Source of the DNA: Rhodohalobacter mucosus | Lineage (GTDB): Bacteria > Bacteroidota > Rhodothermia > Balneolales > Balneolaceae | Reading direction: 5' to 3' | Length of the DNA: 64,000 bases | Assembly: GCF_003150675.1 (NCBI RefSeq) | Contig: NZ_QGGB01000012.1 | Span: 1-64,000 of the forward strand | In this document: positions 1-64,000 of the stretch, piece after piece | Layout of the letters: each line of letters starts with the position of its first letter | How positions within the stretch are numbered: the first letter of the stretch is position 1 | The notes under the pieces: generated by a model | Told to the model about the DNA's origin: nothing | Database searches by the model: none | What the model saw: the letters and a program-made list of their open reading frames with translations, nothing else | Program-made: the position numbers and the translations under genes

Positions 1-99
1 GATCAATTTGTCAAAGAGCTCAATCAGGGGTTACACCCTGATTATCGCGTCAACATTTGGTCGAAGTTAACTTCGACCAAAATGTTATATGTTAACTAA
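1..99 (+). CDS. 3' end of an unidentified gene (partial)
   Basis: Frame 1 is open from the first base to a TAA at 97-99. It gives 32 residues with a protein-like run (VKELNQGLHPDYRVNI) and then a lower-quality tail. The start lies outside the window and no family can be named from so short a piece. The last third of the reading frame coincides with an inverted repeat at 52-86, so the C-terminus may be repeat-derived. A second frame is also open for most of the distance, so this is only a plausible call. Confidence 0.35.
   Translation, partial: DQFVKELNQGLHPDYRVNIWSKLTSTKMLYVN
22..86. repeat. two adjacent inverted repeats
   Basis: AATCAGGG at 22-29 pairs with CCCTGATT at 36-43 across a 6-base loop. 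Immediately after, a 17-base arm starting at 52 pairs with 69-86, centred on GTTAAC and broken only by one extra A. No T-tract follows, so a rho-independent terminator is not clearly supported. It could be an operator, an attenuator-like structure or a small palindromic element. Confidence 0.5.
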
Positions 100-201
100 A
101 AACGTCAACCATATTCAGGCATCTACAGGTGCAGGGTGCAGTAAGCTGTTTGTGAACTGTTTTAATATCAAATTTATTAGTAGTCTATGAGATTTAATTA
201 T

Positions 202-236
202 ACTCAAGACTCAAGACTCAAGACTCAATACTCAAA
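202..236 (+). repeat. ACTCAAG heptamer repeat abutting a start codon
   Basis: There are three exact ACTCAAG units, one ACTCAAT and a last ACTCAAA. The array ends three bases before the ATG at 240. A change of one unit would shift any upstream promoter or leader relative to the acetyltransferase start by 7 bp. Confidence 0.85.
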
Positions 237-239
237 AAA

Positions 240-830
240 ATGAGCCTCTCCATCAAAACCATTTCCGGGAAAGAGATTGAGCCATATCTGGAGGATCTGG
301 CGCATCTTCGCATCGGTGTTTTTCGCGAGTTTCCCTATCTCTATGACGGTTCGATGCAGTATGAGGAAGCGTATCTGCGTACATACACAGAATCGGGAGA
401 TAGCGTGGCCGTGCTGGTTTTCGAAAAGGACACACTGGTGGGTGCCTCTACAGGCGTACCGATGAGCGATGAATCGGAAGAGTTCAGGCGTCCATTTGAA
501 CAGAACGGCTACAATACGAACGCTATATTTTATTGTGCGGAATCGGTGCTGAAGAAAGAGTATCGGGGCCGGGGTTTATACCATACTTTTTTTAGTGAAC
601 GGGAACGTCACGCACAAAAGCTGAACCAGTTTAAACTGATCAGTTTTTGTACCGTTTTACGGCCTGCCGATCACCCTCTGCGGCCCGAAAATTACACCCC
701 CCTTGATACCGTTTGGAGAAAATTCGGCTATCAAGAACGATCCGAACTCAGAACGGAATATTCATGGAAAGATGTGGATGAAGACTCCGAATCAGTAAAG
801 AAAATGGTGTTCTGGATGAAGCGTATCTAG
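240..830 (+). CDS. GNAT-family N-acetyltransferase
   Basis: This is a 196-residue soluble protein. The acetyl-CoA pyrophosphate-binding signature of GNAT enzymes is visible as EYRGRGLY (about residues 107-114), preceded by the typical beta-4 strand (IFYCAESVLKK). The length fits a single GNAT domain. The acceptor substrate cannot be deduced. The start follows an A-run with no clear Shine-Dalgarno site, which is usual for Bacteroidota-like genomes. Upstream are heptamer repeats; downstream the stop is followed within 10 bases by another repeat array, so the gene sits alone between repeats. I am confident of the superfamily only. Confidence 0.85.
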   Translation: MSLSIKTISGKEIEPYLEDLAHLRIGVFREFPYLYDGSMQYEEAYLRTYTESGDSVAVLVFEKDTLVGASTGVPMSDESEEFRRPFEQNGYNTNAIFYCAESVLKKEYRGRGLYHTFFSERERHAQKLNQFKLISFCTVLRPADHPLRPENYTPLDTVWRKFGYQERSELRTEYSWKDVDEDSESVKKMVFWMKRI

Positions 831-839
831 GTGGGTCAG

Positions 840-999
840 GGTTTCCCGAGTTCCCGGGACTGCGAATGGCGCAGCAGGTTCAAGGTTTCCCGAGTTCTCG
901 GGACTGCGAATGGCGTGCAGCAGGTTCAAGGTTCAAGGTTCAAGGTTCAAGGTTCAAGGTTCAAGGTTCAAGGTTCAAGGTTCAAGGTTCAAGGTTCAA
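840..999 (+). repeat. duplicated hairpin leader plus 11 copies of GGTTCAA
   Basis: A leader of about 45 bases occurs twice in tandem (840-883 and 884-929). It contains a CCCGAG/CTCGGG-type hairpin and the words CTGCGAA and GCAGCAG. It is followed by exactly 11 units of GGTTCAA (923-999). A closely similar leader with a different heptamer, also in 11 copies, is found near 24.5 kb. Open frames through the array are low-complexity artefacts. Confidence 0.95.
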
Positions 1000-1116
1000 G
1001 GAAAATTTGCCAATCTTTATGTTCTATATCAAAATATATCAGTATTTTATGGTCTTATTTTTTATTGCAACCCGCAACCCATAGACATTGCGCACTGAAA
1101 TAGAGATTTTCCATTC

Positions 1117-2454
1117 ATGACTTCACAAATCCCGTTTGCATTCGATGTACCCTCGGTTTCCGATCTGACCAACCGCATCAAAACCCTTCTTGAAAACAAT
1201 TTCAGGGATATACTGGTTGAAGGCGAGATCAGCAATGTATCTCAAAGCCGAAACGGGCACTACTATTTTACCGTGAAGGATGATGATGCACAGCTACCCT
1301 GCGTAATCTGGCGCGGCATGGCCCAGCGATTGAACGTGGATCTTCGTGATGGTCAGCAGGTGGTTCTGGGCGGCGACCTTCAGGTTTATCCACCTCACGG
1401 ACGATACCAGATGATTGTATCGCTGGTTCAGCAGGCAGGCACGGGCAAGCTTCAGCAAAAATTTGAGCAGCTCAAGCATAAGCTGGAAGCGGAGGGGCTT
1501 TTCAGGGATGACCACAAAAAACCCCTGCCTCCCTACCCCTTCCGAATAGGAGTAATCACCTCCTCCACCGGGGCAGCATTTCAAGATATCCGGTCTACGT
1601 TTGAGCACCGATGGCCGGCTGCCACGCTCTATCTCTACCACGCAAGCGTTCAGGGACTCAATGCGGCCGGCGAACTGGTCCGGGGCCTTGATTACTTTGC
1701 TAATGAGCCTACCCCTGTTGAGCTCATTATTATCGGGCGCGGCGGGGGATCTCTCGAAGATTTATGGCCTTTCAACGAAGAACCTGTTGCCCGGGCCATT
1801 TACAACAGCCCCATTCCTGTTATCAGTGCCGTTGGCCATGAGGTAGACTACAGTATCAGTGATTTTGTGGCAGATGCACGCGCGGCCACCCCTACACAGG
1901 CGGCCGTAATTGCCGCTCCTGACATAGACGAGCTGCGCTATCAGATTGAGGACTATACAGAATTCCTTGGTACCTATATGGATCAAAAATTTTCAAGGTA
2001 CAGAGAGTATATTTCAACACTTGCAAAATCGCATGCGCTGCTTGTGGTACAGGAGAAACTGCGATACCATAGAAACAGGACAGACTCTCTTGCTGAAAAA
2101 TTATCAAGATCCATCGAGAGAAAAATGAATGCTGAAAAAAATCGTCTTGGGATGTTTCAGGCCGCCCTGAGTCAGAATACTCCGGAAAGAGATATCCGGA
2201 CGGCCCTGGATCAAGTTGAGCGCCAGGAAGAGAGGCTACGTTCGCACATCGACCGGCTGCTTGTTCGTAAGCGGACAGCTTTGAGGGAGATGCACTCACA
2301 TTTAAACGGGTTAAACCCAAATGCCCCTCTCGAAAGGGGATTTGCCAGGGTCCATCAGAATGGTGTTTGGATTCGATCCTCAAATAATTTTTCACCCCAA
2401 AAACCGACGGAAATTGAATGGGGTGACGGAAAATTGAGCCTGGGCAAAACCTGA
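1117..2454 (+). CDS. xseA: exodeoxyribonuclease VII large subunit
   Basis: At 445 residues it is close to the usual length of XseA. The N-terminal OB-fold (about 10-110) carries the family's VEGEISN and HYYFTVKD segments. The catalytic region includes VITSSTGAA, a glycine-rich IGRGGGSLEDLW and SAVGHEVD. The C-terminal 170 residues form the charged helical region that contacts the small subunit. The enzyme degrades single-stranded DNA from both ends in the cytoplasm. No xseB-like small ORF lies next to it: only 97 bases separate it from the kinase gene downstream, so the small subunit must be encoded elsewhere. The ATG at 1117 gives the expected N-terminus. Confidence 0.95.
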   Translation: MTSQIPFAFDVPSVSDLTNRIKTLLENNFRDILVEGEISNVSQSRNGHYYFTVKDDDAQLPCVIWRGMAQRLNVDLRDGQQVVLGGDLQVYPPHGRYQMIVSLVQQAGTGKLQQKFEQLKHKLEAEGLFRDDHKKPLPPYPFRIGVITSSTGAAFQDIRSTFEHRWPAATLYLYHASVQGLNAAGELVRGLDYFANEPTPVELIIIGRGGGSLEDLWPFNEEPVARAIYNSPIPVISAVGHEVDYSISDFVADARAATPTQAAVIAAPDIDELRYQIEDYTEFLGTYMDQKFSRYREYISTLAKSHALLVVQEKLRYHRNRTDSLAEKLSRSIERKMNAEKNRLGMFQAALSQNTPERDIRTALDQVERQEERLRSHIDRLLVRKRTALREMHSHLNGLNPNAPLERGFARVHQNGVWIRSSNNFSPQKPTEIEWGDGKLSLGKT

Positions 2455-2551
2455 TCTGCGGAGTATCGGCATCCTTCAGGATTTATATGTGGTTATCTTC
2501 TTTATTTATTAGATTCAAGCCGTCGAGACCATCCTACAATTCTACCAGTAC

Positions 2552-3973
2552 ATGAATACACTCCTGGCCGGATATAAAGGCGAATCATATACGATTCTGA
2601 AAAATGCCCTCAAGCGACGGCAGCACACCGTTACATCCGGAGAACCGGATGAACAGTTGTTGGAGGAGCTTTCCCGCCGGAATTACCCCCTTATTATTTT
2701 AAGTGACTTTTCGGAAGAGGCCCTGCAGTTCAGCCGGAATATCCGCGCTCTCGAAAGCGGTAAGCGATACACCATTATTGCCGTGATATCGGTTGATCAT
2801 CTGGATCAAATACACCGGCTGCTTGACGCAGACGTGGATCAGTATATTGTGGAGTCTCTGTTTGACGAGCAGAGGCTGGATGTAAGGCTTGCTTTCGCCG
2901 AGAAGATGGCCCGAAACAAGGAGGGTCAGTATCTCATTGAGCAGAAGTTGAAGGAGAGTGAAGCCCGGTCGCGAAGTATCCTGCGCACCACCGTGGACGC
3001 CATTATTACAATTGATGACCGGGGAACGATCCGTACCTTCAATCGTGCGGCCGAAAAGCTTTTTCAATACACGGCATCCGAAGTGATAGGTAAAAATGTT
3101 CATGTTCTCATGCCGCAGCCTTATCGCCGTGAACATGATGATTATATGGAGAACTATCACAAAACGGGTAATCGAAAGATTATCGGAATCGGACGCGACG
3201 TAACAGGAAAAAGAAAAGACGGAAGCACATTCCCGATGTACCTGGCCGTAAGCGAGGTAAATGTGAACGGACAGCGTCTCTACACGGGAATCATTCGCAA
3301 TATCACTGAACAGCGAAGGCTGGAGCAGGAAGTTTTGCGTATCAGTGAGCATGAACGGCGGCGGATCGGCCAGGATCTGCACGATGGCCTCGGCCAGATG
3401 CTAACCGGAATAAGCCTGATAAACCGCAATATTGCTCATTCCCTGCATGAAGAAAACCATCCGCTGGCCGGTGAGATCGATGAGATCACAAATCTTATTA
3501 AAGAGGCGGATGAATTTGCAAGAAATCTATCGCGCGGCCTGATCCCCGTTGAATTTGAAGGAGATGGTTTTAATGCAGCGCTTGAACGACTGGTGCAAAA
3601 TGCGGAAAGGCTGCTGAATATTTCGTGTACACTGACCCTGGGCAGCAACATTCATTTTGATGACAACACCAGCCTGACCCATCTTTATCGGATTGCCCAG
3701 GAAGCAACCAGTAATGCGGTAAAACACGGAAATGCCAGCGAGGTTCACATAACGCTCCGGGCCAACGACGAAAAACTTACGCTTCGTATCGACGACAACG
3801 GTACCGGATTTGCTCCGGACTGGGATGAGAAAAAAGGTCTCGGCGTTCGGATTATGATGTTCCGTGCACGCCTGATCGGTGCAAATGTGGAAATCAGTGA
3901 CAGCCACCTGGGCGGGGCTTCCATACTGGTTACCCTGCTGCATGTAGGATCAACTTATTCTATTAAAGACTAA
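2552..3973 (+). CDS. FixL-like PAS sensor histidine kinase (HisKA_3)
   Basis: The 473-residue protein is cytoplasmic, with no membrane helices. Residues 1-120 look like a degenerate receiver domain (LIILSD around 47-52). A PAS domain at about 138-255 closely follows oxygen-sensing FixL: His195 (in EHDDY) sits at the place of the FixL haem ligand, and Arg215 (IGIGR) matches the FixL distal arginine, while the nearby FixL histidine is Lys209 here. The HisKA_3 dimerisation segment has phospho-acceptor His277 (QDLHD). The HATPase_c domain has EATSNAVKH, DDNGTGF and GLGVRIM. The regulator gene follows after 5 bases. Haem binding is an inference; many PAS domains in this subgroup keep the motif. 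Confidence 0.9.
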   Translation: MNTLLAGYKGESYTILKNALKRRQHTVTSGEPDEQLLEELSRRNYPLIILSDFSEEALQFSRNIRALESGKRYTIIAVISVDHLDQIHRLLDADVDQYIVESLFDEQRLDVRLAFAEKMARNKEGQYLIEQKLKESEARSRSILRTTVDAIITIDDRGTIRTFNRAAEKLFQYTASEVIGKNVHVLMPQPYRREHDDYMENYHKTGNRKIIGIGRDVTGKRKDGSTFPMYLAVSEVNVNGQRLYTGIIRNITEQRRLEQEVLRISEHERRRIGQDLHDGLGQMLTGISLINRNIAHSLHEENHPLAGEIDEITNLIKEADEFARNLSRGLIPVEFEGDGFNAALERLVQNAERLLNISCTLTLGSNIHFDDNTSLTHLYRIAQEATSNAVKHGNASEVHITLRANDEKLTLRIDDNGTGFAPDWDEKKGLGVRIMMFRARLIGANVEISDSHLGGASILVTLLHVGSTYSIKD

Positions 3974-3978
3974 CAACC

Positions 3979-4635
3979 ATGAGCACAAACAAGCTAATAT
4001 ATATCGTAGATGATCATCCCCTGATGCGCAAAGGCCTGGCGATGACACTGGAAAAAGAGGTAGGATTTGAAGTTTGCGGCCAGGCGGAATCAGCTGAAAC
4101 AGCCCTTACCGAGATTCTGAAACTTAAACCTGACGCAGCGGTCATCGATATCAGCCTGCCCGGAATGAACGGCATCGAACTGGTTAAAAACCTCCTCCAC
4201 CAGATGCCCGAACTCAAGATATTGATTGTATCGCGGCATGATGAAGAGCTCTACGCTGAACGGGCACTCCGTGCGGGAGCAAAAGGATACCTGATGAAAC
4301 TGGAAGCTGTAGAGGTGCTTGTAAGCGCTGTACACCAGATATTGAACGGAGGTATTTATCTGAGTGAAAAGATTGGCAATAAGCTGCTGATGAAGCTGGC
4401 TACCGGCAATGCTTCAAAAAGCGACAATCCTCTCGATCTGCTCAGCGACCGTGAGCTGGAGGTGTTCGAAATGACCGGAAAAGGCCTCTCTACGAAAGAT
4501 ATTGGGGAGAAACTGCATATTTCCGTCAAAACCGTTGAAAGCCATCGGGCCAATATCAAGGAGAAACTGCATATCGACTCCGCCAATGAACTGATGAGGC
4601 ATGCTGTGAAATGGGTGGAAGAAAGCTCAAAATAA
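3979..4635 (+). CDS. NarL/FixJ-family response regulator
   Basis: The 218-residue regulator has a receiver domain (about 5-120) with acidic DD at 11-12, phospho-acceptor Asp57 (AVIDIS), Ser85 and Lys102. A LuxR-type helix-turn-helix occupies about 154-205 (LSDRELEV, KTVESHRANI). It starts 5 bases after the kinase stop, so the pair is co-transcribed and surely partners. HisKA_3 kinases normally pair with this regulator class. Its targets are unknown. The beta-barrel/YceI/Acg-like block just downstream, preceded by palindromes, is the obvious candidate. The stop is followed by 520 bases without a gene. Confidence 0.93.
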   Translation: MSTNKLIYIVDDHPLMRKGLAMTLEKEVGFEVCGQAESAETALTEILKLKPDAAVIDISLPGMNGIELVKNLLHQMPELKILIVSRHDEELYAERALRAGAKGYLMKLEAVEVLVSAVHQILNGGIYLSEKIGNKLLMKLATGNASKSDNPLDLLSDRELEVFEMTGKGLSTKDIGEKLHISVKTVESHRANIKEKLHIDSANELMRHAVKWVEESSK

Positions 4636-5155
4636 TTCATAAAGAACCGTGATTCTCATCATATCATGAATCTAACCCGGTTCGTGCCCTTTATGGTACT
4701 CGCTTTACATCGCCAATTACCCGGATAATTGTTCCATTGGTTGCGATATACTTGTCCTTGTGCCGTTTTTGATCCTTTTTGTACAAAAAGAATCTGAACC
4801 GTTCTTGCAGCAGACCGGCAACGCCCAACGTTACCCACCCGTAATTTCCACTATCACGGTATTACCTGCACTTGAAATAGGTCAATAAATTGATTTTATT
4901 GTTTTTAACAATGCCAATATACCCCGATAATACTCAATTCCACCATTCCTCTGCCATGTTTCTCTAGGGGAAATCCCTACCGCCATCAGGAAACTCCCCA
5001 CTCCCTGATCAGAATCTAACCGCTAACCGCGAGCCAATCTTCTGTTGATATTGACACCGTTGGCTGCAGCCGTTGCAGCCGGCTGCTATTACCAACAACC
5101 AAACAACAAAAGAATTTCTACCTAATAAACTTTATTAACTATAAATAACAGAACA
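4636..5155 (+). promoter_or_regulatory. 520-bp regulatory-type spacer with palindromes
   Basis: No gene is seen. It holds a perfect 16-bp palindrome (4775-4790, CTTTTT/AAAAAG centred on GTAC), the inverted repeat TAGGG-GAAAT-CCCTA at 4965-4979, and two overlapping GC-rich palindromes at 5062-5086. Inverted pentamers of this spacing are typical of dimeric NarL/FixJ-type operators. I propose 4965-4979 as a candidate site for the regulator encoded just upstream; nothing proves it. The long leader suggests that the porin-like gene has its own promoter. Confidence 0.4.
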
Positions 5156-6433
5156 ATGAAAACAACATTACTCTCTTTATCCGTGCTGCTAATGGCTCTC
5201 TTTATGTTTGAGACTACCAATGCGCAGCAAACCAGAGACCTCCAATATTACAGATCTCCGGACAAAACCGGAATTAACGTTTTTGAAACAAGCAAAGAAA
5301 CTGACGTTGAATTCGACGGACTCAAAGTTCGCATCGGCGGTGCTAATACATTACAATTCCAGGCTTTACAAAATGACGATGACATTCCTTTCCAGCTTGA
5401 GCCCAATTTCAATCTGGCTACGTCAAACCTGGACATTGATGTTCAGCTCGAAAGAGGACTGAGAATGCACCTCAGAACCTACCTCTCATCCAGACACCAT
5501 CCTGAAGCCTGGGTGAAGGGCGGATATCTGCAGGTAGATCGGCTTGATTTTATCAGTGAAGGATTCGCGGAAAACCTGATGGATAAAGTAACCATTAAAG
5601 TGGGCCATATGGAAATCAACTATGGTGACGCTCACTTCAGAAGAAGTGATAATGGACAAGCCATATACAATCCTTTCGTAGGTAACTACCTTATGGATTC
5701 CTTTACGACAGAAGCAGGTGGTGAAGTGTACTATCAAAGCAACGGATTCCTTGCAATGATTGGAGTTACCAATGGTAAACTGAATCAATCAACAATAGCT
5801 CCCGATCCTGCACTCGATATTGGAACCAATCCCGCCTTTGTAGGTAAATTGGGATATGACAGCCAGATAAATGAAGATCTGCGTGTTCGTCTGACCGGTT
5901 CTATCTATACCAACTCTCAGGCAGAAAGATTCTACCTTTATGCAGGTGACCGTGCCGGTGGAAGATACTATAACGTAATCAGCGGATCTGATTTCAATGC
6001 TCGGGTCGTACCTGGCTTTGCACTTTCAGGACGCGCCCCCGGTGGCCCTATCGGCGGAGAGATGACAGCAATTATGATTAACCCGTTCGTTAAGTTCCAG
6101 GGCCTTGAGTTCTTTGGAATCTTTGAAAATGCCAGCGGTAAGCGTAATTCAGAAACAGACACGCGCACATTTAATCAATATGCTGCTGAAGTACTCTATC
6201 GCTTTGGAGAAAATGAAAACGTATACATCGGTGGTCGTTATAACGCGGTATCCGGCGAATTGCCAGGAGGAGAAGAGATCGACGTTACCAGATTTAACAT
6301 CGGTGGTGGTTGGTTCCTGACCAACAACGTACTCACTAAGGTCGAATACGTAACACAGAATCAGGATTATTCTGGTGCAACAACCGATCTGGGCTTTAGC
6401 GGATTAGTTATTGAAGCAGTAGTTAGCTTCTAA
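5156..6433 (+). CDS. outer-membrane beta-barrel (porin-like) protein
   Basis: The 425-residue protein starts with a clear Sec signal peptide (about 1-23, ending TNA-QQ). The rest alternates short amphipathic strands with Gly/Asn/Asp-rich turns and closes with a strand ending in phenylalanine (EAVVSF), the outer-membrane insertion signal. Segments such as VKVGHMEINYGDAHFRRSDNG resemble phosphate-selective or alginate-type porins, but the substrate cannot be told. A strong terminator follows its stop, so it is probably transcribed mainly as a single gene. The position behind the two-component pair suggests regulated permeability. Confidence 0.8.
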   Translation: MKTTLLSLSVLLMALFMFETTNAQQTRDLQYYRSPDKTGINVFETSKETDVEFDGLKVRIGGANTLQFQALQNDDDIPFQLEPNFNLATSNLDIDVQLERGLRMHLRTYLSSRHHPEAWVKGGYLQVDRLDFISEGFAENLMDKVTIKVGHMEINYGDAHFRRSDNGQAIYNPFVGNYLMDSFTTEAGGEVYYQSNGFLAMIGVTNGKLNQSTIAPDPALDIGTNPAFVGKLGYDSQINEDLRVRLTGSIYTNSQAERFYLYAGDRAGGRYYNVISGSDFNARVVPGFALSGRAPGGPIGGEMTAIMINPFVKFQGLEFFGIFENASGKRNSETDTRTFNQYAAEVLYRFGENENVYIGGRYNAVSGELPGGEEIDVTRFNIGGGWFLTNNVLTKVEYVTQNQDYSGATTDLGFSGLVIEAVVSF

Positions 6434-6458
6434 CACCAAAACCAAGAAAAAAGCACAA

Positions 6459-6494
6459 AGGATTGCGGGGGCCGACCTCGCAATCCTGTTTTTT
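6459..6494 (+). terminator. rho-independent terminator
   Basis: A perfect 9-bp stem (AGGATTGCG at 6459-6467 with CGCAATCCT at 6479-6487) is followed by GTTTTTT. It lies 26 bases after the porin-like stop. The following YceI gene starts at 6517, downstream of it. Confidence 0.9.
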
Positions 6495-6516
6495 AACAAT
6501 CCTAAATACCGGATTC

Positions 6517-7140
6517 ATGTATTTCAAATTGATTACAACCACACTTCTCGCATTCGTTTTCCTTACGGGATCATTACTTGCACAGAATGCATCAGATACA
6601 ACAGATACCCAGGAAAGAACCCTGACCGTTCAGGGCACTCCGCAAATGAAAATTGACGGTACGTCCAATATCCGTGATTGGGATGCAGATATCACTGAGA
6701 TGGATGCAACCCTGGTGCTACAGGACGGAGATGAGCTTTCACTCGAAACCCTGACACCGGAATCCTTCAAAAGCCTGGAGATAACCATACCGGTTGAACA
6801 TATTGAATCGGGCTCACGCGGTCTTACAAAGAATATTCACAAGTATCTGAAAGAAGATGATTATCCGAATATCACCTTCACATTAAGTCGTATTACCGAT
6901 ATCGTGCGTGAAAACGGTACAGCTCTGATCACCGCTGAAGGTGTGATTACCGCTGCCGGGAAAGAGAACCCTGCTACTATGACCGTTACTGCCAGCATGA
7001 ACCCTGACGGATCCATCAATTTCAGCGGAGAACAGCAGCTGCTGATGACAAGCTTTGACATTGATCCGCCTACTGCAATTTTGGGAACCGTTCGTGCCGA
7101 TGACGAATTTCTTGTTCTATATGATGTGAGCTTCAATTGA
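6517..7140 (+). CDS. YceI-family secreted protein (first copy)
   Basis: I chose the ATG at 6517 (MYFKLITTT) because it gives a proper signal peptide ending LLAQ and avoids the terminator; an earlier TTG would lie inside the terminator stem. The 207-residue product has the YceI lipocalin-like fold signatures: SNIRDWDADI near the N-terminus, DDYPNITF in the middle and FDIDPPTAILGTVRADDE at the end. YceI proteins are periplasmic and bind isoprenoid or other hydrophobic ligands; their exact role is usually unknown. The next gene encodes a paralogue, so this is a tandem pair. Confidence 0.92.
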   Translation: MYFKLITTTLLAFVFLTGSLLAQNASDTTDTQERTLTVQGTPQMKIDGTSNIRDWDADITEMDATLVLQDGDELSLETLTPESFKSLEITIPVEHIESGSRGLTKNIHKYLKEDDYPNITFTLSRITDIVRENGTALITAEGVITAAGKENPATMTVTASMNPDGSINFSGEQQLLMTSFDIDPPTAILGTVRADDEFLVLYDVSFN

Positions 7141-7218
7141 ACTGGATCGACGTAGGTTGAATTCCTTTGTCAATCAAGCAAAGTCGGTCGACGTTGAATA
7201 TTTAACCAAACAAACATC

Positions 7219-7848
7219 ATGAAATACCGGCTTCAATCTGTCCTGTTTTTTGCGGTTCTCTTTTTTGCCGCAGGTACTATAAACGGGTCGCTTATTGCGC
7301 AGATCGAATATGTTCCGCAGGACAGCAGCCGGCTTTGGATTGCAGGGCAATCGAACGTGAATCAGTTTGAATGTGAATCACGTGAGCATCGTGGTGAAGC
7401 CATCATCTTTCAAACCACAACAATCACCGGGGATACGGTAACTGTGGATGAAGACGCCACGAAAATCATGCTCGAAATAGATGTTGAGGGCATTGAGTGC
7501 GGACGCAACAGAATGAACCGTGATCTTCGCAATGCGCTCAAAGCGGATGACTATCCGAATATCACCTTCGTGTTTAATGAAATTGTAAGCATTAGTGAAA
7601 ACGGGCATTCAAATTCCGTTGAGCTGGAGGTGAACGGGTTACTGACGATAGCGGGTGTAACCAGGGAGGTGAATGTGCATCTCACCGGATATACACTCGA
7701 TGATAACAGAGTCCGGGCCGAAGGCAGCAAGGAGATTCTTATGACAGATTTCGGAGTTGAACCGCCTACGGCGATGTTGGGACTGGTAAAAGCTGACAAT
7801 GAATTAACCGTGCATTTTGATCTTATCGCCGCAAGAAAAGCTGATTGA
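7219..7848 (+). CDS. YceI-family secreted protein (second copy)
   Basis: This is a 209-residue paralogue of the preceding gene, with its own signal peptide (about 1-27, ending LIAQ). It keeps the family blocks ADDYPNITF, AGVTREVNV and TDFGVEPPTAMLGLVKADNE. The N-terminal block is altered (SRLWIAGQSNVNQFECESRE) and introduces two cysteines (ECE and IEC), which could form a disulphide. Only 13 bases separate it from the following Acg-like gene, implying co-transcription. The pair probably diverged in ligand after duplication. Confidence 0.92.
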   Translation: MKYRLQSVLFFAVLFFAAGTINGSLIAQIEYVPQDSSRLWIAGQSNVNQFECESREHRGEAIIFQTTTITGDTVTVDEDATKIMLEIDVEGIECGRNRMNRDLRNALKADDYPNITFVFNEIVSISENGHSNSVELEVNGLLTIAGVTREVNVHLTGYTLDDNRVRAEGSKEILMTDFGVEPPTAMLGLVKADNELTVHFDLIAARKAD

Positions 7849-7861
7849 AAAGTAAACCGGA

Positions 7862-8563
7862 ATGAGACGATTAAAAAAATGGATTGATGAAATCCGTGCC
7901 GAGAATAAAGAATACGCAGCAGCCAACTGGATGTGCCGTTACTCGGGCGACACTGCTGAATTTATTGTACACCCGCATGTGGTTTACAATTCAGGCCGCT
8001 TCAAGCATACCGTAATCCGAATCGGCATGATTCTTACGCGGCTTTCAAAAAAAATGGAAGAAACTGGATACGTTTTTCACGTTCAAACTTTCCCCTCTCT
8101 TGAAGATCTGAAAATTGTGGCTTCCATCAGGCTGAACGTAAATCTCTCTCAGGGAAATAATAACAGCAGCCACTTAAAAAAGCCGTCCGCTGCGGAGGAG
8201 AAAAAAGCACCTTCCGCAGCTGAACTTCTGAACAGAAGGGCACGTCACCACAGGTTGGATGTTACCCCGATTGGCAACGAAAAGAAGCTCCCCGAACTCG
8301 ATTCTTCATCACACAACAACAGCAAATGGTACCTGATTGGGAGCAGCAATGATAACCCCTTTACATGGCTGCATGTGGGTTTCTTTGCTCAAGAAATTTT
8401 CCTTTCATCCGGCTTTTCCGACCCCGGAGAATCTCCACTTATTATCAGCGGACCTGAGCTGAATGAAATACGTGAAGAACTGGAGATCGATGAACCGCCG
8501 ACATTCTTCCACGCCTGTATTGCCATCATCGCGGCCCTGCCTGAACCCAACGGAAACAGGTAA
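7862..8563 (+). CDS. Acg/split-nitroreductase-like protein
   Basis: The 233-residue soluble protein has no confident family assignment. Two halves resemble the N- and C-terminal halves of Acg-type FMN-domain proteins. The first (about 20-95) has a short strand, then a long helix (KHTVIRIGMILTRLSKKMEE), then a strand ending VASIRLN. The second (about 155-230) reads WYLIGSSNDNPFTWLHVGFFAQEIFL and ends with EPPTFFHACIAI. A charged linker rich in Lys, Ala and Ser separates them. Acg proteins are linked to stress or dormancy. The link is by pattern only, and the catalytic status is unknown. Confidence 0.6.
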   Translation: MRRLKKWIDEIRAENKEYAAANWMCRYSGDTAEFIVHPHVVYNSGRFKHTVIRIGMILTRLSKKMEETGYVFHVQTFPSLEDLKIVASIRLNVNLSQGNNNSSHLKKPSAAEEKKAPSAAELLNRRARHHRLDVTPIGNEKKLPELDSSSHNNSKWYLIGSSNDNPFTWLHVGFFAQEIFLSSGFSDPGESPLIISGPELNEIREELEIDEPPTFFHACIAIIAALPEPNGNR

Positions 8564-8655
8564 CCGGGCCTTTCTAAGCAGGTTACTGTGATTTACAAGG
8601 GGTCATCTTTCCTTTCGAAGCATCTTTACAGTTCGGCAGATGCTCATTTCGTTTG

Positions 8656-9102
8656 TCATCCGGATTCAATAACCGAATCGATCTCCATCTGTCCAAGCAA
8701 TGTTTTGTGAACCGGACATTTTTTGGAAATTTCCAGGAGCCTGTTTAACTGATCCTGATCCAGATCTCCCTTTATCGTAATCTCTTTCTCAATCTTGTCG
8801 ATTTTAGCCTTGGGATCCTTACAGTCGGTACAGTCTTCCGCATGATCCTTAAAGTGCCTTAACTCCACATACATATCCTCAACCGGCCATCCTTTCCGAT
8901 CGGCATACATCTTGAGTGTAATTACCGTACATGAACCGAGCGACATCAACAGATAGTCGTACGGATCCGGCCCTTCATCGCCACCCCCTTTTGATTCCGG
9001 CTCATCAGACAAAAGCTCATGATTTCCCGCAGTAAGAGTGGTTTTATAGTTTTCCCTGCCTATGTGAACATGTACAATCTTTTTTTTATGATTTTCTGCC
9101 AT
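8656..9102 (-). CDS. OsmC/YhfA-family thiol peroxide-resistance protein
   Basis: The 148-residue protein has the OsmC fold. GPDPYDYLLMSLGSCT carries the first reactive cysteine (Cys58) and KKCPVHKTL the second (Cys129), placed as in peroxide-reducing OsmC/Ohr relatives. An extra CTDC pair (Cys91, Cys94) lies in the middle and could bind metal or form a second disulphide. Members reduce organic hydroperoxides or handle thiol stress in the cytoplasm. It is divergent from the LpxH-like gene, with a 288-base shared spacer that must contain both promoters. Confidence 0.9.
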   Translation of the reverse strand: MAENHKKKIVHVHIGRENYKTTLTAGNHELLSDEPESKGGGDEGPDPYDYLLMSLGSCTVITLKMYADRKGWPVEDMYVELRHFKDHAEDCTDCKDPKAKIDKIEKEITIKGDLDQDQLNRLLEISKKCPVHKTLLGQMEIDSVIESG

Positions 9103-9390
9103 TGAAATCTTTTTAATGGATTGGTTTTACTTGATTCTCCGTATCGAATGAAAAAGCTATAAAAATCTACCCTAAATCTGAAGGTTCGGCAGAATAGAAT
9201 AAACTGCAACCCATAGCGGCAGCTGCAGCATCAGACTAAACCATACAGACCCGATTTTTTACTGCCTCACAAACCAATGTATCGGCGAGCAGATAACAGT
9301 TTACTAACAATTGTTTCATCCAGACCTAATATTACAGGAATAATGTGATAACAGTTTGTGCTTTTCTTCTTATAAATAAATCATCTGCAC

Positions 9391-10212
9391 ATGAATAAAC
9401 GACCTCTCGATATTGCGGTAATATCCGATGTACATCTTGGCACGGTCGGCTGCCATGCACTCGAACTGCTTCAATACCTGAATTCCATTGATCCAAAAAT
9501 GATCATCCTTAACGGTGACTTTGTGGATATCTGGAACTTCCGAAAGTACTACTGGCCCGAATCGCATATGATGGTTCTGCGAACCCTTCTCACGATGATG
9601 ACAAACGGCACCGACATCTATTATCTCACGGGTAATCATGACGAAGTACTCCGGAAAGTTTCCAGTCTGCAGCTGGGCCCCTTTTTCATCAGGGATAAAC
9701 TCATCCTGGAACTAAAGGGAGAAAAAGTCTGGATTTTTCATGGCGACATATTTGATATCACCATGAAGCAGAGTAAGTGGATTGCCAAAGCGGGAAGCCA
9801 TGGATACGACCTGCTCATTCTGCTCAACCGTTTCATCAACAAAATTTCTGAACAAATGGGCCGCGGAAAGCTCTCCCTGTCGAAAAAGATTAAAGACAGC
9901 GTAAAAAAAGCAGTTCGTTTTATTGATGATTTTGAAACCACCGCGATTGATTTGGCGATAGACCAGGGCTATGATTACGTAATATGCGGCCATATTCATC
10001 AGCCAAAGATACGGGGTTATGAAAATGAAAACGGGTCCGTGATCTACATGAACTCGGGCGACTGGATAGAAAACCTGACCGCACTCGAATATGACGGAGA
10101 TGAGTGGAATCTCTATAAATACAACGAAGAGGAGTTTCTCGGCCAGCAGCGCATTGAAAAGTGGCTGGAGCGAAAACGTGACAGCAGAAGCAAGGAGGTG
10201 ATTATAGGATGA
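9391..10212 (+). CDS. LpxH-like UDP-2,3-diacylglucosamine diphosphatase
   Basis: The 273-residue calcineurin-type metallophosphoesterase has all expected metal ligands: Asp13 and His15 (SDVHLG), Asp43 (NGDFVD), Asn82-His83 (GNHDE), His117 (FHGD) and His201/His203 (GHIHQP). This family in Bacteroidota-like bacteria is assigned to cleavage of UDP-diacylglucosamine in lipid A synthesis. The substrate is not proven by sequence. Its stop overlaps the start of the following glycosyltransferase gene, so the two are translationally coupled, which supports a cell-envelope role. Confidence 0.8.
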   Translation: MNKRPLDIAVISDVHLGTVGCHALELLQYLNSIDPKMIILNGDFVDIWNFRKYYWPESHMMVLRTLLTMMTNGTDIYYLTGNHDEVLRKVSSLQLGPFFIRDKLILELKGEKVWIFHGDIFDITMKQSKWIAKAGSHGYDLLILLNRFINKISEQMGRGKLSLSKKIKDSVKKAVRFIDDFETTAIDLAIDQGYDYVICGHIHQPKIRGYENENGSVIYMNSGDWIENLTALEYDGDEWNLYKYNEEEFLGQQRIEKWLERKRDSRSKEVIIG

Positions 10213-11255
10213 TGAAGATACTCTATGGCATTCAGGGCACCGGCCACGGACATATCAGCCGGGCGCGGGAAATTGTGCCACTGCTGGCAGAGAAGGCAGA
10301 GCTGGACATCTTAATCAGCGGCACCAACTGCAAAATGACCCTGGATGGGAAAACGGCAATCCGAAAGCAGGGTATCAGCCTCGCCTATAATTCAAAAGGT
10401 AGTGTCTCATATCTGAAGACCGCTTTGGGTATTCAGCCCATTCGTTTTTTGCAGGATATCTGGTCGACCGACCCATCACATTATGATCTGGTCATATCCG
10501 ACTATGAGCCTGTCACTGCGTGGGCATCGCGAACCTGCGGCACACCCTCGATTGCGCTGAGCCATCAGGCTTCATTTCTGTCTGAAAAAAGTCCCAGGCC
10601 TTCAAAAAAGTCCGTTTTGGCTGAACAAATATTGAAGAATTTTGCTCCCTGTGACATTCCGATCGGATTTCATTTCAGAAGATACGACTCGTTTATTTTA
10701 CCACCCGTAATTCGAAGCGAAGTGAAGGAACTGCAGCCTGAAGAGGGAGATCATATTACCGTTTATCTTCCTGCATTCGACCCGGATGAACTTACCGGAA
10801 TACTTGGCAAAATACGGGAAACCAAATGGCACCTGTTTTCACCCGCTTGTGATAAGCCGTATCAAAACGGAATCGTAAACGTTTTTCCGGTTGGCAATAA
10901 ACCCTTTCTTGAAAGCCTTGGGAAAAGCCGCGGTGTGATAACAAGCGCCGGTTTTGAAACCTGTGCGGAAGCCATGTACCTGGAAAAGAAGCTGTTTGTA
11001 ATCCCAATCAGGAATCAGTACGAACAGCTCTGCAATGCTGCATCATTGAAAGAGATGGGTGTAACGGTGGCCGACACTTCTGATAGCGGATTTGTGAGTA
11101 CGCTGCGGAATTGGCTCCGATCGGCAACATCAGTAGCACTGCCCGAAGCGGCAGATATTCCCGACCTGCGCAATACTCTCTTCGGTTTCGCAGACGCGCC
11201 GCCTGTTTCCGGACAGCAGGTCAGATTGGATTCAGTGGCTGCGGATGCAATCTGA
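10209..11255 (+). CDS. MurG-like glycosyltransferase
   Basis: The 348-residue GT-B type protein starts within the stop of the LpxH-like gene. Near the N-terminus is the glycine-rich GTGHGHISRA loop seen in MurG/MGDG-synthase-like enzymes. The C-terminal domain has SAGFETCAEA followed by IRNQYEQLCNA, the donor-nucleotide and acceptor region of the same group. No signal peptide or membrane helix is visible, so a peripheral inner-membrane enzyme is likely. Donor and acceptor sugars are unknown. Pairing with an LpxH-like gene hints at glycolipid or lipopolysaccharide synthesis. A weak CCCGG hairpin follows the stop. Confidence 0.8.
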   Translation: MMKILYGIQGTGHGHISRAREIVPLLAEKAELDILISGTNCKMTLDGKTAIRKQGISLAYNSKGSVSYLKTALGIQPIRFLQDIWSTDPSHYDLVISDYEPVTAWASRTCGTPSIALSHQASFLSEKSPRPSKKSVLAEQILKNFAPCDIPIGFHFRRYDSFILPPVIRSEVKELQPEEGDHITVYLPAFDPDELTGILGKIRETKWHLFSPACDKPYQNGIVNVFPVGNKPFLESLGKSRGVITSAGFETCAEAMYLEKKLFVIPIRNQYEQLCNAASLKEMGVTVADTSDSGFVSTLRNWLRSATSVALPEAADIPDLRNTLFGFADAPPVSGQQVRLDSVAADAI

Positions 11256-11294
11256 CCCGGAGCCCTTCGCCCCGGGTGAGAGAGCCGCAAATAG

Positions 11295-12620
11295 CTAGTA
11301 CCTCGGGAATTTGATCACAAACGCATCCACATAGTCTGACTGTATTCCGCTCAATAGAGTTCTTGCCTGTGACGCATTTCCAAACGGACCAATCAGAACT
11401 CGTCTGAATTGCTTGTACTCGTGGATAAAAACACTATTTGAGGGATTTACGATAACACCTTCCAGAGTGGCAACCACTTCGTGCCACTTCTCCTCCGCTA
11501 CCGTGTCATTCGGGAAGGAGCCGATCTGTATGTAGGTGCCGTCGGGCGGAGATGCTGCTCTGCGAATCTTTGTTTTTGCCGGTGCAGGCGATATGGCCGC
11601 AGCCGCAAGCCGCTGGCGCTCCTGCTCTAATCTGGCCTGTTCCGCAGCCATAGCTTTTGCCTGCAATCTGGCCTCTTTCATGCTTCGGGCAAATTCAAGT
11701 GATTTCAGAACAAATTCCGGGTGACGAGCAGCCGGACTCTCCATGAACGTTCCAAATTCGGTTAGCCAGGCCATGTCGGCTGGCTCAGATGAAGATGATT
11801 CCATTTCGGATTCCGCCTTTTCATTGACGTCGGCAATGCCAGTTTCAGGTGACGGTGTTGCAACGGAAGCCGGTAATGGCAGCATTGACGAGCGGCTTGC
11901 ACGAGAGGATGGGGCACCGGACCAGGACGCCAGTTTTGTGCCTTTTCTGCCAAAGTTGAATCTCAACCCAACTTTCACCGCCGCAAATTTATCGGAACTG
12001 GCACTGCCTGAGAACCCGTCCAGAAGATTGCTTCCCGCCAGATTATAGTCGTACTGAACAAATAGATCTGCGCCGTTAAACAGGTAAAAGAGTGCACCGG
12101 CACTGCTGCTCAATACCAGCGACATATCCTCGCTATCCAGTCCATCGGCAGACAGCCGGCTCCTCATCAGACCCATTCCAATTGCAAAATAGGGGTTTAC
12201 ATACCTGCTTCCGGCCCAATTGAGGTCCAGGAGCCCGTTCAGGTGGGATACACCCCGAAACGTGGCGTATAGATAATCTGTAGTAAATGCAGGATCATCC
12301 ACAAACTGGTTTTCAAAACTGCCCGTATTAAACGCCGCCTCAAAAGACCATGCGGGATTGAAAGCGTACTGAATTGCGGCTCCGTAAACTGATTTCTGAT
12401 TGGACTCAACATCAAATTGCCCCATCAGCGGCCCCAGTGTACCACCGCCTGATGATGCAAAAGTATATCCGCCATTCAGCTTAATACTGAAATTCCGGAC
12501 CGGACTCTCGGTCATCTGGGCATTTGCAGAATGGGTAACGCCCATGAGCAGATATGAAAAGAGCAGGGAAACAGTGATAAGGAACAGGGAAGGTTGGATC
12601 TTCTTACACATGATAAACAT
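11295..12620 (-). CDS. outer-membrane barrel protein with SPOR domain
   Basis: The 441-residue protein begins with a signal peptide (about 1-34, ending ANAQ); a second ATG four codons in (12611) is equally plausible. Residues 40-215 look like a small beta-barrel of the OmpA-like/opacity type (NFSIKLNGGYTF, KVGLRFNFG). A charged helical segment rich in Ala/Glu/Gln (about 260-340) follows. The C-terminal 75-80 residues form a SPOR domain (YIQIGSFPND, RVLIGPFGN), which binds denuded peptidoglycan glycans. The combination tethers the outer membrane to the cell wall, perhaps at the septum. Fusion of a barrel to SPOR is uncommon. Confidence 0.8.
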   Translation of the reverse strand: MFIMCKKIQPSLFLITVSLLFSYLLMGVTHSANAQMTESPVRNFSIKLNGGYTFASSGGGTLGPLMGQFDVESNQKSVYGAAIQYAFNPAWSFEAAFNTGSFENQFVDDPAFTTDYLYATFRGVSHLNGLLDLNWAGSRYVNPYFAIGMGLMRSRLSADGLDSEDMSLVLSSSAGALFYLFNGADLFVQYDYNLAGSNLLDGFSGSASSDKFAAVKVGLRFNFGRKGTKLASWSGAPSSRASRSSMLPLPASVATPSPETGIADVNEKAESEMESSSSEPADMAWLTEFGTFMESPAARHPEFVLKSLEFARSMKEARLQAKAMAAEQARLEQERQRLAAAAISPAPAKTKIRRAASPPDGTYIQIGSFPNDTVAEEKWHEVVATLEGVIVNPSNSVFIHEYKQFRRVLIGPFGNASQARTLLSGIQSDYVDAFVIKFPRY

Positions 12621-12763
12621 TGCCTTAGGTTACATACTGGAGCTGTCAGGCCTGCTTAATGGCCTGGTGATTTTCTCACTGACCCCATCAAAGGATCAGC
12701 AGATTGAGACGTATGCCTAAAGATTATCCGGAACCCACTCTGTTACAGAATAAAAATCGGTAT

Positions 12764-13204
12764 TCAGAGTCGGTCCTGAATGGTTTTTACCAGTTTATCG
12801 GGTTCATCAGTTCCTATTCGCGTCGTTTTTCCATCTTTTCTCAAAATTTCGACATTTTGAAGGCCGGAAACATTGTACAGCATCCCTTTCCATGGATTCC
12901 AGCGGATGCCAATGCCTTCAAGAGGATGCGAGTGCCCTTTGCTTACATTTTTCACTTCACTCAGTTTAATCCGGTACTTCCATAAACCGGGCCCGAAATA
13001 CCATACAATCTCATCCTCATTCACTTTAACGGTAAGTGACGAAAATATGATTGTTGCCACGCTCATGAGCACAATTGTGAGCTGAATAATTACTTTTTCA
13101 GCTTCACCAAACACTCCATTCAGGTACACCGCAATCAAAAAGATGATTGCCGGAATCATCAGTGAAAGAATAAAATACCCGGTTTGTGTGTGGCGATATC
13201 CCAA
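12764..13204 (-). CDS. small membrane protein with PH-like domain
   Basis: The 146-residue protein has two hydrophobic helices (about 10-30 and 38-58) followed by an 80-residue mainly beta segment (LTVKVNEDEIVWYFG, KYRIKLSEV, VEILRKDGKTTRIGT) like bacterial PH domains. A glycine/proline-rich GIGIRWNPWKGML sits in the middle. The function is unknown; such proteins usually act at the inner membrane. It lies 9 bases upstream of the NamZ-type lipoprotein stop region on the same strand and probably follows it in the transcript. Confidence 0.75.
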   Translation of the reverse strand: MGYRHTQTGYFILSLMIPAIIFLIAVYLNGVFGEAEKVIIQLTIVLMSVATIIFSSLTVKVNEDEIVWYFGPGLWKYRIKLSEVKNVSKGHSHPLEGIGIRWNPWKGMLYNVSGLQNVEILRKDGKTTRIGTDEPDKLVKTIQDRL

Positions 13205-13213
13205 TTGTGGTGA

Positions 13214-14470
13214 TTACTTATATATCAGATATGGTTCGCGTTGTCTCAGAAAAGGTTCGATTTCAAAATCAAGCGTAACCGGGTCCAGTTCTCCAGTCAA
13301 AATACGGTCGATCTTGCGCGTGCCGGCCAGCCTGTACAAAAACGGGTTTACTTCGGCATCCGGCGTTGCTTCCATGAGGGTTGCAAAGATCTTTAAACCT
13401 GTCCGCACCGGATCAAACTGATAGGAGTGCAGCTCCACATATAAACCCCTGCACTGTTCGCCTTCATGTTTAGGGTTTGATGCAACACCCGGTATGGATT
13501 GCGGCGTGAAGCTGTGCGGTAAGAGATGAACCCCGTTTAATAACGAAAGCTCATCCCAGTCCATATCGTCAAGGTCCGTTTGCGGACTCCCAAGCGTTAG
13601 AAAAGGATTGTCGGTACCGCGTCCTTCCGAAAGTGTGGTTCCTTCAAAGAATACCGCCCCCGGATAAAAAAAAGCGTTGTCAAAAGCCGGCAGGTTGGGT
13701 GAAGGCGGGATCCATTCCAGTCCGGTATCAGGCCACTTCATAAGCCGCTTCCACCCCTCCATTTTAATAACCCGAAGCTCCGGTTTCCGCTCTGAATCCA
13801 TCCAGCCTTCGCCGGCGATCATCATGGCCATTTCTCCGATGGTAAGTCCGTGCGCAACCGGTATGGGATAGGGCCCTACAAACGATTCAAATTCCTCTTC
13901 CAGAGTCCATCCGCTCACATAATTGCCACCGAGCGGATTGGGCCTGTCGAGCACCCATATGTCAACCTCATTGTCTGCAGCCGCTTCCATCACCAGGCCT
14001 AGAGTTGCAATATAGGTGTAGAAACGTGCCCCTACATCCTGTATATCAAACAGCAGCAGGTCGATGCCTGACAACATCTCAGAGTTTGGCTTTCGGGTGG
14101 TGCCATACAGTGAATAGACAGGCAGGCCCGTCGCCGTGTCGATGTTATCCTCAATGAGATCACCCGCTCCCGCTTCACCCCTGAAACCGTGTTCAGGTGC
14201 AAAAAGGGCCCTGACATTCACACCATGTGAGAGCAGCGTATCGAGCATATGGGTATCGCCGATCCTGGACGTGGGATTCATGACCAGTCCGACACTGAGC
14301 CCTTCCAGCTCGTCAAGGTAGTTATCCAGCAGAACTTCAGAGCCTGTCTTAACCCTGTTATCCAAAAGGGAGATCGCTGATGGGCGGTCGCATGAATGAA
14401 GAAGCATGGATGCTGCAACCAGGAGCATCAGAATGATTAAACGGTACCGATAGAATATCCTATTCATCAT
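13214..14470 (-). CDS. NamZ-type exo-beta-N-acetylmuramidase lipoprotein (DUF1343)
   Basis: I place the start at the ATG pair 14465-14470 because the protein then opens with a lipoprotein signal (MNRIFYR... lipobox LLHSC). An upstream in-frame ATG would run antisense through the ndk gene. The 418-residue product has the hallmark blocks of DUF1343: VGLVMNPTSR, LFAPEHGFRG, LFDIQDVGARFYTY, DRPNPLGG and HGLTIGEMA. The characterised member, NamZ, releases N-acetylmuramic acid from peptidoglycan fragments. Lipid anchoring suggests recycling or feeding on wall fragments at the membrane. The SPOR protein and PH-like protein genes lie downstream on the same strand. Confidence 0.9.
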   Translation of the reverse strand: MMNRIFYRYRLIILMLLVAASMLLHSCDRPSAISLLDNRVKTGSEVLLDNYLDELEGLSVGLVMNPTSRIGDTHMLDTLLSHGVNVRALFAPEHGFRGEAGAGDLIEDNIDTATGLPVYSLYGTTRKPNSEMLSGIDLLLFDIQDVGARFYTYIATLGLVMEAAADNEVDIWVLDRPNPLGGNYVSGWTLEEEFESFVGPYPIPVAHGLTIGEMAMMIAGEGWMDSERKPELRVIKMEGWKRLMKWPDTGLEWIPPSPNLPAFDNAFFYPGAVFFEGTTLSEGRGTDNPFLTLGSPQTDLDDMDWDELSLLNGVHLLPHSFTPQSIPGVASNPKHEGEQCRGLYVELHSYQFDPVRTGLKIFATLMEATPDAEVNPFLYRLAGTRKIDRILTGELDPVTLDFEIEPFLRQREPYLIYK

Positions 14471-14496
14471 GATTTTGTAAATATACAGAAATAAAA

Positions 14497-14522
14497 AAAG
14501 GCGAAGATAACTCTCCGCCTTT
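14497..14522 (-). terminator. rho-independent terminator of ndk
   Basis: Read on the minus strand, AAAGGCG pairs with CGCCTTT and is followed by a run of Ts. It lies between the ndk stop and the NamZ-type start. Confidence 0.8.
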
Positions 14523-14555
14523 GATTGATGTGCTTCAAATCGAACCGGGTCTGTA

Positions 14556-14987
14556 CTATGCCTTATTGGCAACAACTTCAGACTCTGAAAAGAAATAAGC
14601 GGACTCAATTTTGCCGTTCTCAACCGAATCGGATCCATGTACGATGTTTTCTCCAACGCTGTCGGCGAAATCGGCACGGATTGTACCTTCATCTGCTTCT
14701 GCGGGATTGGTGGCACCAATCAGTGTACGGAAATCGGCTACAGCGTTCTCTTTTTCAAGAACCATGGGTACGCATGGCCCGCTGCTCATAAATTCAACAA
14801 GTTCACCAAAAAAAGGTCTTTCCCGGTGAACTGCGTAAAACCCGCCGGCTGTGTCGCTCGTTAAACGGACCATCTTCATAGCCACAATTTTGAATCCTGC
14901 TTCCTGAATCCTGCGGGTTACTTCACCGATCAGGTTCTTTTTAACACAGTCGGGTTTCAGAATAGTTAGTGTACGTTCTGCTGCCAT
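14556..14987 (-). CDS. ndk: nucleoside-diphosphate kinase
   Basis: The start at 14987 gives the standard 143-residue enzyme ([13 protein letters not shown]). Catalytic His117 lies in NIVHGSDS, exactly where it sits in the E. coli enzyme. Other nucleotide-binding blocks include RERPFF and GATNPAEA. It transfers the gamma phosphate between nucleoside triphosphates in the cytoplasm. The gene is monocistronic, closed by its own terminator, and divergent from the cyclase gene with a 123-base spacer. Confidence 0.97.
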
Positions 14988-15110
14988 TCTATAAATTAAT
15001 TTTTTGTAACAATTGCTGGTTTGAATTCTCTTATAAAAACAGCCGTCAAGATACGGTTTCAGGGGTACAAACACGAACTAACGCTTAAGAAAACTTCGAA
15101 TCAGACCATC

Positions 15111-16946
15111 ATGAGCGACCGTGCTTTTTCTTTTGAGTGGGTAATCAATTCCGGGCTGGATGCCGGAAAATTGTGGAATATCATTTCGGACACGAATTAC
15201 CTTTTCAAAGCAATTGGCCACATTTCCGTAAAAGAAAACAGCTTATCGAAACACCAGAACAGCACCGGTTCGTCACGATATGTTACCTACGACCAGCTAC
15301 ACAGACCCGAAGTATGGAGTGAGGAGATCTGCGAATGGGAAGCCCCGTTCTTTCTGACTCTGAAGAGAAGCTATGTTCGAGGTTACCTCAAAGAGCTTAC
15401 CTGTTCAGCCCGGGTATCTGAAAGCATTACGGGTTCGCGGGTCACATTCTCCTTTTCCGGGTCATCAAGAGGCCTTGTTGGATACATTCTGACCCGCGCA
15501 GAGCTTATCTGGGGTATGAAGCGGCGTCTTAAGAAGATGATATCAGGATATGAACGCGCCATCAGGGAAGAGCGATTCATGCGCGAGTCGGAGCCGCTCG
15601 GTTTTATTCCGAAAAAGTTTCAGAGAAAGGAGTTTACCCGGAAGCTCTCGGAAGCATCAGAATTACCCGCTCTTTCCGGAAAACTGATCTCCTTGCTGAT
15701 ACAAGCCGATGAACAACTCATAACCGGGCTCTCACCGGTTAAGCTGGCCCGACTGTGGAAAGAGCCTGTTCACAAAATCGTGGATCTGCTTATTCACGCC
15801 GCCGGCCTTGGCATTCTTAATTTCAACTGGGAGGTGTGTTGCCCGGAGTGCTCAGGTCCTGTACAAGAAGCTATCACACTTAAAGAGGTCACGGAACCGG
15901 TATACTGTAAAGATTGTGGTACCGGCGTTCATGTCGACTTCCACAGCACACTACATCTCACCTTCAGTCCGGCCCCCACTTTCCGGCGTGTATCCGGCAA
16001 GAAGTATCATCTGAACAGCCCGGCAGACCGGCCGCTCGTTAAACTCCGCACCGTTTTGCAACCCGGTGAAAAGCGGTTTGTTCGGATCAATCTTGATGAA
16101 GGAAACTATCGGATTACCTCGAACGGTACAAAAGGTGCGGTAAACGTTACCGTTCAGAAAGACGGCGCCCCCCATGCATCCATAGTGTTTTCGAACTGGG
16201 ACCTGGAAGATCAGCGGCTAACGCTCATTAGTGAACCGTACCTGATACTCCGAAACAAGACGGAAGAGCCGATCACGGTGATCTGTGAGGATGTTCATCC
16301 CGACAATTATTATGTGGCTGCCAGTGAGGTATGTTCACTGCCTCAGTTTCGCCATCTTTTCCCTGCAGAGCTGATTCGGGATAAGGAGAGCATTTCCGCC
16401 AATAATCTTACGGTTCTCTTTACCGATCTGTTCAACTCCACCGACCTGTACAGCGCCAATGGTGATCAATCGGCTGTGAGTCTGGTTATGAACCACTTTG
16501 ATGTTCTACAGCAGGTTATTTCAGAGGAGCGCGGATCGATTGTGAAAACCATTGGTGACTCCGTGATGGCTGTATTTCCACGCCCTATTTATGCATTGCG
16601 GGCATTTAACCGGGCACAGGACATTTTCAGCCACAGCGACAGTACAAATAGCTCCATTCACCTTAAGGGCGGTGTACACAGCGGCAACTGTGTGGCCGTT
16701 ACATTGAACGACCGCATCGATTATTTTGGCAATACGGTAAATATTGCCTCAAGGCTGGTGGATCACGCACGCGGTGACGAGATTGTAATTTCAGATGAGG
16801 TATATACCTGTCCGGATCTGAGAAGCTTTCTGATGACCAAACGGCGGAATGTAAGGATCCATCATTTTGATGCTGAATTGAAAGGATTTGATGAGCAAAC
16901 GTTTGAAGCCAAGCGCATATCCCTGAAGAACTTTTTGTTCAGCTGA
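15111..16946 (+). CDS. class III adenylate/guanylate cyclase with SRPBCC and zinc-ribbon regions
   Basis: I chose the ATG at 15111 (MSDRAFSF) because the upstream extension overlaps the ndk promoter. The 611-residue protein has four parts. Residues 1-150 resemble an SRPBCC ligand-binding fold (FEWVINSG, LWNIISDTNY). A helical region follows, then a four-cysteine zinc ribbon (CPEC 244-247, CKDC 266-269), then a beta-rich DUF5939-like segment. The C-terminal cyclase domain has both metal aspartates (Asp439 in LFTDLFNST, Asp483 in KTIGDSVMAVF), Lys479 for base selection and NTVNIASRL. It should make cAMP from ATP. What the N-terminal fold senses is unknown. Confidence 0.9.
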   Translation: MSDRAFSFEWVINSGLDAGKLWNIISDTNYLFKAIGHISVKENSLSKHQNSTGSSRYVTYDQLHRPEVWSEEICEWEAPFFLTLKRSYVRGYLKELTCSARVSESITGSRVTFSFSGSSRGLVGYILTRAELIWGMKRRLKKMISGYERAIREERFMRESEPLGFIPKKFQRKEFTRKLSEASELPALSGKLISLLIQADEQLITGLSPVKLARLWKEPVHKIVDLLIHAAGLGILNFNWEVCCPECSGPVQEAITLKEVTEPVYCKDCGTGVHVDFHSTLHLTFSPAPTFRRVSGKKYHLNSPADRPLVKLRTVLQPGEKRFVRINLDEGNYRITSNGTKGAVNVTVQKDGAPHASIVFSNWDLEDQRLTLISEPYLILRNKTEEPITVICEDVHPDNYYVAASEVCSLPQFRHLFPAELIRDKESISANNLTVLFTDLFNSTDLYSANGDQSAVSLVMNHFDVLQQVISEERGSIVKTIGDSVMAVFPRPIYALRAFNRAQDIFSHSDSTNSSIHLKGGVHSGNCVAVTLNDRIDYFGNTVNIASRLVDHARGDEIVISDEVYTCPDLRSFLMTKRRNVRIHHFDAELKGFDEQTFEAKRISLKNFLFS

Positions 16947-17176
16947 CATCGAACCTGGCCGCCCGGTCACACCGCTCGTTGTCAATGACATACTAGTCAT
17001 ACTCACGAGCAGCTTTCCTGTACGTATTTTGTTCACAAATACATTACGTCAAAGACCATCATCTCTGCCTGCTGTATCTAAAAGGGCTTTTATCTGCAGA
17101 ATTCACGCCGATCTTTTCTCAAATTATAGCCATATTGTTCAGGTAACCGTAAACCGGAGTAGAGACGTCAACCACT

Positions 17177-17671
17177 ATGATGCAATCCCCAAAACCTCAC
17201 CCAAGTATCGCTTCGAAAACCGTATTGATGGGCGAAAAGAAGCGAATCGGGCTTGTAGCCCATGATTATCGAAAAATTGATCTGATCGATTGGGCCGACT
17301 ATAACCGCGACATTCTGATGCAGCATGATCTGTATGGAACCGGAACCACCGGCGGGCTGATAGCCGAGAAGCTGCAGCTGCCTGTTCATCGATTTATGAG
17401 CGGTCCGCTCGGCGGCGACCTGCAGATCGGTGCGGCTATTGCGGAAACCCGTCTTGATATTCTGATTTTCTTCTGGGATCCTCTCCAGGCGCAGCCGCAC
17501 GACGTGGATGTGAAAGCCCTGCTGCGAATCGCCATCGTCTATAACATTCCACTAGCCTGTAACCGATCGAGCGCTGATTTTCTCATCACATCCGAACTGA
17601 TGGGCGAAAATTACGAGCGATACCTGGTCGACTATGGAGACAGACTGAAAAGCCTCAGCAAGGAAGAGTAA
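17177..17671 (+). CDS. mgsA: methylglyoxal synthase
   Basis: The 164-residue enzyme converts dihydroxyacetone phosphate to methylglyoxal and phosphate. Diagnostic blocks are IGLVAHD, YGTGTTG (phosphate binding), SGPLGGDLQIGA with the catalytic aspartate, and FFWDPLQAQPHDVDVKALLR, followed by CNRSSADFL. The N-terminus is about 15 residues longer than in E. coli; an internal ATG (MGEKKR, residue 18) is an alternative start. It follows the cyclase after 230 bases with no sign of co-transcription. Confidence 0.96.
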   Translation: MMQSPKPHPSIASKTVLMGEKKRIGLVAHDYRKIDLIDWADYNRDILMQHDLYGTGTTGGLIAEKLQLPVHRFMSGPLGGDLQIGAAIAETRLDILIFFWDPLQAQPHDVDVKALLRIAIVYNIPLACNRSSADFLITSELMGENYERYLVDYGDRLKSLSKEE

Positions 17672-17788
17672 AGTTGCGCCGGAAAATCCGGGGTGCATCA
17701 GAGCGCGTAAGTAAATACCTGTTCAATGCAAACACTTGCTTCAGACTGCAGGCATCAGCCACAGGTATCAGTTATCAGGCTGCCGTGA

Positions 17789-18025
17789 TTAATGACAGTG
17801 CTGGTGGGCATCCGACCATACCGTGCCCTCCGGACACTGGGTTCCGCCCGAACCGCCGGTTATTGCGATTCCCACAAATACGAGCCCAAGAATGACTGCT
17901 GCCACAATGGCAATCATGCCCAGTTTGGACGAGCTGCCTGACTGATCTTTCTCAAAACAGCAATTCTTGTATTTTTTGCCGCTTCCGCAGTGGCAGGGTT
18001 CATTTCGTGCAGGTTTATGCGCCAT
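17789..18025 (-). CDS. SEC-C motif mini membrane protein
   Basis: The 78-residue protein opens with a full SEC-C zinc motif ([13 protein letters not shown], Cys11/13/22/23), as at the C-terminus of SecA. A Ser-rich linker, one membrane helix (about 35-56) and a small tail with [15 protein letters not shown], which could bind a second metal or form a disulphide, follow. The SEC-C part would face the cytoplasm and the tail the periplasm. The function is unknown. It converges with mgsA. Confidence 0.8.
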
Positions 18026-18249
18026 GATAAGTTCGCTTTAAGTTCACAATAAAAGAGTATACCGATTTATTTGAAATTTGGATAGTCTGAACTATTCTGC
18101 TGTGTGATAACCGTAGAAGCAATTATGATGTGTTAGCATGGCGTTTCCAAAAACTATTTCATTTTCAGGAACCTGATGCCCGCCTGCTTTTTCCTTACCT
18201 TAGGGCAAGACTTCATAAAATTCCTGCAAAAAAGATCTGAAAAGCAGTT

Positions 18250-20292
18250 ATGAATCAACTTGGCCGCGAAAAATCCCCTTATCTTCTGCAGCATGCCGAT
18301 AATCCTGTAGAGTGGTATCCATGGGGGGAAGAGGCCTTCGAAAAGGCGCGCAATGAGGATAAGCCTGTATTTCTGTCTATCGGTTACGCCACCTGCCACT
18401 GGTGCCACGTGATGGCACATGAGAGTTTTGAGGATGATGGTGTCGCAGAACTGATGAACCGGACATTTGTGAATATCAAGGTGGATCGGGAGGAGCGGCC
18501 CGATATCGACAACACCTACATGACGGTCTGCCAGATGATTACCGGTCAGGGCGGGTGGCCGCTTACCATCATTATGACGCCGGAAAAGGAGCCTTTTTAT
18601 GCCGCCACCTATCTGCCCAGGCATTCCCATCCCAACCGTATCGGTATGTACGACCTGGTTCCTGCCATTAATAAAGCATGGAAAGAGGACCGTGACCGTA
18701 TTCTGGAATCTGTGGATCGAATCAAAAAGGGATTCAGCCGCAGCCTTGAGCTGGGCCGCTCAGGGGGTTCCCTCACGGAAAAGATTGAACAAGAAGCATT
18801 TGATTCACTGAAACAACGATATGACCGGGTTCACGGAGGATTCGGGGGTTCGCCCAAATTCCCCTCCCCTCACAACCTTACCTTCCTGATTGATTACAGC
18901 CGGCTCACCGGTAATGATGAGGCGTCTGAGATGGCGGCCCATACCCTGGAACAGATGAGGCTGGGCGGAATCTGGGATCATGTCGGCGGCGGTTTTCACC
19001 GCTATTCAACGGATGAGGAGTGGCTTCTCCCCCACTTCGAAAAAATGCTCTATGACCAGGCGCTCATGCTTAGGTCATATGCAGAAGCTTTTAAGCTGAC
19101 CCATAAGAACCTTTTCCAGAAAACGTCTGAAGAGATTGTGCAATATCTGGACGAATGCCTCACCTCGCCCGGGGGTGGTTTTTATTCCGCCGAGGATGCA
19201 GACAGCGAGGGTGAAGAAGGCACATTTTACGTGTGGAGGAAGGGCGAAATCGAGGACATTCTGGACCCCAAAGATGCCGCGATTTTCTGTGATCTCTATG
19301 GAGTTCAGGATGACGGCAACTATTATGACGAAGCCACACGGCAGAAAACCGGCTCCAATATTCCGCACCTCTCCGGTCCGATACCCCGGGAGCTTGAAGA
19401 GCAGGTGAGCGGGATGCTGAGAAAGCTTCATGAGCATCGAAGGAACAGAGAGCGGCCGCTGCTCGACGATAAAATCCTCACAGACTGGAACGGACTGATG
19501 ATCGGGTCGATGGCCCGTGCAGGCATACTTCTGGAAAATCCTTCATTCATTGAGCGTGCAGAAAACGCCTGTACCTTTGTGATTCATCAACTAACGGACG
19601 AAAATGGCAGTCTGCTTCACCGCTACCGAAACGGCGATGCGGGAATAACAGGGATGGCCGATGATTATGCTTTTTTTATACACGGGTTGATCGAGCTTTA
19701 TCAGGCAACCTTCAACCCTGATTACCTGGAGCGTGCCGTTCGGCTGCAGAAAGAGTTTACGCGCGATTTTTACGATGACAAACACGGCGGGTTCTTCTTC
19801 ACACACGCTGGGGCTGAAAAACTGCTGGGGCGCCAGAAAGAGATCTACGACGGAGCCATACCCTCCTCCAATTCGATGGCTGTCATGAACGGCTACATCC
19901 TCTCACGCCTGACTGGAAACATGGACTTTGAAAGGCAGGCTTCTGCTACCCTGAACGCATTCTCGGAACAAATGTCGGATGCTCCAGCCGGCTATGCGCA
20001 CGCAATCCATGCACACATGCTGATGGGCCATGACAGCCGTGAAATTGTGATCTGCACAGAAGAGAGGGGTGAGATCAGTGATCGGTTGATTCAGATCTGC
20101 CGCGAATATTCAGGGCCGGGAAGCACCATACTGCTCAAAACGAAGCAGACACAAAATATTCTCAACCGGGTTGCACCCTACACGAAACCTTATCCCGTGA
20201 AGAGAGAGATTGCCGTGTATGTATGCAGCGGTTTTGCCTGTAAAGCCCCTATACACACACCCGAACAACTGATTGAGATTTTATCCGGTTAG
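18250..20292 (+). CDS. thioredoxin-domain protein of the YyaL/SPATA20 (DUF255) family
   Basis: The 680-residue protein starts with the family-typical [19 protein letters not shown] and a thioredoxin-like domain holding CHWCH (Cys49, Cys52). Next comes the conserved [10 protein letters not shown] block. The remaining 500 residues form an (alpha/alpha)6 barrel like N-acylglucosamine 2-epimerases ([26 protein letters not shown]). Length and order match the family. The biochemical role is not established. No signal peptide is present. Confidence 0.95.
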
Positions 20293-20387
20293 CATGATTA
20301 ACCTTCCCAAATAAATTTTATTTTCATGAATATTACTTGTTGTCGCAATCAACATTCTATCATCCAAACAGACACCAGTTACCAGAC

Positions 20388-21155
20388 ATGAGCAAAAAAG
20401 AAAACGGTTCCATTACCTATTCAGTAACTAACAAGATCGGAACCATTGAGTTCTACCATCCTAAAGGAAATTCGCTGCCAGGCGTACTGCTTCGGAAATT
20501 GGCTGATACGGTTCAGGAGGCCGGTAAAGACGGTAACGCAAACGTGATTGTTCTGCGAAGCAAGGGCGATGGAGCCTTTTGTGCCGGGGCCTCTTTCGAT
20601 GAACTCCTTGCGGTTACCAACATGGATGAAGGCAAGGAGTTTTTTATGGGATTTGCCCAGGTACTGAATGCCATGCGTACATGCCCGAAACCTATTATCG
20701 CACGAATACACGGAAAAACGGTGGGCGGCGGAATCGGAATAGCTGCAGCCTCCGATTTCACTTTTGCCCACACTGATGCCTCCATCAAATTAAGCGAACT
20801 GGCGCTGGGTATCGGTCCATTTGTGGTGGGGCCTGCCGTAGGCCGAAAAATCGGGGTTTCCGCGTTTTCCACACTCGCTTTTGATGCACGCACATGGTAC
20901 ACGTCCGAATGGGCACGTCAAAAAGGGCTCTATAATAAACTGCTTGCCACCATCGACGATCTTGATGATGCAGTTGATAAGCTGGCCCGTGAACTGGCAG
21001 GCAGCAATCCGGAAGCCATGCGGGAGCTCAAGGAGATCACCTGGCAGGGTACCGGCCACTGGGATGCTACCCTGGAGCAGCGTGCAGAGATCAGCGGACG
21101 GCTTGTTCTCTCCGACTTTACGCGCGAATTTATCAAGGAGTTTAAGAAGAAGTGA
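20388..21155 (+). CDS. enoyl-CoA hydratase/isomerase family protein
   Basis: I use the ATG at 20388 (MSKKENGSITY), giving 255 residues, the normal crotonase length; an upstream TTG would add 17 poorly conserved residues. Crotonase-fold signatures include FCAGASFDELL (first oxyanion-hole strand) and HGKTVGGGIGIAAASDFTFA (second). The position of the usual hydratase glutamates is not clear, so isomerase or another crotonase reaction is possible. Heptamer-like repeats follow the stop. Confidence 0.88.
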   Translation: MSKKENGSITYSVTNKIGTIEFYHPKGNSLPGVLLRKLADTVQEAGKDGNANVIVLRSKGDGAFCAGASFDELLAVTNMDEGKEFFMGFAQVLNAMRTCPKPIIARIHGKTVGGGIGIAAASDFTFAHTDASIKLSELALGIGPFVVGPAVGRKIGVSAFSTLAFDARTWYTSEWARQKGLYNKLLATIDDLDDAVDKLARELAGSNPEAMRELKEITWQGTGHWDATLEQRAEISGRLVLSDFTREFIKEFKKK

Positions 21156-21257
21156 ATTAGGAGTTAGGAGTGCCTGGAGTACTTGGAGTATTGAGTAGTG
21201 AGTAGTGAGTATTTAGATACAAGTAACAGGATCGTTTGACGTTTCACGTCTGACGTC

Positions 21258-22766
21258 TCACTTCTCATCCACCAGGGCGGGATTCTCGGTCATTTCGTCC
21301 TTGGGTTCTTTTACGAGGAACCAGGCCAGGGCTGAAAAACCAACAGTTACGCTGCAGATGATCAGAAGCACGGTTTTATTTGGTGCTGCATTCATGATGT
21401 CGCCGACTGCAAAGCTGGAAACCAGCTGCGGCAGCACAACCGAGAGGTTGAAAAGCCCCATGTAGAGCCCCATCTGGTTCTGGGCAATTTTTTGCGACAT
21501 AATCGCAAACGGAAGGCTGATGATGGACGCCCAGCCCACACCGACGACAATCATCAGGATGTAAAGGGTCCACGGTGAGTTGCCCAGCGCCCACATCGCG
21601 GCGTACCCGATTGCCATAATAACCAATGACGATGCGTGAGTCTTCACCCTGCCGAACCGGTTGGCCAGCGGTTCAAGCGCCAGCACCGGGATGATGGCCG
21701 CAACCAGGTTCAGCGAGAAGAAGCTCCAGTTCACCACGCTTCCTACCTGATCCGCAATCAGGTCGGGCATCTGGTAACTCACAAAGGCAAAAAAGTAGAT
21801 AAACATGCTCTGAACGCCTATCCAGGAAAAAGAGTGAGCCGCCAAAACCTTCTGAAAGCCAATCTTCCCTGCTTCCTCTTTTGACTTCCCTTCTTCAGAT
21901 TTCAGCAGGGCCTGTAGAATCAGAATGACGGACAGCCCCAGAGCAAACAGTTCAAAATAGTAGCCGGGTATTTCAAAACCGCTCAGCCGTTTGATGATGG
22001 CGTAGATGCCATAAAGCAGAAACCCCCAGAGTGGCCGGATGCTGATCAGGATCTGTTTGAGCGATGCATCATTCACGCTGCCGGGCAGTGAGGATTCATC
22101 GGAATTCTGCTCTTCCATCGCAATCGCATCTTCATCCTCTCCATAGCGGCCAAGGTACTTTGGCTCTTTGATGAAAAAGGGCGGAATCACCGAAAAGAAG
22201 AAGACGAGCACCACGCCAAAATAGATCAGCTCAATGTTCCCGAATACCGCGCCTATGAAATAGGAAAGCACGCCGAACGTCCCGGATACCGTCTGCATCC
22301 AGGTGTACCCTTTGGTTCGCGCCCTTCCCTCAGGCGTAACATCCGCAATAATGGAGCGGGTAGGGTTGAATGAGACGTTGATCGAAAGGTCTAGGATCAT
22401 GGAAATGAGCACCGCAAGACCCAGCACCGCTTCCAGCCCCAGGCCCGCCTGAATCACCCCGATGTTTGGAAGCGCCAGGAGCATGAGGGACGCCAGGGTA
22501 CCGCCGATCACGATAAAAACACGGCGCCGGCCGTTCCAGACCCAGACGTTGTCGCTGATGATCCCGATAATCACCTGACCCACGATACCCGCAATCGGAC
22601 CGGTAGCCCAAACCAGGCCTATATCAGAGATATCCAATCCGTACTGATAGGTCAGCAGCCAGCTCAGGGCGGCAATCTGCACGGACAGGGCAAACCCCAT
22701 CGCCGTAGCGGGCAGTGCCAGCAGCGCATAAAACGTGTTTGAAAGCTTTTTCTGGATATCAAGCAT
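21258..22766 (-). CDS. MFS transporter, SLC45/GPH-like sugar transporter
   Basis: The 502-residue inner-membrane protein has about 12 hydrophobic helices. It resembles the SLC45-like sugar:H+ symporters by its first helix and loop (ALPATAMGFALSVQIAALSWLL), the NVWVWNGRRRVFI loop between helices 2 and 3 and a central charged loop (about 205-235). It probably imports a disaccharide. No sugar-metabolism gene is next to it, so the substrate is open. It is divergent from the DUF4412 gene across a repeat-filled spacer. Confidence 0.85.
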   Translation of the reverse strand: MLDIQKKLSNTFYALLALPATAMGFALSVQIAALSWLLTYQYGLDISDIGLVWATGPIAGIVGQVIIGIISDNVWVWNGRRRVFIVIGGTLASLMLLALPNIGVIQAGLGLEAVLGLAVLISMILDLSINVSFNPTRSIIADVTPEGRARTKGYTWMQTVSGTFGVLSYFIGAVFGNIELIYFGVVLVFFFSVIPPFFIKEPKYLGRYGEDEDAIAMEEQNSDESSLPGSVNDASLKQILISIRPLWGFLLYGIYAIIKRLSGFEIPGYYFELFALGLSVILILQALLKSEEGKSKEEAGKIGFQKVLAAHSFSWIGVQSMFIYFFAFVSYQMPDLIADQVGSVVNWSFFSLNLVAAIIPVLALEPLANRFGRVKTHASSLVIMAIGYAAMWALGNSPWTLYILMIVVGVGWASIISLPFAIMSQKIAQNQMGLYMGLFNLSVVLPQLVSSFAVGDIMNAAPNKTVLLIICSVTVGFSALAWFLVKEPKDEMTENPALVDEK

Positions 22767-22868
22767 GGTTCAATCCCCTCAGTGATTGGTCAGTCAGTTT
22801 TCAGAATGCAGAACAATAGGCAAAGAGTAGTAAAAAATACAGTGGATTTATAATGGTGCAGGATGCAG

Positions 22869-23053
22869 TCTACTACGCTATCTACTACGCTAAAGCTTCG
22901 CAGATCAGGAAAGCTTCCTAGACCAGGGGGTTCAGGGTTCAGGGTTCAGGGTTCAGGGTTCAGGGTTCAGGGTTCAGGGTTCAGGGTTCAGGGTTCAGGG
23001 TTCAGGGTTCAGGGTTCAGGGTTCAGGGTTCAGGGTTCAGGGTTCAGGGTTCA
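22869..23053 (+). repeat. leader module plus 18 copies of GGGTTCA
   Basis: A 58-base leader (22869-22927, with CTACTACGCT twice and AAAGCTT twice) is followed by exactly 18 GGGTTCA units (22928-23053). The same leader with 2 differences and 16 units follows the next gene. The rest of the 474-base spacer 22767-23240 shows only A/T-rich DNA where the promoters of the flanking genes must be. Confidence 0.97.
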
Positions 23054-23240
23054 GTTATGAAATTGTGTTTTTACAATTGTCCTTTCAAAATTAAATTCGA
23101 AATGGATTGAGGCATTTTTCTAAAGAAATGCGCATATGTTACAAAAGATGCAGCACTCTCTTTGTTGACGTCTCAGCAACAGATTTCAAAGGAATTCTCA
23201 CATTATTTTCAACACTGTAAAACATGCCGGGAGGCCTTTT

Positions 23241-24200
23241 ATGAAAAAATGGTTCACTCTATTCATCGCACTTATCACCACGCTTGCCTTTGCGTCGGAG
23301 GCTCAGTCACAAATCCTCAAGCGGTTAAAAGACAGGGTTCAGCAAAAGGTGGAAGACAAGGTTGAACAGAAAGTAAATCGCGAAATTGATCAGGCTGCGG
23401 AGGAGATGGTTGAAAAATCCTGGAACTCCATTTTTGGAGAAGGTTTCAGTGCGGGAGACAGCAGCAGCGGCTTTTCCTTTCCGATGAACAGCAATGTAAA
23501 CACGGAGGAGTCGTACAGGTTTGATGTGGTAACGACCATGGAAATTGAAAACACAGACCCAAATGGCGACCGTCAGCCGCCCGTCACCATGTATATGCAC
23601 TTTAATGAAAACGAGAACTACAGCGGTACACGTTTTCGCGGTGAAGAGATGGATCAGCAGGAGGGCGATGTGTTTATGATCTACGATGTGAAAAACGAAG
23701 CACTGGTGATGCTGATGGAGAGTGAGGACGAAAAATATGCCCTGGCCTACAATTGGGGCGCCGCAAATGAATTTGCTGAAGAGTTGGAGGCGGCGGCCAT
23801 GGATGGAGGCAGTGACTATGAAACAGATGGAGATGCTGAGTATGAACAAGAGGACGAATGGCCCGGCTATGAAAAAATAGGGACGAGAACCATTGCGGGA
23901 AGCGTCTGCGAGGGGTATCGATCCGAGTCAGACTATGAGCGAACGGAGATATGGGTTTCACAGGATCATGACGCCGGCCTACAGCGAATGTTCCGGGCAA
24001 ACAGCGGCACCAAGCATCTGAAAGGGAAGGTGCCGGATGACTACCCCATGGGCATGATCATGGAGATGACGCACGAAAACCTGGAGACCGGCGAAACCAC
24101 CGTTATGCGGGTAACCGATGTAGCGCGCAATGCAAATGTAACACTTTCGATGAGCGACTATCCCATGCTCAGTTTTGGCGATATGATGAATCAGCAGTAA
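23241..24200 (+). CDS. secreted DUF4412-type protein
   Basis: The 319-residue protein has a signal peptide (about 1-22, ending EAQS). A strongly charged helix follows, with alternating Lys/Glu/Gln (RLKDRVQQKVEDKVEQKV). The rest is beta-rich with the DUF4412 pattern: YRFDVVTTMEI, MYDVKN-like FMIYDVKNEALVMLMES and GYRSESDYERTEIWVSQD. It is very acidic. A stretch DGGSDYETDGDAEYEQEDEW is a flexible insert. The likely location is the periplasm or cell surface; function unknown. The gene is flanked on both sides by copies of the same repeat module. Confidence 0.8.
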   Translation: MKKWFTLFIALITTLAFASEAQSQILKRLKDRVQQKVEDKVEQKVNREIDQAAEEMVEKSWNSIFGEGFSAGDSSSGFSFPMNSNVNTEESYRFDVVTTMEIENTDPNGDRQPPVTMYMHFNENENYSGTRFRGEEMDQQEGDVFMIYDVKNEALVMLMESEDEKYALAYNWGAANEFAEELEAAAMDGGSDYETDGDAEYEQEDEWPGYEKIGTRTIAGSVCEGYRSESDYERTEIWVSQDHDAGLQRMFRANSGTKHLKGKVPDDYPMGMIMEMTHENLETGETTVMRVTDVARNANVTLSMSDYPMLSFGDMMNQQ

Positions 24201-24219
24201 GACAAGGTGCAGAGTACAA

Positions 24220-24398
24220 TCTACTACGCTATCTACTACGCTAAAGCTTCGCAGATCAGGAAAGCTTCGTAGACCAAGGGGTTCCAGGGTTCAGGGTTCA
24301 GGGTTCAGGGTTCAGGGTTCAGGGTTCAGGGTTCAGGGTTCAGGGTTCAGGGTTCAGGGTTCAGGGTTCAGGGTTCAGGGTTCAGGGTTCAGGGTTCA
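24220..24398 (+). repeat. second leader module plus 16 copies of GGGTTCA
   Basis: It begins 19 bases after the DUF4412 stop. The leader (24220-24278) is nearly identical to the one at 22869. GGGTTCA runs from 24287 to 24398. Confidence 0.97.
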
Positions 24399-24486
24399 AA
24401 TAAGAAGATGATATAATCTGAGATCCAAGTAGCAATGTGATAATTCATGTTTCACATTACCAGTCCGGAGGACGACACAGACGAGC

Positions 24487-24635
24487 GGGGAATTTATTCC
24501 CCGGGGTAAAGGCTTCAGGCTATCCCGAAGTCTCGGGTCTGCGAACCACACGCAGCAGGGCTACAGGCTACAGGCTACAGGCTACAGGCTACAGGCTACA
24601 GGCTACAGGCTACAGGCTACAGGCTACAGGCTACA
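24487..24635 (+). repeat. two hairpins plus 11 copies of GGCTACA
   Basis: A perfect GGGGAA-TTTA-TTCCCC hairpin (24487-24502) and a CCCGA/TCGGG hairpin (24524-24537) precede CTGCGAA and GCAGCAG, words shared with the leader at 840-929. GGCTACA is repeated exactly 11 times (24559-24635). The remaining spacer to 24933 holds an AGTGCC-GCA-GGCAC palindrome and A/C-rich DNA with imperfect CACTGA/ACTGAC repetition (about 24780-24850). Confidence 0.95.
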
Positions 24636-24933
24636 AGGGTAATGTAGTAGTCATTTTTACATCCCGAAGTTTGCGACCACGCCCACACCCCCACTAAGTG
24701 CCGCAGGCACGAACCATGGCCGATCTTACCAAAGCATTACACCTAAAATCAATCCATAAACCAACCGAAAAACAACCTTCCACTGACCACTAACCACAAT
24801 CAAAATCCCACTGACACACTGTTCACTGACACACTGATAAACTGACCTCACCCCCTCCAAGATATTCCGCTCAAAGCTCCCTATATTTAAGGATGAAAGA
24901 AATCTGCCAATCCTAAAAAATCTATTGCGAGCT

Positions 24934-26565
24934 ATGTCGAACGCCTATTTTGAAATCCGGGAACCCATTAATGAACCCTACCTGGGTTATGCCCCCGGAA
25001 GCGCTGAGCGCGCTGCGCTGAAAGAGCGCCTGAAAGAACTAAAATCCGAGGAAATTGAAATTCCCGCCATCATCAACGGGGAAGAGGTAAAAACCGGCCG
25101 GACGGCCGATGTGGTAATGCCCCACAATCACGCCCACAAGCTGGGTACCGTTCATTATTGCGGCGAAAAAGAGGTAAACCAGGCCATTGAAGGTGCCCTG
25201 GAAGCACAGAAAAAGTGGGCGGATACCCCCTGGCAGGATCGCGTGGCAATATTTCTGCGCGCAGCCGATATCATCACCGGGCCGGAGCGTTTCACCATGA
25301 ACGCAACTACCATGCTGGCCCAGTCCAAAACGCCTCAGCAGTCGGAAATTGAAGCCGTGGGCGAACTGGCCGACTTTTTCCGGTTCAACGCCTGGTACCT
25401 CACCAAAATCTACCAGGATCAGCCCTACTCCCCCGACGGTATGTGGAACCGGGTGGAGTATCGTCCGCTCGAGGGATTTGTCTTTGCGGTAACCCCGTTC
25501 AACTTTACCGCCATTGCAGGCAACCTCCCCGCAGCACCTGCCATGTGCGGCAATGTGGTGCTCTGGAAGCCGTCGCCGGAATCGATCTACTCCAGCTGGT
25601 ATGTAATGCAGGTACTAAAGGAAGCAGGCCTGCCTGATGGTGTTATTCAATTCCTTCCCGGCGAGGGCGCAGACGTGGGCGATCCGGCTCTGGCCAGCGA
25701 GCATCTCTCCGGCCTGCACTTTACCGGTTCAGTGGGCACCTTCAACCACCTCTGGAAGACGATCGGTAACAACATTGAAAAATACCGCACCTACCCCAGA
25801 ATCGTAGGTGAAACCGGCGGCAAGGATTTCATTTTTGCCCATAAGAGCGCCGATGTAGACCGGCTCGTGATCGCCGCCCTGCGCGGTGCCTTTGAGTACC
25901 AGGGACAAAAATGCTCTGCGGCATCCCGCATGTACGTGCCCAAATCGCTATGGCCGGAGTTCAGCGACAAGCTGGTGGCCGAAGTGAAGAAGATCAAGGT
26001 GGGCGATGTGGAAGATTTCTCCAATTTCATGGGAGCCGTGATCAGCAGGAAAGCATTTGAAAAAATCACCGGCTACATCGACTACGCCAAAGAGGCAAAG
26101 GATGCAGAGATCATCGCAGGCGGCACCTACGACAGCAGCAAGGGCTGGTTTGTGCATCCGACCGTGATTCACACCACCGATCCGCATTTCAAAACAATGG
26201 AAGAGGAGATTTTTGGCCCGGTGCTGACGGTGTATGTGTACGAGGACAAGGATTTTGAGAAAACCCTCGACCTTTGTGACAACACGTCGCCCTATGCCCT
26301 CACCGGTGCAATCTGGGCACGGGACCGCTACGCCCTGAAGCAGATGGCCGACCGTCTCCGTCAGAGCGCGGGCAACTTTTACATCAACGACAAGCCCACC
26401 GCGGCGATCGTGAACCAGCAGCCGTTTGGCGGCGCACGCAAGTCGGGCACGAACGACAAGGCCGGCAGCATGGTCAATCTCTTCAGATGGTTATCCATGA
26501 GATCCATGAAAGAGACCTACCAGGCTCCGCTCGACTGGACCTATCCGTACATGGGTAAGGAGTAA
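24934..26565 (+). CDS. pruA: L-glutamate gamma-semialdehyde (P5C) dehydrogenase
   Basis: The ATG at 24934 gives a 543-residue aldehyde dehydrogenase of the animal/Bacteroidota P5CDH type. Catalytic Cys327 lies in GQKCSA and the general-base Glu293 in GETGGKD; the NAD-binding segment is VAVTPFNFTAIAGNL-like with PWKPSP-type downstream residues. It oxidises glutamate semialdehyde from proline to glutamate. No proline dehydrogenase gene is in the window. A terminator follows. Confidence 0.95.
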   Translation: MSNAYFEIREPINEPYLGYAPGSAERAALKERLKELKSEEIEIPAIINGEEVKTGRTADVVMPHNHAHKLGTVHYCGEKEVNQAIEGALEAQKKWADTPWQDRVAIFLRAADIITGPERFTMNATTMLAQSKTPQQSEIEAVGELADFFRFNAWYLTKIYQDQPYSPDGMWNRVEYRPLEGFVFAVTPFNFTAIAGNLPAAPAMCGNVVLWKPSPESIYSSWYVMQVLKEAGLPDGVIQFLPGEGADVGDPALASEHLSGLHFTGSVGTFNHLWKTIGNNIEKYRTYPRIVGETGGKDFIFAHKSADVDRLVIAALRGAFEYQGQKCSAASRMYVPKSLWPEFSDKLVAEVKKIKVGDVEDFSNFMGAVISRKAFEKITGYIDYAKEAKDAEIIAGGTYDSSKGWFVHPTVIHTTDPHFKTMEEEIFGPVLTVYVYEDKDFEKTLDLCDNTSPYALTGAIWARDRYALKQMADRLRQSAGNFYINDKPTAAIVNQQPFGGARKSGTNDKAGSMVNLFRWLSMRSMKETYQAPLDWTYPYMGKE

Positions 26566-26603
26566 AAGTATTCCGGGGTTTCCCGGAAAAACCCATCGGT
26601 TTC

Positions 26604-26653
26604 AAAACCTGGCAGCGTGACTGATTTTTTACAGTGCGCTGTCAGGTTTTTTT
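26604..26653 (+). terminator. rho-independent terminator of pruA
   Basis: AACCTGGCAGCG pairs with CGCTG-TCAGGTT (one bulge) and is followed by a T-run. A separate perfect 7-bp hairpin (26571-26588) precedes it but lacks a T-run. Confidence 0.8.
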
Positions 26654-26667
26654 GTTTGCTCAAACAC

Positions 26668-27180
26668 TTCATCGGATGATTCTTTTACGAAATAACATTC
26701 CAACTTATCAAATACCACTCCATTCCGCAGAAAGTCATCCGATGAATTTTACGGTTCTCATCCTATCGGTTTCTCGTGCCGAAGGCATCCCTTTGGGGCA
26801 GATTCACGCTGATGAACCGCAGATAAGCGCAGATTAATATTAATACTCTGCGAAAATCAGCGAATAACTCAGCAAAAATCTGCGTGAAACCATAAGAGCT
26901 TTTTAAATCAATTCATCGACTCTCTTCAATACTTACTCATAATGTGTACGGGTATATCAGTCCGTTGCCCCGTTGCCGGTTTGCAGCTCTTTCCAGATGC
27001 TCATCCGCAGATCATATGGGTTTGGTTTGGGTCCGCGGAATATGCCAAGGGCATCCTTGCGGGGTTAAAGAAATTCCCCCCATTCCAAAGTGCCTTAGGC
27101 ACGATCCATTTCCGCTTCCATCTAATTCAACCCATTTCGCTCTCAGGATGGGGGCCCTCTCACATGAAAATGTGATAGCC
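26668..27180. repeat. non-coding spacer with palindromes
   Basis: No gene is seen between 26566 and 27304. TTCATCGGATGA (26668-26679) and TCATCCGATGAA (26735-26746) form a perfect 12-bp inverted pair; each is itself nearly palindromic, like REP elements. GTGCC-NNN-GGCA palindromes lie near 26778 and 27102. Degenerate GCAGAT/CAGCGAA words fill 26800-26890. Confidence 0.6.
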
Positions 27181-27304
27181 CTTTATTTATATAAACTATC
27201 CTATTAACAATGCTTTAATGGTATTCCAGACCCCGGCAACCCGCAACCCGTTCCGCCGTTGAAATAAGTAGTTCATCAAACAAAACCACAGAAACCAACC
27301 TGCC

Positions 27305-27856
27305 ATGAAAAAGCTGATTAAATTTATATTTGCCGCCGTTTCCATCTTTCTGTTGCTCACATCCTGTGGTCCAAGGGGACCCGTAGGACCAGAGGGGCCA
27401 CGCGGACCTCAAGGACCAGCCGGACCTACCATTCTACCCACATCTTTTGAGTTTGAAGTGGACCTGCTGCAGTCCAACGGCTTCGAGTTCTTCCAGGATA
27501 TCCCCTCACAGATTGAGATGCTGGAATCGGATGTGGTTCTCGCATTTGTGTTCGAGGATTATATCGAAGAGCAGGACCTGGAAGTATGGAGAAAGCTGCC
27601 GGTCATCGAGTTTACTCAAAACGGTACACAGCTGCTCGACTACGATTTCACCTTTGTGGATCTCAGAATATTTCTGGATGCCAATTATCCGCTGGGCGCT
27701 GCAGACGAGTATGCGGGATTGCTGATTCGGGGCGTGCATGTTCCTGCCGACTTCGTGAATGCAGGCAAGATGAAGAGCGCGAAGGATGCAGACACCTTCC
27801 ACGAGCTGGAGTCGCTGCTGGGTGTGGAGATTCAGGATCTTGGAAAAATAAACTAG
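27305..27856 (+). CDS. lipoprotein with short collagen-like stretch
   Basis: The 183-residue protein has a lipoprotein signal (lipobox LLTSC, Cys21). Directly behind the anchor, six Gly-X-Y triplets (about 22-41: GPR, GPV, GPE, GPR, GPQ, GPA) form a mini collagen helix. The remaining 140 residues are a mixed globular domain with FEFEVDLL and VWRKLPVIEF. Collagen-like triplets this close to the lipid could trimerise the globular heads on the membrane. The function is unknown. A terminator-like hairpin lies 240 bases downstream. Confidence 0.85.
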   Translation: MKKLIKFIFAAVSIFLLLTSCGPRGPVGPEGPRGPQGPAGPTILPTSFEFEVDLLQSNGFEFFQDIPSQIEMLESDVVLAFVFEDYIEEQDLEVWRKLPVIEFTQNGTQLLDYDFTFVDLRIFLDANYPLGAADEYAGLLIRGVHVPADFVNAGKMKSAKDADTFHELESLLGVEIQDLGKIN

Positions 27857-27888
27857 CTTACTTAAAACGAAGATTAATTGAACTAATA

Positions 27889-28011
27889 CTCCCCTCCTTT
27901 TCAAGGAGGGGTCGGGGGTGGTTAGACAGAATTTTTACTGATGATTGAGTACGGAATTAGTTGATAGGCCTTGTTCAACCACCCCTAAATCCCCTCCTTG
28001 AAAAGGAGGGG
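27889..28011. repeat. inverted hairpin pair without gene (pair C)
   Basis: A 35-base hairpin element (27889-27923: CTCCCCTCC-loop-GGAGGGG plus a GGGGGTGGTT tail) and its inverted, slightly diverged copy (27977-28011) are 53 bases apart. The elements match those bounding the DUF559 cassettes at 32.9 and 34.7 kb. Confidence 0.9.
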
Positions 28012-28100
28012 ATTTAATTAATCACCTATTTTTAACAGACGGCAACCATCAGAGATGAGACGCTGGCTTGACGGGGAAAACTGAGAACACCAGAGCAAAG

Positions 28101-28140
28101 CCCCTCCGTGATGCAGTTTGGTCATGGAGGGGTTTCTTTA
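28101..28140 (+). terminator. terminator-like hairpin
   Basis: CCCCTCC-GTGA (28101-28111) pairs with TCAT-GGAGGGG (28122-28132) with one mismatch, followed by a T-rich tail. Confidence 0.55.
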
Positions 28141-28205
28141 TTTACCGCCAGGTCGCGGAGGGCGCGGAGTTTTTATAATCCTGTAGATAATAAGGTGAAT
28201 TGACG

Positions 28206-28327
28206 CTCCCCTCCTTTGTAAGGAGGGGCCGGGGGTGGTTACAGATATTTGAACATGATACAAACTGAAAAATTTGCTCATAAACCTGACTCAACTACGC
28301 CTTCATCCCCTCCTTGAGAAGGAGGGG
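28206..28327. repeat. inverted hairpin pair without gene (pair D)
   Basis: The left element 28206-28240 is intact; the right one (28293-28327) keeps the hairpin but its tail has decayed. End-to-end length is nearly the same as pair C, though the spacers differ. The rest of 27857-28411 holds only the hairpin at 28101 and a short CGCGGAGG-type repeat at 28145-28172. Confidence 0.85.
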
Positions 28328-28411
28328 ACTTTTCGCTGCCAATGTCACTGATTTTTAAATCGAACTAACCTTCACTTTAACCAACAAACCGGATTCTATA
28401 CCTCAATCAAT

Positions 28412-29506
28412 CTAAAGACAGAATTCGTAAACGGTAATCTTGGTTCCTTCTTCGCCGGTTCTTACGGTATACATTCTGTCGCTGCTTACGTGCAGTATTT
28501 CTTCGTCCTCACCGGGGAGGTCAAAGCTGCCCAGGGGATTTCCCTCGTTATCAAGAACAAGGTATTCGGGGGTATCATACGTATGCAGCCAGAAGTTTCC
28601 TGCGGGATCCACCTTCATGGAGGCGGCTACCGGTTTGGTTTCAGGCATATGAGTTGAGGCGAGGGACCGGAACTGCGGCCCTGCAGCTTCCAGTGCGGCG
28701 CTTCGCTCCTCCTGCGTCACCGGCTGGTTGGGAACCGGAGCCCTCACTGAATCGACCAGGTTCAAGCTCATATCGTACACCTCCACGTTAAAACTGTCGT
28801 TCCAGGCCATATAATATCTGCCGTCCTTGCCTGCGGCCAGCAGCGTGGTTCGCCCGAATGGAATTCGCCGCATCGTCAGCTCGTCCGTAACCAGGTTGTT
28901 CATCTCCCTGAACTCCAACCGTTTATCGCCGGTTAATCCGGAATCCAGATGGGCCGGTGCCAGTTCGTGAATGTACCAGTACACACCGGGTTCCGGCATC
29001 TGGTTTTTGCTCTGCCGGACAATGACATTGCCGGCGGCATCCACCGCCTCGGCTCCGAATCGCGATCCCTCAATGGTCATAAACGATTCAGGCACCCAGG
29101 TATCCCCGGATTCCTCATACACCGCGGTGCGATTGTTGAACATGTCAAAAATGATCAGGCGGTCGTTCTCATCAATCATAAAGCGCAGAATCGCCCGAAA
29201 ATCCGCAGGACCCGCTCCTTCCTGCCCGAATGCAGTCAGAAATTGCCCGTCGCGGCCGTAGACGTAAATCCTGTGGGCTCTCTGATCCACCAGAAAGATC
29301 CTGCCCTCTGAATCTGTATCTATGGCGGTGATATATTCAAAAAATTGACCCTCCGGCTCATCGATGGTGAAGAGCCGTTCCAAGCCAACCCCCGGCAGCT
29401 CATCCGTTCGGATCTCTGCTGCACTGTCCATATCCCGATCCGAACTGCAGGATATGAATAACGGGATGCTTAAAATGATGAGTAACTGTTTCAGAAATCG
29501 ATTCAT
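28412..29506 (-). CDS. 6-bladed beta-propeller lipoprotein (copy 1)
   Basis: The 364-residue protein has a lipobox (LFISC) and the family's NHL-like blades: GRIFLVDQRAHRIYVYGRDGQ and TAFGQEGAGPADFRA near the start. It is the most diverged of seven paralogues in this window and lies directly downstream of the second RND permease on the same strand, so it may be read with the efflux operon. The role of such surface or periplasmic propellers is unknown; ligand or polysaccharide binding is common for the fold. Confidence 0.85.
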   Translation of the reverse strand: MNRFLKQLLIILSIPLFISCSSDRDMDSAAEIRTDELPGVGLERLFTIDEPEGQFFEYITAIDTDSEGRIFLVDQRAHRIYVYGRDGQFLTAFGQEGAGPADFRAILRFMIDENDRLIIFDMFNNRTAVYEESGDTWVPESFMTIEGSRFGAEAVDAAGNVIVRQSKNQMPEPGVYWYIHELAPAHLDSGLTGDKRLEFREMNNLVTDELTMRRIPFGRTTLLAAGKDGRYYMAWNDSFNVEVYDMSLNLVDSVRAPVPNQPVTQEERSAALEAAGPQFRSLASTHMPETKPVAASMKVDPAGNFWLHTYDTPEYLVLDNEGNPLGSFDLPGEDEEILHVSSDRMYTVRTGEEGTKITVYEFCL

Positions 29507-29657
29507 AAATCTCAGGCTTCGTTCAAAATTTATTTCACCTCAGAGGCGCGGAGGACGCTAAGGAATAATGTTCTCTTATCAATTAGAAATATTTCTTTTA
29601 GAAAAAAGAACGAATCGAACCCACCTCAACTCCATAGAAATTATGATAAAAGCTTCC

Positions 29658-32600
29658 TTAAACTTTCTCTGCGCTCTCAGCGTCTCCGCGGTGATCCTTC
29701 TCCGCGGCCTCTGTGGCTCCGCGGTGAATAATCTCTTTGGGTTCCGCTTTCTCCCAGATGCCCATTGTGAGGAGGATCAGCGTGAGGCTGGTGCCCAGGC
29801 CCCAGAGTACCACCACGGCCAGGTCGGTCCAGAAGGCGTTGGTGCCGATCAGTATCAGCGGGAGCAGTCCGCCCATGGTCGTCAAGGATGTAATCAGCAC
29901 CGCACGCATCTTGTTGCGGTACACCTTCACCCAGCTTCGAAGTCCGTGGATACCCGCCGCCCGGCAGCGCTGTTTTTCATGAATGAGCAGAATGGAGTTG
30001 TTCACCACCACGCCCACGGCAAGCAGCGTGCCCGCGATTGCACCCTGGTCGAAATTGATGTCATGGAACAGGGCTCCCGCCATCACCCCGATCAGACTCA
30101 TCGGTATGGCCAGCAGAACCACGAGCGGATCGCGCCAGCTCTCCAGAAGGGCCGAAACAATCATCCAGACGCTCAGAATGGTCAGCATCAACAGCAAAAG
30201 GTAGTTCTGCAATTTCTCATCCTCACCCCACGACCAGAAACCGGATCCAAACTGAATGGACGCACCCACCGGAACGGGAACCTCCTCCAGCACCGATTCG
30301 ATGTAGTTGGAAGCAAGCCGGGGCGGACCCAGAAAATCGACCGTGAGGGTGCGGCTGTAGGACTGATCCTCCCGAATGATCTGCGACATGGTTTTCTCGC
30401 GGGTCAGGTCGGCAATCTCGTCAATCTTGAAAAGCTTCTCACCGGATATCCGTGCCCGGTCGAGGAAATCGGATTCGTACTGTGTCTGTGCCTGGTTGGT
30501 GCCGATCAGATACATCCGCTCACCGTTCAGCTCCACCTGTCCGCGCACGTTGGTCGGGTTGATATCGAGCTGGAGCGACTCCAGCACATCGCGGCGGTTC
30601 AGATCGCGCATCGAGAGCCGCTCATCATCCAGATTCAGTACATACTGAAACAGATCACTTCGGCCCCACCCCACGCTGTGGATGTCCACCTCCTGCACGC
30701 GCTGATTCTGCATCAGCCGTGCGGCGATGTCCTCTGCCAGAAGCAGCAGCTCATCATAGGAGAAACCCCTGAGGGTTACGCGCTGTCCGGAGATGCCTCC
30801 TCCGAATCCGGTGCTGTGTCCGTCGCCCAGGCCGCTCACCGAGATGCCGGAGTTCCCGATTTTGGTAGCCAGAAAGATCGCTTCCGAATAGAACTGGTAC
30901 GGTTCTGTACGGTACAGATATTCATCCTTGAGATGGAATTGCAGGCGTGCACCGGAATACTCCGAAATATCCGCTTCAAAATAGGTAAACGCCTCCTGGT
31001 AGGGGATGGCGGTAAGTTCAAAATCCCGCACCATCTTGTCGATCTCTTCAATCGGTGTGCCCTGGGGAGTCCGGATACTCACAAAAATACGCTCCCCTTC
31101 AGATCGGCTCCAGGGTGTTCCGAAGTAGGTTTCATTGAAGAATTTATAGGTGAGTCCGCCCACCCAGGGATCGATATTGCTCCGATTGTCAAAGTAAGTG
31201 CGCGTGAACTCTGGCCACCAGGTCTCCTCCCAGTCCGGTTCGGTGATCGTAAAAAGCGGAATGCCGAACAGCGCCACGACGCCGACATAAAACAGCCAGC
31301 GAAGACGGTACCGAATATAAAAACCGCGGATCATGACCCGGTTTAAAATCTTGCTCACTTTTCTCTTGAAGGCCCCATCCCGTTTAACCGATTCCGATTG
31401 CACCAGCCAGATCAGTGAATAGGGAATCCAGCTCAGTGCGATCAGGACCGATGACACGAGGGTGAGGGTGAGTGCGACGGCAAGCGGCACCAGGAAGAGC
31501 TGGAGCTCCTCCATCGCAAAAAAGAGCGGAATGAAGATCCCCACGGTGGTAAGCGTGCTGCCGAATACCGGCACCAGCGTGTAGGGCAGCTCTTTTCGAA
31601 TGTGATTCAGCCTTTCGGACCGACCGGCCGGCAGTTTCGGGTTGAGCTGCTCAAACACCACAACGGCATTGTCGATGATCATACCAAGCGCAACCGTGAG
31701 CCCTGCAAGGGTCAGTACATTGAGGGTATAATTCATAAAAAAGAGAATGCTCAGGCTCATGAGCAGGGAGAAGATGATACTGCCCAGAATCACAAAAGGC
31801 GCCCTCAGGCGGCGAATAAAGAGCAGCAGGATGATAAATACAAACAGCAGGCTGAATGCCGACTGGTACTGGAGGTCGCCGAATTGAGCGCGCAGGTCGT
31901 CGGTGGAGTCCCGTTCCAGCTGGATGGTGATATCGGGCGGAAGATTGGATGAAATACGCTCCATTTCCGTCCGCACCTGTTCCGCAAGGCCCATCGCGTC
32001 CGCACCGCTTTCGCGAACAAAAATGAGCGTGAGCGCCGGCTTGCCGTTCAACCTCTTGATGCTTTTAACGGGATAGTCCTCTATCCCTATCTCTGCGATG
32101 TCGCCAAGCAAAATCTGTCGGCTGCTGCCGGGAACGGTCAGCTTCATCTGCCGGATATCGCCGATAGACTCGAATTGCGGGGGAATAAGCATGCTCATCC
32201 GGCTGCTGGTTTTCTCCACAAATCCGCTGGATCGCCAGTTCAGCCGTTCCCTTATCGTGTTCATGATGGAGGATGAATCAAATCCGTAGCGCTCGAGAAG
32301 GGTGGTATTGAAGCGCAGGGTCAGGGCCGGATCCATCGCCCCCTGAATCTCTACGTCTGCCAGCCCTTCCAGTCCCAGCAGCTGCAGGCGGATCTGCTGA
32401 ACGGCCAGCTGGTAGAGGTCGTTGGTGGGCCGCTCACCGCTCACCGAGTAGGCCATGAACGTTTCCTGGTCCTGCAGCTCACGCGGAATCGACCGGCTGA
32501 TACGAGGCTGCAAAATCTGTGGCGGGAACTCCTCCCGGAGCCCATAGAGATACTCCTGCAGCTCAAGCACCCTGTACTCCACGGGTGTTCCCTCTTCAAA

Positions 32601-32873
32601 GGTGATGGTGACGCTCGAGCGTCCCTCCTGCGACACCGACCGGATTTTTTCCACATTACGAAGGCGCGTGGCCACAGACTCCACCCTGCGGGTCACCTCC
32701 TGCTCTATTACCTCAGGGGAGGTGCTGCCCCAGCTGTAACTAACCGTCACCGACGGCAGACGCAGGTCGGGCGCCATCTCCACGGGGATGTTCATCCACG
32801 CCACCACGCCCACCAGTGCGATGAGCATGTAGCTGAGGGAGATGAAATATTTTCGGCGGAAAATCTCGCGCAT
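29658..32873 (-). CDS. RND efflux permease (second of the operon)
   Basis: The 1071-residue inner-membrane pump has the RND layout: one helix, a large periplasmic loop, helices 2-6, then the repeat. Helix 4 carries one proton-relay aspartate (GMIIDNAVVVFEQ), where many drug pumps have two. The adaptor gene lies upstream across a repeat cassette. The last 23 residues are two copies of an HRG(A/D)xE-AEK word. They are encoded by the GCGGAG-type intergenic repeat, so the C-terminus has been extended by repeat DNA. No outer-membrane channel gene is in the window. The substrate is unknown. Confidence 0.93.
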   Translation of the reverse strand: MREIFRRKYFISLSYMLIALVGVVAWMNIPVEMAPDLRLPSVTVSYSWGSTSPEVIEQEVTRRVESVATRLRNVEKIRSVSQEGRSSVTITFEEGTPVEYRVLELQEYLYGLREEFPPQILQPRISRSIPRELQDQETFMAYSVSGERPTNDLYQLAVQQIRLQLLGLEGLADVEIQGAMDPALTLRFNTTLLERYGFDSSSIMNTIRERLNWRSSGFVEKTSSRMSMLIPPQFESIGDIRQMKLTVPGSSRQILLGDIAEIGIEDYPVKSIKRLNGKPALTLIFVRESGADAMGLAEQVRTEMERISSNLPPDITIQLERDSTDDLRAQFGDLQYQSAFSLLFVFIILLLFIRRLRAPFVILGSIIFSLLMSLSILFFMNYTLNVLTLAGLTVALGMIIDNAVVVFEQLNPKLPAGRSERLNHIRKELPYTLVPVFGSTLTTVGIFIPLFFAMEELQLFLVPLAVALTLTLVSSVLIALSWIPYSLIWLVQSESVKRDGAFKRKVSKILNRVMIRGFYIRYRLRWLFYVGVVALFGIPLFTITEPDWEETWWPEFTRTYFDNRSNIDPWVGGLTYKFFNETYFGTPWSRSEGERIFVSIRTPQGTPIEEIDKMVRDFELTAIPYQEAFTYFEADISEYSGARLQFHLKDEYLYRTEPYQFYSEAIFLATKIGNSGISVSGLGDGHSTGFGGGISGQRVTLRGFSYDELLLLAEDIAARLMQNQRVQEVDIHSVGWGRSDLFQYVLNLDDERLSMRDLNRRDVLESLQLDINPTNVRGQVELNGERMYLIGTNQAQTQYESDFLDRARISGEKLFKIDEIADLTREKTMSQIIREDQSYSRTLTVDFLGPPRLASNYIESVLEEVPVPVGASIQFGSGFWSWGEDEKLQNYLLLLMLTILSVWMIVSALLESWRDPLVVLLAIPMSLIGVMAGALFHDINFDQGAIAGTLLAVGVVVNNSILLIHEKQRCRAAGIHGLRSWVKVYRNKMRAVLITSLTTMGGLLPLILIGTNAFWTDLAVVVLWGLGTSLTLILLTMGIWEKAEPKEIIHRGATEAAEKDHRGDAESAEKV

Positions 32874-32900
32874 GGTTACTTGTTAAAGCTTCTTAGTTTA

Positions 32901-33436
32901 CTCCCCCTTAAAAAAGGGGGGCGGGGGGATGTTCATCATTCTAATATCAATACATTTAACATAACATCATCATGAAATGAACTGTAAAACTTTATTCTCT
33001 AAAAATCCCTTTTGATTCTTCATAATCCCTAACCCATCCTTCTATTGACATTAATACATTATTCATGTCTTTCTTTACTTCAATGTCATCAAATCTGAGG
33101 ACAGTCAATCCAATTGATTCAAGCCAGTGCTGCCGTGTCATATCTTTTTGAAAGGATTCTTCATTGTGCGAATCGCCATCAATTTCAATTACCAGTTTTA
33201 GTTTGTTGCAGAAAAAATCAACAATAAAATTACCTATAGGCTTTTGTCTCAAAAAACAATATCCCAACATCTTATCACTCTTGATCTCTTCCCAAAGGAG
33301 AATTTCTGCTAGAGTCGAGTTATTTCGAAGTTTTCTAGCAAGTGGTTTGAGTTTTGGGTTGTAATAAATTTTCATAAGTACATTCAGTTCAACACCAAGA
33401 TTAAACACCCCTCTAAATCTCCCCTTGTTAGGGGAG
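32901..33436 (-). mobile_element. hairpin-bounded DUF559 cassette A
   Basis: A 33-base hairpin-plus-G-tail element (32901-32933) and its inverted counterpart (33404-33436) bound a single endonuclease gene. The ends share architecture (CTCCCC hairpin, then a G-run and TGTT) but have drifted in sequence. The cassette fits precisely between the adaptor stop and the second permease start. No transposase, phage gene or target-site duplication was recognised. Confidence 0.7.
32992..33375 (-). CDS. DUF559 (Vsr-like PD-(D/E)XK) endonuclease-domain protein
   Basis: I use the ATG at 33375 (MKIYYNPKLK), as the upstream extension enters the terminal repeat. The 127-residue protein has the DUF559 blocks in order: NNSTLAEILLWEEIK, YCFLRQKPIGNFIVDFFC and LKLVIEIDGDSH, holding the putative catalytic residues Glu (AEILLW), Asp (VDFF) and Glu-x-Asp (EIDGD). 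The C-terminal part (GLTVLRFDDIEV) completes the Vsr-like fold. It may nick or cut DNA. The gene sits alone between inverted hairpin repeats inside an efflux operon and is transcribed in the operon direction. Confidence 0.88.
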   Translation of the reverse strand: MKIYYNPKLKPLARKLRNNSTLAEILLWEEIKSDKMLGYCFLRQKPIGNFIVDFFCNKLKLVIEIDGDSHNEESFQKDMTRQHWLESIGLTVLRFDDIEVKKDMNNVLMSIEGWVRDYEESKGIFRE

Positions 33437-33469
33437 ACTGTTATCTTCTCACTTCTACCTTTTCACTTT

Positions 33470-34558
33470 TCACTCTTCCACCTCCTCCATCACCATCTGA
33501 CCCGCCATCCGCGGCCTCACATTCTGCAGGTGGCTCAGGGCGAAGTGCCGGTCAACGGCTACTGTATCGCCGGGGGCGATCTGTTCATGGTTGATGATGG
33601 CCCACTCGGATGTCTGATACTCGGGATCCACGTAGACCCACTCCACGCGTTCACCAATCAGCTTGAACAGCAGGGTTCGTCCGCCGTCACGCTCCAGGAT
33701 GGCCGACCGCGGTACGCGTGCAATGCCTTCATGCTGCTCAATCTGTATTCTTCCTTCCACGGTCATGCCCGGCCGCAGTGCACGGTCGCTGTTATCCACT
33801 TCCACGACCACCTGACCCGTTTTGGTTTCCGTATTCACCACCGGCGAAAGCGCCCTCACGCTGCCCTGTTTCCGGATACCGGAGGGTGTTGAAAGATCCA
33901 CGGCCATGCCGCGGCTCAGGCGGTTGAGTTCCGCTTCGAGCACATCGAATCGAATCAGTACCGTGGTGTCGTCGATGAGGCGTCCAAGTTCGGCACCTGC
34001 ACCAATATAGGCGCCGGGCGTGATTCGTTCGGGTACCGACAGTTCACCGCTGAATGGAGCCAGAATAGTGGTGTACGACAGATCCAGCTTGGCCCGCTCC
34101 AGGGCTACCTCGGCCGCGGCCAGTCCCGTGCTGATGCGCACCATCCGATCGCCGTCCATCTGCTCAGAATCATTTCTGCCCTGCCGCTGACGGGTTTCAA
34201 TGTTATACGCCACCAGGGCCGACTCATACTCATTCTGTGCCTGCAGCAGCTGGTATTGCCATTCTTCGTCGTCAAAAGCGAGGATTACCTCTCCCTCCTC
34301 CACTCGATTGCCGTCATCCAACTCGCTTTCCGTAATAAACCCGCTGATACGGGGACGAATTACGATCTCGCGCAGCGGCTCCACCACCCCCTGGCTTTCG
34401 ATGTAGACATTAAGGGGCTCGTCATCCGCCATCGCAAAAATGACGTCGGGCCGGATATCCACATCATCCGGCCGTTCGGGGCGTTCAGGATCTTCGGCGC
34501 CGGAGCATGCGGTAATTATTAATAAGATTACAATTGATGAGTACGTTGATAATTTCAT
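33470..34558 (-). CDS. RND periplasmic adaptor (membrane fusion) lipoprotein
   Basis: The 362-residue protein has a lipobox (IITAC) and the adaptor layout. It has a biotinyl-lipoyl half (PRISGFITESELDDGNRVEEGEVI), an alpha-hairpin (about 100-160), and the second lipoyl half (LSYTTILAPFSGELS). The beta-barrel (VLIRFDVLE) and membrane-proximal domain (VPRSAILERDGGRTLLF) follow. It links the permeases to an outer-membrane channel. One adaptor for two permeases recalls MdtABC, where two different permeases form one pump. Cassettes lie on both sides of the gene. Confidence 0.93.
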   Translation of the reverse strand: MKLSTYSSIVILLIITACSGAEDPERPERPDDVDIRPDVIFAMADDEPLNVYIESQGVVEPLREIVIRPRISGFITESELDDGNRVEEGEVILAFDDEEWQYQLLQAQNEYESALVAYNIETRQRQGRNDSEQMDGDRMVRISTGLAAAEVALERAKLDLSYTTILAPFSGELSVPERITPGAYIGAGAELGRLIDDTTVLIRFDVLEAELNRLSRGMAVDLSTPSGIRKQGSVRALSPVVNTETKTGQVVVEVDNSDRALRPGMTVEGRIQIEQHEGIARVPRSAILERDGGRTLLFKLIGERVEWVYVDPEYQTSEWAIINHEQIAPGDTVAVDRHFALSHLQNVRPRMAGQMVMEEVEE

Positions 34559-34650
34559 TGTCGGTGTTTGAGTGAAAAGGCAGAAGTGAAAAGTGAAAAG
34601 GGTTTCTCGTGGGTGTTAAAGTTTTAAGAACTTTCATTCGGATTAGGGTT

Positions 34651-35163
34651 CTCCCCTCCTTTCCAAGGAGGGGCCGGGGGTGGTTCCTTCAAATTTCTTC
34701 ATTTATATCAATCTTACATTCACTGGCACGTTCTTTAAAAAGATCTTCCAGATATACGATTACACTCTCATAATCCTCTTCAAAATCCAGATTTTCAATT
34801 CTGATAACTTTGATTCCTTCAGCCGTTAGAAATTCATCTTTCATCCTGTCTTTTTTGACCGTCTCTTTGAAATAATGGACATCACCATCAATTTCTATAG
34901 CCAGTTTCAGTTGCGGGCAGTAGAAATCAAGTATGTAATTCCAATTCCATACTGTCTCCTCATCTTAAAACCCAACATCTTCCTGCCTTTCAGGTCATTC
35001 CAAAGACGAACTTCCCATTTGGTCATGTGATTGCGCAGATACTGGCGCTGTTTCTTTGTTTTCTTCGGATTTAACATTTGGTCATTATCACAAAATCTTC
35101 TTTGAGAACGTGACTGTGGTCAATTCTCAACCACCCCCGGCCCCTCCTTGGAAAGGAGGGGAG
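34651..35163 (-). mobile_element. hairpin-bounded DUF559 cassette B with perfect 35-bp inverted ends
   Basis: The 35-base end at 34651-34685 is the exact reverse complement of 35129-35163. Each end is a CTCCCCTCC/GGAGGGG hairpin with a G-rich GGGGGTGGTT tail pointing inward. The inside holds one frameshifted DUF559 gene. Perfect ends with a broken gene suggest recent insertion or gene conversion of the ends. The cassette fills the gap between the first permease stop and the adaptor start. Confidence 0.8.
34689..35077 (-). pseudogene. DUF559 endonuclease gene, one-base frameshift
   Basis: From the ATG at 35077 the frame reads MLNPKKTKKQRQYLRNHMTK, then WEVRLWNDLKGRKMLGFKMRRQYGI-type DUF559 sequence up to about base 34952. 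There a single missing base shifts the frame and gives a premature stop. In the next frame the protein resumes as NYILDFYCPQLKLAIEIDGDVH and continues to a TGA at 34689. All catalytic blocks are otherwise kept (VRLW Glu, DFYC Asp, EIDGD). The stop lies 3 bases inside the left terminal repeat. A sequencing error would restore a full gene of about 130 codons. Confidence 0.85.
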
Positions 35164-35193
35164 CGTTCGAAGTCCATTCATGGTTTTCAGTAA

Positions 35194-38100
35194 TCATATC
35201 ACTTCTGCCTTTTCACTCCCCTTTTCCACCCACCCGAAAATTACCGGAATCAGATAAAGCGTCAGCGTGGTGCTGGTAATCATGCCTCCCATCAAAGCAA
35301 GGGCCAGGGACTGCCGGAAGGCGTAACCCTCCCCGAATGGAATTAACATGGGAACAAGGCCCAATATTGTGGTAACACTGGTCATCACTACCGGACGAAA
35401 CCTGTGCCGGCCGGCCAGTTCAATGGCTTTACCAAGGTTTCCGGTATCTTCGAGGTAGCGGCGCATAAAATCCACCTTCAGGATGGAGTCGTTCACAGCA
35501 ATACCGGTGAGTATCAGTACGCCCATAAACGACATCGCATTAAGCCCCGTACCGGTAATCCACATGATCAGCAGCGACCCCACCCAGGCAAACGGCACGG
35601 CCAGGATGATGATCAGCGGATACTTCAGGTTTTCGAACTGGATAGCCAGAATGATGTAGATAATCAGAATACTGAGCAGCAGCAGGGCGGCCATGTCGGT
35701 CATCAGCCCCTGCACCATCAGCGCGTTGCCCGCCACCTGCACCTCGGTTCCGGTTGAACGGATAAAATCGCGCACCGCGTCCATGGTTTCGCCCCGGTTC
35801 CACCACCACTCGGCAAGGGTCCAGTCGGCCACATAGCTGAGCACTGGCGTCTGGTCCACCCGCTCCAGCTGTTCGGGCTCTCTTGCCCGCTCAATTTCGG
35901 CAATATAGCTGAGTGGAATTTCACGGCTTCCCAGGCGAAGCGTGATATCGGTTGGGTCATATATCTGCCCCTGCTGGCCCAGAAGCCGGATGCTGATTCG
36001 TTCATCCTCGCGTGCCCAGTCGCTCACAAAACTGCCTCGGGTTACCGACTCGAGGTAGCGGATCACCTCCTGCTCGCTGATACCCAGCTGCAGCATGCGG
36101 TCGATCCGGAATCGCAGGTTCCAGATATCCACCTCCTGCTCGTACTGCTTTCGAAACTCCACTGCCAGGCCCGCATCGCGCAGCGACTGTTCCAGGCGTC
36201 CGGCTTGTCGCTCACTCTCCTGGCGGTTCATTCCGATCAGGCGAAACAGCACGGGCGGCTGATCGGCCCCTATCAGCGCACTCCAGCTTTGGGTATCCGA
36301 TACGGGCTCCACGGTCCACTCCGGAAAATCCTGATCAAAATCAGTCAGGATGGCGGCGGCCTCTTCGGCGTCCTCATAACCGTTGACGGGCACCGTGACG
36401 GTAAACTTATTCAATCCTTCCCGTGCCAGATTCGCCAGGTTGGTCTGATCGGTGTACCCGCCCTCCATCTGGATGCGTCCGCCGCCGAGGCCCGCATTTT
36501 GCAGGCGGAGCAGGAGCGCATCGGACGCCTGACGCGTGGACGGTAGCGATGTGTTTCCGGGCAACTGTATGCGCCATGTAACCAGCGACGGTTCGTCCTC
36601 AGGCAGCATCGATTTGGGAACCACCGTAAAGGCATAACCCGCCGCAGCTACCAGCAGCAGTGCGCCCATAAACATCCATAAAGGACGTTTCAGTACCCGC
36701 TGCAGGCTTCCCTCATACCGCTCCAGCAGGTTGTCGAAAAATGCGCGCGTGTTGAGCTGGCCATCGCCTTTTATTCCGTTTTCATCATCTTTCCTTTTAC
36801 GGCGTTCCAGAATCTGAACAACCAGAACCGGCAGAATCACCAGGGCCACCATGAGGGAGGCCAGCAGGCTGATGGAAAGTGTGTAGGCCTGATCCTGGAA
36901 AAAAGCCCCCTCAAATCCGCCCAGGAAGATGAGCGGCAGAAAGACGGAGATCGTTGTAAAGGTTGATGCCGTTACCGCGAGGGCAATCTCTTTGGTACCC
37001 CTGGATGCTGCGCGCTTCACGGTTTTTGTAAGCGGCATGTGCCGGTTGATGTTTTCGAGAACCACGATGGCGTTGTCGAGCAGCAGACCGATCCCCAGGG
37101 TGAGTCCGCTCAGCGAAACGATGTTGAGCTGGATGTCGGATACGTACATCACAAAAAAGGTGAGAAAGATGGAGACCGGGATGGCCACGCCAATCGTAAA
37201 CGGGGTGCGCACATCATTCAAAAAGGTGAACAGAACAAAAAAGGCAAGAACGCCGCCGATCAGAAGCGTCTGAAGCAGGTTGGAGATCGCTTTGCGGATA
37301 AAGGTAGCGTCTTCGCGCAGTATCTCCATGCTGATGTTGGGATAGAGTTCACGCATCTGCTCCAGCAGCGGCATGAGGGTGTCGAACACCTCCACCGTAT
37401 TGCTGCCAAACTCCTTTTTCACGAGCAGATTGAGCACTTGCTCGCCCTGAAGGGTTGCGAAAGAAGTGGGATCGGTCTCTGCCAGCTCTACTTCGGCAAT
37501 TTCACCCAGAGTCAGGATGCGACCCTCTCCCAGCAAGGTGAGCGGCATCCGTTCGAGCTCTTCCAGCTCGCGTATGCGGCTCTCTATCTTGAGCGAGTAG
37601 CGATACCAGCCGTCGCGGATCTCCCCGCTCGGACTCATGATATTGGCCTGCTGCACCAGGTTCTGCACCTGACCCAGCGACAGCCCGAATCGGTCGATCT
37701 CCCGCGGCAGGTAGCGGATCTGCACTTCCGGCTCTACGGCCCCCACCGTAACCACCTGCGCAATGCCTTCGGCTTGTTCAAGGCGCCTCGAGAGCACCTG
37801 CTCGGCCCACCGCTTCAGCGCAAGGCGGGTTTCAAAATCGGCATTGGGACGGTCTTTCGAGGTGACCGCAATCACCGCGATCGGTTCATCGGCCGTGGTA
37901 TTGAATATGAGCTGCGGACGCGAGGCCTGGTCGGGCATGATGTACTGAACCTGATCCAGTTTCTCCCGTACGTTGAGGAATGCGAGGTCCATGTTGTGGC
38001 CCCAGCGGAAACTAAGGTAGATCACGCTCTGCCCCTGCCGGGCAAATCCGTGCACCTGCTCGATGCCGGGAATGGTGCTCAGCACCGCCTCCAGCCGGTC

Positions 38101-38277
38101 GTTGATCCGGTTTTCAATCTCGCGAGGCGACGCACCCTGCCAGTCGGTACGCACCACCAGGTTGGGCGAATCCACGTCGGGCAGCAGATCCACCGAAAGC
38201 TCATTGAGTGCGAGCCCGCCAAAAATGAAGGCAGCCAGGATCAGGATAATAGCGGTTATGGGTCGGTTTAGGAGCAA
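35194..38277 (-). CDS. RND efflux permease (first of the operon)
   Basis: The 1027-residue pump subunit has the RND plan, helix 4 with a single aspartate (GIGLLLDNAIVVLENINR) and a second-half counterpart (GIAVNDSILKVDFMRR). The best start is a TTG at 38277, because an in-frame stop lies two codons upstream. The N-terminus therefore begins almost directly at helix 1 (LLNRPITAIILILAAF), missing the usual few leading residues. The DNA just upstream is repeat material, suggesting erosion of the 5' end. It is the promoter-proximal gene of the efflux operon. Confidence 0.92.
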   Translation of the reverse strand: MLLNRPITAIILILAAFIFGGLALNELSVDLLPDVDSPNLVVRTDWQGASPREIENRINDRLEAVLSTIPGIEQVHGFARQGQSVIYLSFRWGHNMDLAFLNVREKLDQVQYIMPDQASRPQLIFNTTADEPIAVIAVTSKDRPNADFETRLALKRWAEQVLSRRLEQAEGIAQVVTVGAVEPEVQIRYLPREIDRFGLSLGQVQNLVQQANIMSPSGEIRDGWYRYSLKIESRIRELEELERMPLTLLGEGRILTLGEIAEVELAETDPTSFATLQGEQVLNLLVKKEFGSNTVEVFDTLMPLLEQMRELYPNISMEILREDATFIRKAISNLLQTLLIGGVLAFFVLFTFLNDVRTPFTIGVAIPVSIFLTFFVMYVSDIQLNIVSLSGLTLGIGLLLDNAIVVLENINRHMPLTKTVKRAASRGTKEIALAVTASTFTTISVFLPLIFLGGFEGAFFQDQAYTLSISLLASLMVALVILPVLVVQILERRKRKDDENGIKGDGQLNTRAFFDNLLERYEGSLQRVLKRPLWMFMGALLLVAAAGYAFTVVPKSMLPEDEPSLVTWRIQLPGNTSLPSTRQASDALLLRLQNAGLGGGRIQMEGGYTDQTNLANLAREGLNKFTVTVPVNGYEDAEEAAAILTDFDQDFPEWTVEPVSDTQSWSALIGADQPPVLFRLIGMNRQESERQAGRLEQSLRDAGLAVEFRKQYEQEVDIWNLRFRIDRMLQLGISEQEVIRYLESVTRGSFVSDWAREDERISIRLLGQQGQIYDPTDITLRLGSREIPLSYIAEIERAREPEQLERVDQTPVLSYVADWTLAEWWWNRGETMDAVRDFIRSTGTEVQVAGNALMVQGLMTDMAALLLLSILIIYIILAIQFENLKYPLIIILAVPFAWVGSLLIMWITGTGLNAMSFMGVLILTGIAVNDSILKVDFMRRYLEDTGNLGKAIELAGRHRFRPVVMTSVTTILGLVPMLIPFGEGYAFRQSLALALMGGMITSTTLTLYLIPVIFGWVEKGSEKAEVI

Positions 38278-38737
38278 TGCTTATGATTTGATTTAAGGAC
38301 CTGACAGCGTCCCGGTGCTTTTCCGGGTCCTATCAGCGTCCGGTGTTTAAGTTGGCAGTTGGCAGTTGGCAGTTGGCAACTTTGGAATCATGATTTAGAT
38401 CTTCATAACATTATGGCCTCAGATGGCAGTTGACAGTTGGTTCCGAAGCCTCGAGACAGCTTGGCGCCTGTAGCTTGCATCCTGAAGCCTGAAGCATGCA
38501 CCCTACGCCTTGTGCCATGTGTGCAACGAAAAGAATAGTATAAACTTCTGGAAACTGCAACAGTTTATTTATAGACGAGATGGAAATAAGGAAAGTTTTA
38601 ATTGAGCTGTCAGCTTACAGGTTTCAGCTTTCAGCTGATCTGTATGTTGTTAGTAGTCAGTGGTCAGTTGTTTGCCCCGTAGGGATCACTTCGCGGGATT
38701 TTCCCCGTCTCACGTTTGACGTTTGACGTCTGGCGTC
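38278..38737. repeat. composite repeat spacer
   Basis: Two direct copies of a CAGCGTCC-CGG word (38305-38343), four GTTGGCA heptamers (38351-38378) and 7-bp-phased words around CCTGAAG (38470-38500), TTCAGCT (38610-38637), GTCAG (38650-38670) and GACGTYT (38705-38735) fill the spacer. The last run touches the stop region of the propeller gene that follows. Confidence 0.85.
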
Positions 38738-39976
38738 TCAAGACTCACGACTCAAATCAAACCCATACCGCACCACCTCCCTCAGCCCATCCTCATTCAC
38801 TTCCAATACCCAGAGTGTTCCGTCCCGGATTTCCTGGATGCGATGATCCGGATTCCAGGGAAAGACGGCCAGCAGCTCGCCGGTGTTTGACAGAACGTGG
38901 TACTGCGTGGCGTCCGGGTCATCCGTGCGTCGTTGTACCCAGAGACGGCCTTCGTCATCGGGCATGAAGGTTGTCCACGAGGGCCACGTTTCGGGCATGT
39001 CGTCGTTCTCCACCATGCTCTTCCAGGGCTCGGTGCGGTCCCGGTAATCTTCCAGGATCTCATTGCGGTTTAACGGCGGATTTTCATAATCGTAATAGAC
39101 CGCCCTTCGGTACTCCCCATTCAGATCATAGTATTTGAACAGAAAATGCTCGTTCCAGCCGTGTATGATTCCATCTTCATGCACCTGTACGACCGACGAT
39201 CGCTTATAGGGAACCGACATAACCGACATGCTGCCGTCGCCGTGGTGTACCAAAGCCTCCGATGCCGGAAAGTTGTACACCTCATCACCTGCAAATTCGC
39301 CGGTAACGGCGTTCATCATCCTTCCCCGGATGCGGCGCTCCGAAGGATCAGCATTCGGCCTGCCTGCACGAAAGCCCATGCTGAGATGTGCCAGTATCAG
39401 ATTATTATCCGGTACAAGCGAAAATGAACTGAATGATTGTGGAAATGCAGCCTCCTCGTCCGACGGAACCGATACCGAAAAGTCACCAACCACCTCAAAT
39501 GTATCCGGATCGTACCGGGTAATCCGGCGGTTTCTCCGATCGTAATGGTAAAAATAGTTTTCGTCCGACTGCATCACCCCCACAGCCCTGTACTCACCTG
39601 GGCCATCACCCTCTCGTCCAATCTGCCGGTTGTAGCTGCCATCCGGATTGAAGAGGTGAATGGCCGTTTGGCGGCTGTCTCCGATAAAGACCCTTCCGCG
39701 GGGATCCACGTGAACCATGAGCCAGTCGCTGAGCAGAACATTTTCCGTATCCCCGTAGACCGTTTCGGGAATCAGTTCGATTTCACGCACTGGCTCGGTA
39801 TCAGCCGGAAACACCGCCAGGTTTTCGAGGGATGCGATTTCCTCTGGCAGTTCTACATTCGGGGCGGAGCAGGATTGAATCAACAGGAACAGGGTGACTG
39901 CCACGGAGGCACAGAAGAGGAGTTCTAATTTCGTGGTTTTCCGTGTTTCTGTGGCATTCCTGTAGAATTTGTTCAT
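38738..39976 (-). CDS. 6-bladed beta-propeller lipoprotein (copy 2)
   Basis: The 412-residue protein has a lipobox LLIQSC after an unusually long N-terminus. The first 30 codons and part of the hydrophobic core are encoded by a palindromic repeat of the CACAGAAACACGG/CTCCGTGGC kind, so the signal region was partly built from repeat DNA. The mature part follows the local consensus: PEEIASLENLAVF, then blades such as FIGDSRQTAIHLFNPDG and IGREGDGPGEYR. The stop codon lies within a GAGTCTT-type heptamer run. Confidence 0.88.
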   Translation of the reverse strand: MNKFYRNATETRKTTKLELLFCASVAVTLFLLIQSCSAPNVELPEEIASLENLAVFPADTEPVREIELIPETVYGDTENVLLSDWLMVHVDPRGRVFIGDSRQTAIHLFNPDGSYNRQIGREGDGPGEYRAVGVMQSDENYFYHYDRRNRRITRYDPDTFEVVGDFSVSVPSDEEAAFPQSFSSFSLVPDNNLILAHLSMGFRAGRPNADPSERRIRGRMMNAVTGEFAGDEVYNFPASEALVHHGDGSMSVMSVPYKRSSVVQVHEDGIIHGWNEHFLFKYYDLNGEYRRAVYYDYENPPLNRNEILEDYRDRTEPWKSMVENDDMPETWPSWTTFMPDDEGRLWVQRRTDDPDATQYHVLSNTGELLAVFPWNPDHRIQEIRDGTLWVLEVNEDGLREVVRYGFDLSRES

Positions 39977-40470
39977 AGTACCGGAATTTTATGAGCTCTC
40001 AGCTATCAGGCTTCAGATGTCAGCCAGTTGTTTGTTGATAGTAGTTCTTCAGATTTTGATACTTTTTATTCTACAAAATTGAATATAATTCTACAAATGT
40101 AGAGTATTTTGGGCTAGGAGTCAGGAGTTGGCGAGTACTTGGAGTCTTTGGAATTTGGATTTTGGGAATTGATAATTGGTATTACCCCGTCTGACGTTTG
40201 ACGTTTTACGTTTGACCTTTGACGTCTGCCTCTTCACTAAATCATGAGCAGAAACAAACTCATTCAAGCTTAACCGCAGCGGACGCAGAGGAGTCGCGGA
40301 GGGCGCGGCGGTGGGTAGCTTTCAGCTGATTTGTATGTGGTTAGTAGTCAGTGGTCAGTTGTTTTGAATTTTGAATTTGGGATTTGGGTTTTCCTCTTCT
40401 CCCGTTTGACGTTTGACCTCTGACCTCTGCTTTCTTCTTATATCTTTAAAAATAAGCTTTCCGGCACTGG
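39977..40470. repeat. composite repeat spacer
   Basis: No gene. 7-bp-phased words (GACGTTT near 40190-40225 and 40405-40425; ATTTGGG near 40370-40390; GTCAG near 40345-40360) and one GCGGACGCAGAGG-type repeat (40273-40312) are visible. Confidence 0.8.
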
Positions 40471-41652
40471 TCAATTGATCTGTACCGTAAATCTCCTGAT
40501 GACCGGAACGTCCTCTACATGTCCGATCAAATAATAATTTCCTTTCTCATCCTGCCAGTTGATAAATGACTTGGTCCTTGAAAAGCGCCTTTCATCCATC
40601 GTAGTCAATAAATCATAATGCAGGATTTTCCCATTCGGGTCAAATACCTGGGCATACATGTCCAGATAATGATAACCTGATTCTTCGGTAAATTCTTTGT
40701 TCTCACGCCTGATTCCATAAAAATGTATCAGACTGCCGTCTTCGAGAGAAAAAATGCCCATATTGATACTCAAAATACGACCCATATAGGGTCCGCCGCT
40801 TGAATAGATGATGGAAGATCCGGGCAACAATCTCACCTCCCTGTACTCTTCCTCGGAGTCTAATATAACGTAGGGTTCTACATCCGGTATGGCACCCTGC
40901 AGGGTTTTGCGGTATTCCCATAACCCTTCTTCGTTCTTTGCGAATTCGTACAAGTTACCAGTAAAAATGGCGGGAGAGTAATAAAACCTGCTGTTGTCAT
41001 TTGCCAATGTAAAACTGCCCGGGGCGTACATCGTTTCAAGCCACAGATACCTGCCTTGAATATCTAATGCGTTATAGGGAAAAAACGAATAGCGACGTTT
41101 CTGGAAATCCTCGCTGTAAACATGAAAAAGATCCCGGTTTTCTCTTTCAATTTTGGACCATGGGCTGGCGTCTAAAAAAAGAGCCAGCATATAACCGTCC
41201 AAATATTGAATGGCTGTGGGGAAAAACTGGTCTGACAAATTATATGGATATGAGTCAATTAAGTCACCCTCAGAAGATATGACTGTATATTGCAGATTTC
41301 CCCTGTCCATAACGACCAGGTCATTCTCAGGTGTCAATTCCATCAGTTCTATATCCTGAAATTCACCCGGGCCCCTTCCGCGACCGCCCAGGCTTCGGAG
41401 GTAGTTTCCATCGCTATCAAACACCTTGATTGTAAGGTTTCCCCGATCGGCAACATAAATGTTATTTTCCGCGTCAGTTCGTACAGCAAGTGGCCTGCCA
41501 AACTGATTCTCAAAAGGCTGTTCCTCCAGGCCAATTATCAAATTGGTTTCCATTGAGAGGGTTCCTGTGGGTTCTAACCGGCTGACGTTTTTCGCATCTT
41601 TTTGGCAGGAAAACAGTAATAAAAAGATGAGTAGAAACGGAATGAACTGCAT
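40471..41652 (-). CDS. 6-bladed beta-propeller lipoprotein (copy 3)
   Basis: I favour the ATG at 41652 (MQFIPFLLIFLLLFSC), which puts the lipobox cysteine 16 residues in; an earlier ATG at 41706 is in frame. The 393-residue product carries blades such as NIYVADRGNLTIKVFDSDGNYLRSLGGRGRGPGEF. It lacks the PEEIASLEN opening of copies 2, 5, 6 and 7 and pairs with copy 4 as a different subgroup. It contains more aromatic residues in its C-terminal half (FYGIRRENKEF). Confidence 0.87.
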   Translation of the reverse strand: MQFIPFLLIFLLLFSCQKDAKNVSRLEPTGTLSMETNLIIGLEEQPFENQFGRPLAVRTDAENNIYVADRGNLTIKVFDSDGNYLRSLGGRGRGPGEFQDIELMELTPENDLVVMDRGNLQYTVISSEGDLIDSYPYNLSDQFFPTAIQYLDGYMLALFLDASPWSKIERENRDLFHVYSEDFQKRRYSFFPYNALDIQGRYLWLETMYAPGSFTLANDNSRFYYSPAIFTGNLYEFAKNEEGLWEYRKTLQGAIPDVEPYVILDSEEEYREVRLLPGSSIIYSSGGPYMGRILSINMGIFSLEDGSLIHFYGIRRENKEFTEESGYHYLDMYAQVFDPNGKILHYDLLTTMDERRFSRTKSFINWQDEKGNYYLIGHVEDVPVIRRFTVQIN

Positions 41653-41739
41653 TTTACTGTAAAAGAAAAGCTTCTTAAATAGTGTGAATGTAGTCATCGC
41701 AATCATTTCGGAATCTTGATAGAGTATTGAGTTATTAGA

Positions 41740-42759
41740 TCAATTCCGGATAACACTATACCGTGATACTTTTGGCTGCCCCCCTAATTCTAATACATAA
41801 AATCCATCACCAGCTGGGTCTGCAATCATATCAATTGGGAAATACTCCTCAGATTTACTTGTGTATATAAAAGTTTCTTCATGACTTAGACTACCCCCAT
41901 TGAAGCTGAATTTATCAATCATGACATCTTTATTTTGACGCATGATATAGATGTTTTCATCTATTACATCAATTGCACGAATTACTGCTTCCATTTGCTG
42001 ATTCATTGATTCAGCCGGTATTGTCGATAAAATGTCTTCATCATAATTATACAGACCCTCGAAATCATTTAGATTTACTTCAAATTCTTTATTTCCAGAT
42101 AAATCATAAATTTCAAGTACCGGAAAGTAGATATAGGCAACATACAATTTTTGACCACTAATTTTCATTGCCGGCCAATGCGCACCTGAAGGCAAGCCTG
42201 AGTTTTTATACTTCATCTCCCCAAATTGCCGTACTTCATTCCCTTCAAAATCAGTTACCACAAATAACGAGTCCTGTACCAAATTTGAACTCATTGATAA
42301 AGATGAAGGAGAAAATGAATACATCTTTCCGTCATGAACAGCCATAGAAATTGATGAATGTAAATGTTGAAATATAGACTGCAATTCACCATTTGAATCA
42401 AAAATCTGGGTTCTCTTATTTCCTTGGTCTTCTACGACAACAATGCCAGTATCAGCTGAAATAACAGAAGCATGTGTTAATTCACCCGGTCCCCTCCCTC
42501 TGGACCCAAACTCACGAATAAAATTACCTTCCATATCATACTGGATAACTATAGACTTATACGGGTCACTTACATAGATAAATTTATCGTAATCCGATGC
42601 AAGTTTATAAGGATTTGAGAGTAAACCCGGACTATCATGACCAAAACTATATACAAGTTGGATATTACTTTTTCGATTCTCAGTATTGTGATTATCGGAA
42701 TCACACGAAACCAGTATTAATGCGGCAAAAACTATATTGCAGACAAAAATTCTCATCAT
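41740..42759 (-). CDS. 6-bladed beta-propeller lipoprotein (copy 4)
   Basis: This is the smallest paralogue (339 residues, lipobox LILVSC). Blades include FIYVSDPYKSIVIQYDMEGNFIREFGSRGRGPGEL. Its DNA is clearly richer in A+T than its neighbours', suggesting a different origin or relaxed selection. It lies 87 bases upstream of copy 3 on the same strand, the only two propeller genes here not separated by a long repeat spacer. Confidence 0.87.
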   Translation of the reverse strand: MMRIFVCNIVFAALILVSCDSDNHNTENRKSNIQLVYSFGHDSPGLLSNPYKLASDYDKFIYVSDPYKSIVIQYDMEGNFIREFGSRGRGPGELTHASVISADTGIVVVEDQGNKRTQIFDSNGELQSIFQHLHSSISMAVHDGKMYSFSPSSLSMSSNLVQDSLFVVTDFEGNEVRQFGEMKYKNSGLPSGAHWPAMKISGQKLYVAYIYFPVLEIYDLSGNKEFEVNLNDFEGLYNYDEDILSTIPAESMNQQMEAVIRAIDVIDENIYIMRQNKDVMIDKFSFNGGSLSHEETFIYTSKSEEYFPIDMIADPAGDGFYVLELGGQPKVSRYSVIRN

Positions 42760-43007
42760 TCAAAAATGCTTAAACCTATTAGCTGATCCGTATGTAGTTA
42801 GTAGTCAGTGGTCATTTGTTTGCCCCGAAGGAATCGTTTCTCGGGAGTTGGGAGTTAGGGGTACTTCGAGTGCCTGCCCCGAAGGGATCGCTACGCGGGA
42901 GTTATGGAGTACTTAGAGTTATTGGAATTTGGATTTTGGGATTTTGAAATTGGAATTTCCCCGTCTCACGTTTGACGTCTGACGTCTCACGACTCATGAC
43001 TCAATAC
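42760..43007. repeat. composite repeat spacer
   Basis: Two CCCCGAAGG-ATCG-type hairpin words (42824 and 42879), GTCAG heptamers, ATTTTGG words and a GACGTYT/GACTCAT run (42965-43012) that enters the stop region of the next gene. Confidence 0.85.
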
Positions 43008-44162
43008 TCATGACTCTAGACTAAACCCATATTTCACTACCTCCACAATCCCCGTCTCTTCATCCGTTTCGCGGATATAGACATGTCCGTCTTTCACCAG
43101 TTCCATCATGTCGGTGGCGGGACGCACAAAGGCCGCCAGTTTTTCTCCGGTTTCGGCCAGCACCCAGACCTCGTTTTCCTCTTCATTCACTGTTGGCAGC
43201 GTAAGCCAGATGCGGTTTTCTTCGTCCGTCTCGATGTCCAGGAATGCCTGGCGAGTTTCGGGGATATCCATGCGGCGCAGGGCGTCTTTCATAGCTTCGT
43301 CTTCGTAATCGGCGATCATGCCGTCGCGGTCGAGGGGCGGACTCTCCCGGGAATGGTAGATGGAGCGGATCACCTCGCCTTCCAGATTCCTGGCGTGCAG
43401 CAGGATCCTGTCGGAAAAGCCCGAGACGATCTCTTCTGCGGGCGACACATCCGCATAGGTGCTGCCCATGAACGGGAGAGACATTATCCGGATGTTGTTA
43501 TCACTCTGAAGCATATGCATCTCTGCCGGCCGGAATTCGATGAACCCGGATGAGAGCACATTCCCATCCCCGTCCACGATTCTGGGGGTCCGGCCCATCA
43601 GAAATTTCTCCCCGTCGCGCTCCATCTGGTTGTAAAAAACCAGGAATCGTCCGTCGCTCAGCGGTTCGGCTTGCACAGGAAATCCGCTCAGGTCATCACT
43701 TCCCCCGCCAAGCGGGTGAGTCCGCAGAAATGTGCCATCCTCCGGATTGAAAACCGATATGCGCTGCTGGTTGATGTCGAGCACATAAAGTTCACCGTTG
43801 TGAATCCGAGGCTGATATGCGGCGTTGAACTCTCCCGGACCTTCTCCGCTGCGTCCGATTGAAAAGCGGTACTCCCCATCGGGATCATAGGCATGTACCG
43901 TGGCTTCCGACTGATCTGCCAGATACAGGTTCCCATTGTCATCCACAGCGATACCCGATATGGAACTGATAAAGATCTCATTTGTATCCCCGAACCGGGC
44001 CTGCTCGGTGAGGGAGATGTCGTATTGCGGCTCTTCCTGGCCGGAAAAAACGGCCACGTTCTCCATGGCGGCGATATCTTCAGGTACTTCAACTTCCGGC
44101 GATGAGGAGCAGGAGACGAAGATCAGGATGAGGGGTAAGAGAATAAATCGGAGATGAAACAT
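43008..44162 (-). CDS. 6-bladed beta-propeller lipoprotein (copy 5)
   Basis: The 384-residue protein has lipobox LIFVSC and the opening PEVEVPEDIAAMENVAVF. The signature blade is NLYLADQSEATVHAYDPDG followed by IGRSGEGPGEF. The last residues SLES and the TGA are encoded by GAGTCAT-type heptamers, so repeat slippage could change the C-terminus. Otherwise it looks intact. Confidence 0.88.
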   Translation of the reverse strand: MFHLRFILLPLILIFVSCSSSPEVEVPEDIAAMENVAVFSGQEEPQYDISLTEQARFGDTNEIFISSISGIAVDDNGNLYLADQSEATVHAYDPDGEYRFSIGRSGEGPGEFNAAYQPRIHNGELYVLDINQQRISVFNPEDGTFLRTHPLGGGSDDLSGFPVQAEPLSDGRFLVFYNQMERDGEKFLMGRTPRIVDGDGNVLSSGFIEFRPAEMHMLQSDNNIRIMSLPFMGSTYADVSPAEEIVSGFSDRILLHARNLEGEVIRSIYHSRESPPLDRDGMIADYEDEAMKDALRRMDIPETRQAFLDIETDEENRIWLTLPTVNEEENEVWVLAETGEKLAAFVRPATDMMELVKDGHVYIRETDEETGIVEVVKYGFSLES

Positions 44163-44577
44163 GGAAATGATTATTTATTATGTATGATTTGTTGTGAGTT
44201 GTCGGTGTTCAGTTGATAGTTATTAGTTGTAATGCCAGTGGGAGTTAGGAGTTTGGAATTTGGGATCTGGGGTGTGGGATTTCCTCGTCTCACGTTTGAC
44301 ATTTGACGTCTGCCCTTTGCCTTTTGCCTTTTGCCTTCTGCCTTCTGCCTTTTGCCTTTTGCTTGCTCCTCGTAGCCTTCTTAAACTACGAAGTAGTTGG
44401 CGAAGTGGAGCCTTTTCACTAAAATCATAAATCTAAACAAAATCACGCCTATCTAACCGCAGCGGGCGCAGAGAAGGCGCGGAGAACGCAGTGGGAGTTT
44501 GGGATTTGGGGTTTGGAATTTCCCCGTCTCACGTCTGACGTTTGACGTTTGACATTTGACGTCTCCCGTCTCAAGAC
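44163..44577. repeat. composite repeat spacer with TTYTGCC array
   Basis: Seven units of CTTTGCC/TTTTGCC/TTCTGCC (44315-44363), a CTACGAAGTAG palindrome near 44386, a GCGGGCGCAGAG repeat (44461-44492) and GACGTYT heptamers (44525-44575) running up to the next stop. Confidence 0.9.
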
Positions 44578-45759
44578 TCATGACTCAAGACTAATCCCAT
44601 ATTTCACCACCTCCACCAATCCCGTCTCCTCATCGGTTTCTCTAGCGTATAGAAATCCATCCCGTACATCAATGATCGACCACTCCCTCGGGCGGATTAC
44701 CTTGCCGGCAGCCTCTTCTGACTCCGGATCCAACACCAGCCAGGTGTATGTATCGGGATCCTCCGTGAACAGTGAAACCCATATTCTCCCTTCATCATCC
44801 GTCAGCATATCATCGAAAGCCGGCCAGGTCTCCGGCATGTCGTCGTTTCGAACCATGCTGATCCAGGGTTCTTCCCTGTCGGCATACTCAGCAAGCACAT
44901 CGGTACGGCTCAACGATGTGTTTTGATATGGCACGTAAATCGCTTGCCGGTAGCTTCCATTTGTGTCATGCATTTTGAACAGTAAATCATCTGTCCATCC
45001 GTGAATTATGGTATTGTCTCCATCAAACGAAATATGAGATTTGCGATTATAGTCCGTACTCATAATGTGCACACTTCCTTCTCCTCTTCTCACAAGAGCC
45101 TCGCTGGCCGGAAAAGTGTAAACAGTCCCCTCTTCAAAATTTCCTTCCTCCCGTTTCAGAACTCTTCCACCAATCCGGGGTTTCTCAGCCGAATCTCCTC
45201 CGGTTGAATAGCCCACTCCAAAATGAATCAGGTAGGTATCCGGATTCAGTACGGAAAAGGTACCCGGATACTGGAGGTATCCGCCTTCTGCATTCATCTC
45301 GTATGGTATAACCACATCATCCACAAATTGATAATCATCAAGGCTGAACCTGGAAATGCGCAGGCTGCTGCCGTCCAGTACATGAAGAAACTCACCGTGC
45401 GGCTGAACCCAGGATATCCGGCGGAATTCGCCCGGACCGTCTCCTTCCCCGCCGATCTCAGTGAGGTGTGAGCCATCCGGCTCGTATACATGAATCACAT
45501 ATCGGTTGCCGTCCGCAATGTACACACGGCCCTGATCATCAACAGCCACACGTCCCATCCGTCCAATAATCACCTCATCCGTATCTCCGAACCGTGCAAC
45601 CCGTTCCGGATTCAATTCGGGTACTTCCTCAACCGAGGCACTGATCACAGTGAGATTTTCGAGGGAGGCAATCTCTTCGGGAATCTCGATGTCGGGTGTG
45701 CCGGAACAAGAGGCGAGGAACAGGATGAGGGGCAGTAAAAGGAGACGGATTCGGATCAT
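44578..45759 (-). CDS. 6-bladed beta-propeller lipoprotein (copy 6)
   Basis: The 393-residue protein (lipobox LFLASC) shares with copy 7 a nearly identical opening: PEEIASLENLTV and ELNPERVARFGDT. Blades read RVYIADGNRYVIHVYEPDG and IGGEGDGPGEF. Copies 6 and 7 are the closest pair by eye and likely a recent duplication. The C-terminus again ends SLES inside heptamer DNA. Confidence 0.88.
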   Translation of the reverse strand: MIRIRLLLLPLILFLASCSGTPDIEIPEEIASLENLTVISASVEEVPELNPERVARFGDTDEVIIGRMGRVAVDDQGRVYIADGNRYVIHVYEPDGSHLTEIGGEGDGPGEFRRISWVQPHGEFLHVLDGSSLRISRFSLDDYQFVDDVVIPYEMNAEGGYLQYPGTFSVLNPDTYLIHFGVGYSTGGDSAEKPRIGGRVLKREEGNFEEGTVYTFPASEALVRRGEGSVHIMSTDYNRKSHISFDGDNTIIHGWTDDLLFKMHDTNGSYRQAIYVPYQNTSLSRTDVLAEYADREEPWISMVRNDDMPETWPAFDDMLTDDEGRIWVSLFTEDPDTYTWLVLDPESEEAAGKVIRPREWSIIDVRDGFLYARETDEETGLVEVVKYGISLES

Positions 45760-46088
45760 GAAATTGATTATTTATGATTGATGATTGATGATTGGCTGCC
45801 GGCTATCAGGTTTCAGCTGTCAGCAGTATAGGTTCTTGTTTTTGGTTGGTTGTCAGTTGTCTGTTGTCAGTTGGAGTAAAAAATTTTTCAGCTCATCAAT
45901 CACAAATTGAAATAAGTATCAACCAAACTTAACCGCAGCGGACGCTGAGAAGGCGCGGAGTTCGCTGCGTGTTTGGAATTTGAAGATTGTGATTTTCCCG
46001 TCTCACGTTTGACGTTTGACGTCTGGCTTTTGCCTTTTGCCTTTTGCCTTTTGCCTTTTCACCAAAATCATCAATCCCCAATCAACAA
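45760..46088. repeat. composite repeat spacer
   Basis: TTGTCAG heptamers (45848-45875), a GCGGACGCTGAG repeat (45935-45970), GACGTYT heptamers (46002-46026) and four TTTTGCC units (46028-46055). Confidence 0.9.
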
Positions 46089-47249
46089 TCACAAATCAAA
46101 ATCGTACTTCACAATCTCCGCCAGTCCTGTCTCCTCATCGGTTTCGTAAGCATAGATAAACCCGTCCTGAATGTGCCTGATTGCAGTGGACCGGGGCCAG
46201 GTGAATGTAGCAAGCGGAGAACCCCCGGGGCCGAATACCATCCATTTCCACTCTTCACTGTTTTCCGTAACTCCCGACACCCAAAACCTGTTTTCGTCGT
46301 CAACGTGCAAGGCATCAACGGCCGGCCAGGTTGAAGGCATATTTTGATTTCTTAAATGGGACTGATCCTGTTCGCTGCGATCCTTCACTCTACTCATTAC
46401 ATCACTGCGGTCCAATGAGGCCTTCGGATATGGATAATAGATGGCCTGTTGATATTGTCCTTCCATGGAGTAGGATTTAATGAGCAGATGCTCAGACCAG
46501 GTGTGATAAAGTGTCCCGTCAGAATTCATCGCGATGAGAGACTTTCTTCCATAAGGGGCCGGAAATGCCCTCATAAAACCCTCGCCGGAAATTACAAGCC
46601 ATTCGTTTGCAGGAATGGTTAAGAATGCATCCTCTTCAAACCGTTCGTCCGGGTTTAGTACGGCACTCTCCCAAACCATCTCATCGGCATCCCTGTCCCG
46701 CATAAAGGGTCCCGTAAAGAAAATGAGGTAGCTGCTGTCGGGACGGGCGAAATAGGTGTAGGGAAACCCAAACTCAACCGGGGCACTGTCTTCCGAAAAG
46801 CTGATACTGGAATGAAATTCAAGCGATTCCAGAGTGAACCGGCTTATCCGCCTTGGAGACGCATCCATCGCATGCAGAAAACCGTTTGAAATCCGCAGCG
46901 TACCCAGACTACGAAACTCTCCGGGGCCATCCCCCTCCCTGCCTAATTGTCTTATCCGGTTTCCGTCAGGGTTAAATACATGAATGACTTTTTGATCTGT
47001 ATCATTTAAAAATACCCGGCCATTTTCATCAACCACGCTTGAACCGATACGCCCGATCAATACATCTTCTGTCTCACCGAACCTGGCCACACGTTCTGGG
47101 TTCAATTCGGGTACATCTTCAAACGAATCCGTAACAACGGTAACATTCTCCAGCGAAGCCACCTCTTCGGGGATCTCGACGTCGGGTGCACCGGAGCAGG
47201 AAGCCAGGAGCAGGACAAGGGCTATCAAAAAGGTACTGAGTCGAATCAT
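46089..47249 (-). CDS. 6-bladed beta-propeller lipoprotein (copy 7)
   Basis: The 386-residue protein (lipobox LLLASC) opens with PEEVASLENVTV and ELNPERVARFGET. Blades include RVFLNDTDQKVIHVFNPDG and LGREGDGPGEF. It ends KYDFDL, short of the SLES tail of copies 5 and 6. It is the promoter-most propeller gene of the minus-strand array, divergent from the TIR operon. Confidence 0.88.
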   Translation of the reverse strand: MIRLSTFLIALVLLLASCSGAPDVEIPEEVASLENVTVVTDSFEDVPELNPERVARFGETEDVLIGRIGSSVVDENGRVFLNDTDQKVIHVFNPDGNRIRQLGREGDGPGEFRSLGTLRISNGFLHAMDASPRRISRFTLESLEFHSSISFSEDSAPVEFGFPYTYFARPDSSYLIFFTGPFMRDRDADEMVWESAVLNPDERFEEDAFLTIPANEWLVISGEGFMRAFPAPYGRKSLIAMNSDGTLYHTWSEHLLIKSYSMEGQYQQAIYYPYPKASLDRSDVMSRVKDRSEQDQSHLRNQNMPSTWPAVDALHVDDENRFWVSGVTENSEEWKWMVFGPGGSPLATFTWPRSTAIRHIQDGFIYAYETDEETGLAEIVKYDFDL

Positions 47250-47745
47250 GGAATTGATTATTTATGAATGGTTGTGTGTTGTCGGTGGTCAGTTGTTAGT
47301 TGCAGGGTACTTATAGTTCTTAGTTTTGAGTTTTGAGTTTGGAATTTGGAATTTGGGATTTAGGATTTGGGATTTCCCCGTCTCACGTTTGACGTTTGAC
47401 GTCTGACGTCTGACGTCTGACGTTTGAAAAAATCATTTGTTGCGAAAACAGTGTTTTACCTGAGTCATACCACCGTACTATATAGATAATAAATCCAACG
47501 CCTGCAACCCGGATTTGCCGGATTCCTGCCGCCTGCAGACATCTGTCCCCGCCGTTTTTTCTTCATCACGCAAAATTTCCGCTCACGGCAGAACCAATTG
47601 GCTGTCAAAAGATTTTAACCTTTCCGTGAAATTTTATAAAAAGGTTTGAGGCTCACCCGTCTATACCTAATTACATTATACTTTTTGAGATGCCAAGTTT
47701 TTTTATTAATCTCGCTCTGCAACCAATCTTATCTCTATTCTGACT
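47250..47745. repeat. heptamer block and promoter region of the TIR operon
   Basis: 47330-47383 is built of ATTTGGG-like heptamers; 47384-47425 has six CACGTTT/GACGTYT units. From 47426 to the TIR start the DNA is unique and must carry the operon promoter, but I cannot name -35/-10 boxes with confidence. Confidence 0.75.
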
Positions 47746-49353
47746 ATGGGGTCACTTCTACCTGGCTACGAACACGATATTTTCGTCAGTTATCGGCATC
47801 ACGATAACAAATACGACGGGTGGGTTACGGAATTTGTTGAGAGGCTTCAGCAGGAACTGAATGCAACCCTGAAGGACCGGCTGACCATCTATTTTGACAA
47901 AAACCCTGAAAGCGGGCTGAGCGACAATCATGTAGTGGACCAGTCCATCGGTAATAAGATCAAATCCCTGATCTTTATTCCGGTCATCTCCCAAACCTAC
48001 TGTGATACATCATCCTTTGCATGGAAGCAGGAGTTTAAAGTATTCAAGGATTTTGCGGATAATGACCGCTTTAAACGCACCATCCGGCTTTCAAACGGCA
48101 ATTTCACCTCCCGGATACTTCCCGTTAAAATACACGATATCGATGTTACCGATCTTCGGCTGCTTGAAACGGAGCTCGCGGGAACACTGCGCTCCATTGA
48201 TTTTATCTACCGTGACGCCGGCGTGAACCGGCCGCTCAGGCCCGTGGATGACGACATTCAGGCGGGAACCGCACAGGCCAGGATTCTCTACAGGAACCAG
48301 ATCAACAAGCTGGCCTATGCCATCAAAGAGATTGTACAGGGAATCAAGGATATTGACCGGCATCTGCCTCAGGCCGTAAATCCGTCCACACTCTCTTCTC
48401 CCGAACCGTCAAAGGGTGCCTTTTCATCCTCTCACCCGTCCGCTTCGAAGGTAAAGGTATTGGATCAGAGCGGGCCCAGCGTCTACCTGGCGTGGACTTC
48501 CAGCGACCTGAAGGAGGAGCGCGAAGAGATGGCCATTACGCTGAAAAAGGCTGGATTTAATGTACTGCCATCCACCGATTGTCCGGCCGATGACGAATCC
48601 TTTAAGGAGAAGGTTCGGGAAGACATGGCACGCTGTTCTTGTTCGCTTCACATGCTTGGCGGTGAATTCGGCAGGCGCTTCGAATTTGAAAGCGAGGTCT
48701 CCTTCCCGCAATTCCAGTTCCTGGAAGCAAGAAAAATGATTGAATCGGGCGAAACGGATTTCAACTGTTTTATCTGGATGCTGCCGGAAGCTTCGGCCGG
48801 CATCAAACCTGATCAGCGCAATTTTATCAACTTTATCCGCAACAACATTACCCAGAACATGATGTTCTCCAACAGCATGGGGCCGATGCAGCTGGTCGAC
48901 GACATGCGCGTGGTGATGAAGAAAGAGGAAGAGGAGCTGTTCGACTCGAAGGATACGGAGATCTTCTTCATCTACAATCAGCAGGATGAGGCGGAAGCTA
49001 AAATTATTACCGACCACCTGAGCACGGAATACCCGGTTGAGATTATGAACATCCTGCCAGACGGTGAAGACAAGTACCGGGAGATCAGCACTCAGCAAAT
49101 ACCGAAGAGCAAGCTGGCGGTTGTCTATTTCAAATATGCCGCCGACTGGGCACTGCCGTTTACCAAACAGGTCTGGAAAACCGTGGGCGGTGCTTCTTCT
49201 CCCACTCCCCTGTTCCTTGTTGGAGAGGATGATCCGAGCAGCAACAGGGCGCGAAATTTCAAAGCCCCCAAAGTGGTCTCGTCAATTGTTCCAAAAGAAG
49301 AAGTACCCGCTGAGGTTAAGAAGGTGTATATCACCGTAAAGGATATGAGTTAG
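47746..49353 (+). CDS. TIR-domain protein with two further TIR/DUF4062-like segments
   Basis: The 535-residue soluble protein opens with a TIR domain (about 8-200): DIFVSYRHHDN, the DKNPESG loop and, after PVISQTY, the segment WKQEF with Glu96 at the place of the catalytic glutamate of NAD-cleaving TIRs. A Pro/Ser linker (about 208-240) leads to a second Rossmann-like segment (245-345: VYLAWTSSDLKEEREEM, like DUF4062) and a third (404-515: EIFFIYNQQDEAEAKIITDHL). Only the first keeps an obvious active site. The gene starts an operon; the nSTAND gene follows after 10 bases. Such TIRs make nucleotide signals or deplete NAD; which one applies here is open. Confidence 0.85.
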   Translation: MGSLLPGYEHDIFVSYRHHDNKYDGWVTEFVERLQQELNATLKDRLTIYFDKNPESGLSDNHVVDQSIGNKIKSLIFIPVISQTYCDTSSFAWKQEFKVFKDFADNDRFKRTIRLSNGNFTSRILPVKIHDIDVTDLRLLETELAGTLRSIDFIYRDAGVNRPLRPVDDDIQAGTAQARILYRNQINKLAYAIKEIVQGIKDIDRHLPQAVNPSTLSSPEPSKGAFSSSHPSASKVKVLDQSGPSVYLAWTSSDLKEEREEMAITLKKAGFNVLPSTDCPADDESFKEKVREDMARCSCSLHMLGGEFGRRFEFESEVSFPQFQFLEARKMIESGETDFNCFIWMLPEASAGIKPDQRNFINFIRNNITQNMMFSNSMGPMQLVDDMRVVMKKEEEELFDSKDTEIFFIYNQQDEAEAKIITDHLSTEYPVEIMNILPDGEDKYREISTQQIPKSKLAVVYFKYAADWALPFTKQVWKTVGGASSPTPLFLVGEDDPSSNRARNFKAPKVVSSIVPKEEVPAEVKKVYITVKDMS

Positions 49354-49363
49354 GTTCTGCCCT

Positions 49364-52300
49364 ATGTTTGATGATTATCAGATTTGCCCCTATACCGGAC
49401 TGCGATCCTTCACGGAGGAGGAGTCGATCTATTTCAAGGGGCGGGAAGATAACATCGAACAGGCCATCGAGCAGCTGCAGCGCAACAAGTTCCTCATGCT
49501 TACCGGTGCTTCCGGCGACGGAAAGTCTTCACTGGTGTATGCAGGCATCATCCCCAATGCACGCGCCGGTTTTCTGCGGTCCAGATATACCGATTGGGTG
49601 GTTGCTGATTTCCGCCCCGAACGCAACCCGTTTAAAAATCTCTGCAAAAGCCTTGCCGAACAGCTCGAGATTGAAAATACCGATACGGTTGAATCGGAGC
49701 TGAAACACGGGTTTTCCGCACTGATTGATCTTTACAAAAATTCTCCGCGTCACCTCGACACCGAATCTGCCGAATGGACCGGTGCCGACGATGCGGGCAA
49801 AGCGGCCCTGAAGCGAAAGTCGGCGAACCTGATGATCCTTGTTGATCAGTTCGAGGAATTCTTCACCAACCCGGAGAACTACCAGCACGGGGCTCCGTCA
49901 AGGGAGTCTAACCTGGTGCTTAACCTCCTTCTTGAAACATCGCGCATTGCCCTTGAGGAAAATCTCCCCATTTATGTGGTGTTTACGATGCGCTCCGATT
50001 TCATCGGTCAGTGTTCCGCCTTCAGGGGACTGCCGGAGTATATTGGCTTTTCCCAGTTTTTTGTTCCGCGCCTCAACCGCACTCAGCTGCAGCAGGTTAT
50101 TGAGGAGCCGGCCGTTCTGAGCGGCAACCGGATTTCCCGCAGGCTTACCGAGCGCCTCATCTATGATCTGACCGAAGGTGTGGACCAGCTCCCCATTTTG
50201 CAGCACGCGCTGAACCAGATATGGCATGCCGCTGATCAGGGCAGAGAAGAGATGGACCTGATTCATTATGCAATGGTGGGCGGAATGCCGGCGGATGAAC
50301 TGCCGCAGGACCAGAAGGAAAAATTTCATAATTGGTTCAACAGCCTTCCTCAGGAGATTCGGGACTGCTATCATGAACCGAGCCTGCAGAATGTACTGGA
50401 TACGCATACCAATAAACTCTACCTCGAGGCCACCGAATACTACAAGCGTGAATCGGGTAAGGATATCTCTGTGGAGGACGTACGCGCCGTCATCAAAACG
50501 GCCTTTACATGTCTTACAAAAATAGACCAGAGCCGTGCCGTCCGCAACAGGATGACCCTTCAGGAGATTACCGATATTCTGAACCGTCCCGGAATGGACA
50601 CGGAGCAGGTGGGTGCCGTGCTCAACATTTTCAGAGAACCCGGCAATACGTTTATACGGCCCTTTATTGCTGAAGACACGGAGGACAAAAAGCTTAAACC
50701 GGACGACGTACTCGACATCACGCATGAGAGCCTGATCCGGAACTGGCACTATCTGGAAGAGTGGGCGCTTGAGGAGTACGAGGACTACACGGTGTACCTG
50801 GATTTTGAAAAGCAGCTCAACCGCTGGGTCGACAACAATAAATCGAGCGGGTATCTGCTCTCAATCGGCCCTCTCACATTCTTTGAAAACTGGTACGAAC
50901 GGGTGGAACCCAACAAGTACTGGATTTCAAGATATCTGCCGGATGAACTTGAGCGTGAAAAGAAGCTTGAAAAAGCGGAGCGGACCCTGTCGAATGCTCG
51001 GGACTTTCTCCAGCAGAGTGCCCGGCGGCATGCCGTAACCCGCACCTTTATGAAGTACGGTGCCAAAAAAATCGGTGGTGTTGTTTCCGTCATCCTGCTG
51101 CTGGGGCTGGGTGCGTATGGCGCCTGGAATGCCTACCAAAAGCAAAACAGCTCGGTACTTGAATCCATTAAGGAAGAGACCATTGCGCTCGCAAACCGGC
51201 CCAATCTTTCGCTTCAGTCTACCGTACCCCCTCTGGTCGAAATGATGATCATGGATGCAGTAACCATTCCCGAGATCCTGGAGGGAATTCATGAACAGGA
51301 CCAGAAAATCAGGGTTGCCAACGGCATTGCCTCAAACCTGCTGCTTCAGGGAAGAAGCCAGCCTGCTGCGTTTACCTTTAATGCATTAAGCAAAGCAGAC
51401 AGTCTGCTGAACGTATATCGTCCGGAAGCACAAAGCGTTGAAGAACTTACACAGACACTCCGGTTGCTCTACGATTTTAGCATCACCGCCGAAATGAACC
51501 ATTATTATCTGCAAAGCGAGGAGTCAGCTGCATTGGTTCAATCGAATGCGGAACGCTCAGCCGAGTGGGCAATGCATATTTTAATGGAGCAACCGGAAAG
51601 TTTCTCAGATATTCAGCATCTGCATCTGGCGATTGAAAACGGCCTGAACAACCGGGTTTTCAGTGCTGAAGAGGTCAGTGAAATGCTGTCCGTGCTTTCG
51701 CCGTTTGAGCCTGGAGAGCGAAGCAGCTGGGTGATGGATAGTTACCCACCCGACAGGGTGCTGATCCGCGGAGCACAGCCCATATACGGAAACCGGCATA
51801 ACGGCCTCTATCAAATGATGGCTTATCTCTATGCGGCAGCAGATGAACCGGGGCTCGCCATGCAGAGCGTTGACTCCATCCTGGTAAATCAGAGTACATT
51901 TTTTGAAAACGATTATGATTCCCACAGTGAAAATGCAACTCATATAGCCGCTGTATTCTACACGTATGATCACCTGAATGCTCTTGATAGATTTGTAGAT
52001 GAATATTCATCACGTGCCAACTGGTCGCCCGCCGATTATTACAACCGCCTGGTTTCCAGAACCTATTTAGAACTATACCTGGCTGATCATTTCAATTTCT
52101 ATACCGGGTCACCCCGATACTACGGTAATCCGCATCTGAAGTTCATGTCGGATGAGATGCTTACTTTCTTTTTTACCAAAATGAGAGAAGATATTCTGCA
52201 AAAAAACAATGCGGACGACAGAAACTTTAGACTGGCTCTTTCATACAAGAACGAGGGGATTTTAAAAGCATTCCGCAATGAAATCAGGATGAACCCTGCA

Positions 52301-53419
52301 GCAAATACATCACTTGCTTCCCTGTTTGATAAAGCCATCACACACTATCGGCGTGTTCCGGAGAGTTATCTGAACCAATCAATTACAATTCCTCTGACCT
52401 CCAGCCTGGATATTGCCTCATACCCCCGCAAGCATCTGTTTCTGTTTCCGGATATGAGGATGCCTTTTTACTTCGGAGAACCGAGAGCCAGAACATTTTC
52501 ATACAACAGCGCTGCATTTCCTGCGTATCTGATCGAAACCGGCTTATTCGGCGATCTCTATTCCGAGCCCGATACACACCGCTATTTCGAAACCTGGATG
52601 CAGGATTATCATGCGTCCATGATCTCCCGGGATTGGCTTTTCAGAGAACCTATTGCAAGTTCCACTCTGGAAATCCTTGCCGATCAGCTTGAGCTTCTCA
52701 ATGCCGCTGAAAACGCAGATCTTAACCTTCTCTACATACACCTGGCCGATGCCGCTTTCCACCGGGGTAACGCTGAAATCGGGCTCTCTCACCTGCGGAT
52801 GATCGAAACAGACCGGCTGCTCAACTCATTTCAGTATTCGCTGCCATTCTTCATCAATACGCACTCGATGGAGATGGTGGCCCATGCCGTGGCTCATGCC
52901 ACCCTTCACGGTGAGATTGACCTTGCCCATAGCCTGGTCGACGTATTCCAGCAGCAGGTGAACCGGTCCTCGCTCTACGGATTCGCAAGCCAGCAGCTGT
53001 CCCTGAACTATCGCGCGGAAGATGCCGCGATTCAGCTGATCGACTCCGCCCGAACGGAGATGCTGCGCCTTGATAACCCCTCAGTTTTTCAGCCAAACCG
53101 GCTGATTCTGGCAGCAGCCATGATGTACCAGGATCCTGAAAACAACCGGGAGGAAGCCTATCAGGTCATTAAGAATTCAGGGAATAAATTTAATGCCATG
53201 TTCTATTTCACCGAGTCGCATGGTTTCAATGAGGAATTTTTTGAGGGAATCAGCCACATTCCAGACCTGGTATCCAGCGCGGACAGGCTTGGATTTTATT
53301 ACTCAATCCTGCATGGATATAACATAAATGGGGAGATAGGTCCCGAATGGGAAGCCTATTACAACAACCAGTTTGTCTTCATTCGAAGATTCCTGCCTTA
53401 CATAGCGGAGGGTTCATAG
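49364..53419 (+). CDS. nSTAND1 ATPase with transmembrane helix and helical C-terminal region (A)
   Basis: The 1351-residue protein starts with the nSTAND1 entry motif (CPYTGLRSFTEEESIYFKGRE). Walker A is GASGDGKSS (48-56) and Walker B LMILVDQFEEFF (Asp161, Glu164). The STAND winged-helix part follows, with VDQLPILQHALNQIW and ITHESLIRNW. One membrane helix lies at about 570-590. The remaining 760 residues are alpha-helical and TPR-like, probably on the far side of the membrane, acting as sensor or scaffold. STAND ATPases oligomerise on trigger binding and switch on partners. The gene abuts its paralogue with no spacer. Confidence 0.9.
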   Translation: MFDDYQICPYTGLRSFTEEESIYFKGREDNIEQAIEQLQRNKFLMLTGASGDGKSSLVYAGIIPNARAGFLRSRYTDWVVADFRPERNPFKNLCKSLAEQLEIENTDTVESELKHGFSALIDLYKNSPRHLDTESAEWTGADDAGKAALKRKSANLMILVDQFEEFFTNPENYQHGAPSRESNLVLNLLLETSRIALEENLPIYVVFTMRSDFIGQCSAFRGLPEYIGFSQFFVPRLNRTQLQQVIEEPAVLSGNRISRRLTERLIYDLTEGVDQLPILQHALNQIWHAADQGREEMDLIHYAMVGGMPADELPQDQKEKFHNWFNSLPQEIRDCYHEPSLQNVLDTHTNKLYLEATEYYKRESGKDISVEDVRAVIKTAFTCLTKIDQSRAVRNRMTLQEITDILNRPGMDTEQVGAVLNIFREPGNTFIRPFIAEDTEDKKLKPDDVLDITHESLIRNWHYLEEWALEEYEDYTVYLDFEKQLNRWVDNNKSSGYLLSIGPLTFFENWYERVEPNKYWISRYLPDELEREKKLEKAERTLSNARDFLQQSARRHAVTRTFMKYGAKKIGGVVSVILLLGLGAYGAWNAYQKQNSSVLESIKEETIALANRPNLSLQSTVPPLVEMMIMDAVTIPEILEGIHEQDQKIRVANGIASNLLLQGRSQPAAFTFNALSKADSLLNVYRPEAQSVEELTQTLRLLYDFSITAEMNHYYLQSEESAALVQSNAERSAEWAMHILMEQPESFSDIQHLHLAIENGLNNRVFSAEEVSEMLSVLSPFEPGERSSWVMDSYPPDRVLIRGAQPIYGNRHNGLYQMMAYLYAAADEPGLAMQSVDSILVNQSTFFENDYDSHSENATHIAAVFYTYDHLNALDRFVDEYSSRANWSPADYYNRLVSRTYLELYLADHFNFYTGSPRYYGNPHLKFMSDEMLTFFFTKMREDILQKNNADDRNFRLALSYKNEGILKAFRNEIRMNPAANTSLASLFDKAITHYRRVPESYLNQSITIPLTSSLDIASYPRKHLFLFPDMRMPFYFGEPRARTFSYNSAAFPAYLIETGLFGDLYSEPDTHRYFETWMQDYHASMISRDWLFREPIASSTLEILADQLELLNAAENADLNLLYIHLADAAFHRGNAEIGLSHLRMIETDRLLNSFQYSLPFFINTHSMEMVAHAVAHATLHGEIDLAHSLVDVFQQQVNRSSLYGFASQQLSLNYRAEDAAIQLIDSARTEMLRLDNPSVFQPNRLILAAAMMYQDPENNREEAYQVIKNSGNKFNAMFYFTESHGFNEEFFEGISHIPDLVSSADRLGFYYSILHGYNINGEIGPEWEAYYNNQFVFIRRFLPYIAEGS

Positions 53420-56400
53420 ATGTTTGATATGCAATCCATATGTCCTTACACCGGCCTTCGGTCTTTTACTGAAGAGGAGAGCCTCTATTTCAAGGGGCGG
53501 GACCAGCAGATCGATCAGATCACCGCACTGCTTGAACGGAACAAGTTTCTGATGCTTACCGGTGCGTCCGGTGAAGGCAAGTCTTCTTTGATCTATGCGG
53601 GTCTGATTCCAAATGCACGGGCAGGCTTTTTCAAAGCGCAGTACAGCAATTGGGTGGTTGCCGATTTCCGCCCCGAGCGCACTCCGGTCAGTAACATGGC
53701 GGAAGCTATCTCCGACAAGTTTATGATCAATCCTGCCACGGCCGAAACGGAACTCCGCCGCGGATATTCGTCCCTTATTGACCTCTATACCAGTTCCAAA
53801 TTCTACGTTGATAAAAACAGCGAAGAGTGGAAGGACGCATCCGATGAGAAAAGAGCGGAAATGCAGAGATCATCCGCCAACCTTCTCATCATTGCCGATC
53901 AGTTTGAGGAATTTTTCACCAATCCCGAAAACTATTACAACGAGGTGCCGTCGCAGGACTCTCAGGTGGTGGTAAACCTTCTACTGGAAACCGCGAAGAT
54001 TGCCCTGGAAAAGGATATTCCGGTTTATGTAGTCTGTACCATGCGTTCCGATTACATCGGGCAGTGTTCTGCGTTCAGAGGTTTACCAGATTATATCGGA
54101 TTTTCACAGTTTTTTGTCCCCCGGCTGAAACGAAAGGATCTCAAGCAGGTAATCCTTGAGCCGGCCGAGTTAAGCGGAAACCGGATTTCACAGCGCCTTG
54201 TGGAACGGCTGCTTTACGATCTATCCGAGGGTGTGGATCAGCTCCCCATCCTGCAGCATGCGCTCAAACAGATCTGGCGTGCAGCCGATGACGGCAGCGA
54301 GGAGATGGACCTTATCCACTACGCCAAGGTGGGAGGCATGCCCGCAAATGAGCTGCCGGAAGAGGATCAGCAGAATTTTCTCACATGGTACAAAGAGCTG
54401 CCGGAGTTTCAGCGCGGCTACTACAAGGATACGGGGCTGAACCGTGTTATCGAAATTCATGCAGACCTGCTGTTTGAAAACGCCTGGAATTATTATTCGG
54501 AAAACTATCCGGATCATCCCATATCCAAAAAGAGGGCTGAACGGATCATCTCCACAGCTTTCAGCTGTCTCACCAAGATCGACAACAGCCGCGCCGTCAG
54601 AAACCGGATGAGCCTGCAGGAAATTACCGATATTATCGACTCTCAGGGCATATCAAGTGAGATTGTCGGCAGGGTGCTTAAACCATTCAGGGAAGAAGGC
54701 AACTCCTTTGTCAGGCCTTTTTGCACCGATGATCCCGATTCCTGTGAACTTTCCGGCGATGCCGTGCTCGACATCACCCATGAGAGCCTGATCCGGAACT
54801 GGACCAGGCTGCGTGAGTGGGCACATCGTGAATTTGAATTCTACTCTATCTACCAGGACTTCAAAAAGCAGCTCGACCGCTGGAAAAACAGCGGAAAGAG
54901 CAGCAACTTCCTGCTGCCCATCGGTCCTCTCTCCTTTTTCGAGAACTGGTACGCCGAATGTCGGCCAAATCCGAGCTGGATCCGCCGGTATTCTGAAATA
55001 GAGGGCGACAAACAGGCCGAACTGGAGAGCGCCGGTCACCAGCTGCAGGATATCCGGGAGTTTCTGAAACGTAGCGCCCGAAAAGTTGCGATACCTCGTG
55101 CATTTATGAAATACGGCGCAAAGAGGATTGCAACCGGTTTTGCTATTTGGGCCATGATTATTCTATCGATTATATACTGGATTGATGCAGAGCAGAAACA
55201 GAATGATTCGGTTGTTGAAACCATACAGGAACGCTCGGCTTCGCTCCTTCAAAGCAACGAAGTGAACTCTGAAATTAAAGCGAACAACCTGCTGATCAGT
55301 GAACGCTATGAACCCGGATCACTTGCTGAAAGCATTTCTGAGTTCAATCCTCGCTCCGCACTTACTCTCTCTGTGGATCTTTACAGGCAGCTTCTGATGT
55401 ACAATAAATACGACAAAAGCGATCTGAAAGGGGATCTTATTCAACAAGCACGGGAACGAATGGATGCCATGCTGGATGCCGGAACAGATCCGCCCTTTCT
55501 GCTGAATGAGCTGAACCAGTTCACCACCATGCTGGCTTACGACAACTATTATAATCCGGAAATACAAACCGAGGAAATTTTGCGGAGCTACGCGGATGAA
55601 GGATACAATCTGGCCCTCTCCTTCTTCAGCGATACATCTCTCTTCCGGCCCACGATCCCGATCGAACTGAATTACGCGATTCAGCAGTGGCTTACATTCG
55701 GCAGCGTTACCCCTGCGAAATCTGAGGTTATCCTCGACCTGATATCACCGTTTGAAAACGCCGAGGCTGAAGAGATGTTTCGCGTCTATTACCCGCGCGG
55801 CAGCTACGAGATCAACGGCCGGGTAGCCAACAACTTCAACGGAGGCTATCACACCCTCGCCTCTCTCTATGCTTCTGAAGGAGACTCGGACCATGTAATT
55901 GCGAGCTTTGAACAGATCCGTGACTCCGGTCAGGATGAGTATTTCATCGGCAGCCTGTTCAACAACTACAACCATATTCTGGCCATCTTCTACCAGTTCG
56001 GGCACGACCGGCAGGCTGCACCAATGGTTGCCTGGCTGGGTGAGAACTACGAATCGAATGTGCCGCTGACCATCTACCGGAACTCCGTGATCCGCGCCGG
56101 TTATATGAGTGCTTTTTATCGTGTGAATGTTCAGAAAAATATCTTCCGTGCATTTGGCGGCTACTTTTTCCCAAATCTGACCCTGGCCGACCGTGAAGTG
56201 TTTGATTCGCTTGCAAACAGATATGAATCGATGATTCGTGCCATTCCGGACGAAAACGAAAGAAACTACACTTTAGCCATCAACAAGAAACGGCGGGCCG
56301 TATACAACCATAAGTATGCTTTCGACCGGGGTTTGATTCCCAGGCTGGATGAACTGACCGGCCTTCTTGACGAAGCCGTTGAGCATTTTCGTATGGTTGA

Positions 56401-57475
56401 TGAATCTTTTCTGGATGAGGAAATTCCTGTAACCTTGCCCTATTTCGGGGAAGGCGTGCGGAGCATACAGATCAAAAGACGCAATCTGTTTATTTATCCC
56501 GACTATATGGAGGGATGGTTCAGCCGAACCTACCACTCGGATCTCTTTTTCAATTACATACACCGGAACGAGCTGATAGAGGAGTTTTACCGAACGCCCG
56601 AGGAGCTCGACATGATTCACCTGTGGCTTGCCAAGGCGTACGAGAAAAAACCGAACATGGAGTATGTCAAGTTTGACAATAATTATACGCTATCTGATGA
56701 GGTTCATTCCCGTATCCTGTCCGTCATTGAAGAACATGCTGTTGGCCCGTCCTTCGACCTGAACCTTCTAAGCCTCATCATGGCAAACAGGGAGTTCGAC
56801 AAAGGCAACACAGAAGAAGCCTTGGAGCATTATGCCCGTTTTGACGAAGATAATTTCCAGGCTTCCAGGGACCGCTATGAATACATTGAAAAAACCTTTT
56901 TCATGAATCAGATGAAAGACATCGCCGTGAATCTGGCAGTCGCGGGATACCATGACGAAGCGCTGGCCATGGCTGAACGATTTGAAGCGGAACATGAGAA
57001 AGCCTATGCCTATATATTCATTGCAGAAAATGTCTACCTGGAGGCTCAATCTCCCGAATCCTTTGTTTATCTTGACTCAGCCCTTACCAAAGCAAGCCGT
57101 GTCGACTTTTCACAGTTCGATTACGGAGTGAACAGGCAGATCGACATTCGTCAAAACCTGATCCTGCTGCTCTCCAGAATAGGCGGGCGCGAACTCAATG
57201 AGATTTCGAACGATGTGCTTCGCGAGATGGTCGAGGATGTTAAGTTTTCAGGAATCTTCAGCCGGGTATTTGGCGTGGCAGAGGAGGGCAATTTCTACAG
57301 GGCCATGACGGCCATGCCACCCACGTTAACGGAAGGTCAGGAGCTCTTCCTGCAGTCACTGATTCTCCGGCAGGCTGCTGTAGCACAGCAGACAGCTGAG
57401 GAAGCAGCTCGCTGGGAACCCATGGATACCTTTTTCACCCACGATTTCAACTATGTATTCTACCTGCCCAACTAA
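53420..57475 (+). CDS. nSTAND1 ATPase with transmembrane helix and helical C-terminal region (B)
   Basis: The tandem paralogue of the preceding gene has exactly the same length (1351 residues). It has the same order of parts: CPYTGLRSFTEEESLYFKGRD, Walker A GASGEGKSS, Walker B LLIIADQFEEFF, DITHESLIRNW and a helix at about 570-590. The ATPase halves are highly similar. The C-terminal regions align in outline (ASLYA, helical pairs) but differ widely in sequence, as expected if the two sense different triggers or form a hetero-oligomer. The ATG directly follows the stop of gene A, so translation is coupled. Confidence 0.9.
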   Translation: MFDMQSICPYTGLRSFTEEESLYFKGRDQQIDQITALLERNKFLMLTGASGEGKSSLIYAGLIPNARAGFFKAQYSNWVVADFRPERTPVSNMAEAISDKFMINPATAETELRRGYSSLIDLYTSSKFYVDKNSEEWKDASDEKRAEMQRSSANLLIIADQFEEFFTNPENYYNEVPSQDSQVVVNLLLETAKIALEKDIPVYVVCTMRSDYIGQCSAFRGLPDYIGFSQFFVPRLKRKDLKQVILEPAELSGNRISQRLVERLLYDLSEGVDQLPILQHALKQIWRAADDGSEEMDLIHYAKVGGMPANELPEEDQQNFLTWYKELPEFQRGYYKDTGLNRVIEIHADLLFENAWNYYSENYPDHPISKKRAERIISTAFSCLTKIDNSRAVRNRMSLQEITDIIDSQGISSEIVGRVLKPFREEGNSFVRPFCTDDPDSCELSGDAVLDITHESLIRNWTRLREWAHREFEFYSIYQDFKKQLDRWKNSGKSSNFLLPIGPLSFFENWYAECRPNPSWIRRYSEIEGDKQAELESAGHQLQDIREFLKRSARKVAIPRAFMKYGAKRIATGFAIWAMIILSIIYWIDAEQKQNDSVVETIQERSASLLQSNEVNSEIKANNLLISERYEPGSLAESISEFNPRSALTLSVDLYRQLLMYNKYDKSDLKGDLIQQARERMDAMLDAGTDPPFLLNELNQFTTMLAYDNYYNPEIQTEEILRSYADEGYNLALSFFSDTSLFRPTIPIELNYAIQQWLTFGSVTPAKSEVILDLISPFENAEAEEMFRVYYPRGSYEINGRVANNFNGGYHTLASLYASEGDSDHVIASFEQIRDSGQDEYFIGSLFNNYNHILAIFYQFGHDRQAAPMVAWLGENYESNVPLTIYRNSVIRAGYMSAFYRVNVQKNIFRAFGGYFFPNLTLADREVFDSLANRYESMIRAIPDENERNYTLAINKKRRAVYNHKYAFDRGLIPRLDELTGLLDEAVEHFRMVDESFLDEEIPVTLPYFGEGVRSIQIKRRNLFIYPDYMEGWFSRTYHSDLFFNYIHRNELIEEFYRTPEELDMIHLWLAKAYEKKPNMEYVKFDNNYTLSDEVHSRILSVIEEHAVGPSFDLNLLSLIMANREFDKGNTEEALEHYARFDEDNFQASRDRYEYIEKTFFMNQMKDIAVNLAVAGYHDEALAMAERFEAEHEKAYAYIFIAENVYLEAQSPESFVYLDSALTKASRVDFSQFDYGVNRQIDIRQNLILLLSRIGGRELNEISNDVLREMVEDVKFSGIFSRVFGVAEEGNFYRAMTAMPPTLTEGQELFLQSLILRQAAVAQQTAEEAARWEPMDTFFTHDFNYVFYLPN

Positions 57476-57477
57476 TC

Positions 57478-58281
57478 ATGAACAGATATAACACGCTATA
57501 TTATCTACTGATCCTGCTGCTGATTACCGGTGCCTTTGCCTCGATGGCCCAGAACGGGTACGGCATCAAGCTGATGGGTGGCGTGGCAGCAGCGTTTAGT
57601 CTGCTTTTTCTGGTTCAGGCGGTGGACTATGTTCAGACTGGAAAATCAAAAATATTTCCGCTGATCGAACTCGTCAGCCTTGCCGTACTTGCCGGTATAA
57701 TCAGCCTGAGGGTATTTTATATCCATTTTCCTTATGTGGAGCTGATGTACGGACTGGCCGGGATCTGTCTGTTGGTTGTATATGCGATAAAACTGAGTAA
57801 GATATTTCCGCAGATACGCGAAGAGAATTCGTTTCTCTCATGGATGGTACTTCTGTTTTTCGGAAGCCTTGTACTTTTTATTCTTTCCCTTACCCTTACA
57901 CCCTTCTCTCCCGGGCTGGCAGAACCCGCAGGCATGGCTGCATTTGTGCTGATCCTGTTTTTTGCGCTGGCTTCAATTGCAAAAAATGAGGTGCTCTACC
58001 AGGGAGAAAACGTTAATGCGCTCAAAATCGCCACGCGTGAAGAGCCCCGGGCCGTCATGATCCTCTCCATATTTATGCTCTTCAGCCTGTATATCGGCAT
58101 GAACAGAGTAAACCTGATCCCGTCCATCTACTCGGATGAATACCCGCGTGCCTATTTTGAGCTTGTGAACCGTGCCGAAACCGGCAATGAAGAGCCCGTA
58201 GACGGACAGTACCGGCACGACCGGTTCCAGCAGGAGTATGAGGAGTTTATTGAAAAGCATACGGATACGTTTGAGTATTAG
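57478..58281 (+). CDS. seven-helix membrane protein of the TIR/nSTAND operon
   Basis: The 267-residue protein starts 2 bases after nSTAND-B. About seven hydrophobic helices are visible (starting near 8, 32, 58, 84, 118, 150 and 192), followed by a charged 60-residue tail (QQEYEEFIEKHTD). No family is recognised. Its place at the end of the operon suggests a membrane effector or a partner of the nSTAND membrane helices. It could equally be a simple assembly factor. Confidence 0.75.
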   Translation: MNRYNTLYYLLILLLITGAFASMAQNGYGIKLMGGVAAAFSLLFLVQAVDYVQTGKSKIFPLIELVSLAVLAGIISLRVFYIHFPYVELMYGLAGICLLVVYAIKLSKIFPQIREENSFLSWMVLLFFGSLVLFILSLTLTPFSPGLAEPAGMAAFVLILFFALASIAKNEVLYQGENVNALKIATREEPRAVMILSIFMLFSLYIGMNRVNLIPSIYSDEYPRAYFELVNRAETGNEEPVDGQYRHDRFQQEYEEFIEKHTDTFEY

Positions 58282-58465
58282 CATCTGGGATTGATATGTG
58301 ATGGACGATGAGTGATGTGAGATGTATGAGGATTTGTTTCACTTCACTTTTTCTGGATTCTCACGCCATAATTGAACTCATTTATTCTCTTTTGAATGAT
58401 CAAAAGAGACAACGCCGTAGGCATCCCTTCGGGAAAATCACCGGCGAGCAGATCCTCCGGTGGGA

Positions 58466-58928
58466 GATTTCCCGCCATCCGGCGGATCCAAAAAATGAGC
58501 TCCACTTCGCTCCGGCTCGCGATACTCGCCTATGCTACGATCGGGATGACAAGGCACGGGGGAGCAGCGGCGGCGCACGAGAATCCCAAACTCAGGAATA
58601 AATTTTTCCGCGCCGCCAATTCCTGGCCAATGCATCCAAGCGCTGAAAGCGCGGCAATCAACAGCCCGGTGCAAAGCGCCGGGTTGGGAAACCGTAGACA
58701 ATTCAACCCTGAGACGCAATTTATACCAACGCTCACAATGGTATCGAGGGGTTGTATAACCAGAAATGCGGAGGGTTGGAAGGCCCAGTGTTTCATCCCC
58801 TCTCCCGGGTTCTTACTGGCACCTCCGTAATATATTTCATGGTTTTTCCACGATCTGGCCCGGAGGTTGTGGCCGCTGGCGCCTGGGGGGCTACCGATCA
58901 GATGTTCCTCCGGAACATGGGGAATAGA
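58466..58928. repeat. 460-bp non-coding module, copy 1
   Basis: The first 220 bases (58466-58685) are about 97% identical to 59135-59354, and the last 95 bases (58834-58928) match 59503-59595. The centre is diverged. The module starts with a CCGCC-ATC-CGGCGG hairpin and ends with an ATGTTCC-TCC-GGAACAT-type hairpin. No ORF is conserved. The surrounding spacer 58282-59779 shows no gene. Confidence 0.92.
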
Positions 58929-59134
58929 ACAACAGAGCTCCAAGCCGAAATCGATTCCCACAAATCAATACCGACCATCTGTTTTTGGGTTTCAACACCC
59001 AACGACGGAGGCGTTAAACCTCAATAGCGCGGGGCTATGCGGAACACACATTCCAAACCCCGAGGCTTGATCTTGATCAGCGTCAGGATTTGTGTCGAGG
59101 GGTCGTGGGAAAATTACCCAAATGAAACGCTGGG

Positions 59135-59595
59135 GATTTCCCGCCATCCGGCGGGTCCAAAAAATGAACTCCACTTCGCTCCGGCTCGCGATACTCGCCT
59201 ATGCTACGGTCGGGATGACAAGGCGCGGGGGAGCAGCGGCGGCGCACGAGAATCCCAAACTCAGGAATAAATTTTTCCGCGCCGCCAATCCCTGGCCAAT
59301 GCCTCCAAGCGCTGAAAGCGCGGCAATCAACAGCCCGGTGCAAAGCGCCGGGTTATGATTCACCCTCCGCCCAGCCCCGAGGCCGAATTCAGGTCAACGC
59401 TCGGATTTGTGTCGAGGGGGTTGTACGGCTAGATATACAGAGGGTAAAAGACCCCTGTCTTTCTTCCCCTGTTCCGTGCTCTGTGGAGAACCTCCGTACT
59501 TTATTTCATGGTTTTTCCACGATCCGCCCCGGAGGTTGGCCGATGGCGCCCGGGGGGCTACCGATCAGATGTTCCTCCGGAACATGGGGAACAGA
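59135..59595. repeat. 460-bp non-coding module, copy 2
   Basis: Direct repeat of 58466-58928, separated from it by 206 bases. Four TTYTGCC heptamers follow at 59725-59752, and a GAACTGAT 8-mer repeat at about 59605-59636. Confidence 0.92.
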
Positions 59596-59779
59596 GAAAC
59601 CGACGAACCGATGAACTGATGAACTGATGAACTGATAAAGTAGATATCATTGACCACCGACCTTCTACTCTCGACGATTATCTGCAAATCATTTTTCGAT
59701 TTATGGCTCTTCGCTTTGAATCACTTCTGCCTTTTGCCTTTTGCCTTCTGCCTGACATACTGTAGCCCTGACAAACTGA

Positions 59780-61306
59780 TCACTCCTTCAACCGCTTCAG
59801 GCTCCACTCTTTGTTCTGCGACCGCAGGTAGGTTTCGCTGTCCAGCACATAGGTGTCAAAATGTGCCAGATCCCGGATCGACTCCGATTTTTCGATGACG
59901 GTCTCCAGCCCCTCCTGCATCTGCTGATACTTGAATTCCATCTCTTTGGTATTGTTGGATTCCAAATAGGTGGAAATCAGCGCAATGAATCCCACCAGCA
60001 TCCCGATCAGGCTTATATCCACAATGTAGGCCGGCATGGTGTAGAATTCACCGATAATATTGAGCATCCCCCAGACAAGCGATACGGCCAGCATCAGATA
60101 AATGACGGTTTTGTAGAAAAACATCTTCTTTCTCAGCTGAGCCCTTTTTTTTCTAAAATAGGCCAGCTGATCCGCGAGCCGGTACTTTCTGTAGTACTTT
60201 TTCTTCCCGGCAAGGTCATAGGAGAGAACACGCTTCTTCAGTCCGATCAGCCGGCTCATATTGATGAGATATCCGTGCCATACAAACGGTTTCAGCTGGT
60301 CGATGTACTGTTCAAACTCGCTTTCGGAATAGCAGCCCGACTCATTGTTTTCCGACCGGATATTGAACAGATAGAACCAGATCTCACTGCGGATCTGCTC
60401 CGCTTTCGCACGATCCTGGGTCCATTTGCCAAAGCTGGTTTTGTCGGAGAGCCTAAGCTGAAGCGTCACAAATACACCCGTCATAGAAATAATAACGGCA
60501 ATAATCCGGACTACCGGTGCATATCCCCAGAACATGGTGTCCGGTATATTTCCGAACTCATCAAAGAAGACAATGACACCCAGGATAATCAATCCCGTAA
60601 TCAGTCTTTGCTTCCATTTGTTCTGATGATAGGTAGCAGAACTGTCGAGCTCCCTGAAGACCGGGATGATGGAATCGAGCATGTCCACTTCGTTGGGCTT
60701 CTCTTTCGCTTCAGGCCAGACGATATGCACTCCGATGCGTCTTCTTTTCAATTCCTCCACAAAATGGGAGGTACCTCCATCTTTCAGTGCTTCCTGCGGA
60801 CGCATCAGCGCCATGGCTGTGACAAGCTCTTTGTCCCCGCCCGCCTCCGTCATCGCATACTCAAACATCGATCGGTTGCATTTTTCAAAGGGATTTTCGT
60901 CTGCGGTTGCATCCCCTGTATATATCACCTTATCGGCCGACCCAAGGATACGCTCAAATTCCTTCTCCCAATTCACAGGTTCGCGTGTGCTCTCTTTTTC
61001 AAACAGCACAGATTCCTCAAGGAACCGCTCTTTTGCAAATGGTAGAAAAACGATGAGCGGAATTCCCATTTTCAGCACTTCATCGGCAAAAATCATATCT
61101 CCGCCTGCACCCAGGCTGGTGATAGCAATATCAGGCGCGTCATGGCGCATCTCCTCCTCCAGATACGTGCGGATAAGCCTGCGCACATCCTCCATCATAT
61201 CAACCCGAAACCGTTTTTCTTTACGGCCGGCCGCATCAATCAGATGACCGGTAAACAGAATTGATCGTTTGGCGTCGCTTTTTTCGGGCATTACACAGTA
61301 GTGCAT
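59780..61306 (-). CDS. SLOG-SLATT membrane protein (predicted nucleotide-gated effector)
   Basis: The 508-residue protein begins with a SLOG-type Rossmann domain (about 14-200): SILFTGHLIDAAGR, then SLGAGGDMIFADEVLKMGIPLIVFLPFA, then DGGTSHFVEELKRRRIGVHIVWPEA. Two membrane helices follow (about 235-250 and 264-284), then KAEQIRSEIWFYLFN and two more helices (397-418 and 427-447), matching two SLATT 2TM units. SLATT proteins are predicted pore-forming effectors gated by nucleotides bound to SLOG. It converges on the TIR/nSTAND operon and is divergent from the amidohydrolase gene. A second ATG (MPEKSD, residue 6) is an alternative start. Confidence 0.85.
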   Translation of the reverse strand: MHYCVMPEKSDAKRSILFTGHLIDAAGRKEKRFRVDMMEDVRRLIRTYLEEEMRHDAPDIAITSLGAGGDMIFADEVLKMGIPLIVFLPFAKERFLEESVLFEKESTREPVNWEKEFERILGSADKVIYTGDATADENPFEKCNRSMFEYAMTEAGGDKELVTAMALMRPQEALKDGGTSHFVEELKRRRIGVHIVWPEAKEKPNEVDMLDSIIPVFRELDSSATYHQNKWKQRLITGLIILGVIVFFDEFGNIPDTMFWGYAPVVRIIAVIISMTGVFVTLQLRLSDKTSFGKWTQDRAKAEQIRSEIWFYLFNIRSENNESGCYSESEFEQYIDQLKPFVWHGYLINMSRLIGLKKRVLSYDLAGKKKYYRKYRLADQLAYFRKKRAQLRKKMFFYKTVIYLMLAVSLVWGMLNIIGEFYTMPAYIVDISLIGMLVGFIALISTYLESNNTKEMEFKYQQMQEGLETVIEKSESIRDLAHFDTYVLDSETYLRSQNKEWSLKRLKE

Positions 61307-61533
61307 TTTGAGATTCTACCGGAGAGCAACCTGCCATCACACCGGGAGATATTTGATGCAAAAATATCCTAAAAAATGATCAAATGACGAATTATTACCT
61401 TCAATGCATCTAAACTGTTGCTCAATCACTAAAACCTGAAACATTTGAACAACTTCTTACAAAAAGCGCCAACGACTCTCCTCAACTTTTAGTAACATCA
61501 GTGCAATGTCTATCAACCTAAGAAACCATTCAC

Positions 61534-64000
61534 ATGACACGTTTTCTGATTGCACTGCTTACTTTTCTCATAGCCCTGCCGGCAGGTCTCATCGCACAGG
61601 ATAATGGCGATGATGGCAAATGGGATGTAAACACACATCGCGCCGGATACGAAGAAATTTCCTTTGAAACCGACGAAGGCACCTGGATGAACCTGGATGT
61701 GAGTCCGGACGGCTCACAGATTGTATTCGATATGCTGGGTGATATCTATATCATGCCGATTGACGGCGGCGAAGCGGAGCTGCTGCGCGGCGGACTCGCC
61801 TACGAAATTCAGCCCCGGTTCAGCCCGGACGGCTCACAAATCTCCTTTACAAGCGATGCCGGTGGCGGCGACAACATCTGGGTGATGAACCGCGATGGCT
61901 CGGACGCCAAACAAGTCACCAACGAGAGCTTCCGCCTTCTCAACAACGCCTTCTGGACACCCGACGGTAACTACCTGGTAGCCCGCAAACACTTCACATC
62001 AGGACGCTCACTCGGTGCCGGCGAGATGTGGATGTATCATATTACCGGCGGATCCGGCATTCAGCTCACCGAGCGGCCCAACGACCAGCAGGATGCGGGT
62101 CAGCCGTTTGTCTCCCCCGACGGACGCTACGTCTACTACAGCCAGGATGTTTATCCCGGCGGATTCTTTCAGTACAACAAGGATCCCAACAGCCAAATCT
62201 ACGTGATTAACCGGTACGACCGGCAGGAAGGCAATATCGAACGCGTGACCGGCGGGCCGGGCGGTGCCATCTCACCAACCCTTTCCCCTGACGGAACCCG
62301 CATGGCGTTCATTAAGCGGGTGAGAACCAAGTCGGTCCTTTTCATCCGCGATATGGAGAGCGGTATTGAGCGCCCGGTATATGACGACCTCACCATCGAT
62401 CAGCAGCAGGCGTGGGCGATCTTTGGTCCCTACACCAATTTCAACTGGACGCCCGACGGCAATCATCTCATTTTCTGGTCGAAGGGCAAGATCAACAAGC
62501 TGAATGTGAATACACTCGAATCGGAGATCATCCCATTCACTGCCACGGCTACACATCAGCTGGCCGACGTGGTCCATTTTGAATCTGATCCCGCGCCCGA
62601 CACCTTTACAGCCAAGGCGATCCGCCACGCCACCACCTCCCCCGACGGCAGCCTTTTGGTGTTCAACGCGGCCGGCTATCTCTGGAAGAAAGAGCTGCCC
62701 AACGGCACACCGGAGCGGCTCACAAGCGAAACCAACCTGGAATTCGAGCCCGCTTTTTCACCGGACGGAAACGCCCTGGCATGGGTTACCTGGAGTGATG
62801 AGGAGATGGGGGCCATCAAAACGATGCGCCTGAACCAGCGCAGGGCCACTCCGCGACAAATCACAACCGAGAAAGGCATTTACCGCGAACCCTCCTTCTC
62901 ACCGGACGGCAGCACGATTGTGTTCCGGCGTGAGAACGGCAACAACCACATGGGATACGCGTGGACCGAATATACGGGCATCTTTACCATACCGGTCGAT
63001 GGCGGGGAGATGAAGAAGGTCCGTGACGGCGGCGGCACACCCATCTTCAATGCGTCCGGCGACCGCATTTTTTACCAGCAGGGCACCAACTTCCGCAGTG
63101 TGGACCTGAACGGACAGGATGAGAAGCACCACTTCCGTTCCGAATATGCACTCGGCTTTACGCCCAGCCCCGACAACCAATGGATCGCCTTCCATGAGCT
63201 CTACAAGGTGTATATCGCCCCGATGCCGCAGGTTGGTGATGACATCACCCTGAGCGCCAACACACGCGCCATTCCGGTCACTCATGTGGCGCAGGATGCG
63301 GGGTATTACCTACACTGGTCAGGTGACGGACAAAAACTGCACTGGACTCTTGGCGAGGAGTACTTCACCGTGGAACTGGCCGAAGCGTTCGACTTTCTGA
63401 GCGGCGGAGAAAAAAGCGAGGAGCTGCCTCTGGGTGAAAATGACGGCATCATGATCGGGCTGGAACTGGAAACCGACAAACCGGAAGGCGTGGTGGCTTT
63501 CACCAACGCGCGCATCATCACCATGGATGGCGATGAAGTGATCGAAAACGGGACTATCGTGGTTCGTGACAACCGGATTGAATCAGTGGGTGCAAACGTA
63601 TCCGTCCCAAGCGGGGCCCACGTTGTGGATGCCTCCGGTCACACCATCATGCCCGGCCTGGTGGATGCCCATGCGCACATCGGCAACTTCCGGCAGGGAC
63701 TGAGCCCGAACCAGCAGTGGGAGTATTTTGCCAACCTGGGGTACGGTGTTACAACCGCGCACGATCCCTCCTCCAATACGGAGATGATCTTCTCGCAGTC
63801 GGAGATGGTGAAAGCCGGGAATATGATCGGTCCGCGCATTTTCTCTACCGGACGCATCCTGTACGGTGCCGAAAACGTGCAGAAAACCGTTGTGAACGGA
63901 CTGGACGACGCGCGTTCCGCCGTCAGAAGAACGGCGGCATTCGGAGCTACTTCCGTGAAGAGCTACAACCAGCCGCGGCGGGATCAGCGTCAGCAGATCC
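61534..64000 (+). CDS. PD40-repeat amidohydrolase family protein (3' end cut by the window)
   Basis: The frame is open from the ATG at 61534 to the window end (822 codons). It starts with a signal peptide (about 1-22, ending LIAQ). About 600 residues of TolB/PD40 propeller repeats follow, each with an SPDGSQIVF-type core (many copies: LDVSPDG, PRFSPDG, PSFSPDG). The C-terminal amidohydrolase domain opens at about 655 with VAFTNARIITMDGDEVI and has the metal motif VDAHAHIG. Secreted members of this fusion are thought to hydrolyse amide or ring bonds of peptides or xenobiotics; the substrate is unknown. Confidence 0.92.
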   Translation, partial: MTRFLIALLTFLIALPAGLIAQDNGDDGKWDVNTHRAGYEEISFETDEGTWMNLDVSPDGSQIVFDMLGDIYIMPIDGGEAELLRGGLAYEIQPRFSPDGSQISFTSDAGGGDNIWVMNRDGSDAKQVTNESFRLLNNAFWTPDGNYLVARKHFTSGRSLGAGEMWMYHITGGSGIQLTERPNDQQDAGQPFVSPDGRYVYYSQDVYPGGFFQYNKDPNSQIYVINRYDRQEGNIERVTGGPGGAISPTLSPDGTRMAFIKRVRTKSVLFIRDMESGIERPVYDDLTIDQQQAWAIFGPYTNFNWTPDGNHLIFWSKGKINKLNVNTLESEIIPFTATATHQLADVVHFESDPAPDTFTAKAIRHATTSPDGSLLVFNAAGYLWKKELPNGTPERLTSETNLEFEPAFSPDGNALAWVTWSDEEMGAIKTMRLNQRRATPRQITTEKGIYREPSFSPDGSTIVFRRENGNNHMGYAWTEYTGIFTIPVDGGEMKKVRDGGGTPIFNASGDRIFYQQGTNFRSVDLNGQDEKHHFRSEYALGFTPSPDNQWIAFHELYKVYIAPMPQVGDDITLSANTRAIPVTHVAQDAGYYLHWSGDGQKLHWTLGEEYFTVELAEAFDFLSGGEKSEELPLGENDGIMIGLELETDKPEGVVAFTNARIITMDGDEVIENGTIVVRDNRIESVGANVSVPSGAHVVDASGHTIMPGLVDAHAHIGNFRQGLSPNQQWEYFANLGYGVTTAHDPSSNTEMIFSQSEMVKAGNMIGPRIFSTGRILYGAENVQKTVVNGLDDARSAVRRTAAFGATSVKSYNQPRRDQRQQI

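Follow-up and report, generated by a model that had tools for sequence, protein, structure and literature searches.

An RND operon of Rhodohalobacter mucosus raises the question of how a small nuclease gene, enclosed by inverted hairpins, came to occupy both of its intergenic gaps. The window, a stretch of 64,000 nucleotides, belongs to a source genome (G000) of 17 contigs and 3.9 Mb. An earlier note, made from the sequence alone, had read the two cassettes as a selfish element laid out like REP repeats and their RAYT enzyme, with an unrelated nuclease fold. The analysis indicates that the cassettes are likely to be a small selfish mobile element, composed of a lone DUF559 nuclease gene and triplex ends and accompanied by gene-less miniature derivatives.

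Two cassettes in one RND operon

Both gaps of the minus-strand operon hold one DUF559 cassette each (Table 1), as had been proposed, and the operon genes are identified by ACR_tran and HlyD_D23 matches. The broken cassette is likewise as described, with perfect inverted ends of 35 bp and a frameshift that divides the profile match of its gene into two pieces. The other cassette has the intact gene claimed for it, with a likely start at 33375 and a GTG alternative at 33408; the alignment with homologues begins at residue 12 of the GTG ORF. Its ends, which had been called drifted, belong instead to two other hairpin families, both obeying the triplex rule described below. In a single-protein scan, the best named relatives of its protein are from Balneolaceae. 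The gene-less hairpin pairs, previously placed at 27889-28011 and 28206-28327, are real. The hairpin occurs in the source genome in 43 copies at up to 3 mismatches, compared with 1 for a reversed control, and all four DUF559 loci of that genome are flanked by hairpins of the same general type. No Rfam families were detected within the window.

Table 1 Features of the RND operon, its cassettes and the nearby gene-less pairs (window positions).
Feature	Position	Strand	Remarks
Gene-less pair of triplex ends	27889-28013		B end 27889-27923 (TCG linker); A end 27977-28013 (ATTTA linker)
Second gene-less pair of triplex ends	28206-28328		Inverted repeats
RND transporter, operon hosting both cassettes	29658-32873	-	ACR_tran match
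Intact cassette, whole	~32902-33437		Two end families differing from those of the broken cassette
Intact cassette, 3′-side end	32902-32936	+	Class II triplex motif CCCCCTT(AAAA)AAGGGGG-GCG-GGGGGAT; third strand obeys the mirror rule
Intact DUF559 nuclease gene (Vsr-like PD-(D/E)XK)	32992-33375	-	PF04480, E=1.5e-32
Intact cassette, 5′-side end	33407-33437	-	Class II triplex motif TCTCCCCT(AACA)AGGGGAGA-TTT-AGAGGGGT; 8/8 triplets obey the mirror rule
Periplasmic adaptor gene, between both cassettes	33470-34558	-	HlyD_D23 match
Broken cassette, whole	34651-35163		Inverted ends
Broken cassette, one end, B type	34651-34685	+	Class II triplex motif CCCCTCCTT(TCC)AAGGAGGGG-CCG-GGGGTGGTT
Frameshifted DUF559 gene of the broken cassette	34692-35077	-	HMM pieces 34758-34940 and 34928-35062
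Broken cassette, other end, B type	35129-35163	-	Exact inverted copy of 34651-34685
Second RND transporter	35194-38277	-	ACR_tran match

A second kind of cassette was observed in the same RND gaps (L053, 2645-2989; L054, gap 2). It carries 23S_rRNA_IVP genes (four-helix, PF05635, E=4.6e-37) bounded by inverted GTGAAAAGGCAGAAGTGAAAAG-type repeats, and is possibly a parallel small selfish unit. Repeats of this type are kept around the adaptor gene in the window (33445-33482, 34563-34600 and 35199-35218). Elsewhere in the window, positions 27305-27856 comprise a lipoprotein-like ORF of 183 aa with a collagen-like GP-rich stretch and no Pfam match.

Cassette ends as class II triplex motifs

The G-rich tail of the ends covaries with the hairpin across the many end families that were compared. 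Purine arms and tails are paired as AAGGAGGGG with GGGGTGGTT, AGAGGGG with GGGGTGT, AGGAGGG with GGGAGGT, AAGGGGG with GGGGGTT or GGGGGAT, AGGAGAGGG with GGGTGAGGT, and AAGGGAGGGGG with GGGGGAGGGTT; each tail mirrors its arm, placing G against G and either A or T against A. This mirror rule fits perfectly in 38 of 61 informative ends, compared with a mean of 8.3 and a maximum of 16 when tails were reassigned, and in 42 of 66 unique arm/third-strand combinations, and it is valid across hairpin families in several phyla. A direct-repeat reading of the tail, which fits 10 of the 61 informative ends, was rejected. The hairpin-plus-G-tail ends of the earlier note are amended accordingly to hairpins with a third strand following the mirror rule.

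Judged by sequence, the mirror rule matches the third strand of class II intrastrand DNA triplexes, which is antiparallel and of the purine-motif kind, and the cassette ends are predicted to be capable of folding into three-stranded DNA. The ends, of approximately 30-37 nt, have the class II order of pyrimidine arm, loop, purine arm, a linker of 3-5 nt and third strand. The unit boundary is marked by a conserved T before the C-tract (T|CCCC), and the inner tail is GGGGTGGTT or a variant of it. The ends are inverted and of two types, A and B. One unit normally has an end of each type, as in E. coli: among the Balneolaceae matches listed, 33 of 36 convergent pairs are A+B (p=8e-8), the three exceptions being B+B and including the broken cassette of the window.

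Triplex-forming Box C/PIT/TM repeats were discovered in E. coli in the 1990s. Because their tails obey the class II triplex mirror rule, the cassette ends are assigned to these published repeats. Class II intrastrand triplex repeats, for which the names Box C and PIT elements were in earlier use, were described by Holder et al. in 2015, with triplex formation by TM_ECO demonstrated in vitro by CD and NMR, and with A+B inverted pairing in 5/5 pairs of E. coli TM motifs (PMC4666352). The same authors linked the motifs to genome instability, and their survey of the surroundings of the repeats 'never found ... remnants of transposases or integrases' (PMC4666352).

Several further arrangements of these motifs were observed. 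Triplex hairpins form tandem arrays in steps of approximately 100-150 bp, with adjacent units sharing hairpins (G000:C10:255233-255752; L209 flanks; L255, 2400-4000), and in L209 a repeated spacer lies between the arrayed units. Some ends lie within or bear extra palindromes, namely 18-bp outer inverted repeats in L028 and an enlarged hairpin in L057, which may reflect target preference or hairpin growth. In Neisseria gonorrhoeae (L250, 2484-3178), a DUF559 gene is followed by a tandem repeat of approximately 281 bp with triplex motifs in both orientations.

Association of DUF559 genes with triplex ends

The link between nuclease and hairpins, which was the main point of the earlier note, was measured as enclosure in relatives and is borne out. 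Among the 99 related genomes surveyed, 51 contain PF04480. An inverted repeat scoring at least 14 between the flanks is present at 60% of 100 stand-alone DUF559 loci, compared with 0.27% of 1500 control sites, which were positions taken from the same DNA. A stricter triplex-end finder recognized both ends at 57 of 162 DUF559 loci (0.8% of controls) and at least one end at 113 of 162 (8.9% of controls). With this finder, approximately one third of the stand-alone DUF559 genes have no recognized triplex end, which counts against the element reading; decay, domestication or a different kind of gene may lie behind these cases.

Genome-wide motif scans were run without reference to DUF559. The Balneolaceae scan gave 36 convergent motif pairs among the matches listed, with rows for four of ten genomes. 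Within these matches, 32 pairs are spaced by 63-194 bp and hold no gene, and 4 are spaced by 456-465 bp, all four enclosing DUF559. Eight Flavobacteriaceae genomes yielded 31 motifs of another family, compared with 0 in a reversed control, and all seven convergent pairs enclose DUF559 in the same orientation, always with the AGAGGGG end 5′ of the gene and the AGGAGGG end 3′ of it. Taken together, 11/11 convergent pairs 400-520 bp apart among the matches listed enclose DUF559, in agreement with the enclosure by inverted hairpins that had been claimed.

Large DUF559 fusion proteins (845-1276 aa) in the eight Flavobacteriaceae genomes showed no convergent motif pairs. More widely, DUF559 domains fused into frames of 845-1484 aa mostly lack paired triplex ends (L040, L042, L081; G099:C1:444081, G104:C10:10802), and these fused frames form a separate branch, probably of defence type.

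The ycjD locus of E. coli

The hairpin repeats had been regarded as familiar from Bacteroidota-like genomes; in fact, the ends span several phyla, including the ycjD locus of E. coli. The DUF559 gene ycjD and no. 9 of the published TM_ECO motifs (PMC4666352) are separated by approximately 200 bp, a closeness that by rough estimate would arise by chance at approximately 0.2% (18 TM sites in 4.6 Mb). The sapF-ycjD-fabI stretch matches 3359 of 5426 E. coli genomes over at least 80% of the query. A good triplex motif is found on one side of ycjD only, which counts against the element reading in E. coli. The locus was also considered as a clean empty site and rejected, the other sapF-fabI allele being an efflux segment, and such a swap has been reported likewise (PMC12817139). 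E. coli therefore provides an association, not an empty site.

Depending on the E. coli lineage, the interval between sapF and fabI (L248/L259) holds either ycjD and its Box C motif or the eef efflux operon, and part of the ycjD 3′ end is repeated there beside a degenerate motif.

The DUF559 nuclease

The protein of the intact cassette passes the curated cut-off of PF04480 with 112 bits against 20.6. E35, D64, E75 and D89 are invariant, and D77 and H81 nearly so. The AlphaFold model (pLDDT of 90.7) points to a PD-(D/E)XK fold of the Vsr/EDxHD homing-endonuclease type. The nearest solved structures are the DUF559 structure NGO0050 (3hrl) and the homing endonuclease I-Bth0305I (3r3p; E=2e-7 by profile and 2e-4 by Foldseek), followed more weakly by Vsr (1cw0). 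Kosinski et al. had already placed YcjD near Vsr (PMC1189080). Membership of a defence system was examined with PADLOC and rejected, the search returning no more than weak partial matches to the nuclease domain.

The median dN/dS is 0.09 over 59 pairs, and the DUF559 protein is therefore maintained by purifying selection. On the DUF559 tree, which is built on few columns and has many unresolved forks, 20 changes of end type were observed, compared with a minimum of 43 with shuffled labels. When labels were permuted within genomes, the 19 changes observed compared with a mean of 26.2 and a minimum of 20 in 500 trials. Host identity alone therefore does not account for the end type, which is inherited along with the nuclease.

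Site states and gene-less derivatives

Elements of the Flavobacteriaceae (L195, L209 and others) align from hairpin to hairpin over 455-460 bp at 75-82% identity, with unrelated flanks. Orthologous sites were sought for empty counterparts, as the earlier note had suggested, and one was found full, gene-less and empty in different, distant species. Between one pair of orthologous genes, four genomes carry the full cassette, Marinirhabdus gelatinilytica has 16 bp, and Ulvibacter antarcticus has a gene-less pair, its site being matched through the left-hand gene only, with the unit directly behind that gene. The gaps of the RND operon similarly vary across species, being full, decayed, gene-less or short. 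A further candidate, the L195 site in Hyunsoonleella ulvae, was rejected as an empty site, its synteny being broken.

Gene-less units in L056, L058 and L060 keep 34-133 bp of DUF559 3′ sequence. The Ulvibacter unit (L276) also looks derived, with a short and weak inner stretch (7/500 shuffles as good). At least some gene-less pairs therefore derive from cassettes and not the reverse; these remnants and the unrelated flanks support the selfish-element reading, with gene-less derivatives, advanced in the earlier note. Of the two outcomes that the earlier note had named as refuting, chance-level proximity of DUF559 to the hairpins and a lack of empty-site orthologues, neither was found. Many cassettes lie at old, vertically inherited sites, such as the RND gaps and the Flavobacteriaceae site, which counts against reading them as evidence of recent activity. 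For 59 cassettes, whose junctions are not base-exact and whose species are too distant for a finer comparison, target-site duplication showed no excess over permuted flanks.

A proposed element and its rivals

The association, the triplex rule, the A/B asymmetry, the discrete boundaries, the site states, the co-inheritance of ends and nuclease and the purifying selection, all computed here, are best accounted for by the selfish mobile element proposed above. We infer that DUF559 is its mobilizing enzyme, reading the folded triplex and cutting near T|CCCC in a transposition pathway. The nuclease would recognize the ends of its own family, most probably once folded in supercoiled DNA or a single strand, where the third strand would occupy the major groove in antiparallel orientation, and would nick beside the conserved boundary. 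Such a nick would start excision or copying into intergenic DNA, without target duplication. Internal deletions would leave end pairs of 60-190 bp that could be mobilized in trans, and these would be the orphan Box C/PIT/TM repeat pairs. Since the Box C/PIT repeats have been known without a mobility gene, DUF559 is a strong candidate for the spreading enzyme, and the first such candidate. A broader reading is advanced tentatively: the cassettes might represent a new mechanistic class of transposable element, in which a lone PD-(D/E)XK (DUF559) nuclease recognizes intramolecular DNA triplexes as ends, and which would be the origin of Box C/PIT/TM repeats across bacteria.

The main rival is a homing-like route through repair, in which DUF559 cuts gene-less triplex pairs or cassette-less alleles and repair copies the gene in, using the ends of 30-37 bp as homology, while the pairs spread by other means. 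The closest characterized enzyme is indeed the homing endonuclease I-Bth0305I (PMC3943268), one site occurs in both full and gene-less forms, and the absence of target duplication fits repair-based copying. We nevertheless regard this route as unlikely, given the DUF559 3′ remnants carried by gene-less pairs (weaker in L276), the presence of elements at unrelated sites, and an end type that follows the nuclease lineage within genomes.

Movement in trans by a RAYT/IS200-type (HUH) transposase, with DUF559 as cargo, is suggested by the REPIN/RAYT-like layout and by PF01797 genes, which occur in 59 of the 99 relatives and number nine in the source genome. Of the RAYT-type Y1_Tnp loci that were sampled, some (L148, L154, L157 and L163) are bounded by hairpins of the kind GTCCCTGACGGGAC with GGGTAGAA next to it, unlike the DUF559 ends, and at others no ends were found; the CCCC/GGGG hairpins of the four scanned families occur at 0 of 25 Y1_Tnp loci tested. 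Moreover, a cassette with triplex ends on both sides occurs in genome G010, which is 98% complete and gave no PF01797 hit, and different end types track DUF559 lineages inside one genome. The differing ends of the sampled Y1_Tnp loci and the G010 cassette make such movement very improbable. Membership in REP/RAYT was rejected accordingly, the enclosed gene being DUF559 and not a Y1 HUH transposase, and the hairpin foot shows the T|CCCC boundary in place of the GTAG tag of REPtrons. The REP/RAYT comparison of the earlier note thus holds as an analogy of paired hairpins around an unrelated, PD-(D/E)XK fold, but not as membership, RAYT-type genes coexisting in these genomes with ends of their own.

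It is hardly credible that DUF559 is instead a host-serving nuclease, acting on triplexes or hairpins to process or repair them and retained close by through selection, with no mobility. Strong purifying selection, the reported link of the motifs to genome instability (PMC4666352) and the Vsr-like repair fold would suit it, but it leaves unexplained the enclosure by inverted A+B ends, whose spacing is fixed at 400-520 bp, the discrete boundaries at unrelated sites and the matching of end type to nuclease lineage inside one genome. A chance association with hairpins that serve as ordinary terminators, or that are repeats of unrelated origin, would agree with their being strong and intergenic; this reading, now of negligible probability, is refuted by control rates of just 0.3-0.8% and by the nuclease gene held in all 11 long pairs among the matches listed. 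Purine-motif triplexes cannot form in RNA (PMC4666352), and the third strand would therefore have no role in a terminator. The selfish element with DUF559 as its enzyme remains the reading that we prefer.

Novelty and implications

Box C/PIT/TM repeats, DUF559 and REPIN/RAYT have all been described before; an element joining triplex ends with a lone PD-(D/E)XK nuclease would be new, if the nuclease has the role proposed here. A search of open-access full texts found no paper joining DUF559, ycjD or COG2852 with triplex repeats. Repeats that enclose a nuclease gene across phyla, with co-inherited ends, make the spread of Box C/PIT/TM directly testable, including through ycjD of laboratory E. 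coli K-12. If true, the proposal would give a function to a widespread family still named DUF559, would add a class of selfish element built on a fold that also serves repair, restriction and homing, and would provide the first known mobile element using a DNA triple helix as recognition structure.

Comparison with known systems

The element fits none of the established classes, either by its enzyme or by the structure of its ends. It resembles MITEs in its short non-autonomous units with inverted ends, which are internal-deletion remnants of a full element; it differs from MITEs and DDE insertion sequences in having structured, putatively triplex ends and no DDE transposase, and in that no target duplication was seen. 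Vsr/EDxHD homing endonucleases such as I-Bth0305I provide the closest solved fold apart from the DUF559 structure and are likewise single selfish nuclease genes. To our knowledge, neither terminal repeats nor gene-less derivatives have been described for the free-standing members of that group. Unlike homing endonucleases in introns or inteins, the DUF559 cassettes lie between genes.

With REPIN/RAYT and TIRtron (PMC3116915, PMC3733652) the cassettes share paired inverted hairpins of approximately 100 bp in length, gene-less derivatives and one small nuclease gene between the same ends. In contrast to REPIN/RAYT, the enzyme is PD-(D/E)XK and not HUH, there is no GTAG or CGTC tag, the ends are predicted to form triplexes, and the RAYT genes of these genomes have separate ends. 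The closest likeness of the ends is to Box C/PIT/TM, with the same class II order (Y arm, R arm and reverse-Hoogsteen strand), linkers of TTA or CCG type, inverted A+B pairing and one E. coli copy beside ycjD. Those repeats were published without a mobility gene, whereas here inverted pairs enclose DUF559, and their end sequences comprise diverse families that follow the nuclease lineage.
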